DNA of 37,060 bases from Candidatus Shapirobacteria bacterium (lineage in GTDB: Bacteria; Patescibacteriota; Microgenomatia; UBA12405). The stretch is from assembly GCA_017992115.1 (NCBI GenBank), contig JAGOPG010000004.1:2871-39930 (forward strand). The letters are read 5' to 3'. Shown piece by piece: positions 1 to 37,060 of the stretch. A program made the position numbers and the translations under genes. Numbering within the stretch: position 1 is the stretch's first letter; each line of letters starts with the position of its first letter. Below the pieces are notes generated by a model. The model was given only the letters and a program-made list of their open reading frames with translations, had not been told where the DNA came from and made no database searches.

Positions 1-2
1 AA

Positions 3-521
3 ACCAATAAATATGATTTTGTTATTACCAGTGAAGAATTAAAGAATGTCGATTACTTAGGGGCAATGACGGTAGTGTTTAGCTCAAAACAAAAATTAAG
101 CCCTTATTACTGGCATAATATTAATGATGCCAACTCCCCTTTTTTGGCATTTATTGAACATACAAATCTAGTAGGGACAAAAAGATATAAGGGTCGGCAT
201 ATTTATTATTTAGGTACATATTTATCTCAAAAACACCGGTATTTTGAGGAAAATAATCAAAAAATATATAAAGAATTTTTTGATTATTTAAGTAAAATCT
301 TCCCCAAATTTGATAAAAGAAAAATTGAAAAGAAATGGATATTTAAATTTAAAACAGCACAACACATAGTGACTACAAACTATCAATCTACAATCTCCAA
401 TCTTCAATCAAATAAAAAAATCATCCATATAAACTTTGCAAAAATTTATCCGGAAGATAGGGGGGTAAATTATGCAGTCAGAGAAGCAGAAAAAACAGCT
501 GATTTATTTGATTGCCTCTAA
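3..521 (+). CDS. FAD-dependent oxidoreductase, C-terminal part (5' end outside window)
   Basis: The reading frame is open from base 3 and ends at a TAA at 519-521, so only the last ~172 residues are present. The segment with LSPYYWHNI, AFIEHTNLV, YLGTYLS and the terminal region around NFAKIYPEDRGVNYAVREA resembles the C-terminal part of NAD(P)/FAD-dependent amine-oxidase-like or protoporphyrinogen-oxidase-like enzymes, which are often found beside sugar-nucleotide and glycosyltransferase genes. The FAD-binding Rossmann motif would lie upstream of the window, so substrate and reaction cannot be assigned. An internal ATG at 66 is not the start, because coding similarity continues upstream of it (DYLGAMTVVFSSK). 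The 3' end overlaps the 3' end of the convergent rmlD by 18 bp. The family call is by pattern recall only. Confidence 0.7.
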   Translation, partial: TNKYDFVITSEELKNVDYLGAMTVVFSSKQKLSPYYWHNINDANSPFLAFIEHTNLVGTKRYKGRHIYYLGTYLSQKHRYFEENNQKIYKEFFDYLSKIFPKFDKRKIEKKWIFKFKTAQHIVTTNYQSTISNLQSNKKIIHINFAKIYPEDRGVNYAVREAEKTADLFDCL

Positions 522-1364
522 ACCGTTGGTTAGAGTGCGCATGGAAATACCAAGTTCATCTTTAATTTTTTGATTACTGAGGGACTGATTTTTGCCAAAA
601 GGACGGGCAGTGGGGTTGTCGATTAGATATTTTTCTAAAGAAGAAGGGTGGATCAGAGAAGAATCAAGATTGAAAATTCTGGCAACCTCCTGAGCTATCT
701 CATAGGGTGAATGTGAACTAGAGCCAACAAGATGAAAAATTCCTGCTGGTTTTTGCTGAATGATAATATCTAAGCCATGGGCAATATCATCTATAAAGGT
801 AGGGGTAATGGTTTGATCTGTAAAAAGATTTAGTGGTTCACTACTTTGCAGTTTATTAATGTAACCTCTAATAAAATCGACTTTTAGAGGAAATTCTTTG
901 CGATAGGGAAAACTTATTCTGACAACAGTAGCCCCAGCATCAAGGGCAATTTTTTCAGCCATAGCTTTGGTTTGGCCATACCATTCCATGGCATTCGGAA
1001 GGTCATTTTCATTATAAGGGACATTTTTTTGACCATTAAAAACATAGTCGGTAGAAATATGAATTAAATGTTTATTGTACTTTTTACATAATTGGGCAAC
1101 GTTTTTTGTGCCTTCAACATTAACCTTAAAACAGGGACTATTTGTATCAAATTTTTGTTCCCAGGCAGCTTTAGTATCGGTGAAGGCAGCAAAATGAATA
1201 AGTGTATCAGCAGTACTATTTTGAAAAAAAGTCTCTAAAGTTTCTATTTTGGTAATATCTGCCTGGGGATAGATCAGGTTAATAAATTCATATTGAGGAT
1301 TTAACTCGACCACCCGAGAACCAACCAATCCATCCAAACCGGTACCTAAAATCTCTTTATTCAT
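504..1364 (-). CDS. rmlD: dTDP-4-dehydrorhamnose reductase RmlD
   Basis: Last enzyme of dTDP-L-rhamnose synthesis; it reduces dTDP-4-keto-L-rhamnose with NAD(P)H in the cytoplasm. The 286-residue length is normal for the family. The N-terminal dinucleotide-binding motif reads GTGLDGLVGS (residues ~7-16), followed by HFAAFTDTKAAWE, ISTDYVFNG and the SDR catalytic pair in YGQTK. The ATG overlaps the rmlC stop as ATGA (1361-1364), and a GAGG Shine-Dalgarno lies 7-8 nt upstream inside rmlC, so this start is well supported and translational coupling is likely. It is the last gene of rmlBCD. rmlA (glucose-1-phosphate thymidylyltransferase) is not in the window. Confidence 0.93.
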   Translation of the reverse strand: MNKEILGTGLDGLVGSRVVELNPQYEFINLIYPQADITKIETLETFFQNSTADTLIHFAAFTDTKAAWEQKFDTNSPCFKVNVEGTKNVAQLCKKYNKHLIHISTDYVFNGQKNVPYNENDLPNAMEWYGQTKAMAEKIALDAGATVVRISFPYRKEFPLKVDFIRGYINKLQSSEPLNLFTDQTITPTFIDDIAHGLDIIIQQKPAGIFHLVGSSSHSPYEIAQEVARIFNLDSSLIHPSSLEKYLIDNPTARPFGKNQSLSNQKIKDELGISMRTLTNGLEAIK

Positions 1365-1930
1365 AATAAATCCTCTTTTGGAATATCGATTAAATTTGGC
1401 AAAACTAAATCTTTATCACTAAATTTAATTTCATTTCGACTAAAAGGTAGATCTATATTAAGGGCAGGGTCAAAAGGGTTTACCCCTTTTTCACTTTTGG
1501 GTGAATAAACTCCGTCGGTTACATAATATGTAAAACAAGTGTTGTCCTCTAAGGCTAAATAACCATGAGCAAAGCCGGGAGGCAACCAAAGTTGATTTTG
1601 TTTTTCAGCACTGAGAATTTCGGAAATATGTTGCCCGAAGGTGGGAGAATTCTGGCGGATATCCAGACCGATATCAAGCACTGAACCACTGGTAGCCATG
1701 ACTATTTTCCCCTGGGTTTCAGGTTTTTGAAAGTGGAGACCGCGGAAAATTCCTCTTCGGGCATTGAAAGAAGAAGCTACCTGAGTAAGCCTGAATTTTA
1801 TTCCTGTGGCGGCTTCAAATTCAGAGACTTCGAGGCTTGGAGAATACCAACCACGGGCATCACCAAAAATTTGGGGTTGAAGGCGGAAAAGTCCTTTTAA
1901 TTCGGTTTCTTGAATAAATTTATATGGCAT
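1361..1930 (-). CDS. rmlC: dTDP-4-dehydrorhamnose 3,5-epimerase RmlC
   Basis: Cupin-fold epimerase that converts dTDP-4-keto-6-deoxyglucose to dTDP-4-keto-rhamnose. The 189-residue length is typical. Family signatures visible are RGIFRGLHFQ with the catalytic His, DIGLDIRQNSPTFG, LPPGFAHGYLALED and the aromatic region TCFTYYVTDGVYSP. Its start lies inside the 3' end of rmlB (11 bp overlap) and its TGA stop forms the ATGA junction with rmlD, so the three genes are almost certainly one transcript. The TGA stop also shows that this organism reads UGA as a stop codon. No Shine-Dalgarno is visible before the ATG; translation probably continues from rmlB by coupling. Confidence 0.94.
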   Translation of the reverse strand: MPYKFIQETELKGLFRLQPQIFGDARGWYSPSLEVSEFEAATGIKFRLTQVASSFNARRGIFRGLHFQKPETQGKIVMATSGSVLDIGLDIRQNSPTFGQHISEILSAEKQNQLWLPPGFAHGYLALEDNTCFTYYVTDGVYSPKSEKGVNPFDPALNIDLPFSRNEIKFSDKDLVLPNLIDIPKEDLL

Positions 1931-2942
1931 TGTGAATATTTTTATAGTCGGCTAATTTTTTATAAAAAACTTCGGCTTCGGCTTTGCTGGCTTCATACCA
2001 AGTTTGGTTTTGGGTGTACCAGTCGATTGTAGCTTGAAGACCAGAGTCTAAATTATATTCTGGCTCCCACCCTAATTGTTGATTTATTTTATCCCAATTT
2101 ACGGCATAATTATCATGAGCTGGCCTATCGGGAACGTATTCAATATAAGATTCATCTTTACCCATTAGGTTAATAATTTTTTTGACTAACTCCAAATTAC
2201 TAGTCCCTTTTTTTAATCCGCCGATACAATAGGTTTCTCCTATTTTACCTCGTAAAATAATAGCTTCAATTGCCCGACAGTGATCAGTAACGTAAAGCCA
2301 ATCGCGGATATTTTCACCCTTTCCATAAATTTTAATTTTTTCATCAGCTAATAGGTTAGTGATGGTACGAGGAATCATTTTTTCGGGATGCTGGTAGGGG
2401 CCGTAATTGTTTGAACAGTTGCTAATAGTGATAGGTAGATTAAAGGTTTTGTAAAAGGAGCGGACAAAATGATCAGAGGATGCTTTGGAGGCGGAATAGG
2501 GAGAACTGGGATCATAGGAGGTATTTTCATTAAACTGGGCTTCACTTCCAAAAGGAATGGAACCAAAAACCTCATCGGTGGAAACATGATGAAAACGTTT
2601 TTGATATTTTTTGGCTGCATTTAAAAGAACATAGGTACCTAAAACATTGGTCTTGACGAATAAAAGCGGGTCGTCAATGGAACGATCAACATGGGATTCG
2701 GCAGCAAAATGAACTATTACATCGGAATCCGCTACTAAACTATCAACTATTTTTTCATCCAAAATGTCACCTTGAACAAAGCGGTAATTAAACTTTCCCT
2801 CAATATCAGTTAAATTTTGAGGATTAGCCGCGTAAGTTACTTTGTCTAGATTGACTATCGAATCCTGATGATGGTTTGAAAACCAATATCGGATAAAATT
2901 TGTTCCAATAAATCCGAGACCACCTGTAACCAGTAGTTTCAT
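1920..2942 (-). CDS. rmlB: dTDP-glucose 4,6-dehydratase RmlB
   Basis: Extended-SDR enzyme that makes dTDP-4-keto-6-deoxyglucose from dTDP-glucose. The 340-residue length is normal. The NAD-binding motif is TGGLGFIGTNF (residues ~6-16), the Asp-Glu catalytic pair lies in HVSTDEVFGS, and YSASKASSDHFV supplies the Tyr-x3-Lys motif. The sugar-nucleotide region NCSNNYGPYQHPEKMIP is also present. It is the first gene of rmlBCD and starts 15 bp after the stop of the LytR_C-like membrane protein gene. Upstream of its ATG there is only a weak -10-like CATAAA 4 nt away and no Shine-Dalgarno. The product probably feeds surface polysaccharide or glycoprotein rhamnosylation (inference). Confidence 0.95.
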   Translation of the reverse strand: MKLLVTGGLGFIGTNFIRYWFSNHHQDSIVNLDKVTYAANPQNLTDIEGKFNYRFVQGDILDEKIVDSLVADSDVIVHFAAESHVDRSIDDPLLFVKTNVLGTYVLLNAAKKYQKRFHHVSTDEVFGSIPFGSEAQFNENTSYDPSSPYSASKASSDHFVRSFYKTFNLPITISNCSNNYGPYQHPEKMIPRTITNLLADEKIKIYGKGENIRDWLYVTDHCRAIEAIILRGKIGETYCIGGLKKGTSNLELVKKIINLMGKDESYIEYVPDRPAHDNYAVNWDKINQQLGWEPEYNLDSGLQATIDWYTQNQTWYEASKAEAEVFYKKLADYKNIHNAI

Positions 2943-2957
2943 TGAATTTATGAAAAA

Positions 2958-4301
2958 TTAACGAGTAGAAGAAGGAGTGGCTGAAGTGGTGCTGGCTTTG
3001 GTAGGTGTAATACCACTGAGGTTGGTGCCAATAATGATAACTACATCATAGTTGGAACCGGCGGCTAATTCCGAAGTATCAGCATTAGCAAATCCTTTAA
3101 TATTTTCGGCAAAATATTGACTAGAAATATCTTTTTTGGTTTGAATTTTGTTTTCTCCGCTAGTATCGTTGCTGTTTCCAGTATTTACATCGGTAAAACC
3201 GAGTTTGGTAAGTTCACCCTTGACAGTTGAGGCTTGGCCGTTAATATCAGTAGCATTGAGGACTTGTATTTTGATATCCTTATCGATCTCAACTGGAGTT
3301 TTGGTTGGAGAAATCTCTTCGGTGGGAGAAGGAACACTGGAAATTTCGTTGGCAGTGTTTTCACCACCAGGAATGATATCTTCTTCTGATTTGTTGTGAT
3401 TAAGCACATAAGAAACAATTAAAGATGCCGCAATCAAGGTAAAGAGAAAAACGGCTATAATGGGCAGTATATTTTTTTTGTTATTTTCTTCCATAGGAGG
3501 TGTAAAAGGAGTATTAACTGTATCAGTTTTGATTATAACAGGTGCAGGCTTGATATTACCAGCGAAAAAAGACAGAACCGGTAAGGGGACATTTGAAGGC
3601 TTTTGGAATCTGGAAGCAATTTCAGTTTCCTGATAATTTTGTCCTGGATAATATTGAAGTGGATCTTTATCTCCAAAATAGGCCTGAGCGTAGTTCAATA
3701 ATTTTTTTATTTCAGGTAGAGTTTTCTTGATAGGATAGGTTAAATATACTTTTCCTCCTTTACTTAAACTGGCCAAATAATCATTCTCACCGATAGGATA
3801 AAAAAAGAAATATTGACTACTATCAATGTGGGAAAAGGTTTTAATAGTGGCACTTGATACAGTTTCAAAATCTAAGACTTTTATATTTAACTTATTGAGA
3901 TTTTCTTGTAGATTTTGGAATTTCTCCTGATTAAAAATTCGGGTTACAACTAAGGTACGATTTTGAGAAGGTTCTAAATCAAAGGTAACCGAATCGGGAG
4001 AGATTTTAAAATCAACCGAATCTTTGGCTAAAGTTACCACTTCTTCCGGATTTAATTTGTCCACCAGTTGATCGTAAACGAAAGTTTTAGTGATGACATA
4101 ACTGTCATCTAAAAGAACGTAACTTTCGGTAATTTTGTTTTGCTTAAAAAAATTTGCTAAAGCAGAAAGAGAATCGGCACTTTGAGGTTGCCAAAGATCA
4201 ATTTCGAAGGAATATTTGTTGTTTTCATTCCGATCGAAATAAACATTTAAATTCTTATCCTGAGGCCAAAGAACAATTTTAGGTTTAGAAAAAAGTGCCA
4301 T
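2958..4301 (-). CDS. Membrane protein: PilM-like N-terminal domain, one TM, LytR_C-like extracellular tail
   Basis: 447 residues. Residues ~1-240 form a cytoplasmic region without an export signal. Stretches such as YVLLDDSYVITKTF and QYFFFYPIGENDYLASLSKGGKVYL look like a degenerate actin/PilM-type fold (tentative). A hydrophobic helix at ~275-298 is followed by a Pro/Thr/Ser-rich linker. Residues ~345-430, containing IKIQVLNATDINGQASTVK, LTKLGFTDV and NYDVVIIIGTNL, match the LytR_C pattern found at the C-terminus of LytR-CpsA-Psr proteins, but no LCP catalytic domain is present. The topology is predicted as cytoplasmic N-terminus and extracellular C-terminus. An extended -10 (TGC-TAAAAT) ends 7 nt before the ATG. 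Function is unknown; an envelope role is inferred from rmlBCD downstream. Confidence 0.72.
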   Translation of the reverse strand: MALFSKPKIVLWPQDKNLNVYFDRNENNKYSFEIDLWQPQSADSLSALANFFKQNKITESYVLLDDSYVITKTFVYDQLVDKLNPEEVVTLAKDSVDFKISPDSVTFDLEPSQNRTLVVTRIFNQEKFQNLQENLNKLNIKVLDFETVSSATIKTFSHIDSSQYFFFYPIGENDYLASLSKGGKVYLTYPIKKTLPEIKKLLNYAQAYFGDKDPLQYYPGQNYQETEIASRFQKPSNVPLPVLSFFAGNIKPAPVIIKTDTVNTPFTPPMEENNKKNILPIIAVFLFTLIAASLIVSYVLNHNKSEEDIIPGGENTANEISSVPSPTEEISPTKTPVEIDKDIKIQVLNATDINGQASTVKGELTKLGFTDVNTGNSNDTSGENKIQTKKDISSQYFAENIKGFANADTSELAAGSNYDVVIIIGTNLSGITPTKASTTSATPSSTR

Positions 4302-4308
4302 ATAAATT

Positions 4309-4317
4309 ATTTTAGCA
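4309..4317 (-). promoter_or_regulatory. Extended -10 promoter for the LytR_C-like protein gene, leaderless arrangement
   Basis: On the minus strand the sequence reads TGC followed by TAAAAT, then 7 nt, then the ATG at 4301. It lies just after the rpsG terminator. A start site 6-8 nt after the -10 would fall on the start codon itself. No clear -35 is seen. Confidence 0.5.
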
Positions 4318-4327
4318 TATTGAACAA

Positions 4328-4349
4328 AAACCCGCCTCGTGGCGGGTTT
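4328..4349 (-). terminator. Intrinsic terminator of the rpoBC-rpsLG operon
   Basis: A 9-bp stem, AAACCCGCC / GGCGGGTTT, with a 4-nt ACGA loop on the minus strand, followed by TTGTTC. It lies 21 bp after the rpsG stop and before the next gene, which has its own -10 signal. Confidence 0.9.
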
Positions 4350-4369
4350 AAGATAATTTTGATTTTAAG

Positions 4370-4852
4370 TTACCAACGCAAATGGGAAAAAGCTTTATTA
4401 GCTTCTGCCATTCTTTCTACCTCTTGACGTTTAGCAATAGCAGCACCTTCATTGTTTAAAACGGCGAGTAATTCTGCAGAAAGTTTTTCGGCGAATGAGT
4501 GATATTGTTTGTTCGGACGTTTCTGAGCTGCAATAATTAGCCATCGTATTGCCAAAGAATACTGACGGGAAGTACGAACTGGGGTGGGTACTTGATAAAC
4601 AGCACCGCCAATACGGCGAGGACGGACTTCAACTTTGGGTTTAAGATTTTCTAAGGCTTGCTCTAAAGTTTCGAGAGTGTCTTTACTTTTAGATTCTTTA
4701 GTAAAAATTTTTAAAGCTTCATAAACCTGTTTTTGGGCAGCATTTTTATTGCCAGCAAACATAGAACGATTGATCAATTTGGCAACAACTTCGCTCTGAT
4801 ATTGAGTATCAGGAAGAATTTTTCTAATTTTGGATGGACCTTTTCTTGACAT
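4370..4852 (-). CDS. rpsG: 30S ribosomal protein S7
   Basis: 160 residues, close to the usual 155-160. S7 signatures are visible: an RKGPSKIRKILPD-type N-terminus, NAAQKQVYEALKI, LENLKPKVEVRPRRIGGAVYQVP, RQYSLAIRWLI and AEKLSAELL. It binds the 3' major domain of 16S rRNA and nucleates head assembly of the small subunit. It follows rpsL by 5 bp in the classic str-operon order (rpsL-rpsG) and is closed by the 4328-4349 hairpin. fusA and tuf, which follow rpsG in many bacteria, are not here. No Shine-Dalgarno precedes the ATG. Confidence 0.97.
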   Translation of the reverse strand: MSRKGPSKIRKILPDTQYQSEVVAKLINRSMFAGNKNAAQKQVYEALKIFTKESKSKDTLETLEQALENLKPKVEVRPRRIGGAVYQVPTPVRTSRQYSLAIRWLIIAAQKRPNKQYHSFAEKLSAELLAVLNNEGAAIAKRQEVERMAEANKAFSHLRW

Positions 4853-4857
4853 ATTTT

Positions 4858-5283
4858 TTAAGCTGATGCTTTGGCGGAGCTTTTCTTGGCTCCATATTTA
4901 CTCCGAGATTGCTGACGGCCGACAACAGCACCAGCGTCATACTTACCACGGATAACATGATAACGAACACCAGGAAGATCACGGACACGACCGCCACGAA
5001 TAGAGACAATACCGTGTTCAGCCAAGTTGTGTCCGACACCGGGAATATAGGCAGTGACGGTGGCTCGATTACTAAGGCGAATCTTGGCAATTTTACGTAA
5101 AGCAGAATGTGGTTTTTTAGGAGTCATGGTTTTAACCACAGTAACCACTCCTTTTTTTTGCGGGTTATAGGTATCAATAGTAGTATTTTTAATACTATTA
5201 AAATTGTTGCGCAAGGCTTTAGTCTTTAGTTTAAAATGACGGTTTTTGCGGCCTTTTTTGATAAGTTGATTGAAAGTTGGCAT
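4858..5283 (-). CDS. rpsL: 30S ribosomal protein S12
   Basis: 141 residues from the ATG at 5283. A longer in-frame start at 5346 would lie inside rpoC and add a non-family leader, whereas [13 protein letters not shown] matches the S12 N-terminus. Decoding-centre motifs are [11 protein letters not shown] and [13 protein letters not shown], and RSKYGAKK ends the conserved core. Two changes relative to E. coli stand out: Asn to His in the PNSALRK motif, and Lys88 to Arg (codon 4981-4983), a substitution that in E. coli and Mycobacterium gives streptomycin resistance. The start lies 7 nt after the rpoC stop. S12 is the RimO methylthiolation target in some bacteria; the Asp after R88 is conserved. 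Confidence 0.97.
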
Positions 5284-5290
5284 ATTTAAT

Positions 5291-8200
5291 TTAGCATTTA
5301 GATTCAATGTCCTTTCCAACAGGAATAAGACGTCCGATAATAACATTTTCTTTGAGCCCTATCAAGTTATCGACCTCAGCCAAAAGTGAGGCCTCGGTAA
5401 GAACACCGGTGGTTTGCTGGAAAGAAGCTGCAGAGAGCCAAGAACCTGTGGTCAGAGAAGATTGAATAAGACCCAAGAGAACTTTGTGTCCTCGAGCTGG
5501 TTTACCATCGACATTGTTTGCCTTTGCCTTTTCATTTTCTTCCTCGTAAACTGGCCGAGTAACAACTTGACCATAAAGGAAATTGGTATCTCCGGGATCT
5601 TCAATTTTAAGTTTATCGCTCATTTCCCGAACGATAACTTCAAAGTGCTTGTCGTGAATAACAATACCTTGAGATTCATAGACTCCTTGGATAGAACTGA
5701 TCAAATATTTTTGAGCAGCCTCTAAACCAGATACTTCTAGAATTTCACGAACATCAATGGCCCCGGCAGAAAGTTGGGTGCCCTGAGCAACTAAATCACC
5801 ATCAGTTACCAATAAAGTAATGTTTTTAGGTAGAATATAATTGACAACTTTGGCAACACCGTTTTTATCTTTACCGCTAAGTTTGACTTCATAACCATCT
5901 AGACTTTCTTTGATTTTAATTTTTCCGTCAATTTCGGCAATAGGTGAAGGTACTTTGGGCATACGAACTTCAAAAAGTTCCTGAATACGGGGTAAACCTT
6001 GAGTAACGTCAACACCTAAAACACCACCGGTGTGTTTGGTTCTGAGTGTTAATTGAGTTCCCTGTTCACCAACAGATTGAGCTGCGATAACGCCAACAGG
6101 TACACCAATTTCGACTAACTTGCGAGTAGATAAGTCCCAACCATAACATTTTTGACAAAGACCCACTCTACATTTACAAGTTAAAGGTGAACGTATATCA
6201 ACAGTTTTTATTTCAGAATTCTCGATGAATTCTAAAGCGTTATTGTCGATAATATCACCTTTTTTAACAAATACTTTTTTGGATTTAGGATCAAGAATGT
6301 CGTTTGCGGCAACACGGCCTAAAAGGCGACGACCAAAATATTTTTCCCTACCTTTTTCATTTCTATCGATGGTCCAAAATCGGGTGGTGCCACAGTCTTC
6401 ATTGTTAATGATGGCCACGTGGGAAGTATCAACCAAGCGACGGGTAAGGTAACCAGCATCAGCAGTACGCAAGGCAGTGTCTGCCAAACCTTTTCTGGTA
6501 CCTCGAGCTCCAGTAATATATTCAAAAACAGAAAGGCCTTCGCGAAAGTTACTTTTAGTAGGCAAATGGACAATTTTTCCAGTGGGATCAACCATAAGTC
6601 CCCTCATGGCTGAAAGCTGTTTGATTTGGTCTTTGGAAGCTCGTTTAATACCAGCCGCAGAGATAATACGGATAGGTGAATCAATGTCCAGAGTGTCCCA
6701 AGTTTTTTGAGCGATATCTTCGGTAACCTCCATCCAAATTCCCTGAGAAAGACGAAGCTTTTCATCATTACTGATTAGTCCCATTTTATAGTTATCTTCA
6801 ATTTCGGTAACCTTTTTATCGGCAGCAGTAATTAAAGATTCTTTATTACTCAAATAACCCATATCGGACATGGACAAGGACAAACCAGAAAGAGTGAAAC
6901 CGGCGAAACCAATTTCTTTTAGAGAATCAATTAATTTAACCGTTTTGATTCTTCCGGCAATTTGTAAAGATTTGACAATCAAATCATTTAGAGCCTTGGA
7001 ACCAGCCATGGCCTCATTAACGTAAGAAAATTCCGAAGGAAGAATTGAATTGAACCAAATCCGCCCATAAGTAGTTTTGATTAATTGGTTATCAATTTTT
7101 ACTGCAACTAATTGTCGAAGTCCAATTTTACCAGCTTGATAGGCTAAAATTGCTTCTTCTTTATCAGCCATAATGGTAAGATCTCGGATTGAATCATCTC
7201 CTTCCTTGGCAATATCTTCAGAACGGACTGAGGTGACATAATAACAACCAACAGCCATTTCCTGAGAAGGAATGGAAACTGGGGAACCGTCAGAAGGTTT
7301 CAAAAGGTTCTTCGAGGGTAACATCAACTCTTTTGCCTCTTTTTGGGCAGATTTTGATAAGGGTAAATGAACCCCCATTTGGTCACCATCAAAATCGGCA
7401 TTAAAACCCTTACAAACACAAGGGTGAAGTCGAATAGCCAAACCATCAGTTAATACTGGTTTAAAAGCCTGAATGGAGAGCTTGTGTAAAGTAGGAGCAC
7501 GATTTAAGAGAACATAAGTATCTTTAGTGACTCTTTCAAGAATGTCATAAACTTCGTTAACACGGTGGTCAATAAGATTTTTGGCAGATTTAATGTTGGC
7601 AGCCAATCCGGTATCCATTAATTCCTTTAGAACAAAAGGACGATACATTTCCAAAGCAATTTCTTTTGGTAAACCGACTTGATTAAGTTTCAGTTCAGGT
7701 CCAACAACGATAACTGAACGACCGGAATAATCAACACGCTTACCCAAAAGGTTACGGCGAAAACGACCTTTTTTACCGCGCAGTAAATCGGACAAAGAAC
7801 GCGGTTGGCGTTTGATGGTTTTACGTTTATTTTTTGAAGCTTTCTGAGCATCAATAAGAATATCAACGGATTCCTGGAGCATTCGTTTTTCATTGCGTAA
7901 AATTATTTCTGGAGCACCAAGTTTTATTAATTTTTTTAAACGATTATTTCTATTGATTAAACGACGATATAAATCATTTAAATCGGAAGTGGCAAAACGA
8001 CCTCCTGTCAATTGAACCATAGGACGTAAATCCGGTGGAATTACCGGTACGTGTTCCAGAATCATCCAGGAAGGAGAAATATTGTTTTCTATCATTCCGT
8101 TTAAAATACGGATTTTGTACATTATTTTCTTTTTCTTAAGTTTGGAGGAGGTTTTTGCCAGTTCTTTTTTGAGATTTTTGACAGTGGCTTCCATATCAAT

Positions 8201-9034
8201 TTGTTTAAGTACTTCAAGCAAAGCTTCTGCACCCATTTTGGCGGTATAGAAAATATCAGCCTTAAATTGGGATAAATAAAATTCCTCTTCATCGCTTAAC
8301 ACAGATAGAACTTGAGTATCTTTGACTTTATCTTCCAAAAATTTAATTAAACTTTCAATACGATTTTTCTCGGTACTTTCTTTGTTTTCAATTTTTTGGA
8401 TATCTTGTTTGAGTCGAACTTCACGTTCTTTCTGAGCAATCAGTAATTGATCTTTATTTTTAATTTTATTTTTAAGCTCAGCCTTTTCTTTGGAGGTAGA
8501 ATCATTGGCTTTTTGGATTGCTTCTTTCATATCGTTTGCCAACTGCTCTATCTTTTTTTCATAATTAGCCGATAAATTGGCTAAAGCTTCTTTTCTTTTG
8601 TCATCATCGACAGAGGTAACTAAATACTTGGTGAAGTAAGTAACAGCCTCTAAATCTTTTTGAGGAACATCAAGGATGACACTAAGTGGAGAGGGTGTAT
8701 TGCGAAGATACCAAAGATGGGCAATGGGAGCGGCCAGAGTAATATGACCCATACGTTCGCGACGGACTTTACTGGTAGTCACTTCGACACCACATTTGTC
8801 ACAAACAATCCCTTTAAACCGGATTTTTTTATATTTGCCGCAGTAACATTCGTAGTCATGGCTAGGCCCAAAGATTTTTTCACAAAAAAGGCCATCTTTT
8901 TCCGGTCTCCAAGAACGGTAATTGATAGTTTCCGGTTTTAAAACTTCACCATGAGACCAAGACAAGATTTCCTCAGGTGAGGCTAATTTGATTTGAATAC
9001 CGGTAAAATCGAACATGTTTTTAAATTTAAACAT
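5291..9034 (-). CDS. rpoC: DNA-directed RNA polymerase subunit beta'
   Basis: 1247 residues. The N-terminal zinc site is visible as CYCGKYKK and CDKCGVEV (residues ~62-85). The Mg-binding catalytic loop [12 protein letters not shown] is near residue 545. The second zinc cluster [11 protein letters not shown] is near 955, followed by [17 protein letters not shown] Lys/Glu-rich coiled-coil stretch (~145-235) enlarges the clamp region. The chosen ATG has a strong AGGAGG Shine-Dalgarno 6 nt upstream, the clearest one in the window, located inside the 3' end of rpoB (8 bp overlap). The length lies between B. subtilis (~1200) and E. coli (1407). Part of the rpoB-rpoC-rpsL-rpsG transcript. Confidence 0.98.
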
Positions 9035-12000
9035 TTTTTTCCTCCTCTAGTTCTGCCTCTGGGGCAGGTGAACTTTCAACTTCTACAGTTTCATCTAACG
9101 ATATCTCTCCTACTATATCCGGTTCTTCTTCTACACCAACAGGTGAAATATCCAGACCCAAACCAGCTAATTCTTTGGTTAAAACTTTAAATGACTCAGG
9201 AATGGCGGCCTCAGGGATTGGTTGACCTTTGATTATAGCCTGAAAAGCATGGGTACGACCTTCGACATCATCAGATTTAATAGTTAACATTTCCTGTAAA
9301 ATGTGGGCAGCTCGATGAGCTTCCAGTGCCCAAACTTCCATTTCACCTAAACGTTGACCTCCCATCCGGGCCTTACCACCAAGAGGTTGCTGTGTGACTA
9401 ACGAATAAGGACCGGTAGAGCGAGCATGTACTTTATCGTCAACCATATGTACCAATTTGAGAATATAACCGACACCAACCACTACATCTTGATCGAATGG
9501 ATCACCGGTACGACCGTCATAAAGACGAGTTTTACCAGTAGAGGCAAGACCAGCAGAAATTAATTCTTGACCTATTTGTTCTTCACTATATTTTTCAAAA
9601 ACAGGCACGGCGTATTTTTTATCTAATTTATATCCAGCTGCGCCAAGAGTAACTTCCAAAATTTGTCCTAGGTTCATACGAGAAATAACAGAAATAGGTG
9701 ACATGACTAAATCTACGGGGGTACCGTCAGCTAAACGAGGCATATCGTATTCGGGCATAATCCGACAAATGACACCTTTATTACCATGTCTTCCAGCAAT
9801 TTTATCACCTTCCTGAATGCGACGTAATTGGGCTACATATACTTTTACAACTTTGTTGACACCAGGATCAAGTTCATCATTTTCGTCCTTGCTAAGTACT
9901 TCGACTTTGATAACGACTCCCCCTTCACCGTTGGGAACGCGTAGGGAAGTATCTTTTACTTCACGAGCTTTTTCACCAAAAATGGCTCTTAATAATCTTT
10001 CTTCGGCAGATAATTCTTTTTCTCCACGGGGTTCAACTTTTCCAACTAAAATATCGTTTGGACCGACGGAAGCACCAATCATAACAATACCATCATCGGT
10101 TAATTTAGCCAGTTCCGCATCGGAAACATTGGGGATATCTTTGGTTAATTCCTCAGTGCCGAGTTTAGTTTCAACAACATCTGCTTTGTATTCGAAAATT
10201 TGAATGTTAGTTAAAATATCTTGCTTAACCAATCTGTCAGAAATTAAAAAAGAATCCTCATAACCCAATCCATCGATAGAAGCATAAGCAACTAAAAGAT
10301 TTTTTCCAATGGAAAGCTCGCCATCTTTGGTTGAAGGACCATCAATGATGACATCGCCCTTTTTAACCTTGTCGCCTAAATTAACAACAACTCTTTGATC
10401 GTAACAGGTACCATAAGGAGAGGTTCTTTCAAATTTAGTTAAAGGATAGGTAATATCTCCAATAACTATTTTACTGGCATCGACATAATCGACAACCCCA
10501 GATTCTTTGGCAACAACAGCTCGATTCATAGCTAAGGCAACAGGTGATTCCATACCAGTGCCAACGATAGGAGATTCAGGTGAAATTAGGGGAACCGCTT
10601 GTGTCTGCATGTGAGAACCCATAAGGGCACGAGTGGCATCGTCATGATCGATAAAAGGAATTAAGGAAGCAGAGGTGCCGACAATTTCGTTTGGCACCAT
10701 ATCGATGAATTCGACATGATCGATTGGACCTTCTAAAAATTCTCCTTGATAGCGAATGGGAACCCATTTTTGTTTGATAATGTCATTTTCCATTTTGATT
10801 CCCAAATGAGTGATGTGATAGTTGTATTCATCATCTGCATCCATGTAAACAATATCATCGGAAAAAGTGTAGTCTTTGCCCTTTTTTACTATTTTTCTGA
10901 AAGGAGCTAGAATAAAACCATATTTATCAACTTTAGCGTAAAGAGCCAAATAACTTACTAAACCAATATTTGGGCCTTCAGGAGATCTAACGGTACAAAT
11001 ACGACCATATTGGGAAGAGTGTACATCACGGATGGAAAAGGCAGCTCTTTCCCGAGTAAGACCACCGACACCGACTACAGTGACCCGACGTAAAAGATCA
11101 AGTTCGGCGAGAGGATTGGTTTGATCTAAAATAGCAGATAGTTGGTTACTTCTAAAGAAAGTATTCAAAGAAGAAATTAAGGGCTGGGGATTGATCATTT
11201 GGGAAGGAGTTGGTTTTTCCTTGGTAGAAATTAAACTCATTCTTTCTTTAACCATGCGTTCGAAACGAGCCATGGCGGGACGAAGAGCAATTTGGGAAAC
11301 TATTTCACCGCAACGTCGTAAACGACGATTAGCTAAAGAATCAATATCATCAAATTGTTTGGCCTCACCTTTTTGTAATTTGATTAAATAACGGACGGTC
11401 TCGATTAAATCTTCATTTTTTATTACCCAATTATTTTTATCTTCATCGCTAAATTTAAAATTAAATTTCTTGTTAATTTTGTAACGACCAACCTGACCTA
11501 ATTCATAGGTTTTTAAATCGAAAAATCGATCATTAAAAAATTTTTGAGCATTTTCGAGAACTACCGGTTCACCGGGACGGAGTTTACGATAAAATTCCAA
11601 AATGGCTTCTTCTTGAGACTTGGTAGGATCAGCAGAAATGGTAGCATTGATATATTCTCCGAATTCGGAAACAAGTTGTTTGTCAGAAAAACCACAAGCG
11701 GCACGTAAAATAATGGTGGCTGGAACTTTCTTTTTTCGGTCGATACGGGCAAAAACGACATCTTTTTTACCAACAAAAAATTCTAACCAAGAACCACGAA
11801 CAGGACGAATCTCCGCATTACATAAAGTTTTGCCAGTGGCAGCATCAACTTCACCGGTGAAATAAACACCAGGTGAACGAACTAGTTGATTGATGACTCC
11901 CCTTTCAATACCGTTGATGATAAAAGTAGCTTCATCGGTCATAGTAGGGAGATTAAGTAGAAAGACATCTTCTTCGCGAACAAGAGAGGTACGTTTATTA

Positions 12001-12275
12001 GTTAATCTAACCTTAGCATGAAGAGGAATAGTGTAATTTAATCCCTTAAGTTTGGCAATTTCTGGAGTAAGTGTAATTTCTTCAAAAAAGAGATCACCAA
12101 TTTCCAAAAGCCAGTTATTACCGGTATAATCGGTAATCGGTGAAACGGAACGGATGGTATCAATAAGCTCTTTCTTGAGGAAATGCTCCCAAGATTCTCT
12201 TTGGACTGATAAAAGGTCGAAATTAGGTATATTTGGGTAATTTTTACCCCATTTGATTCTTTTTGCGGAAGGCAT
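9027..12275 (-). CDS. rpoB: DNA-directed RNA polymerase subunit beta
   Basis: 1082 residues from the ATG at 12275, where MPSAKRIKWGKNYPNIPNFDLLSVQ matches the RpoB N-terminus. An in-frame ATG at 12323 would add 16 hydrophobic residues lying inside the structured leader and was rejected. Visible motifs are RSPGVYF, GGLTRERAAFSIRDVHSSQYGR, SPEGPNIGLVSYLA, RHGNKGVI and GGKARMGGQRLGEMEVWALE, with an acidic C-terminal tail. The rifampicin pocket (codons 11073-11159) deviates from sensitive RpoB at E. coli positions 513 (A), 514 (I), 526 (L), 531 (T) and 533 (V). No Shine-Dalgarno precedes the ATG although the transcript has a ~90-nt leader. rplJ/rplL do not precede it. Confidence 0.97.
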   Translation of the reverse strand: MPSAKRIKWGKNYPNIPNFDLLSVQRESWEHFLKKELIDTIRSVSPITDYTGNNWLLEIGDLFFEEITLTPEIAKLKGLNYTIPLHAKVRLTNKRTSLVREEDVFLLNLPTMTDEATFIINGIERGVINQLVRSPGVYFTGEVDAATGKTLCNAEIRPVRGSWLEFFVGKKDVVFARIDRKKKVPATIILRAACGFSDKQLVSEFGEYINATISADPTKSQEEAILEFYRKLRPGEPVVLENAQKFFNDRFFDLKTYELGQVGRYKINKKFNFKFSDEDKNNWVIKNEDLIETVRYLIKLQKGEAKQFDDIDSLANRRLRRCGEIVSQIALRPAMARFERMVKERMSLISTKEKPTPSQMINPQPLISSLNTFFRSNQLSAILDQTNPLAELDLLRRVTVVGVGGLTRERAAFSIRDVHSSQYGRICTVRSPEGPNIGLVSYLALYAKVDKYGFILAPFRKIVKKGKDYTFSDDIVYMDADDEYNYHITHLGIKMENDIIKQKWVPIRYQGEFLEGPIDHVEFIDMVPNEIVGTSASLIPFIDHDDATRALMGSHMQTQAVPLISPESPIVGTGMESPVALAMNRAVVAKESGVVDYVDASKIVIGDITYPLTKFERTSPYGTCYDQRVVVNLGDKVKKGDVIIDGPSTKDGELSIGKNLLVAYASIDGLGYEDSFLISDRLVKQDILTNIQIFEYKADVVETKLGTEELTKDIPNVSDAELAKLTDDGIVMIGASVGPNDILVGKVEPRGEKELSAEERLLRAIFGEKAREVKDTSLRVPNGEGGVVIKVEVLSKDENDELDPGVNKVVKVYVAQLRRIQEGDKIAGRHGNKGVICRIMPEYDMPRLADGTPVDLVMSPISVISRMNLGQILEVTLGAAGYKLDKKYAVPVFEKYSEEQIGQELISAGLASTGKTRLYDGRTGDPFDQDVVVGVGYILKLVHMVDDKVHARSTGPYSLVTQQPLGGKARMGGQRLGEMEVWALEAHRAAHILQEMLTIKSDDVEGRTHAFQAIIKGQPIPEAAIPESFKVLTKELAGLGLDISPVGVEEEPDIVGEISLDETVEVESSPAPEAELEEEKNV

Positions 12276-12304
12276 CGATAGGTTTAAAACTATTAAAAGA
12301 GTAA

Positions 12305-12359
12305 TCCGCCAAAAGCTTTGCATTTAGGCGGACAAGCGAGTTATGTACCAACCGCTCGC
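12305..12359 (-). promoter_or_regulatory. Structured rpoB 5' leader with competing stems
   Basis: In the transcript the order is GGCGAGCGG, then CTCGC, then TCCGCC, then GGCGGA. GCGAG (12355-12359) can pair with CTCGC (12336-12340). TCCGCC (12327-12332) can pair with GGCGGA (12305-12310), or alternatively its CCGC can pair with the upstream GCGG. No U-tract follows, so if this regulates, it acts on translation or RNA stability rather than through an intrinsic terminator. Confidence 0.4.
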
Positions 12360-12370
12360 CAAATGTGGAA

Positions 12371-12399
12371 ATTATATATCCACACTAGGTTTAATACAA
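12371..12399 (-). promoter_or_regulatory. sigma70-type promoter of the rpoBC-rpsLG operon
   Basis: Minus-strand TTGTAT (12394-12399), a 17-bp spacer and a perfect TATAAT (12371-12376). Transcription should start near 12364, giving a ~90-nt leader. The -10 sits inside a TGTGGA/TCCACA inverted repeat (12364-12369 and 12379-12384), which could be a protein-binding site or chance. Confidence 0.75.
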
Positions 12400-12465
12400 G
12401 GAGGGAAAATCAGATAAAAACAGATACGGAAATTATGAGAAAAGGGGTGGATTTTTTCATGTTTA

Positions 12466-13203
12466 TTATTCGATAATGGTAGGGCTAGAGGTAGCAGTAG
12501 TAGCAGATGTTGGAGATAGTTGGGTGGAAGATTGGGTGGCAGGACAGGTTAAAGTAGTACAGTTAATTTGAAGATCTTCCCCACAGACACAGTTATTACA
12601 ACCATCGTTTGCAACAAATTGTTGACCAATGGTAAAACGTTGGTCATTGAAGACACAATAATTATCAGCTTGTTGGCTGACCATAGGAGTAACACTGGGA
12701 ATGGTGCCGACATCGTCCGGACTTGAGGAAGATGATTGAGAATTTAGAAATGAACGAAGAACCAAAACCAAAACAATGATAAAGGCGATGAGAGCAAATA
12801 AAAATAGATATTTAAAAAAATTGTTTGATTTGGGTTCTTCAACGGGCGGGGTTATATTTTCCGAAGGAATTTCAGTATCAATTACAGGGTTGTTGGTAAT
12901 AGGTTGGGTGGTAGATTGGGTATCTGGTTGGGTTTCTGTAGAGGTGGATGGTAGGTCTGAGGGCGGATTGTCTGGTTGATTCTCTGCAATGGGTGCTTCT
13001 GGGATTTTGGATAAGGTATCTTCGGTGTGATTGGCCAATGTATCAACAGGTTCATCTACCGGGGTAGACTCAACTTCAGTTAGAGTGGCGGTTTCTGGTT
13101 CAGGAGGATTTTGGGGAATCTCAGAGTCAGGGTTATCTGCTAAATCTTTAGAATATTTATTGAGAATATCTTGATAATTTGGGTCTGTATTGGTATCTGT
13201 CAT
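12466..13203 (-). CDS. Membrane-anchored protein with VWC-like cysteine-rich C-terminal domain
   Basis: About 245 residues from the ATG at 13203; an upstream in-frame ATG at 13218 would add MRRLF and cannot be excluded. A Pro/Thr/Glu-rich, probably disordered N-terminal half (~1-135) is followed by one TM helix (~140-162, FFKYLFLFALIAFIIVLVLVL) and a short Ser-rich linker. A six-cysteine module then follows (C-FNDQRFTIGQQF-DGCNNCVCG-INCTTLTC), spaced like von Willebrand factor C/pacifastin-type domains. The order implies a cytoplasmic acidic region and an extracellular disulfide module. The tail is Ser/Thr-rich. No sorting signal is seen. Function unknown; surface display is inferred. It diverges from the sortase-substrate gene. 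Confidence 0.7.
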   Translation of the reverse strand: MTDTNTDPNYQDILNKYSKDLADNPDSEIPQNPPEPETATLTEVESTPVDEPVDTLANHTEDTLSKIPEAPIAENQPDNPPSDLPSTSTETQPDTQSTTQPITNNPVIDTEIPSENITPPVEEPKSNNFFKYLFLFALIAFIIVLVLVLRSFLNSQSSSSSPDDVGTIPSVTPMVSQQADNYCVFNDQRFTIGQQFVANDGCNNCVCGEDLQINCTTLTCPATQSSTQLSPTSATTATSSPTIIE

Positions 13204-13240
13204 AAATAATCTTCTCATTTTTTGAAAAAAGGTGCAACCA

Positions 13241-13269
13241 TTGACATTTGAGTAGAGGAAATTTACAGT
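13241..13269 (+). promoter_or_regulatory. Promoter of the sortase-substrate gene, leaderless arrangement
   Basis: A perfect -35 TTGACA (13241-13246), a 17-bp spacer and TACAGT as -10 (13264-13269). The ATG at 13275 starts 5 nt after the -10, so the transcript would begin at or next to the start codon. Confidence 0.6.
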
Positions 13270-13274
13270 TAATT

Positions 13275-13763
13275 ATGAAAATGAGAACATTCTTGTTGTG
13301 TTTTTTTGCGATTTTTTTCCTTATTTTTAGCCCTAAAGCAATGGCTGGTTCTTTTAATTTAAAATCTATTAGTGGTGTAGACACTAGCGGTAAACAATTG
13401 TCGCATTGGTGGTACTCAGGTACAAATGTAGTTTTTAACGGTGAAGCAATACCGGGAAGTAGTGTGGGAGTCACAATTGACGATAAAACTGAAAATGTGA
13501 CCGCTGATGCCACCGGTGATTGGAGTTACAATGCAGGAGACTTGCCTGAAGGTGACCATCAAATTAGCTTATTAAGTGAAGGTTCTAAAATAGATTTTAT
13601 ACTAACCACTGGTAAAAACAATGTCGATTGGGAAGCGGTAGGGAGTGGTGAAGGGGAAGCTTTACCAACAGCGGGTACCGCTTGGCCGGGAATAATTCTT
13701 TTAGCAGTGGGAACAGTGGCAATATTGATGGGTGGTAAAATGTGGAGTGTCAGAAAAGCCTAA
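13275..13763 (+). CDS. Secreted Ig-like surface protein with LPTAG sortase sorting signal
   Basis: 163 residues from the ATG at 13275; the longer frame begins with a TTG at 13248 that overlaps the promoter. The N-terminus is a signal peptide (KMR, then a long hydrophobic core ending near SPKAMA-GS). Residues ~30-120 look like a small beta-sandwich of bacterial Ig-like type: SVGVTIDDKTENVTADATGDWSYN has the additive-domain pattern, and GDHQISLLSEG follows. The C-terminus is a textbook cell-wall sorting signal: LPTAG, a hydrophobic stretch (WPGIILLAVGTVAILMGG), then the basic tail KMWSVRKA. LPTAG differs from canonical LPxTG by Ala at position 4. A sortase gene lies 2.6 kb away. It overlaps miaB at its 3' end. 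Confidence 0.78.
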   Translation: MKMRTFLLCFFAIFFLIFSPKAMAGSFNLKSISGVDTSGKQLSHWWYSGTNVVFNGEAIPGSSVGVTIDDKTENVTADATGDWSYNAGDLPEGDHQISLLSEGSKIDFILTTGKNNVDWEAVGSGEGEALPTAGTAWPGIILLAVGTVAILMGGKMWSVRKA

Positions 13764-14841
13764 TAAAATATATCTAAAAACTTTTGGTTGTGCCCAAAAT
13801 GAATCTGATTCAGAACGAGTGAAAGCATTTTATTCTCTGAAGGGAGATGAGTTTGTAGACGATTGGAAATTGGCAGGTACAGTAATTATTAACAGTTGTG
13901 TGGTCAGAGAGTCGGCAGAAAATCGAGTTTATGGGTTGATAAATGAAATCAGAAAATGGGAATCCAAAAATATGTCGAAACGAAGAAAAATAATTTTGAC
14001 AGGATGTTTGGTACCAATTTCAAAAAATAAAATTAAAGATGTTGATAAAATGTTGCCAATAAAAGAAATTAGATTTGATTTAGAACCAATTAGAAATAAA
14101 AACAAGGCAGCTCTGATTACTATAAGCTCCGGTTGTAATAATTTTTGTAGTTATTGTATAGTTCCCTACTCTCGAGGAAGAGAAGTATCCCGAAATATGG
14201 AAGAAATTTTAAAAGAAGTTGATGGGGCAATTGAAAAAGGTTTTAAGGAAGTGGTATTGATTGGTCAAAATGTGAATAGCTATGGAACAGACTTAAATAC
14301 CCCTAAATCCCCCTTTGACAAGGGGAACTGTATTGTTAACATGGGAAAGAATAGATTCCAGAGCACATTCCCCAAATTGTTGGAAGAGGTAGCTAAAAAG
14401 AAACTGAAAAAGATATCTTTTGTTAGCAGTAATCCCTGGGATTTTTCGGATGAATTGATTGAAGTAATTGCTAAAAATAAAAATATTGATAGGTTATTAC
14501 ACCTTCCTTTTCAATCAGGTGATGATGAAATTCTAAAAAAAATGAATCGGGGTTATACCCAAAAAGAATATTTGAATTTAGTCAAAAAAATAAAAAATAA
14601 AGTTTCGGGAGTAAGGTTTTCGACAGATATCATTATTGGTTTTCCCGGAGAGGACGACAAAGCATTTGGAAATACGGTAAAGGTATGTAAAGAGGTTGGT
14701 TTTGAAATTGCTTATATCAATAAATATTCCCCCAGACGCGGGACGGTGTCGGCTAAATTATATAGAGATGATATTCCAATGAGCGAAAAAAAAAGAAGAT
14801 GGAAAATACTCAATGATTTGGTGAATAAAAAATTATCTTAA
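13747..14841 (+). CDS. miaB: tRNA 2-methylthio-N6-isopentenyladenosine synthase MiaB, lacking TRAM
   Basis: Radical-SAM methylthiotransferase that adds the 2-methylthio group to i6A37 in tRNAs reading U-starting codons. It begins with GTG; 13747 gives MSEKPNKIYLKTFGCAQN, and a GTG at 13732 is the alternative. The N-terminal [4Fe-4S] cysteines are in KTFGC, NSCVVRESAENRVYG and LTGC. The radical-SAM CxxxCxxC is GCNNFCSYC (~130-137), and IGQNVNSYG and HLPFQSGDDEILKKMNRGYT favour MiaB over RimO. About 365 residues against the usual 430-470, because it stops after the radical-SAM domain without the RNA-binding TRAM domain. An insertion after VNSYGTDL contains a palindromic element. It overlaps the previous gene by 17 bp and is convergent with mltG (9 bp overlap). 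Confidence 0.88.
   Translation: MSEKPNKIYLKTFGCAQNESDSERVKAFYSLKGDEFVDDWKLAGTVIINSCVVRESAENRVYGLINEIRKWESKNMSKRRKIILTGCLVPISKNKIKDVDKMLPIKEIRFDLEPIRNKNKAALITISSGCNNFCSYCIVPYSRGREVSRNMEEILKEVDGAIEKGFKEVVLIGQNVNSYGTDLNTPKSPFDKGNCIVNMGKNRFQSTFPKLLEEVAKKKLKKISFVSSNPWDFSDELIEVIAKNKNIDRLLHLPFQSGDDEILKKMNRGYTQKEYLNLVKKIKNKVSGVRFSTDIIIGFPGEDDKAFGNTVKVCKEVGFEIAYINKYSPRRGTVSAKLYRDDIPMSEKKRRWKILNDLVNKKLS
14301..14328. repeat. Palindromic element inside miaB coding sequence
   Basis: CCCCTT (14310-14315), TGAC loop, AAGGGG (14320-14325), flanked by CTAAATC on the left and AACT on the right. It encodes the in-frame peptide TPKSPFDKGN within a variable loop of MiaB. From memory, CTAAATCCCCCTTT...AAGGGGGA-type palindromes are dispersed in many bacterial genomes. 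Confidence 0.5.
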
Positions 14842-15759
14842 ATATTTAGCTACATTGGCATTATGTTCATCAAGAGTTTTTGCGTAATGAATTTGACCGG
14901 TGGTGTCGTGAATATAATAAATATAATCAGTTGGAGAAGGGTGATAGGCAGCGATTAGAGAATTTAACCCGGGATTACAAATTGGTGAGGGAGGAAGGCC
15001 GGAATTTTTATAAGTATTATAAGGAGAATCAATTTTTAGGTCTTCTCGGGTAATTGGTTGCCAATATTTTTCCGGCTTAAGAAGTGAATCTTTGGCATAT
15101 TGTACACTGGCATCGACCTGCAAAGGCATAGCTAAATGAAGGCGATTGAGAAGGATACCGGCAACTATTTTTTTGTCATCTAAGCCTTTCGCCTCCCTCT
15201 CTAATAGAGAAGCTAATATTAGGGTATTTTTATCGTCCAGAGTGGTCGTGGCTGATTTGGAGGCTTCGATAATTTTTTTATTAAAATTATCTGTGATTAG
15301 TTGGATAATTTGTTGATGGGTAAAATATTTGGGAATTAGATAACTATCGGGATAAAAACGACCTTCCAAACCTGTGGCGGATATGACAAAACTAGTATCA
15401 GGAGCGAATTCTTCAATACGGGAGCCAGGAATAATTTTGAGCCAATAATCGGTACTACCCCCCTTGGAAATACGGTCAATCATTTGAGAAAGATTCATTG
15501 AATCATATAAATAAAAGGTTCCAGATTGAAGTTTTTTGTTTAGGCCTTTGGCATAGCTAAAAAATATAAAGGCATAACGGTTTTTTATCAGATGGTTTTT
15601 TTCTAATCTAGTGGCAATATCGACCAAACTATCACCCTGATTTATCACAAAAGCTTTTTTATTTTGACTCGTACCAGCGGGACGTGAATATAGGCAAAGA
15701 AAAAGTGCGAGAATAGCCAGAATTACGATGAGAGGTAAGAGAACAAACTTTTTCATCAA
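14833..15759 (-). CDS. mltG: Endolytic murein transglycosylase MltG
   Basis: 308 residues, somewhat shorter than the usual ~340. It has one N-terminal TM helix (~4-26) with an extracytoplasmic body. The LysM-like subdomain of MltG is seen at AFVINQGDSLVDIATRLEKN, followed by SGTFYL and the YceG catalytic domain with ILASLLEREAKG (catalytic Glu near residue 187). Further family motifs are AGILLNRL, MPLQVDASVQYA, SPYNTYKNSGLPPSPICNPG and HYAKTLDEHNANV. It cleaves nascent glycan strands and so sets the end of peptidoglycan chains. The ATG overlaps the stop of the upstream zinc-ribbon gene (ATGA). It is the last gene of the alaS-sortase-ruvX operon, beside other envelope functions. Confidence 0.93.
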   Translation of the reverse strand: MMKKFVLLPLIVILAILALFLCLYSRPAGTSQNKKAFVINQGDSLVDIATRLEKNHLIKNRYAFIFFSYAKGLNKKLQSGTFYLYDSMNLSQMIDRISKGGSTDYWLKIIPGSRIEEFAPDTSFVISATGLEGRFYPDSYLIPKYFTHQQIIQLITDNFNKKIIEASKSATTTLDDKNTLILASLLEREAKGLDDKKIVAGILLNRLHLAMPLQVDASVQYAKDSLLKPEKYWQPITREDLKIDSPYNTYKNSGLPPSPICNPGLNSLIAAYHPSPTDYIYYIHDTTGQIHYAKTLDEHNANVAKYLR

Positions 15760-15953
15760 ATTTCATCAAAAAGAGCTCGGCGATAATTGTCTTTTTTGGG
15801 ATCGTGAATAAAAATGCGACCACAACGACAAGTAACAGTTGTTTTACCACGAACAATTTTTCGGGAACCTCGTTTGAGTTCCTCCCCACAACCACCACAT
15901 CGGCCTTGAGAAATTAACCAAGCTTGAATAGGAGCGACAAGAGATTTGAACAT
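15756..15953 (-). CDS. Small zinc-ribbon-like protein
   Basis: 65 residues. It contains CGGCGEELKRG and, ~20 residues later, TCRCGRIF, giving four cysteines (CxxC and CxC) plausible for one zinc ion. It has many basic residues and no membrane segment, although the first ~14 residues are amphipathic/hydrophobic. It sits 5 bp after ruvX and overlaps mltG by 4 bp, so it is a real translated member of the operon. The function is not recognised; nucleic-acid or protein binding would be typical of such ribbons but is not shown by sequence. Confidence 0.7.
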   Translation of the reverse strand: MFKSLVAPIQAWLISQGRCGGCGEELKRGSRKIVRGKTTVTCRCGRIFIHDPKKDNYRRALFDEI

Positions 15954-15958
15954 AGTTT

Positions 15959-16333
15959 TTATGAATTTATAACTCGATTGAGAATAATCGCAGCAGCAAT
16001 GGAATCAACATCCTGCTGAAATTTTTTTGTAGGTTTATGATTCTTCTTAAAAAGAGCTTCAGCTTCCAAAGTGCTGACCGATTCCTCAACGGTTTCGATA
16101 GGTAATTTTACCATGTTACCAAGTTCTGACACAAAGTTTAAAGTAATGTCAGCAAAATGGCCTTCAGAAAGTCCGACAAATATTTTATCGATTTTGTATT
16201 GGTCAAGTATATTTTTTAAATTTTCAAATAATTGATTATCATTTTTAATCTGGTTTAGAGTAAAAATTATTCCCTGTTGACTATAGGCCAAACCAATTCT
16301 TTTACTTCCATAATCAATCGCTAAATAATTCAT
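15959..16333 (-). CDS. ruvX: RuvX/YqgF family pre-16S rRNA nuclease (Holliday-junction-resolvase-like)
   Basis: 124 residues with an RNase H-like fold. The first acidic motif is LAIDYGSKRIGLAYS (Asp7), the middle motif is KIFVGLSEGHF (usually GLPxxxDG), and the last acidic residue is in QQDVDSIAAAIILNRVI. Family members process the 5' end of pre-16S rRNA, and some cleave Holliday junctions. The family E in TVEESVSTLEAEAL is present. The expected P in GLP is replaced by S. The start overlaps the sortase stop as ATGA. Confidence 0.9.
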   Translation of the reverse strand: MNYLAIDYGSKRIGLAYSQQGIIFTLNQIKNDNQLFENLKNILDQYKIDKIFVGLSEGHFADITLNFVSELGNMVKLPIETVEESVSTLEAEALFKKNHKPTKKFQQDVDSIAAAIILNRVINS

Positions 16334-17064
16334 GAATTGTCAGCAATTTGGGCCACTACTACCAGACGGCGCAAATAAGTCCCCGGGGGGGTACAAGTAA
16401 TTAAGGTCAAGTAACGTCCATCAAAACGTTGTTCTAATACGGAAAGGTCGGTAGGCTGGACTTCATACATTTCCGTAACTAGATACTTATAACGAATACG
16501 ATCGTAATCAACATAAATTTCGTCACCCTCCTTGAGACGATAAAGAGTTGAAAAAATAGTAATATACGATTTGGCATTAAAAAATTGAGGCAAAACCGAG
16601 TGGCCAAAAACTACAGCAGAACCATATTGGCCCGGGAGGGCGGTTTTAGGATACTGGATTAAGCTTTTTTTTAGATCTTCACTGCCTAAAATTACCTCAG
16701 CATCGGTAATTTTTAATTTAGGGATAGAAATATAATAACTACCTTGGTTTGGATTATTATCGATATCCTCTTGAAAGTGAATGTTTGGAGAATCGACAAA
16801 CCAACTAGAAAGATTGGTTAGATCACCCTCAGTAGCTATAGCTTGAGTTTGGCTATAAAACTGAGGAGAAAGTGGATTTAATATTTGATCAAATTTAGTA
16901 GAATAACCTAACTGGAAATGAAGAATAGGCAGAACAACGGAAGCAAAAAGAACTAAACCAGTAAAAAAGAAAAAGGAAGCTAAAACTCGTTTTTGGGTTG
17001 GATTAAGTTTTCTGCGACCGTTTTTTTTGGTTTTTGGTGCTGATTTAACGTAAAGATAAGCCAT
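16330..17064 (-). CDS. Sortase (class not certain; class C/D/E-like)
   Basis: 244 residues. A short basic cytoplasmic N-terminus (KTKKNGRRKLNPTQKR) precedes one TM helix (~30-50), giving the Nin-Cout topology of sortases. The catalytic triad is visible: His near 153 in VVFGHSVLPQFF, Cys near 222 in LTLITCTPPG, and Arg near 229 in YLRRLVVVA. Sortases cut substrates after the Thr/Ala of an LPxTG-like motif and link them to cell-wall or pilin acceptors. It starts directly after the PilM-like membrane protein and overlaps ruvX by 4 bp. The likely substrate in this window is the LPTAG protein at 13275-13763. Confidence 0.92.
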   Translation of the reverse strand: MAYLYVKSAPKTKKNGRRKLNPTQKRVLASFFFFTGLVLFASVVLPILHFQLGYSTKFDQILNPLSPQFYSQTQAIATEGDLTNLSSWFVDSPNIHFQEDIDNNPNQGSYYISIPKLKITDAEVILGSEDLKKSLIQYPKTALPGQYGSAVVFGHSVLPQFFNAKSYITIFSTLYRLKEGDEIYVDYDRIRYKYLVTEMYEVQPTDLSVLEQRFDGRYLTLITCTPPGTYLRRLVVVAQIADNS

Positions 17065-19125
17065 CTATAATTTTTGGATAATTGTAATTTTATCAGGAGA
17101 AGGAGGAAGTCGTTGCCAGAGATTAAAAACTTTCGGCAAAATTTCTATATTACGTCCATAAAGCATGGGTTGAGCATCTAATATTTTGTAGGCAGTACTT
17201 ATCTTTTGTTTGGCCAATTTTTTTTGCAAGGTGGCTACTTCGACCTTGGGCAAAGTTTTGCCAATGATGGTTAATTTACCAGTGGACTTTTGGGAAGCAT
17301 TTTTGGTGGCCTCAAACTTCAATTCAAAATCTTTTTCTGAAGCAACAGACTGGAGGAATTCCTGATTGTCCTGCAATAACAATCTAATAATATCTCCCTT
17401 TTTTGCAGGATCAATTTGAAGCAAAGATAAGGTTAGATTGGCATCAACCTTTAGTTCATCGGCTTCTTCCCCCACTTCCCGACTAAAATCAAGCTGTTTC
17501 TTGTCAATAAAAAGGGTAGAAGGCATTAATCCAGAGAGACTACTCTCTTCAGCGACTTTCTGATCTATCCGCTCATCTAGAGAATCAGTAATAATTTTAC
17601 TGAGTTTATTCTTGTCTTCAGTGCTGACTACTCGAATTTGCCTTTTACTACCGCCAGAAATAGAATCACTTGTTTTAGCTATTAAACTTGAATTATCCTT
17701 AAAAGACAATTCAACATCTTTGGCTAAATCGAATTCTGGTCCAATGTCGCTTGCAATAATCTGGGCTTTGGCTTGCCCCATGGTAATAGTTGCATTTTCC
17801 AAATTAATACTACTACCAGGTACCTGAGCAGAAGTAAGTATCTCATAGTTTTTGCCATTGGTAACCAAAATAGTGCCTTTGGGGACATTTTGAATTTTAT
17901 TACTTTGGTTGAGGATAGTGATGTCTCCTTTAGATTTTTCCCCATCTTCTTTCTCACCGGTGGTAGGAATACTATCAAAAAAGGCAAGGTTGATGGTTTT
18001 TTTGTGGGCAGGAATGGTAGTAGATGAAAGATCGTCGGCCGTAGAATCAAGGGTAACCGTAAAATTTTTATCAATCTCAATAGCTTTTAAATACATGGTA
18101 ACGTCCGCTTTAATTAAAAAATATGGGATAAGAAGAAAAATAGGCATCAAAGCTATTAGTAATAGCCAAAGAGGATTAAATTTAATTTTATTTACATTGA
18201 GAGAAGGGAGATTAATTTTAGGAAAATTAAGTTTAGGTTTTTTAGGGGGGGTGACAATCTCCTCTTTAGGAATCTCGATTTGAGCCTCAGGATTGGTAAA
18301 ACCTAATTCCTCAGCAGGAACTTGAGTAAACTCATCAGATATCAATTCTGAATTTTCTTCTTCTGGAGAAGGAGGGGGTACTGGTAATGTTTTATCTTCA
18401 AGTGAAGGATTTAGTTCAGAAGCTATACTTCGTGTATAGAGAGAAAATAAATCGTTTTCGGAATAAGAATCTACGTCAGGTAAATGAAGGAAGGTCTCAA
18501 TGTTTTTTCTACCTATCCATGGGTAATTTTTTATATCATCAATAATAGTATCGTTAAGATGTCCAAAGATTAGGATTCGTGGCGGTAGTGCGGAATCCAT
18601 CTGAATAGTTAAAAGGACATTTTCCAAGTCTTGTGGGGAAAATTCGTGATCGAGAGGTTGAACAAAACGTTTTTTAACCTCTCCCAAATAAACAAGGGAG
18701 GTGGTGAATTCTTTTTGGCCTAAATTTAAGAGAATAAAGCTAGGAGGAAAAGAATCTAATTTACCTAAAGCTTCAATGAACGCTTCATCATTACTGATAA
18801 AACCAAGCGGTTTTAATTTTAATGAATGGCATAGATTTTCCATAAGTTTAAGATAATCAGGAAAAATTTTGCCATCATTTCCAATCCATTGAGGAGGGAG
18901 AATAAAAGCTGCTTGAGATGGTTCATCTTCTGGATCCATGGAAACTTTTTCAGCAGCGGCGGAGAGAGAAATATCGACTGAACGAAGAAAGGAATCAGGA
19001 TCACCAGGAGTCCATTCAGTATCAGGCCCAATTGATGAAACCAACGATGGAGTACTGTTTTGAACTAGGGCAACAGCAACACCAGAAGTGTTAATAGAAA
19101 TGAGCCAATAATAAGGACTATCCAT
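17065..19125 (-). CDS. Large membrane protein: PilM/actin-like cytoplasmic domain, one TM, extracellular repeat-like C-terminus
   Basis: 686 residues. Residues ~1-240 resemble a PilM-type ASKHA fold: WLISINTSGVAVALVQ as a phosphate-1-like strand pair, QAAFILPPQWI, and FILLNLGQKEFTTSLVYLG as phosphate-2-like. Both nucleotide motifs look degenerate. A Pro/Glu linker (~245-310) leads to a TM helix (~318-338). The large C-terminal part contains a stretch like Baseplate_J/fiber beta-domains (GDITILNQSNK, VPKGTILVTNGKNYEI, ASDIGPEFDLAKDVELSF). The start overlaps the alaS stop by 1 bp and the stop abuts the sortase start. Function unknown; a surface-structure or envelope scaffold role is inferred from its neighbours. 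Confidence 0.7.
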   Translation of the reverse strand: MDSPYYWLISINTSGVAVALVQNSTPSLVSSIGPDTEWTPGDPDSFLRSVDISLSAAAEKVSMDPEDEPSQAAFILPPQWIGNDGKIFPDYLKLMENLCHSLKLKPLGFISNDEAFIEALGKLDSFPPSFILLNLGQKEFTTSLVYLGEVKKRFVQPLDHEFSPQDLENVLLTIQMDSALPPRILIFGHLNDTIIDDIKNYPWIGRKNIETFLHLPDVDSYSENDLFSLYTRSIASELNPSLEDKTLPVPPPSPEEENSELISDEFTQVPAEELGFTNPEAQIEIPKEEIVTPPKKPKLNFPKINLPSLNVNKIKFNPLWLLLIALMPIFLLIPYFLIKADVTMYLKAIEIDKNFTVTLDSTADDLSSTTIPAHKKTINLAFFDSIPTTGEKEDGEKSKGDITILNQSNKIQNVPKGTILVTNGKNYEILTSAQVPGSSINLENATITMGQAKAQIIASDIGPEFDLAKDVELSFKDNSSLIAKTSDSISGGSKRQIRVVSTEDKNKLSKIITDSLDERIDQKVAEESSLSGLMPSTLFIDKKQLDFSREVGEEADELKVDANLTLSLLQIDPAKKGDIIRLLLQDNQEFLQSVASEKDFELKFEATKNASQKSTGKLTIIGKTLPKVEVATLQKKLAKQKISTAYKILDAQPMLYGRNIEILPKVFNLWQRLPPSPDKITIIQKL

Positions 19126-20912
19126 TACATAAGGATAGCATAAATTCGCCTTTTGCCGCTGCCTGCTGACTCTTCTTTTTGAATCTTAAATTTGCCCAAG
19201 ATAGAAGTATTTTTAACATGCGGACCGGTGCAGACTTCTTGCGAGAAAATATCGTTGCCACTACCTATAGTATAAACAGTGACAACTTCGGGATATTTTG
19301 TTCCAAAAAAAGCTAAAGCACCATTTTTTTTGGCTTCAGAAAATTTCTCTGATTTAACGGTAACTGGAAGAGCTTTTTTGATTTGAGTATTAACCATTTC
19401 TTCAATTTTCAAAAGTTCGGAAGAAGAAACTTTATCGGGGTGAGTAAAATCAAAACGTAGTCTTTCGGAGGTAATATTGGAGCCAGACTGGACAACATGA
19501 TCACCTAATATTTTCCGTAAAGATGCATGTAAAAGATGGGTAGCAGTATGATATTTGGTAATTATTTCTGAGTGATCGGCCAAACCAGATTTAAAAATTC
19601 CGGCAGAAAGAGTTTGGGATTGCTTTTGATGCTCTTCTTTAAGTTTATTAAATTCATCTAAATCTAAACTCAAGTTTTGTTTTTGTAATTCTTCTTCAAT
19701 CATTTCTACGGGGAAGCCGAAACTTTGGTATAAGTCGAAAGCCTGTTGACCCGTTACCTGATGGTTTTTAGTAATTAGTTTATTAATTTCATTTAGGCCG
19801 CGGTTAAGAGTTTTGCGGAATTTGATTTCTTCTTGATGTAATATTTCCAAGATGTGATTACGATTGGTGTTTAATTCTTGGTAATTACCTGCATATTGGT
19901 GCCGATTATCAATAACAGCTTCGCCTATTTTTTGGCTAAAATTATCTTCAATACCTAATAGCTTCCCTTGACGAATAGTCCGACGGATAAGACGACGCAA
20001 AATATAGCCTCTTTCTTTGTTGGACGGTTCGATCCCGTCATTAATTATAAAAACAGCTGCTCGAAGATGGTCGGAAATGATACGCATTGATTTCTGAATT
20101 TCAATATTGCCCTGCTTTACATATTGTTTACCCGAAATTTCTTCTATTTTTTTTATAATCGGTTGCCAAATTTCGGTTTGATAATTGTCTGAATAACCCG
20201 ATAAAACGGCCGTCGTTCTTTCTACTCCCATGCCAGTATCAACATTAGGATTTTGCAAAGGAATAAATTCACCTGAGGTGGTTTTGTTAAATTGCATAAA
20301 AACGTTATTCCAAATTTCAATGTAACGACCTTGACGGCAGCCTTCTTTGAAATCAATATCTGGCTTGCCATATTGGGTGTCAAAAAAAATTTCTGTATCT
20401 GGACCACAGGGTCCAGTAGTGCCGGCGGGACCCCACCAATTATCTTCGACTCCTAAGGCGTGAATATGTTCGGGTAAAATACCCTCTTTTAGCCAAAGTT
20501 CACGGGAATCGTTATCTAGAGATATGTTCTTATCACCGGCAAAAATAGTGACATGAAGATTTTTAGGAAAAATACCTAAATGTTTTGTCAGAAATTCGAA
20601 AGACCAAGGGATCGATTCTTTTTTAAAATAATCACCAAAAGACCAATTGCCAAGCATCTCAAAAAAGGTGTGATGAAAAGTATCGCCAACTTCATCGATA
20701 TCTCCGGTTCTAAGGCATTTTTGAACGTTTACTATACGTTTTCCTAAAGGGTGTGGCTGACCTAAAAGATAGGGAACAAGAGGATGCATACCGGCAGAAA
20801 TAAAGAGAGTACTGGGATCATTTTCGGGGATTAAGGAAGATGGGGGAATTTCGATATGATTCTTTGAAATAAAAAAATCGACAAAAACTTGCTTTAGTTC
20901 CCGGGCATTCAT
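19125..20912 (-). CDS. alaS: Alanyl-tRNA synthetase, short form without C-Ala domain
   Basis: 595 residues from the ATG at 20912; a TTG at 20918 is the only earlier in-frame option and overlaps the -10. Class II catalytic core: SSLIPENDPSTLF, FISAGMHPLVPYLLGQPHP, NVQKCLRTGDIDEVG and TFFEMLGNWSFGDYFK. The editing domain is present, with HTATHLLH (~454) and CxxxH as CTGPHVKNT (~561; usually CGGTH). Full bacterial AlaRS is ~870 residues; the C-Ala/DHHA1 dimerisation and tRNA-elbow region is entirely missing. The sequence ends neatly at RRIYAILM plus stop, so this is a natural domain boundary and not a frameshift. It is the first gene of the envelope operon. Confidence 0.95.
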   Translation of the reverse strand: MNARELKQVFVDFFISKNHIEIPPSSLIPENDPSTLFISAGMHPLVPYLLGQPHPLGKRIVNVQKCLRTGDIDEVGDTFHHTFFEMLGNWSFGDYFKKESIPWSFEFLTKHLGIFPKNLHVTIFAGDKNISLDNDSRELWLKEGILPEHIHALGVEDNWWGPAGTTGPCGPDTEIFFDTQYGKPDIDFKEGCRQGRYIEIWNNVFMQFNKTTSGEFIPLQNPNVDTGMGVERTTAVLSGYSDNYQTEIWQPIIKKIEEISGKQYVKQGNIEIQKSMRIISDHLRAAVFIINDGIEPSNKERGYILRRLIRRTIRQGKLLGIEDNFSQKIGEAVIDNRHQYAGNYQELNTNRNHILEILHQEEIKFRKTLNRGLNEINKLITKNHQVTGQQAFDLYQSFGFPVEMIEEELQKQNLSLDLDEFNKLKEEHQKQSQTLSAGIFKSGLADHSEIITKYHTATHLLHASLRKILGDHVVQSGSNITSERLRFDFTHPDKVSSSELLKIEEMVNTQIKKALPVTVKSEKFSEAKKNGALAFFGTKYPEVVTVYTIGSGNDIFSQEVCTGPHVKNTSILGKFKIQKEESAGSGKRRIYAILM

Positions 20913-20918
20913 TGGCAA

Positions 20919-20927
20919 ATTATAGCA
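20919..20927 (-). promoter_or_regulatory. Extended -10 promoter of alaS, leaderless arrangement
   Basis: TGC followed by a perfect TATAAT (20919-20924), then 6 nt, then the ATG. It begins immediately after the stop codon of the previous gene. No -35 match and no Shine-Dalgarno. Confidence 0.6.
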
Positions 20928-21233
20928 TTAAGCAACGGTCTTCTTGGTTTTTTTGAAGGTACGAGTAGATTTTTTGACTACAGGTTTACTTTCAGCAATT
21001 AAACGACGGGGAATATTAACTTCTTTTTTAATCACTTTTTTGATTTCTTGGGGTTTTTCGTTGGTTTCTTTGCCTAAATTTTTGATGAAATCCTCAACCT
21101 TAAGTCTTAGTCTGTCAAAATCTTTTTTGGAATAATTTTTAGTAATATAGGAGCCAACTAGAGCTCCAGTAATAACACCTAAAAATAAACCAATGGAAAA
21201 TTTATCGTTATTTTTTTCACAATCACAGGACAT
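20928..21233 (-). CDS. YtxH-like small membrane protein
   Basis: 101 residues. A short N-terminus with two Cys (SCDCEKNN) is followed by a glycine-rich TM helix (~14-32, GLFLGVITGALVGSYIT), the pattern of YtxH/gas-vesicle-like proteins. Then comes a charged helical region (SKKDFDRLRLKVEDFIKNLG) and a very Lys-rich tail (KKSTRTFKKTKKTVA). It is cotranscribed with the DUF948-like gene 15 bp upstream. Function unknown; the pair resembles the DUF948/YtxH gene pairs seen in Firmicutes. The basic tail suggests nucleic-acid or membrane contact (inference). Confidence 0.68.
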   Translation of the reverse strand: MSCDCEKNNDKFSIGLFLGVITGALVGSYITKNYSKKDFDRLRLKVEDFIKNLGKETNEKPQEIKKVIKKEVNIPRRLIAESKPVVKKSTRTFKKTKKTVA

Positions 21234-21248
21234 ATTATGTTTTAATTA

Positions 21249-21476
21249 TTAATCTTTACGGCGAAATAAATTAAAGAAAGAAAAACCATTTTTAAAACCA
21301 GCCACAAAATTAGAAAGGGAATCGATGGGTTTTTGAACCGAATCAACAAATAAGTTACCCCGATCAACCATTGCTTGGACTTTCTCTAATAATTTAATTA
21401 AGTAATAGGCGATGGCAACAATAGTACCAGTGATAATAATCAAACAAGCGGCAATGATAATTTGTAAAGTATCCAT
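21249..21476 (-). CDS. DUF948-like small membrane protein
   Basis: 75 residues. An N-terminal TM helix (~4-28, LQIIIAACLIIITGTIVAIAYYLI) is followed by a heptad-like region with KLLEKVQAMVDRGNLFVDSVQKPIDSL and an amphipathic, Phe-rich end (FKNGFSFFNLFRRKD). The layout resembles DUF948 proteins. It starts 15 bp after the stop of the RodZ-like gene, and a TATAAT lies 6 nt before its ATG, so it may have its own promoter. Paired with the YtxH-like gene downstream. Function unknown. Confidence 0.65.
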   Translation of the reverse strand: MDTLQIIIAACLIIITGTIVAIAYYLIKLLEKVQAMVDRGNLFVDSVQKPIDSLSNFVAGFKNGFSFFNLFRRKD

Positions 21477-21482
21477 GCTTTA

Positions 21483-21488
21483 ATTATA
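21483..21488 (-). promoter_or_regulatory. -10 box 6 nt before the DUF948-like gene
   Basis: Perfect TATAAT on the minus strand, 6-nt gap to the ATG at 21476, located just after the stop of the RodZ-like gene. No Shine-Dalgarno. Confidence 0.5.
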
Positions 21489-21490
21489 GA

Positions 21491-22087
21491 CTATTTGATA
21501 TTTTTTTCATCAGTACTGATTACACCTGCCGGAGATTTTGCCTCAACAGTAATTTTAGCCTCAGAACTGGCAATATCAATGGTTTTTTTAAAATTACCCT
21601 TAGAATCAACAATAACCAATGAATCATTAATTTTAATGGTAGCCATAGGATCAGTATTTCCAGATATTTCTACAGTTTTAGTACTTAGATTATCCGGCCA
21701 ATTTACCGTTAACTTGGGTGGACGATTAAATTTTAAATATTCATAAATCAAGTAAAGTGAAAAAATTATTATCAAAAGAATAATAAAAAGTTTAAGAGCT
21801 AGTTGAGGAGTGAAAGAAAAAAAAGAATGACGAGGGTGGAATTTTTGACTTTTTTGATCATAGTCTCGGCGAAAAATAGACAAAATTTCTTCTCCATTTA
21901 AGCCCAAAAACTCTGCATAGTCTTTAACCATCAAAGAACAATAAGGTTCCGAAGGAAAATCAGAAGTGGTTTCATTTTCAAAGGCAAGCAAATAATGGGT
22001 AGGAATACGGGTTCGCTTGCTTATTTCTTCAAAATCAAGTTCTCTATCAAGACGGGTGGATTCTAAAATTGCCGAGGCCCGTTTCAT
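21491..22087 (-). CDS. RodZ-like protein: N-terminal HTH, TM, extracellular beta domain
   Basis: 198 residues. Residues ~8-80 form a RodZ/HTH_25-type helix-turn-helix (ILESTRLDRELDFEEISKRTRIPTHYLLAFEN, then SEPYCSLMVKDYAEFLGLN). A TM helix lies at ~102-122. The C-terminal ~75 residues look like a small Ig-like/glucodextranase-B-type domain (VEISGNTDPMATIKINDSLVIVDSKGN). RodZ links MreB to the cell wall in rod-shaped bacteria; no mreB is in the window, so the role here is open. It follows ftsK by 2 bp. Confidence 0.83.
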   Translation of the reverse strand: MKRASAILESTRLDRELDFEEISKRTRIPTHYLLAFENETTSDFPSEPYCSLMVKDYAEFLGLNGEEILSIFRRDYDQKSQKFHPRHSFFSFTPQLALKLFIILLIIIFSLYLIYEYLKFNRPPKLTVNWPDNLSTKTVEISGNTDPMATIKINDSLVIVDSKGNFKKTIDIASSEAKITVEAKSPAGVISTDEKNIK

Positions 22088-22089
22088 AA

Positions 22090-24246
22090 TTATTCTGTCA
22101 TGCCATCATCGGAAGTCCGATGTTCAATTAAAATATCTCTGGGTTTGGCTCCATTAACAGGACCAATAATACCGGCTTTTTCTAATTGGTCAAGAACACG
22201 GGCTGCTCTAGCATAGCCTAATTTGAGACGGCGCTGAAGAAGCGAAGCCGAAGCTTTGCCAGTTTCCTGAATAAGTTTAATTGCATCATCAAACAGTGCG
22301 TCTCGTTCTTCACCATCTTCAAGAAAAATATTTTTGCTACCAGAGTTAGGACTTGCGATCGGTTGACGAACAATTTCATCATTATATTCACCACTTCTTT
22401 GGGTTTTAAGGAAGTCTATTAGTCGGTCAACTTCTTTGTCGGAAACAAAACAACCTTGGATACGCACTGGCTTGGCCAAATCTGGAGGGACGTAAAGCAT
22501 GTCGCCACGACCAAGTAATTTTTCGGCTCCAGGGGTGTCTAAAATTACCCGAGAATCAGTCATTGAGGTTACTGCAAAAGCAATTCTGGTGGGAATATTG
22601 GCTTTAATTAATCCAGTAATAATATTGACGGAGGGTCGCTGAGTGGCTAATACTAAATGGATACCCACAGCTCTAGCCATTTGGGCAATACGACAAATGT
22701 TATCCTCAACTTCTGCCGGGGAAAAAAGCATTATTTCGGCTAATTCGTCAATAATAATTAAGATGTAGGGCATAGATTGGAAACCGGAAAGATTGTTGTA
22801 GCCTTCAATATTTTTGGCACCAACTTCAGTAAATACCTTATATCGATGTTCCATTTCATTGACTGCCCACTTTAGAGCAGAAACGACTTTTTCCGGTTCA
22901 ACAATAACTGGAGTTAAAAGATGGGGAATGCCATTGTATCGGGATAATTCGACTCTTTTCGGATCCACCATAATTAATCGAAGTTCATCGGGAGAGGCAC
23001 GGAAAAGAAGAGTAGAAATCCAAGAATTAATACAAATAGATTTACCAGAACCGGTTTGACCAGCAATTAAAACATGGGGCATTTTACCAATATCGGCAAT
23101 TTTGGCCTGACCACTGACATCAAGTCCTAGAGGTACAGTAATTTTACTTTTGGCATTTTTCATAACATCCGACTCTAAAACAGAACGAATAGGAACAACT
23201 TCAAGGGATTTATTGGGCATTTCGATACCAACTAGGGAACGTCCGGGGATAGGGGCTTCAACACGGATTTGACCGCCGGGGGCAGCCAAAGCCATGGCTA
23301 AATCATTGCTCAAAGACAAAATTTTGGCTAATTTTGTACCAAGAGCAACTTCCAAGGCGTATTGAGTAACTGAAGGGCTATTGTTTACCTCTGCCACCCG
23401 AGCGGTAATACCGAATGAGTCGAGTGTTTGTTCGATAATTTGGGCATTTTTGCGAACATCTCCGCGGTCTGCTTTGGCCCCTGGGGTATCATCAAAAATT
23501 GACATAGAAGGATAAACCCAGGCTTGGTTTGAAGAAGAACTTAGTGCCGGACTAGGTTTTAAAATTGGAGCAACGCCTGTAACACCCAAGTCAGTCTTGG
23601 CTTCAGATTTTGATTCAATTTTGGGTTTTTTAGAAAAAAGGCCGGATAAGGGACTTGATGTAGAAATTGTTTTTGAGTCTGGGGAATCACTTTGAAAAAT
23701 GGTTTCTTGAGCGTTTTTGTCGGATTTTTTGGATTTAGTTTTTTTGCCTTCACCAACAGTGTATTTTTTAATAGTCGCAAAAATTTTACTGATGGTTTTG
23801 AAAATTTGAGCAATATTGGTATCAAAAAGGACAACAAAGCCCACAATAAAACTGAAAAAGAAAATTATAAAAGTAACAACTTCAGAAAAAATCTCCAAAA
23901 ATTGTTCCCACAAAAAAATACCGACTGTTCCCTGTTTAAAGAGAGCCAAGGAAGAAATAAAAAGGATTAAAAAACCAAAAAAAACGTTGGCTTCTTTTAG
24001 GGGGCTTTTTATTTTGGCAAAAAGAAAGGAAATTAATAACAACAGGAAAGGAATCATGACTGAAGCAACACCAAAATATTTTTCTAAATAAAAATTTATT
24101 TGTGTAGCCAATGGGCCCTGCTGAAGAAAAGAAAATACGGTAATAATAGCTAAAATTACAAAGAAAATAAAAAAAATTGATTTTTTGGTATCTGTCTTTA
24201 ATTTGAGACTAGGTAATATTTTATTTTTTTTGCGTCCTCGAGGCAT
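22090..24246 (-). CDS. ftsK: DNA translocase FtsK/SpoIIIE
   Basis: 718 residues. A basic N-terminus precedes about four TM helices (~22-150). A Ser/Lys-rich linker leads to the alpha/beta motor, with Walker A GQTGSGKS (~395), the Walker B region ILIIIDELAEIM, and the FtsK motifs IRVEAPIPGRSLVGIEMPN, DPKRVELSRYNGIPHLL and LATQRPSVNIITGLIKANIPTRIAF. The C-terminal winged-helix gamma domain (SASLLQRRLKLGYARAARVLDQLEKAGIIGP) is present and in many bacteria reads KOPS/SRS sequences. It pumps chromosome termini through the closing septum. It starts 27 bp after the proS stop with a TATACT box 6 nt before the ATG. Confidence 0.96.
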   Translation of the reverse strand: MPRGRKKNKILPSLKLKTDTKKSIFFIFFVILAIITVFSFLQQGPLATQINFYLEKYFGVASVMIPFLLLLISFLFAKIKSPLKEANVFFGFLILFISSLALFKQGTVGIFLWEQFLEIFSEVVTFIIFFFSFIVGFVVLFDTNIAQIFKTISKIFATIKKYTVGEGKKTKSKKSDKNAQETIFQSDSPDSKTISTSSPLSGLFSKKPKIESKSEAKTDLGVTGVAPILKPSPALSSSSNQAWVYPSMSIFDDTPGAKADRGDVRKNAQIIEQTLDSFGITARVAEVNNSPSVTQYALEVALGTKLAKILSLSNDLAMALAAPGGQIRVEAPIPGRSLVGIEMPNKSLEVVPIRSVLESDVMKNAKSKITVPLGLDVSGQAKIADIGKMPHVLIAGQTGSGKSICINSWISTLLFRASPDELRLIMVDPKRVELSRYNGIPHLLTPVIVEPEKVVSALKWAVNEMEHRYKVFTEVGAKNIEGYNNLSGFQSMPYILIIIDELAEIMLFSPAEVEDNICRIAQMARAVGIHLVLATQRPSVNIITGLIKANIPTRIAFAVTSMTDSRVILDTPGAEKLLGRGDMLYVPPDLAKPVRIQGCFVSDKEVDRLIDFLKTQRSGEYNDEIVRQPIASPNSGSKNIFLEDGEERDALFDDAIKLIQETGKASASLLQRRLKLGYARAARVLDQLEKAGIIGPVNGAKPRDILIEHRTSDDGMTE

Positions 24247-24252
24247 AGTAAC

Positions 24253-24258
24253 AGTATA
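24253..24258 (-). promoter_or_regulatory. -10-like box 6 nt before ftsK
   Basis: TATACT (5 of 6 matches to TATAAT) on the minus strand with a 6-nt gap to the ATG at 24246. No Shine-Dalgarno is visible. Confidence 0.42.
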
Positions 24259-24273
24259 ACTTATTAGTGATGA

Positions 24274-25506
24274 TTAAGTATAAAATTCAGATATTCTAGA
24301 AATTAAGGATTTATGATCAATTATTTGACTTTCATTTTTAGATCTTAATTTATACTCAATTCCTCCCTTATTTTGACTTCTCTTACTAATAATAAGACAA
24401 ATAGGAATACCTATTAAATCAGCATCGGCAAATTTAGCACCGGCGGTAACATTGTCCCTATCATCAAATAAAACATCAATATTTTCGGACAACAGTTTTT
24501 GATATAAATCTTCACCAAGACCATCAAGACCAATTAGGTGGACCTGATAGGGAGTAACAGATTTTGGCCATATAATTCCCTTTTTGTCGTAAAAGTTTTC
24601 TACAATAGCCCCCATGGTACGAGAAGGACCTAAACCATAACAGCCCATCTGGACAATCTTTTTTTTGCCATCAGAATCAACAAAAGTAAAATCAAAAGCT
24701 TTGCTAAATTTAGTTTTTAGCTTAAAAATATTACCAACTTCAATACCCTTAATTTCTTTTAAGTCTGGATTACCGCATTCAGGACAAATTCTTTGAGTAT
24801 CGATAATCTCTTTATTTACGGCAACTTGACATTTTTCACATAAGTAGATGGTATCTTCTCCCTGAGGAGTAATAGCTTGAAATTCGTGAGAAAACTGGCT
24901 AAAACTTCCACCTGAAGCATAGGTTAAAATAGTATTTTCACCTAACCCCAAGCGTTGATATATTTTAAAATATGCTTTTTTTACTTGTTCATAATAATTG
25001 TCTAAATCAGCCTCGTCTCGATGGAAAGAATATAAGTCTTTCATGCTAAATTCCCTGCCTCGAAGCAAGCCTGATTTCGCTCGAGGTTCATTCCTAAATT
25101 TTGTTTGAATTTGAAAAAGGGCAAAGGGTAAATCACGATAAGAAAAGGTGTATTTTTTTGCCAAAGGAGTTACTACTTCTTCGTGAGTCGGATTTAAAAC
25201 CAAGTCGGCATTCCCAGAACCCTTTAGTTTAAAAAGAATATCTAAAGTATTGCGACCGCTAATTTGCCAATTTTCAAGCTGGGATAAAACCGGCATAAAG
25301 ATTTCTTGCCCACCAACGGCTGTGATTTCTTCCCGAATAATGTTTTGAATTTTGGTAAGGACCCTAAAACCTAAAGGCAGATAAGTATAAATGCCAGAGA
25401 GTTGCTTGGAAATAAAACCAGCTTGAGTAAGTAATTTGGCATTGATGCTATCAGCGTCAGATGGAATGTTTTTACTTGTTTTGCCAAATAGTTGGGAATA
25501 TCTCAT
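24274..25506 (-). CDS. proS: Prolyl-tRNA synthetase without the INS editing domain
   Basis: 410 residues; typical bacterial-type ProRS has ~570. Class II signatures are intact: FISKQLSGIYTYLPLGFRVL (motif 1 region), TKFRNEPRAKSGLLRGREFSMKDLYSFH (motif 2) and MGCYGLGPSRTMGAI (motif 3). The anticodon-binding domain is present (PYQVHLIGL, VLFDDRDNVTAGAKFADADLIGIP). The ~180-residue INS domain that hydrolyses Ala-tRNAPro is absent. In its place lies a short segment with CEKC and CPEC, which looks like a zinc ribbon. The start overlaps a TATAAT at the end of the RNase J gene. No separate YbaK/ProX-type editing protein is seen in the window. Confidence 0.94.
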   Translation of the reverse strand: MRYSQLFGKTSKNIPSDADSINAKLLTQAGFISKQLSGIYTYLPLGFRVLTKIQNIIREEITAVGGQEIFMPVLSQLENWQISGRNTLDILFKLKGSGNADLVLNPTHEEVVTPLAKKYTFSYRDLPFALFQIQTKFRNEPRAKSGLLRGREFSMKDLYSFHRDEADLDNYYEQVKKAYFKIYQRLGLGENTILTYASGGSFSQFSHEFQAITPQGEDTIYLCEKCQVAVNKEIIDTQRICPECGNPDLKEIKGIEVGNIFKLKTKFSKAFDFTFVDSDGKKKIVQMGCYGLGPSRTMGAIVENFYDKKGIIWPKSVTPYQVHLIGLDGLGEDLYQKLLSENIDVLFDDRDNVTAGAKFADADLIGIPICLIISKRSQNKGGIEYKLRSKNESQIIDHKSLISRISEFYT

Positions 25507-25511
25507 GTCAG

Positions 25512-25517
25512 ATTATA
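25512..25517 (-). promoter_or_regulatory. -10 box 5 nt before proS
   Basis: Perfect TATAAT on the minus strand overlapping the RNase J stop codon, with a 5-nt gap to the ATG at 25506. A GAGG lies 13 nt upstream of the ATG, too far for a usual Shine-Dalgarno. Confidence 0.48.
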
Positions 25518-27264
25518 CCTCAATTACCAAAGGTAGAACCATTGGTTGGCGACCGGTTTTTTGCTTAATTATCTCTTCTAAATGTGCTTGGAGCTGAGTG
25601 CGGATATATTCAAAATTAGCCGGTTTACTGGTAAATTGACTAAATTTTTTGGTTACTTCGTCTTTTAGAAAATTAATTAAATCAGTATTTTCTTTCATAA
25701 AAACAAAACCTCGAGAGAGGATAACGGGTTCTTTATACATGGTGCCAGTAGCCTTGTTGACCATAACAACAACACTAAACATACCGTCTTCGGCTAAAGT
25801 TTTACGATCACGTAAAACTGTGGCACCAACATCACCTACGCCCAGTCCATCGATAAGAACCTTGTGGAGGGGAATGTGAAAATTAGTATCAACCTTGCCA
25901 TTGGCATAAAAGGTAATGGCGGAATCAAAATCAGGGGTTATGAACTGATCATCGGTAAAACCCATAGTTTTAGCCATGGAAAAATATTTTTTGATATGCC
26001 GATAATTTCCGCCAATAGGTAAAAGATAGCGCGGAGTTAATAGACTAATTAAGAGAGCGTGTTCTTTTTGATAACCGTGACCAGATACATGAAGCTCTCC
26101 CTTTTCACCAAAGGAAACCTCAACAGCCATCTTGGAAAGAATGTCGATCATTTCATAAATATTCCCAGTAGTACCGGGAATATAATCAGGGGAAGAAAAA
26201 ATCACCTTGTCTCCAGCTTTTATTTTAATTTTGTGCTTACCCATAACCATTTTACTAAGGGCTGAATCAGGTTGACCGGCAAAGCCGGCAACTAAAAACA
26301 TAAGTTTGTTGTCGGCAAAATTTTTGACTCGATCAACATCAACCATATCCGCATCTGTTAACTTGATGTAACCTAATTCTTTGGCAATTTTAATCGCTTT
26401 ATCTACTGAATAACCAACAACACATATTTTACGGCCAGCTGATTTTCCATATTCAATGGCTTGAGACCAACGAATAATGTTACTACTGATGGAGGTGATA
26501 AAAACGCGACCCTCGGCTTCTAGAATTTGCCGACGAAAATTGTCGGCTATGTCTCGTTCTGAAGGAGAATACCCTTCATGGTCAGAACCAAGAGAGTCTG
26601 ACATCAAGGCGACAACTTTTTTATTGCCAACATTGGCAATTTTTTTAAGTTCTGATGGTTTATTGTCTAAAGGAAAGACATCGAATTTAAAGTCGGAACC
26701 GTGATAAAAAACTCCAATAGGAGTTGAGATAGAGAAATGAAATGTATCTGGAATTGAATGAGTAACCCGAATAGGTTCGACAGTAAAAACTCCTTTGCTG
26801 AGAATATCGCCTGGTTGATAAACATGAATAACGCCACGAATATTGTTCTCGGCAAGTCTAGATTCAATAAAAGCGGCAGCTAATTTAGGTGCATAGACGG
26901 GAATCTTATCACCTAGAATTGGAAGAATATAACGGACAGCACCAATATGGTCCTCATGACCGTGAGTAATAAAAATACCCAATATACGGTCTTTTTTATC
27001 TAAAAGATAAGTGGTATCGGGAATTTGTAGGTCGACACCAAAAGTGTCTTCTTCGGGAAAGCCCGCTCCACAATCAACAATTATAATTTGAGATTTAGAA
27101 AAATCCCCCCTCGGAGCAAACTCATATACAAACATGTTTTGAGTTACGTCTCCAAAAGAACCTAAAGAAGAAATGCGAAGAGCATCTTGACTTGTAGAAA
27201 ATGAAAAATCCTTTTGAACAGCTGGATTAAAAGCTGGTTTTTGATATGTTTTTTGTTTAATCAT
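25513..27264 (-). CDS. rnj: Ribonuclease J
   Basis: 583 residues. A metallo-beta-lactamase/beta-CASP fold RNase with 5'-3' exo- and endonuclease activity. Motifs: GGFP-type VDCGAGFPEEDTFGVDL, the zinc-binding ITHGHEDHIGAVRY (~100-112), THSIPDTFHFSI, YHGSDFKFD, SDSLGSDHEGYSPSE, the beta-CASP SSNIIRWSQAIEYG, and HVSGHGYQKEHALLI. The RNase J C-terminal domain (VVMVNKATGTMYKEPVILSRGFVFM) is complete. With PNPase it would form the main mRNA decay machinery visible here. An unusual APRGDFSKSQ stretch near residue 52 lengthens a beta-hairpin. It is separated by 51 bp from the downstream end of the uracil-DNA glycosylase gene. Confidence 0.95.
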   Translation of the reverse strand: MIKQKTYQKPAFNPAVQKDFSFSTSQDALRISSLGSFGDVTQNMFVYEFAPRGDFSKSQIIIVDCGAGFPEEDTFGVDLQIPDTTYLLDKKDRILGIFITHGHEDHIGAVRYILPILGDKIPVYAPKLAAAFIESRLAENNIRGVIHVYQPGDILSKGVFTVEPIRVTHSIPDTFHFSISTPIGVFYHGSDFKFDVFPLDNKPSELKKIANVGNKKVVALMSDSLGSDHEGYSPSERDIADNFRRQILEAEGRVFITSISSNIIRWSQAIEYGKSAGRKICVVGYSVDKAIKIAKELGYIKLTDADMVDVDRVKNFADNKLMFLVAGFAGQPDSALSKMVMGKHKIKIKAGDKVIFSSPDYIPGTTGNIYEMIDILSKMAVEVSFGEKGELHVSGHGYQKEHALLISLLTPRYLLPIGGNYRHIKKYFSMAKTMGFTDDQFITPDFDSAITFYANGKVDTNFHIPLHKVLIDGLGVGDVGATVLRDRKTLAEDGMFSVVVMVNKATGTMYKEPVILSRGFVFMKENTDLINFLKDEVTKKFSQFTSKPANFEYIRTQLQAHLEEIIKQKTGRQPMVLPLVIEV

Positions 27265-27315
27265 AATTTTTAGTTTAATAGTTTAATAGTTGAATAGATA
27301 AAATAGTTAAACTGG

Positions 27316-27891
27316 CTATTTATTTTTTAAGAATTTACCAATAGTTAAAAAATCTTCCTGGAGAGATTTAAGCATAGAACCGTTTCTAAGTCCGGCTGAT
27401 GGGTGGTAAACAGGAATAATGGTTAATGGTAAATCCTGCCAGACTATAGATCTGATTTGCCCACGGTTTCGGCTAATTAATTCATCTGGAAAAAAATAAT
27501 TCATAGCGAAACGGCCCAAAGTGATAACGATTTTCGGTTGAATAATTTTTAACTGAGCTTTTAAATAAGGGACACAGACTTTTATTTCTTCAGGTAAAGG
27601 GTCTCGGTTTCCGGGCGGGTGATGTTTTAAAATGTTACAGATGAAAACGTCGGATCGTGGCACTTCAATCGTACTTAAAAGCTTATTTAGCAGTTTACCA
27701 GAATTACCAACAAAAGGCAAACCCTGAAGGTCTTCTTGTTGACCGGGGGCTTCACCAATAAAGACAATTTTGGCGTGTGGATTGCCATCTCCGGGAACGG
27801 GATTGGTGGCAGTTTTGTAGAGTGGACATTTTTTACATTCCCCAACTAAGTGAGCAATATATTCGAGTTGTTGGGCTTGGTTTAGAGTCAT
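27316..27891 (-). CDS. Family 4 uracil-DNA glycosylase (Fe-S type)
   Basis: 191 residues. Removes uracil from DNA in base-excision repair. Visible motifs: the Fe-S cysteine pair in CKKCPLYKTATNPVPGDG, the active-site GEAPGQQEDLQGLPFVGNSG, further cysteines in FICNILKHHPPGNRDP and VCVPYL, and the second catalytic motif HPSAGLRN. Length and motif order fit the thermostable type 4 family, which carries a [4Fe-4S] cluster. The start codon shares a base with the stop of the upstream small anchored-protein gene (TAATG), so translation is probably coupled. No own Shine-Dalgarno is seen. Confidence 0.92.
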   Translation of the reverse strand: MTLNQAQQLEYIAHLVGECKKCPLYKTATNPVPGDGNPHAKIVFIGEAPGQQEDLQGLPFVGNSGKLLNKLLSTIEVPRSDVFICNILKHHPPGNRDPLPEEIKVCVPYLKAQLKIIQPKIVITLGRFAMNYFFPDELISRNRGQIRSIVWQDLPLTIIPVYHPSAGLRNGSMLKSLQEDFLTIGKFLKNK

Positions 27892-28352
27892 TATAATTTT
27901 TTCAACTGGCCATTTTTATCAACGCATTCCGGAAGCATTGATTTTGGAAAAGAATAAGGTTCGACCAATTCACAGGATACAGTGCCATTACCATCGGCAA
28001 CAATTTTCCATTTATCCCCCTCCTTGATAGCTAAAAACCAACCACCTTCACCAGAAAAAGAGACAGTACCAGAGGCTTGGGTGGAATTAATTTCGCTAAT
28101 AATCGTTTTTACTTCAGCATAGGCTAAATTATATTTAATGGCTAAAGCTTCGGTAATAAGTTCTTTATCGGGTCGTGTCGGAATGGGGGTTATAGTTGGA
28201 GACTGGGTGGTTGGAGCAAGGGTTAGAATTGATGTAGGGTTGGCGCTAATAATAACAGGTTCTTTTTTATTTTGATTGAAATAATAAAAAGTAATTAGAG
28301 CTAAAAAAAGCAATATCAGACCTAAGGCTATTTTTTTCATATGTTTTACCAT
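27891..28352 (-). CDS. Membrane-anchored small protein of unknown function
   Basis: 153 residues from the ATG at 28352; an ATG at 28340 giving MKKIALGL is equally plausible. An N-terminal hydrophobic anchor (~7-24) lacks a lipobox Cys. A Thr/Pro-rich linker (~40-62) follows, then a compact domain with ITEALAIKYNLAYAEVKTII, GWFLAIKEGDKWKIVADGNG and two cysteines (VSCELVEPYSFPKSMLPECVD) that may form a disulfide outside the cell. I recognise this as a CPR-type conserved hypothetical pattern but cannot name a family. It overlaps the Lon-like ATPase stop by 7 bp. Confidence 0.68.
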   Translation of the reverse strand: MVKHMKKIALGLILLFLALITFYYFNQNKKEPVIISANPTSILTLAPTTQSPTITPIPTRPDKELITEALAIKYNLAYAEVKTIISEINSTQASGTVSFSGEGGWFLAIKEGDKWKIVADGNGTVSCELVEPYSFPKSMLPECVDKNGQLKKL

Positions 28353-29401
28353 TGGGGAACAAAATTTTTAATGTTATTTGCGTCAATAATAACTTGCTTT
28401 TGCCCAGAAAGAATCATAGTGGCAGCTTTTCGACAAAGTCCTTCGATATTTCTTTTTAAAGTCCGAACACCAGCATCAAAACCTAGAGGACGAACGATAT
28501 TTGTCCAGACATCGTCGCTAATTTTTATGTCTTGGGGAGTAAGTCCACTCTCCTTTAGAGCCGAAGGCAAGAGATAATCCTTACCAATGACAATTTTTTC
28601 TTCGTCATTGTACGAAGGCATTTGGATCACCTCCAAGCGATCCATGACTGCAGTGGCAATACGATTGGTGTTGTTGCAGGTAGCCACAAAAAAGGCTTCT
28701 GATAAGTCAAAAGGGAAATCGATGTAATGGTCAACAAATCGGGAATTTTGTTCTGGATCCAGAAGCTCGACCAAAACGCCCATAATAGTATTTAGGGAGT
28801 CGTCGGCTACTCTATCGATTTCATCCAAAAGAATTACTGGATTTTTTGTCTGACACTTGGCTAAAGAACGAATGATGATACCCGGTTCAGACTCGCCGTG
28901 TTGACGACTTTGGCCACGGAGATAAAGAGGGTCTCCTAATCCGCCAAAAGGAACACGAACAAGCTCTCGACCCATAACTTGAGCAATGGAAGTGGCCATA
29001 GTAGTTTTTCCTGTACCAACTAAACCGGTGAAAAGTAGAATTGGAGCGCGGAGTTTTTCCCCAGGATTACGGTTTTTTTGTAAAGTTAGAACGGCAATAT
29101 ATTCGATAATTCTTTGTTTGACCTCTTGTAGACCATAATGATGTTTATCCAATTCTTCTTTGGCAAAGCGGACATCTAAAATATCTTGGGATCGTTTATT
29201 CCAAGGAAGAGATGTCACCCAATCAAAATATTTAGCATCAGACTGATAATAATTCCAAAAGGTATTTTCGGAATTGGCGTTGATTTCCAGTTGAGTAAAG
29301 ATGTCATTTAGTTTTTCAACTAAATCTTGAGGCAAATCAGCATTTTTGACTTTATCTCGGAGTAATTCGATAGCCGCAGGGATGGTAAGTTTATTGTCCA
29401 C
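28346..29401 (-). CDS. Lon-type AAA+ ATPase without protease domain
   Basis: 351 residues beginning with GTG. The N-terminal ~75 residues match the Lon neck helices (IPAAIELLRDKVKNADLPQDL), followed by the Lon signature SLPWNKRSQDILD, HHYGLQEVKQRIIEYIAVLTLQ and Walker A GLVGTGKTT (~130, usually GPPGVGKTS). Walker B is VILLDEIDRV (~190), and the sensor-2 region is PLGFDAGVRTLKRNIEGLCRK. It ends just where the S16 protease domain (catalytic Ser-Lys) would begin; neither that domain nor the N-terminal substrate-binding LonN domain is present, and neither appears elsewhere nearby. It is probably an unfoldase/remodeller rather than a protease. It lies 22 bp downstream of pnp, with its own -10-like box. 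Confidence 0.85.
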   Translation of the reverse strand: MDNKLTIPAAIELLRDKVKNADLPQDLVEKLNDIFTQLEINANSENTFWNYYQSDAKYFDWVTSLPWNKRSQDILDVRFAKEELDKHHYGLQEVKQRIIEYIAVLTLQKNRNPGEKLRAPILLFTGLVGTGKTTMATSIAQVMGRELVRVPFGGLGDPLYLRGQSRQHGESEPGIIIRSLAKCQTKNPVILLDEIDRVADDSLNTIMGVLVELLDPEQNSRFVDHYIDFPFDLSEAFFVATCNNTNRIATAVMDRLEVIQMPSYNDEEKIVIGKDYLLPSALKESGLTPQDIKISDDVWTNIVRPLGFDAGVRTLKRNIEGLCRKAATMILSGQKQVIIDANNIKNFVPQW

Positions 29402-29407
29402 AAGAAA

Positions 29408-29413
29408 AGTATA
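29408..29413 (-). promoter_or_regulatory. -10-like box 6 nt before the Lon-like ATPase gene
   Basis: TATACT on the minus strand, 6-nt gap to the GTG start at 29401, in the short gap after pnp. No Shine-Dalgarno. Confidence 0.42.
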
Positions 29414-29422
29414 CAGGAAAAA

Positions 29423-31660
29423 TTATTTCTTCTTAAAGCTAGTGTGGTTAGTACCTGGGGAGAAGTTTTTAAACTCACGTCGAGGAGCTTCGAAACGAGG
29501 ACGACCCGCCGACGCATAGCTTTGGCGAGGTGAACCCGTCGATGTTCTTTCGGAGCTTTGGCGTGGGACACCCGGATGGGTTGCTTTGAATTCCGGAGAA
29601 CTAAGTTTAATCTGATGATTATCGTTAAAACCTGATATTTTGACTTTGAGTTTATCGCCTATTTTGATAATAGAAGCGGGATCTGAAAGAAATCCCCCAC
29701 TCATTTCGGAAACGTGAAGAAGGGCTTCACGACCGGGGAGAAATTCAACAAAGGCGCCATAGGCCTCAACTCTAGTGACAATACCATCGTATTCCTCGCC
29801 GATTTGGACCTCTTTAATCATCGATTCAATTTCATAAGCAGCAGCTTCAATTTTACCCCTATCCAGGGAAGAAATAGAACAACGACCGTCATCGTCGATA
29901 TCGATTTCAACACCATATTTTTCCATCAAAGCCTTGATAGTTTTACCACCCGAGCCGATAACTTCACCAATCTTGTCTTCGGGTAAGCTGACCATTTTAA
30001 TCTTGGGAGCATAGGGAGAAAGTTCTTTTCTGGCCTCTGGCAAGACGGACTCAATTTTGTCTAAAATTTGAAGACGAGCTTTAGTAGAAGCTATAAAAGT
30101 GTCCCGAATCATATCCATGGAAAGACCCATTCTTTTTATGTCTAACTGTATAGCGGTAATGCCATTACGAGTACCAGTAATTTTGAAATCCATATCGCCA
30201 CAGTGATCTTCAATACCAGCAATATCAGTCAAAAGTAAATACTTACTTCCGTCGGAAATCATACCTATGGATATACCAGCCACCTTATCTTTAATAGGAA
30301 CGCCAGCATCCATTAATGAAAGGGTTGAACCACAGGTAGAAGCCATTGAGGAGGAACCATTTTGGGACAAAACTTCAGAAGTTAAAGTGATGGTGTAAGG
30401 AAATTCATCAATTGAAGGAATAACCGGAATTAGGGCTTTTTCTGCCAAGGCACCATGGCCAACTTCCCGGCGTCCAGGACGTCCAAAACGACCAGTTTGG
30501 CCGGTGGAAAAAGGAGCGGCAGAGTAATAATGGATATAGCGTTTGGTAATTTCGCCATTACTATCCTGGAGATATTGTTGTTCAGAGAGAGAGCCTAAAG
30601 TAGTCACCGTTAATGCTTGGGTTAAACCTCTTTCAAAAAGGGCGGAACCGTGGGTACAAGGGAGAACTCCGGCTTCAATATTGATAGGCCTGATTTCATC
30701 AAAAGCCCTGTTATCATAACGCTTCCCTTTTAAAGTGGCTTCCCTTAGATATTTACGAACTAAAATATCGACAGCTTCCATAAGAAAATTAATTTCGACT
30801 TCTTCAGCTTTTATTTTAGCTTCATAATGATCTTTCACTTTTTCTTTGATAGCTATTTCCGAGGCCATATGGGTACCATCACGGCCTTCAGTAACAAATT
30901 TTTCTAAGTCTGATTTGATAAATGTTTCGACTTCATCAACCAAAGATTGGGGAGGAGCAAGGGGCTCATATTCTATTTTTTTCTTGCTATATTTTTTGGC
31001 AAATTCTATTAATCTGGCGTTGATGTCATTGCCAGTGTTAAAACCAATTTCCATGGCTTGAAGGATGGTGCCATTGTCAACAATATCGGCATCAGCTTCA
31101 ATCATATTAATCCCCTCTTTATCTTTGCAGACTAAAAGATCGAGAGATGATTTAAGTTGTCGAGAAATAGTGGGGAAAAGAGTAATATTTTTATCTTCCA
31201 AACCAAGACGAACAATAGATACAGGACCATTAAAAGGAACATCAGAAATCATTAAAGCAGCAGAAACAGCGGTAAAAGCGGGAATAACAACATCATGATC
31301 TTTATCATTGCTAAGAACTGTAACAACTACCTGGACTTCATATTTGAAATCAGAGGGAAAAAGAGGTCGAATAGAACGGTCAATTATACGGCCAAAAAGA
31401 ATTGCAGTATCGGAAGGACCACCTTCGCGTTTAATCCATTTACCGCCTTTGATGAGGCCTCCAGCATAGAGCTTGTCGACAAATTCTACAGAAAGAGGAA
31501 AATAATCTTTACTTTTATCGATAGCCCCTAAAACTACAGTAGCCAGTACTACGGTTTTTCCCATTTGGGCTAAAACAGATGCATTGGCTTGTGGAGCTAA
31601 TTGGCCAGTGGTAAGAGTAATTTTTTGGTCGCCAAAAGCGATATCGAAGGTATTTTTCAT
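29423..31660 (-). CDS. pnp: Polyribonucleotide nucleotidyltransferase (PNPase)
   Basis: 745 residues with the full domain order: two RNase PH-like cores separated by an all-helical linker, a KH domain (~565-605; IGEVIGSGGKTIKALMEKYGVEIDID) and an S1 domain (~618-685; EYDGIVTRVEAYGAFVEFLPGREALLHVSE). The second core contains the conserved FSTGQTGRFGRPGRREVGHGALAEKAL. 3'-5' phosphorolytic RNA degradation. The tail after ~690 is Arg/Ser/Gly-rich (QSSERTSTGSPRQSYASAGRP) and probably disordered. It follows rpsO by 5 bp, the classic rpsO-pnp arrangement. There is no Shine-Dalgarno, so coupling to rpsO translation is likely. Confidence 0.97.
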   Translation of the reverse strand: MKNTFDIAFGDQKITLTTGQLAPQANASVLAQMGKTVVLATVVLGAIDKSKDYFPLSVEFVDKLYAGGLIKGGKWIKREGGPSDTAILFGRIIDRSIRPLFPSDFKYEVQVVVTVLSNDKDHDVVIPAFTAVSAALMISDVPFNGPVSIVRLGLEDKNITLFPTISRQLKSSLDLLVCKDKEGINMIEADADIVDNGTILQAMEIGFNTGNDINARLIEFAKKYSKKKIEYEPLAPPQSLVDEVETFIKSDLEKFVTEGRDGTHMASEIAIKEKVKDHYEAKIKAEEVEINFLMEAVDILVRKYLREATLKGKRYDNRAFDEIRPINIEAGVLPCTHGSALFERGLTQALTVTTLGSLSEQQYLQDSNGEITKRYIHYYSAAPFSTGQTGRFGRPGRREVGHGALAEKALIPVIPSIDEFPYTITLTSEVLSQNGSSSMASTCGSTLSLMDAGVPIKDKVAGISIGMISDGSKYLLLTDIAGIEDHCGDMDFKITGTRNGITAIQLDIKRMGLSMDMIRDTFIASTKARLQILDKIESVLPEARKELSPYAPKIKMVSLPEDKIGEVIGSGGKTIKALMEKYGVEIDIDDDGRCSISSLDRGKIEAAAYEIESMIKEVQIGEEYDGIVTRVEAYGAFVEFLPGREALLHVSEMSGGFLSDPASIIKIGDKLKVKISGFNDNHQIKLSSPEFKATHPGVPRQSSERTSTGSPRQSYASAGRPRFEAPRREFKNFSPGTNHTSFKKK

Positions 31661-31665
31661 GAATC

Positions 31666-31935
31666 TTATTTTTTCAAGTTGAGGCTCTTGATAATTTTTG
31701 TATAACGTTCCTCGTTGTGGATAGACAAGTATCGAAGTAAACGACGACGTTTAGCAATCTTACTTAAAAGACCTCTCTTAGCTGGAGAATCGTGCTTGTT
31801 TTCACCTAAATGTCCCTGGAGTTTTTCAATTTCCTTGGAAAGGATAGCAATTTGGATCTCGGGAGAACCAGTATCACCCTTTGCTTGGGAATACTTTTCA
31901 ATAATATCTTTTTTTTCTTCAGTGGTTAATGCCAT
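31666..31935 (-). CDS. rpsO: 30S ribosomal protein S15
   Basis: 89 residues, exactly the usual length. Motifs: TGSPEIQIAILSKEIEKLQGHL, HDSPAKRGLLSKIAKRRRLLRYL and YTKIIKSLNL. It binds the central domain of 16S rRNA and bridge B4. A ~65-nt leader with a hairpin precedes it, and an extended -10 lies further upstream. In several bacteria S15 represses its own mRNA by binding leader RNA; the hairpin here is a candidate site but its mechanism cannot be judged from sequence. The Lys/Arg-rich core is intact. Confidence 0.97.
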   Translation of the reverse strand: MALTTEEKKDIIEKYSQAKGDTGSPEIQIAILSKEIEKLQGHLGENKHDSPAKRGLLSKIAKRRRLLRYLSIHNEERYTKIIKSLNLKK

Positions 31936-31968
31936 GAATATAAACGCTAAGATTGGTAAAAAATAATA

Positions 31969-31988
31969 TTTCAGAATGACAACTGAAA
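31969..31988 (-). promoter_or_regulatory. Hairpin in the rpsO leader
   Basis: TTTCAG (31983-31988 on minus reading) and CTGAAA form a 6-bp stem with an 8-nt TTGTCATT loop, ~35 nt upstream of the rpsO start. A candidate S15 autoregulatory element; not followed by an immediate long U-tract. Confidence 0.35.
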
Positions 31989-32009
31989 AACCAAACTTAG
32001 TGCAGGGTC

Positions 32010-32018
32010 ATTATAACA
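32010..32018 (-). promoter_or_regulatory. Extended -10 promoter of rpsO-pnp
   Basis: TGT followed by a perfect TATAAT (32010-32015) on the minus strand, just after the stop of the DHH-like gene. It gives a ~65-70-nt rpsO leader. No -35 match. Confidence 0.55.
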
Positions 32019-32031
32019 TAATGAAAAAAAT

Positions 32032-32829
32032 TTAAGCGGTAGGTGTGAGGTTTGGTTGGCTAGATCCAGGAATTAAGTTGCCCGATTTTTCAAGATTTTC
32101 AATAGGAGGTGTTTCTTGATTTTGAGCCATAAATTCACTTTGGGTGGCTCGAAGACAAATAGAACCAGCCTCAAAAGTTTCAGGAGATACATTAATACTA
32201 AAGGATTGAGTAGCGACCCGAAGAGCAATGAGAAGATCCTTGCCAGAATCAGCATCCAAAGTAAGACCCAGCATGGGGATTAAGAAAGTGAAAATTTCTG
32301 AAAAAGGAGCATCGGGGTCAAAAACAGTAGCTTTGGCCCAAGGTTTTTGAGCTTGAACTGGAGTGATTAAGACCCAATTACCATTGTTAACCATTTCAGC
32401 TTTGTCGCCTAGGGCGGATTCATCACCTAAAATAAAGGACAAATCGGCAACACCAGCACTATTGTTAATCTGGATTTGATTAGTTTCAACTTTGTTGGCA
32501 CCAGCTTTGATTTTGACAACCAAATTGAGACGACCACCATCATCGTTGTAGGAAACGGATTCAATCTGGGAAACTGGATAATCAAGAGAAACAATTAAGT
32601 CTGAATTGCTGTAATTATCACTTAAAAGTTCAAGACCACTTAATTTAGAGTAATTTTGGTCAGGTTTTTGAGGACAAAACACTTGTACCTGTTTACCAGC
32701 TTTTTTCAGAGATACAGCCAAAGCTAGAGCAGAACCCAAGCTGTCCACGGATAAGGTGGGCACAGCAATCAAAATAGATCTGGCACTGTCTACTAAGCTT
32801 TTGATTTCATTAACATTATAGTTTTTCAT
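32032..32829 (-). CDS. DHH/NrnA-like protein with degenerate active-site motif
   Basis: 265 residues. The N-terminus (SARSILIAVPTLSVDSLGSALALAVSLKKAGKQVQVFCP) follows the layout of DHH phosphoesterases such as NrnA (HxNPDGDALGSxLAL), but the His and first Asp of motif I are replaced and only one Asp (VDS) remains. The DHH and GGGH motifs are not recognisable downstream either. Its place after infB is where rbfA and nrnA/DHH genes often sit, which supports descent from that family. Most likely catalytically inactive or repurposed. The tail is Pro/Asn-rich. It starts 14 bp after infB with a TATATT box 6 nt before the ATG. Confidence 0.62.
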   Translation of the reverse strand: MKNYNVNEIKSLVDSARSILIAVPTLSVDSLGSALALAVSLKKAGKQVQVFCPQKPDQNYSKLSGLELLSDNYSNSDLIVSLDYPVSQIESVSYNDDGGRLNLVVKIKAGANKVETNQIQINNSAGVADLSFILGDESALGDKAEMVNNGNWVLITPVQAQKPWAKATVFDPDAPFSEIFTFLIPMLGLTLDADSGKDLLIALRVATQSFSINVSPETFEAGSICLRATQSEFMAQNQETPPIENLEKSGNLIPGSSQPNLTPTA

Positions 32830-32835
32830 AGGTAT

Positions 32836-32841
32836 AATATA
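32836..32841 (-). promoter_or_regulatory. -10-like box 6 nt before the DHH-like gene
   Basis: TATATT on the minus strand with a 6-nt gap to the ATG at 32829, immediately downstream of the infB stop. No Shine-Dalgarno. Confidence 0.42.
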
Positions 32842-32843
32842 GC

Positions 32844-34265
32844 TTATTTGCTATTCTTATAGGCTATTATATCATCATCTACCTTAAAGTCAACATAGGG
32901 CAAAAAAGTCATTCCACATTCATTACCAGTTTTAATTTTATCAACAATTTCTTTGCCTTGACGGATGCTACCTACCCGGGTATTTTTAATAATTTTTCCA
33001 TCTCTCATTAGATGAACAATGTCGCCCTTGCTAATTTCACCCTTACTTACTTTTACTCCGGCAATACGCACTTTATCAATTTTAAATTCAGCGATAATTT
33101 TTCCTTCCCCCAAAATAGTGTCCTCAATGGTAGGGTCAAGCATTTTTAGAACTTGAGATTGAATGTTTTCGATAATTTCGTAAATGATTTTGGATTCAAA
33201 AATAGAAACGTTTTCATTATCGGCTAAAGTTTTAATAATTTTGCTTACTGGAGTATTGAAAGCGAAAAGTTGGGCGTGGCCAGTTTTGGCAGCAATAATG
33301 TCATTATCGTTGACCGGACCAACACCACTGCTAATGATACATACGTCATCACTCAAGCTGTTTTTAAGAGCCTCAAGAGTACCTTCAACATCAGCTTTTA
33401 AAACAACATTAAGGTGGGGCGAATTGGGATCAACAGGATTTTGACATTGAGGAAAATTGAGAAGAGGTTCAGACGGGTGATTGGTAACTAATGCCCCAAT
33501 TACAGGAACTATTTCGAAACCTAAAATTTCTACAGGGGTACTTGGACCAGCTTCGCTGATTGGTTTACCATCGGAATTGATAAGAGCTTTGACCTTGCCG
33601 CCAATATTTTCGGCAAAAATTTGATCACCAAGACGGAGAGTCCCCTTTTGAATAATAATAGAGGCAAGTGGACCACGATTTTTGTCGAGTTTAGATTCGA
33701 TAATCATCGCTTGAAGCGGAGCGTCTGGTTCATTCTTTAGTTCCATAATATCGGCATTAAGTAAAATATTTTCCAAGAGAGTGTCTATCCCCTCCCCAGT
33801 TTTAGAAGAAATGGGAATAACGGTGGTTTGTCCACCATACTCTTCAGGAGTAAGATCCATTTCTACCAATTGGCCTTTGACCATTTCCGGGTTTTTGGTG
33901 TCCAAATCAATTTTAGTCATAGCCACAATTACGGGTAAATTACTTTTTTTTATCTGGCTGATACATTCTTTAGTTTGAGCCATAACCCCGTCAACGGCTG
34001 ATATAACCAAAACAACAAGATCAGTAATACCTGCACCGCGAGTACGCATGGCACAAAAAGCAGCGTGACCGGGAGTATCAATAAAAGTAATTTCACGAGG
34101 ACCGTTGGGAGTATCAACAGTGGTTTGATATGAGGAAATATGCTGGGTAATACCACCAGATTCTTTCTGAGCAACTCGAGCATGTCTGATTCTGTCCAAA
34201 AGAGTGGTTTTACCGTGGTCTATATGACCCATAACGGCAACTATAGGTGGTCTAAATTGATTCAT
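32844..34265 (-). CDS. infB: Translation initiation factor IF-2, minimal form
   Basis: 473 residues; bacterial IF-2 is usually 700-900. The protein starts almost directly at the G domain: G1 GHIDHGKT (~13-20), G2 with ESGGITQHI, G3 DTPGH, and G4 TKID (~118) in place of the usual NKID. Domain II (LDKNRGPLASIIIQKGTLRLGDQI), domain III and C2 (VRIAGVKVSKGEISKGDIVHLMRDGK, then GMTFLPYVDFKVDDDI) complete the factor. It delivers initiator tRNA and promotes subunit joining. The N-terminal IF2_N/linker region is missing. It lies 18 bp after nusA without a visible Shine-Dalgarno. Confidence 0.96.
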   Translation of the reverse strand: MNQFRPPIVAVMGHIDHGKTTLLDRIRHARVAQKESGGITQHISSYQTTVDTPNGPREITFIDTPGHAAFCAMRTRGAGITDLVVLVISAVDGVMAQTKECISQIKKSNLPVIVAMTKIDLDTKNPEMVKGQLVEMDLTPEEYGGQTTVIPISSKTGEGIDTLLENILLNADIMELKNEPDAPLQAMIIESKLDKNRGPLASIIIQKGTLRLGDQIFAENIGGKVKALINSDGKPISEAGPSTPVEILGFEIVPVIGALVTNHPSEPLLNFPQCQNPVDPNSPHLNVVLKADVEGTLEALKNSLSDDVCIISSGVGPVNDNDIIAAKTGHAQLFAFNTPVSKIIKTLADNENVSIFESKIIYEIIENIQSQVLKMLDPTIEDTILGEGKIIAEFKIDKVRIAGVKVSKGEISKGDIVHLMRDGKIIKNTRVGSIRQGKEIVDKIKTGNECGMTFLPYVDFKVDDDIIAYKNSK

Positions 34266-34283
34266 ATTTTTAGTTTTTAATGT

Positions 34284-35273
34284 TTATTCTTTGGCAGCGC
34301 TGACCTTTATGTCAACTTCAGTGAGAATTCCAGCCAAACGAACGTTTTCACCGCCAGAACCAATGGCTAGTGCCAGTTGGTCTTCTGGAACCTCAACAAT
34401 AGCTATAGAGTCTTTAATCTCAATAACGTTGGCATTTTCCGCAGGGGAAAGAGCGTTTGCCACAAGTTGGGCCTTATTTTTAGAAAAAGCGATAACGTCA
34501 ACCTTTTCTTCGGGTGGTAATTCGTTAAGAATTGACTGGATACGAGATCCTTTTTGACCGATACATGAGCCAACCGGGTCGATACCATTTTGGGTAGAAG
34601 ACACAGCTACTTTGGTCCTTTGGCCACTATCACGGGCGATTTTTTCAATTTTGACGGTACGGTTGCCAACTTCTGGAACCTCTCGAGCAAAAAGTAATTT
34701 TATGAAATCTTCATCATTGCGTGAAAGAATAATATCTTTGCGATCTGTAACTTCATCAGTGCGGATTTCTTTTATTAAAAAAAGTTTTTTATCACCGAGA
34801 TGTAATGATTCATTTTTTATCTGTTCTTCTTTCGGATAAATACCTTCAGTTTTACCGATACCAGCAGTTATTTTGTAAGGATCGATACGTAAAATTACAC
34901 CTAATGTCAGAGTATTTAATTTTTTTTCATATTCTGAAATGATCGTATCTCGCTCGATTTCATGAATTTTTTGGTCAATAACCTGTTTGGCGGTCATGGC
35001 AGCAATTCGACCAAAACCAGGAGGAGTAACATTTTTCCTTTTCTCACCATCGATTTCAAAGATGGAAAAGGAACCGCTTTCAGGGGCCAGCTCAACTTCA
35101 AATTGAGTTTCTTCGTCAACTATTATCCCGTGCTCCTTTTGATCCCTTTTATAGGCAGATACCAGACCTTGTTCAATGGCATCAAGAATTTCCTGGGGAT
35201 TAATATTGCGTTCGCCCGAAATTTGAGCAACGGCAGCAGCAAATTCTGTTTTTGGTAATTTTTTTATATCCAT
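34284..35273 (-). CDS. nusA: Transcription elongation/termination factor NusA, short form
   Basis: 329 residues. The N-terminal RNAP-binding domain (~1-110) is followed by an S1 domain (~115-185; LGVILRIDPYKITAGIGKTEGIYPKEEQ) and the two KH domains. KH1 follows the NusA signature VSSTQNGIDPVGSCIGQKGSRIQSILNELPPEEKVDVI, and KH2 contains AIGSGGENVRLAGILTEVDIKV. The C-terminal acidic AR repeats of E. coli NusA (495 residues) are absent, as in many bacteria. NusA modulates pausing and intrinsic termination. A hairpin terminator lies ~100 nt upstream between a possible promoter and the gene, raising the possibility of feedback attenuation. No Shine-Dalgarno is visible. Confidence 0.95.
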   Translation of the reverse strand: MDIKKLPKTEFAAAVAQISGERNINPQEILDAIEQGLVSAYKRDQKEHGIIVDEETQFEVELAPESGSFSIFEIDGEKRKNVTPPGFGRIAAMTAKQVIDQKIHEIERDTIISEYEKKLNTLTLGVILRIDPYKITAGIGKTEGIYPKEEQIKNESLHLGDKKLFLIKEIRTDEVTDRKDIILSRNDEDFIKLLFAREVPEVGNRTVKIEKIARDSGQRTKVAVSSTQNGIDPVGSCIGQKGSRIQSILNELPPEEKVDVIAFSKNKAQLVANALSPAENANVIEIKDSIAIVEVPEDQLALAIGSGGENVRLAGILTEVDIKVSAAKE

Positions 35274-35375
35274 ACTTTTTTAAATATATATTTTTATTCA
35301 TCCTGATAAATCGGGATTGTATTTTTAGACAAAATTTTTTCGCATAGCTCAAAATTTCACCTAAAAATAACAAAA

Positions 35376-35397
35376 ATGGGGACACGCCGGTCCCCAT
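35376..35397 (-). terminator. Intrinsic terminator between dnaJ and nusA
   Basis: An 8-9-bp stem, (A)ATGGGGAC / GTCCCCAT(T), with the 6-nt loop CGGCGT on the minus strand, followed by TTTTG and another T-rich run. It could end the dnaK-dnaJ transcript or attenuate nusA. Confidence 0.85.
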
Positions 35398-35424
35398 TCC
35401 GAATACCACAGATTTAACTTGGCT

Positions 35425-35433
35425 ATTATAACA
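35425..35433 (-). promoter_or_regulatory. Extended -10 upstream of the nusA terminator hairpin
   Basis: TGT followed by a perfect TATAAT (35425-35430) on the minus strand. A transcript from here would reach the 35376-35397 hairpin after only ~20 nt. No -35 match. Confidence 0.45.
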
Positions 35434-35450
35434 CTAAATTGGCCTTAAAA

Positions 35451-35526
35451 CCCCTCCGTCCTCCGAATCAGGGGAAATTTCCTCTTGAAAAAGGGAGAAT
35501 GCCCGAAGCCGCTTTAGCGGGCGAGG
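35451..35526. repeat. Hairpin-rich intergenic segment downstream of dnaJ
   Basis: Contains CCCCT (35451-35455) with AGGGG (35470-35474), and GCCCG (35501-35505) with CGGGC (35518-35522). The second lies 14 bp after dnaJ and may aid termination, though the T-tract after it is broken by C. The CCTCCG/GGGG-rich text resembles dispersed repeats of CPR genomes, but with one copy here this is only a suspicion. Confidence 0.35.
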
Positions 35527-35535
35527 GAAAAAGGT

Positions 35536-36393
35536 TTAAAGTCCAAGTTCCTTTATTAATTCTTTTTGTTTAGCAGAAAGACGGGAAGGAATATCTAAAT
35601 TGAGGCGAACATAAAGATCCCCATAACCGTAGCCATTAACATCTTTAATACCTTTACCACGAAGACGAATAAGGGTTCCGGGTTGAGTACCAGATTTAAC
35701 CCGAATTTTTAATTTTCCATCCAAGGTAGGGACTTCAATGACATCGCCTAAAATTGCCTGAGTTAAGGTAATGTTTTGATTTACAAAAACATCATTACCT
35801 TCACGTCGAAAAATTTTGTGGGGAAGAACGTCTATATATAAGCTAAAATTAGTGAATTTTATTTGTTGCCCATCATCAACACCAGCAGGAATTTTAATTT
35901 TCCTATTTTTTCCATCAATCTGAACTTCTTTTTCAGTTCCAAGAGCTGCTTCTAAAAAACTTAATTGAATTTTATATGTGGGAACCTGACGACGAGCTTG
36001 ACCACCAAAAGACATTCCTCCCATACCGAAAAATTGTTCAAATATATCGAAAGGATTAGAAAAGCCTCCGAATTCAAAATCAGCTCCTTGACCGCCACCA
36101 CTCTGCCAAGTGAAATCATAAGGACCATTTTGTTGACTATAAGTATTGCCACCAAAGTTCCCAGCATTGTTGGGATCAAAAGCGGCATGACCAAACTGGT
36201 CATAGGCAGAACGTTTTTGGTCGTTACTTAATACTTCATAGGCTTCGTTAATTTCTTTAAATTTTTCCTCAGCCTCTGGTGACTTATTCTTGTCAGGATG
36301 CCAGGCCATAGCCTGTTTTCGATAGGCGGATTTAATCTCCTCCTTCGAGGCACTTTTACCGACACCTAAAGTTTCGTAATAATCGTGTTTCAT
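35536..36393 (-). CDS. dnaJ: DnaJ-family co-chaperone without the zinc-finger domain
   Basis: 285 residues. The J domain (~1-68) has the HPD motif in [26 protein letters not shown]. It is followed by a Gly/Phe-rich linker (~75-135) and the two beta C-terminal substrate-binding domains ([46 protein letters not shown]). The CxxCxGxG zinc-binding region of classical DnaJ (~375 residues) is absent, giving a class B/CbpA-like protein. It stimulates DnaK ATPase activity. It lies downstream of dnaK and the DUF3850 gene, so the three are probably one transcript. A TAAAAT box is found 10 nt before the ATG. Confidence 0.92.
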
Positions 36394-36401
36394 GATGGTT
36401 G

Positions 36402-36671
36402 TTATTTTAGCGAAATAATTTGAAAACCGTAGTTGTTGATTTCCTCTTCAGTCCACATTCCCGCATTTTTAATATCTTTTGTTTTTAAAACATAAGAAAC
36501 AGTTTTACTTAGTTCACGGCCAGTATAACTTTTAGTTTCAGGATTCCATTCCTGTAATATTAAAACATCACCGACATTACATTTCCAATCAGCTAAACGT
36601 AATTCAAAGGTTTTATCGCCTGATTTTATTTTTTCAAAATATTGAGGCCAAATTTTCTTTTTGATTTCCAT
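36402..36671 (-). CDS. DUF3850/ASCH-like (PUA-fold) protein
   Basis: 89 residues. Near the N-terminus, [33 protein letters not shown] has the DUF3850/ASCH pattern (…KxFExRxxD…VGDxLxLxEW…), and [13 protein letters not shown] and YGFQIISL fit the rest of the fold. ASCH/PUA-like domains bind RNA or nucleotides, so an RNA-linked role is possible but not shown. It sits between dnaK and dnaJ, where grpE or nothing is usual, and 8 bp before dnaJ. A perfect 32-bp palindrome lies 9 nt upstream of its ATG. Confidence 0.78.
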
Positions 36672-36679
36672 TTTTATTT

Positions 36680-36711
36680 CTGTAGAGACGCGATTAATCG
36701 CGTCTCTACAG
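36680..36711. repeat. Perfect 32-bp palindrome
   Basis: The left arm CTGTAGAGACGCGATT is followed directly by its exact reverse complement, with no loop. It sits between the dnaK stop and the DUF3850 gene. The GC-rich arms stand out from AT-rich flanks and no T-tract follows on the minus strand. From memory, TAGAGACGCGAT-type palindromes occur as dispersed repeats in cyanobacteria and other bacteria. Confidence 0.88.
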
Positions 36712-36727
36712 TAATTTTTAACAATTT

Positions 36728-37060
36728 TTATTTAACAACTTCGCCTTCCTCGGCTTCCTTTTTCTCGTCCGGTTCTTTACCGTCTGATTTTGGTTCTTCG
36801 CCAGAAGCACCATTTGCAGAAGCTTCAGGTTGACCGGGTTGTCCATAAACAGCTTGACCGATGATTTGCATCATTTGATTAAGTTCATCGATATATTTAT
36901 CATAATCGGCTTTGTTACCATCAGATTTTTCCAAAAGTGTCTGACCTTCCTTGATTTTTTCTTCAATTTTGGTCTTATCTTCGGCTTTTACTTTATCGCC
37001 AAAATCATTGAGTGACTTTTGAGCATTGAAAATGGTGCTGTCGAGACGATTTTTGGATTC
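36728..37060 (-). CDS. dnaK: Chaperone DnaK, C-terminal 110 residues (gene continues past window)
   Basis: The frame is open to the right edge. The visible part begins ESKNRLDSTIFNAQKSL and continues with DKTKIEEKIKEGQTLLEKSDG and IDELNQMMQIIGQAVY. This is the helical lid of the Hsp70 substrate-binding domain followed by the disordered acidic tail (GEEPKSDGKEPDEKKEAEEGEVVK) typical of DnaK. The nucleotide-binding domain lies outside. The tail lacks a clear EEVD-like end, as normal for bacteria. It is upstream of the DUF3850 gene and dnaJ. Confidence 0.93.
   Translation of the reverse strand, partial: ESKNRLDSTIFNAQKSLNDFGDKVKAEDKTKIEEKIKEGQTLLEKSDGNKADYDKYIDELNQMMQIIGQAVYGQPGQPEASANGASGEEPKSDGKEPDEKKEAEEGEVVK

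Follow-up and report, generated by a model that had tools for sequence, protein, structure and literature searches.

The cell-envelope machinery of Patescibacteria is poorly characterised, and the LytR_C domain has been studied chiefly in actinobacterial wall assembly. A stretch of 37,060 nucleotides from a Candidatus Shapirobacteria genome (the window, at its full length) raises the question of what could be done by a protein of 447 residues in which a PilM-like region appears to be joined through one transmembrane (TM) helix to a LytR_C tail. The first-pass annotation had proposed this plan for an ORF at 2958–4301, had seen a similar plan in a 686-residue ORF at 17065–19125, and had suggested that such a fusion may scaffold an envelope machine. 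Both ORFs were confirmed on the minus strand; the 447-residue frame occupies exactly these positions (4301–2958), the strand of either ORF having been left unstated in that annotation.

Domain Organization and Predicted Topology

The 447-residue protein is predicted to be bitopic, with an actin-like domain inside and a LytR_C domain outside the cell. Its parts are as follows.

2958..4301, minus strand: whole gene, 447 aa, bitopic protein of putative pseudo-actin/TM/LytR_C plan (full-length relatives)
3561..4292, minus strand: actin-like (PilM/GspL-cyto-like) domain, residues 4–247, predicted cytoplasmic (AlphaFold2 model; PilM 2ych, Z 13.9; cyto-EpsL 1yf5, Z 13.4)
3396..3470, minus strand: single TM helix, residues 278–302, preceded by the near-invariant K275 K276 N277 (relatives, AlphaFold2 model, topology scan)
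3279..3395, minus strand: post-TM linker, residues 303–341, low-confidence, probably disordered (pLDDT <50 over 303–335; Pro+Ser+Thr fraction 0.37 over 303–340)
3024..3278, minus strand: LytR_C domain, residues 342–426 (PF13399, E = 3.7e-10; 6q10, Z 9.1; 2m5y, Z 8.1)
2961..3020, minus strand: Ser/Thr/Pro-rich tail, residues 428–447, probably disordered (Pro+Ser+Thr fraction 0.65; pLDDT <50 over 431–447)

In the family of the 447-residue protein, which showed one main TM helix, positive charge was greater on the N-terminal flank in 25 of 26 sequences, with one tie; hence, the actin-like domain is predicted to lie inside. The linker, described earlier as Pro-rich, was found to be only moderately rich in Pro, Ser, and Thr, their fraction being 0.35 before the TM helix and 0.37 after it. 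The AlphaFold2 model, computed with the 447-residue protein and 25 relatives, had a mean pLDDT of 78 and a pTM of 0.55. Averaged over blocks of ten residues, pLDDT was 87 to 96 between residues 11 and 190; it fell below 50 over the linker and tail residues listed above and over residues 254–277.

The assemblies are derived from metagenomes, and in one genome (G088) the coding sequence is broken into two reading frames, which could speak for a domain adjacency created by annotation or assembly. Such an artefact is refuted by the conservation of a single full-length ORF at 25 loci from 25 different assemblies with 34–67% identity, and its probability is regarded as negligible. Alignment A3 comprises 25 of the 33 loci with relatives, leaving out L085, L087, and L090–L094, which are partial, and L089, which lies in two frames; alignment A2 comprises 16 of the 18 rows of alignment A1.

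Predicted Fold of the Inside Domain and Nucleotide Motif Patterns

Structure prediction bore out the likeness claimed for this N-terminal region by returning an actin/PilM/GspL fold. The top PDB match of the model in Foldseek was PilM (5eq6, E = 1.8e-11). Alignment of the inside domain with VIA-align gave Z 13.9 for PilM 2ych (237 aligned, 4.7 Å), Z 13.4 for cyto-EpsL 1yf5 (205/238 aligned, 3.7 Å), Z 12.8 for GspL 4pht (195/226 aligned, 3.4 Å), and Z 11.6 and below for FtsA. In the modeled structure, PilM and cyto-EpsL are tied as the best matches of the inside domain. At the sequence level, PilM_2 (PF11104) did not match the 447-residue protein at E ≤ 1 in Pfam, and when a profile of the whole family was searched against the PDB, PilM did not appear, the only matches being LytR_C structures (E 0.0076 and 0.045); it is the predicted fold and bridging relatives that link this protein to PilM. 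Against canonical PilM alone, profile–profile comparison of the family gave a weak match (E = 0.0011, or 0.0098 with another alignment), these hhalign E-values being pairwise and without database correction.

The nucleotide-binding motifs were represented by simple patterns for phosphate-1, phosphate-2, and adenosine, which we take to be those of the actin family. Both phosphate patterns were present in 0 of 26 members of the 447-residue family, as against nine of nine canonical PilMs from the same bacterial family, and the adenosine pattern in 1 of 26, again as against nine of nine. Because these ATP-binding patterns are lost, the inside domain is best read from its sequence as a pseudo-actin and, since PilM_2 also fails to match, as a relative of PilM and not a PilM.

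LytR_C Domain and LCP Proteins

The LytR_C match scored 41 bits (cut-off 22.2) and was the sole Pfam family found in the protein at E ≤ 1; the LCP catalytic domain (PF03816) was absent at that threshold. The first-pass reading of a LytR_C tail with no LCP domain was thus upheld. A role of the protein as an LCP enzyme was considered and rejected, LytR_C being its only Pfam match. In VIA-align, the outside domain aligned with 6q10, the Rv2700 ortholog (98 aligned, 3.6 Å), and with 2m5y, Rv0431 (82 aligned, 2.9 Å), and the protein scored 36 bits with the NCBIfam Cei equivalog (NF035953), far below its cut-off of 150.

In the accessible part of one report, Cei and VirR are LytR_C-only proteins with a proposed link to LCP function (PMC7831098). 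VirR, according to excerpts of a second, self-associates, contacts LCP proteins via LytR_C, and is a proposed scaffold; the LCP signal was seen there only with truncated LCP proteins bearing LytR_C (PMC11832169). LCP transferases were found in 32 of 34 genomes of the bacterial family, with two such enzymes in the present genome, and LytR_C in all 34. The two LytR_C matches of this genome are the 447-residue protein and a 273-aa ORF, and neither is one of its two LCP ORFs; LytR_C thus sits on other proteins here. Separately, L206, L207, L208, and L211 contain proteins with six to eight hydrophobic segments on a simple scale and a LytR_C-like tail.

Genomic Neighborhood and Distribution

The gene lies on the same strand as the following neighbors.

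4858–5346, minus strand: rpsL, conserved upstream neighbor (NCBIfam over cut-off)
4370–4852, minus strand: rpsG, conserved upstream neighbor (NCBIfam over cut-off)
1920–2942, minus strand: rmlB, downstream (NCBIfam over cut-off)
1361–1930, minus strand: rmlC, downstream (NCBIfam over cut-off)
504–1364, minus strand: rmlD-like gene, downstream (NCBIfam 168 bits, below the cut-off of 224)

Relatives were located at 33 loci, 28 of them from Ca. Shapirobacteria and five with the title bacterium or Patescibacteria group bacterium. In 29 of the 33, rpsG lies upstream in the same orientation, at 21 to 2387 bases, and rmlB was found downstream in 22, in 13 of them within 200 bases, all distances being counted from where the BLAST match ends and not from the stop codon. 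In three loci without rpsG (L090, L092, and L093), the contig itself starts within the gene. In L094, rpsL, rpoC, and rpoB are opposite in strand to a fragment of the gene, unlike at other loci, perhaps through misassembly. Among the 11 loci in which rmlB was not found, five have less than 400 bases of downstream sequence; L073, L084, and L086 have more than 6 kb without rmlB, although rmlC- and rmlD-like matches are present in L073. Elsewhere in the window, a 250-aa protein (12466–13218, minus strand) matched von Willebrand type C and pacifastin-like models below cut-off.

The inside domain was detected in 20 of 21 sampled genomes of the bacterial family, the exception being G258, which is 81% complete. 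In the class sample, two genomes outside the bacterial family gave a match: that in G116 is convincing, and that in G255 (a 249-aa ORF, E = 0.002) was taken for chance. A wider search found a match to the 447-residue protein in 192 of 281 genomes; among the matches listed, those outside the bacterial family cover almost only the TM-linker-LytR_C part.

Fusions in Pilus Clusters and the Separate PilM

Sixty stretches, hand-picked mainly from the matches of the wider search and mainly for long ORFs and not random, were examined, their genes being labeled by BLAST to reference ORFs named by eye; two retrieved stretches (G166 and G006) were poorly chosen and did not contain the target. Ten reference labels were checked at one locus per type: prfB, dnaG, mraZ, and mraW (rsmH) passed the cut-offs; for ftsE, ftsX, pilB, and pilC, the top-scoring model was the expected one or closely related to it, below cut-off; ftsI had penicillin-binding protein models on top, below cut-off; and a 95-aa ftsL gave no match.

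A shorter fusion type was found among pilin-like genes in 13 of the 60 stretches, 11 of these with pilB or pilC. There the fusion is at the end of the pilin run, and a gene of ∼120–130 aa, read by eye as PilX-like, is mostly its neighbor or one gene away; no Pfam match supported this label for a 126-aa gene (L138) or a 250-aa gene (L308). One of the 13 proteins, that of L152, belongs to a pilB-pilC-pilin cluster and has the inside domain and TM helix without LytR_C. In the class sample, L152 was the nearest relative of the inside domain outside the bacterial family (E = 5.3e-11). Searched against 246 background ORFs and the extra proteins, a profile of the N-terminal region of the 447-residue family (N-profile) had only two matches at E ≤ 1e-3, L152 (8.3e-12) and L138 (6.8e-4). 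With shuffled decoys and filters off, L152 was at 4.8e-11 and the best decoy at 0.046; L214 (0.0034) and L138 (0.0039) exceeded that decoy by a factor of only about ten, and further relatives were mixed with decoys. The N-profile matched the 12 pilus-cluster fusions other than L152 at E = 1e-7 over residues 1–149; L154 was excluded from this group, as its stretch has no pilus genes. By profile comparison, the 447-residue protein is nearest to the pilus-cluster fusion type. In another part of the phylum, a 556-aa PilM::TM::outside protein with a full PilM part (G505; L308 4821–6488, minus strand) matches PilM_2 at E = 4.1e-26 and lies among pilin-like genes in a pilus cluster. Two Shapirobacteria genomes carry second, free-standing N-domain/TM/LytR_C proteins (L214 6199–7386, minus strand; L215 5320–6570, plus strand), whose best reference BLAST match is L152.

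The L152 relationship, the profile match to the 12 fusions, the pilB or pilC genes at 11 of 13 pilus-type loci, and the protein of G505 all argue for a subunit of the type IV pilus platform that, like GspL, would unite counterparts of PilM and PilN in one chain; it would have left the pilus cluster in Shapirobacteria and would still serve the pilus. However, the 447-residue gene is located on contig C24, away from the pilus cluster, and a canonical pilM (PilM_2 match, 6.8e-51) is present on contig C41, followed by two genes named pilN and pilO from their order and from weak sub-cut-off matches only. The genes in the pilN and pilO positions, for which the first-pass annotation had proposed a check, accordingly lie on another contig than the 447-residue gene. 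Because this run exists elsewhere in the genome, the 447-residue protein does not replace PilM. Likewise, all nine genomes tested, including G116, the source of L152, have a separate full-length or nearly full-length PilM_2 match, the frame of G121 containing one stop. The genome, 91% complete, contains one PilC ORF with two T2SSF repeats; with one PilC ORF, a second pilus system served by the 447-residue protein is not evident. On this balance, the pilus platform is considered an unlikely reading. More T2SSF matches occur in some relatives (four each in G068, G283, G231, and G198). Two further ORFs of this genome touch PilM_2: one of 419 aa with a partial match, taken for FtsA from its size and match, and one of 344 aa with a sub-cut-off match.

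Fusions in Division Loci and Outside the Class

A fusion type of 476–534 aa was found in 23 of the 60 stretches. Every one of the 23 has dnaG or prfB adjacent to the fusion or close by, 20 also contain ftsE and ftsX, and 15 a PcsB-like gene; the one PcsB-like gene checked had a C39-like match over cut-off and CC_PcsB below it. A type of 512–537 aa was found in five stretches, four of them with mraZ. Profile A4, which represents both larger types, matches PilM 3jc8 at E = 5.2e-9, and PilM_2 matches 3 of its 13 members (best 1.4e-7). As judged from these profiles, the two larger types are PilM relatives. A merged profile of PilM and the two larger types matched the pilus type at 3.4e-7, the 447-residue family at 5.5e-5, and the 686-residue protein at 0.0028. 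The other fusion types are mostly devoid of the nucleotide patterns as well, with phosphate-1 in 0/13, 0/23, and 0/5 and phosphate-2 in 1, 0, and 2 members, respectively.

Outside the class, a LytR_C match over cut-off follows a hydrophobic segment, identified by eye, in the proteins of L295/L309, L299, L302, and L303. The L299 protein matches the N-profile of the pilus type at 3.9e-5; in L295/L309, L302, and L303, a PilM-like N-region was seen by eye only, with no E ≤ 1e-3 from four profiles. The L309 fusion of N-region, TM, and LytR_C (5754–7103, minus strand) shares its stretch with FtsW/RodA and FtsZ genes (Pfam) and a gene rplU-like by eye.

These division-gene contexts, together with the presence of FtsA among the structural matches of the inside domain (Z about 11), would suit a divisome or elongasome scaffold, analogous to FtsA plus a SPOR protein. 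The fusions of the division loci, however, have a different and fuller PilM-like N-domain, and their match to the 447-residue family is weak (E 0.0007 to 0.007); the profile–profile comparison with the prfB-ftsEX type is weak too, at 0.042, or 0.0069 with another comparison. Moreover, no division genes were found near the Shapirobacteria gene in the stretches read, and such a role for the 447-residue protein is rated as distinctly improbable. The search for the same architecture in other Patescibacteria, proposed in the first pass, was fruitful: it occurs beside pilB-pilC-pilin, ftsE-ftsX, and mraZ genes in other Microgenomates, with LytR_C-tailed relatives outside the class. The fused plan is a widespread family and not a curiosity of one genome.

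The 686-Residue Protein

17065..19125, minus strand: 686-aa protein, N-domain (probably actin-like)/TM ∼320–338/outside domain (topology; low-confidence fold)

Found in 273 of 281 genomes, the gene for the 686-residue protein belongs to the core of the class. At the 30 loci read, the order alaS, 686-residue gene, sortase, ruvX was found in 18, with the sortase in 27 and alaS in 25; some of the others end at a contig edge or are cut short. Its family shows a single main TM segment whose N-terminal flank, predicted inside, is the more positive one in 27 of 28 sequences, the remaining sequence being a tie. The protein gave no Pfam match at E ≤ 1 and no PDB profile match at E ≤ 10. Baseplate_J weakly matched 11 of the 28 members of the alignment (best 2.2e-7) and not the window protein itself; a scan of viral contigs returned no relative. 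Its N-domain matched other profiles weakly (0.019; best 0.0019 with the 447-residue family and 0.0028 with the merged PilM-like profile). The single-sequence fold had a mean pLDDT of 49, and this low-confidence model gave no Foldseek match at E ≤ 0.001, the top being an unrelated ribosome-complex chain. The 50 VIA rows listed for it were mostly FtsA, MreB, actin-related, NTPDase, and sugar-kinase structures, with a best Z of 9.1 over 99 residues, and PilM was not among them. It is likely that the modeled N-domain has an actin-like core. Of the plan proposed as common to the two window proteins, the topology of both and the fold of the first held; the PilM likeness of the second N-domain and its kinship to the first were not confirmed, the profile matches being weak and the fold of low confidence.

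Proposed Function

The 447-residue protein is most likely a non-enzymatic scaffold connecting the inside with the outside for envelope assembly, as inferred from its parts and contexts. Its inside domain would be a docking platform for a cytoplasmic partner, for which GspL-cyto, which docks GspE, and PilM, which docks the tail of PilN, are models. As with VirR of M. tuberculosis, the docking site of the LytR_C domain, on its probably flexible tether, would be the wall or the LCP glycopolymer transferases. In Shapirobacteria, the protein may in this manner couple growth-linked expression from the rpsL-rpsG operon to the assembly of a wall glycopolymer (rhamnose). This wall-glycopolymer scaffold is favored with somewhat less than even confidence. 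Counting against it, the linkage to rmlB is not universal (rmlB was not found in 11 of the 33 loci), the VirR signal was seen only with truncated LCP proteins bearing LytR_C and no LytR_C is found on the LCP proteins here, and the nearest relative of the inside domain belongs to a pilus cluster, which points to pili rather than glycopolymers. Position after rpsG, too, may reflect expression level only.

Relatives of the same plan may do the equivalent for pili and the divisome. A broader and more tentative proposal, which we think possible though doubtful, is a general Patescibacteria coupling module of pseudo-actin, TM, and LytR_C, copied into pili, division, and the rhamnose-glycopolymer locus after rpsG, where it would take the role that separate proteins of the PilM/PilN or FtsA/SPOR type play as pairs in other bacteria. 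For the links from cytoplasm to wall or pili in Patescibacteria, a recurring bitopic family next to genes for pili, division, and sugar nucleotides supplies concrete candidates, and the fused plan gives LytR_C a testable new context.

Comparison With Known Systems

No description of a PilM-like or actin-like protein with LytR_C was found in the literature searched, including that on Patescibacteria; passages of PMC2632651 and PMC12206443 retrieved with LytR_C or LytR hold nothing on the fused plan. The 447-residue protein resembles FtsA in its actin-like fold (Z about 11) but is without the nucleotide patterns and has a true TM helix and an outside domain. With LCP glycopolymer transferases that carry LytR_C, it shares this domain and not the LCP catalytic domain. 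Cei (Rv2700) and VirR (Rv0431) likewise have a single TM helix, an outside LytR_C, and no LCP domain, whereas the 447-residue protein adds an actin-like inside domain of ∼250 residues and falls below the Cei equivalog cut-off. PilM, which acts with PilN, has the same inside-domain fold, and the nearest inside-domain relatives are in pilus clusters; in contrast to PilM, the present protein is fused to TM and LytR_C, is without nucleotide patterns and PilM_2 match, and is not encoded with pilN/pilO.

The whole plan has a parallel in GspL of the type II secretion system (T2SS), which similarly has a cytoplasmic actin-like domain of similar size, one TM helix, and one outside domain; the accessible text of PMC3815138 describes GspL as uniting a PilM-like cytoplasmic region with a PilN-like outside region. 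It differs in that the 447-residue protein has LytR_C outside and not the ferredoxin-like domain of GspL, and no T2SS genes are adjacent. The first-pass view of the fusion as undescribed therefore fails for the plan as such, which GspL has, and stands, in the literature searched, for the LytR_C version. What is new relative to the precedent set by GspL is the use of LytR_C as the outside domain.
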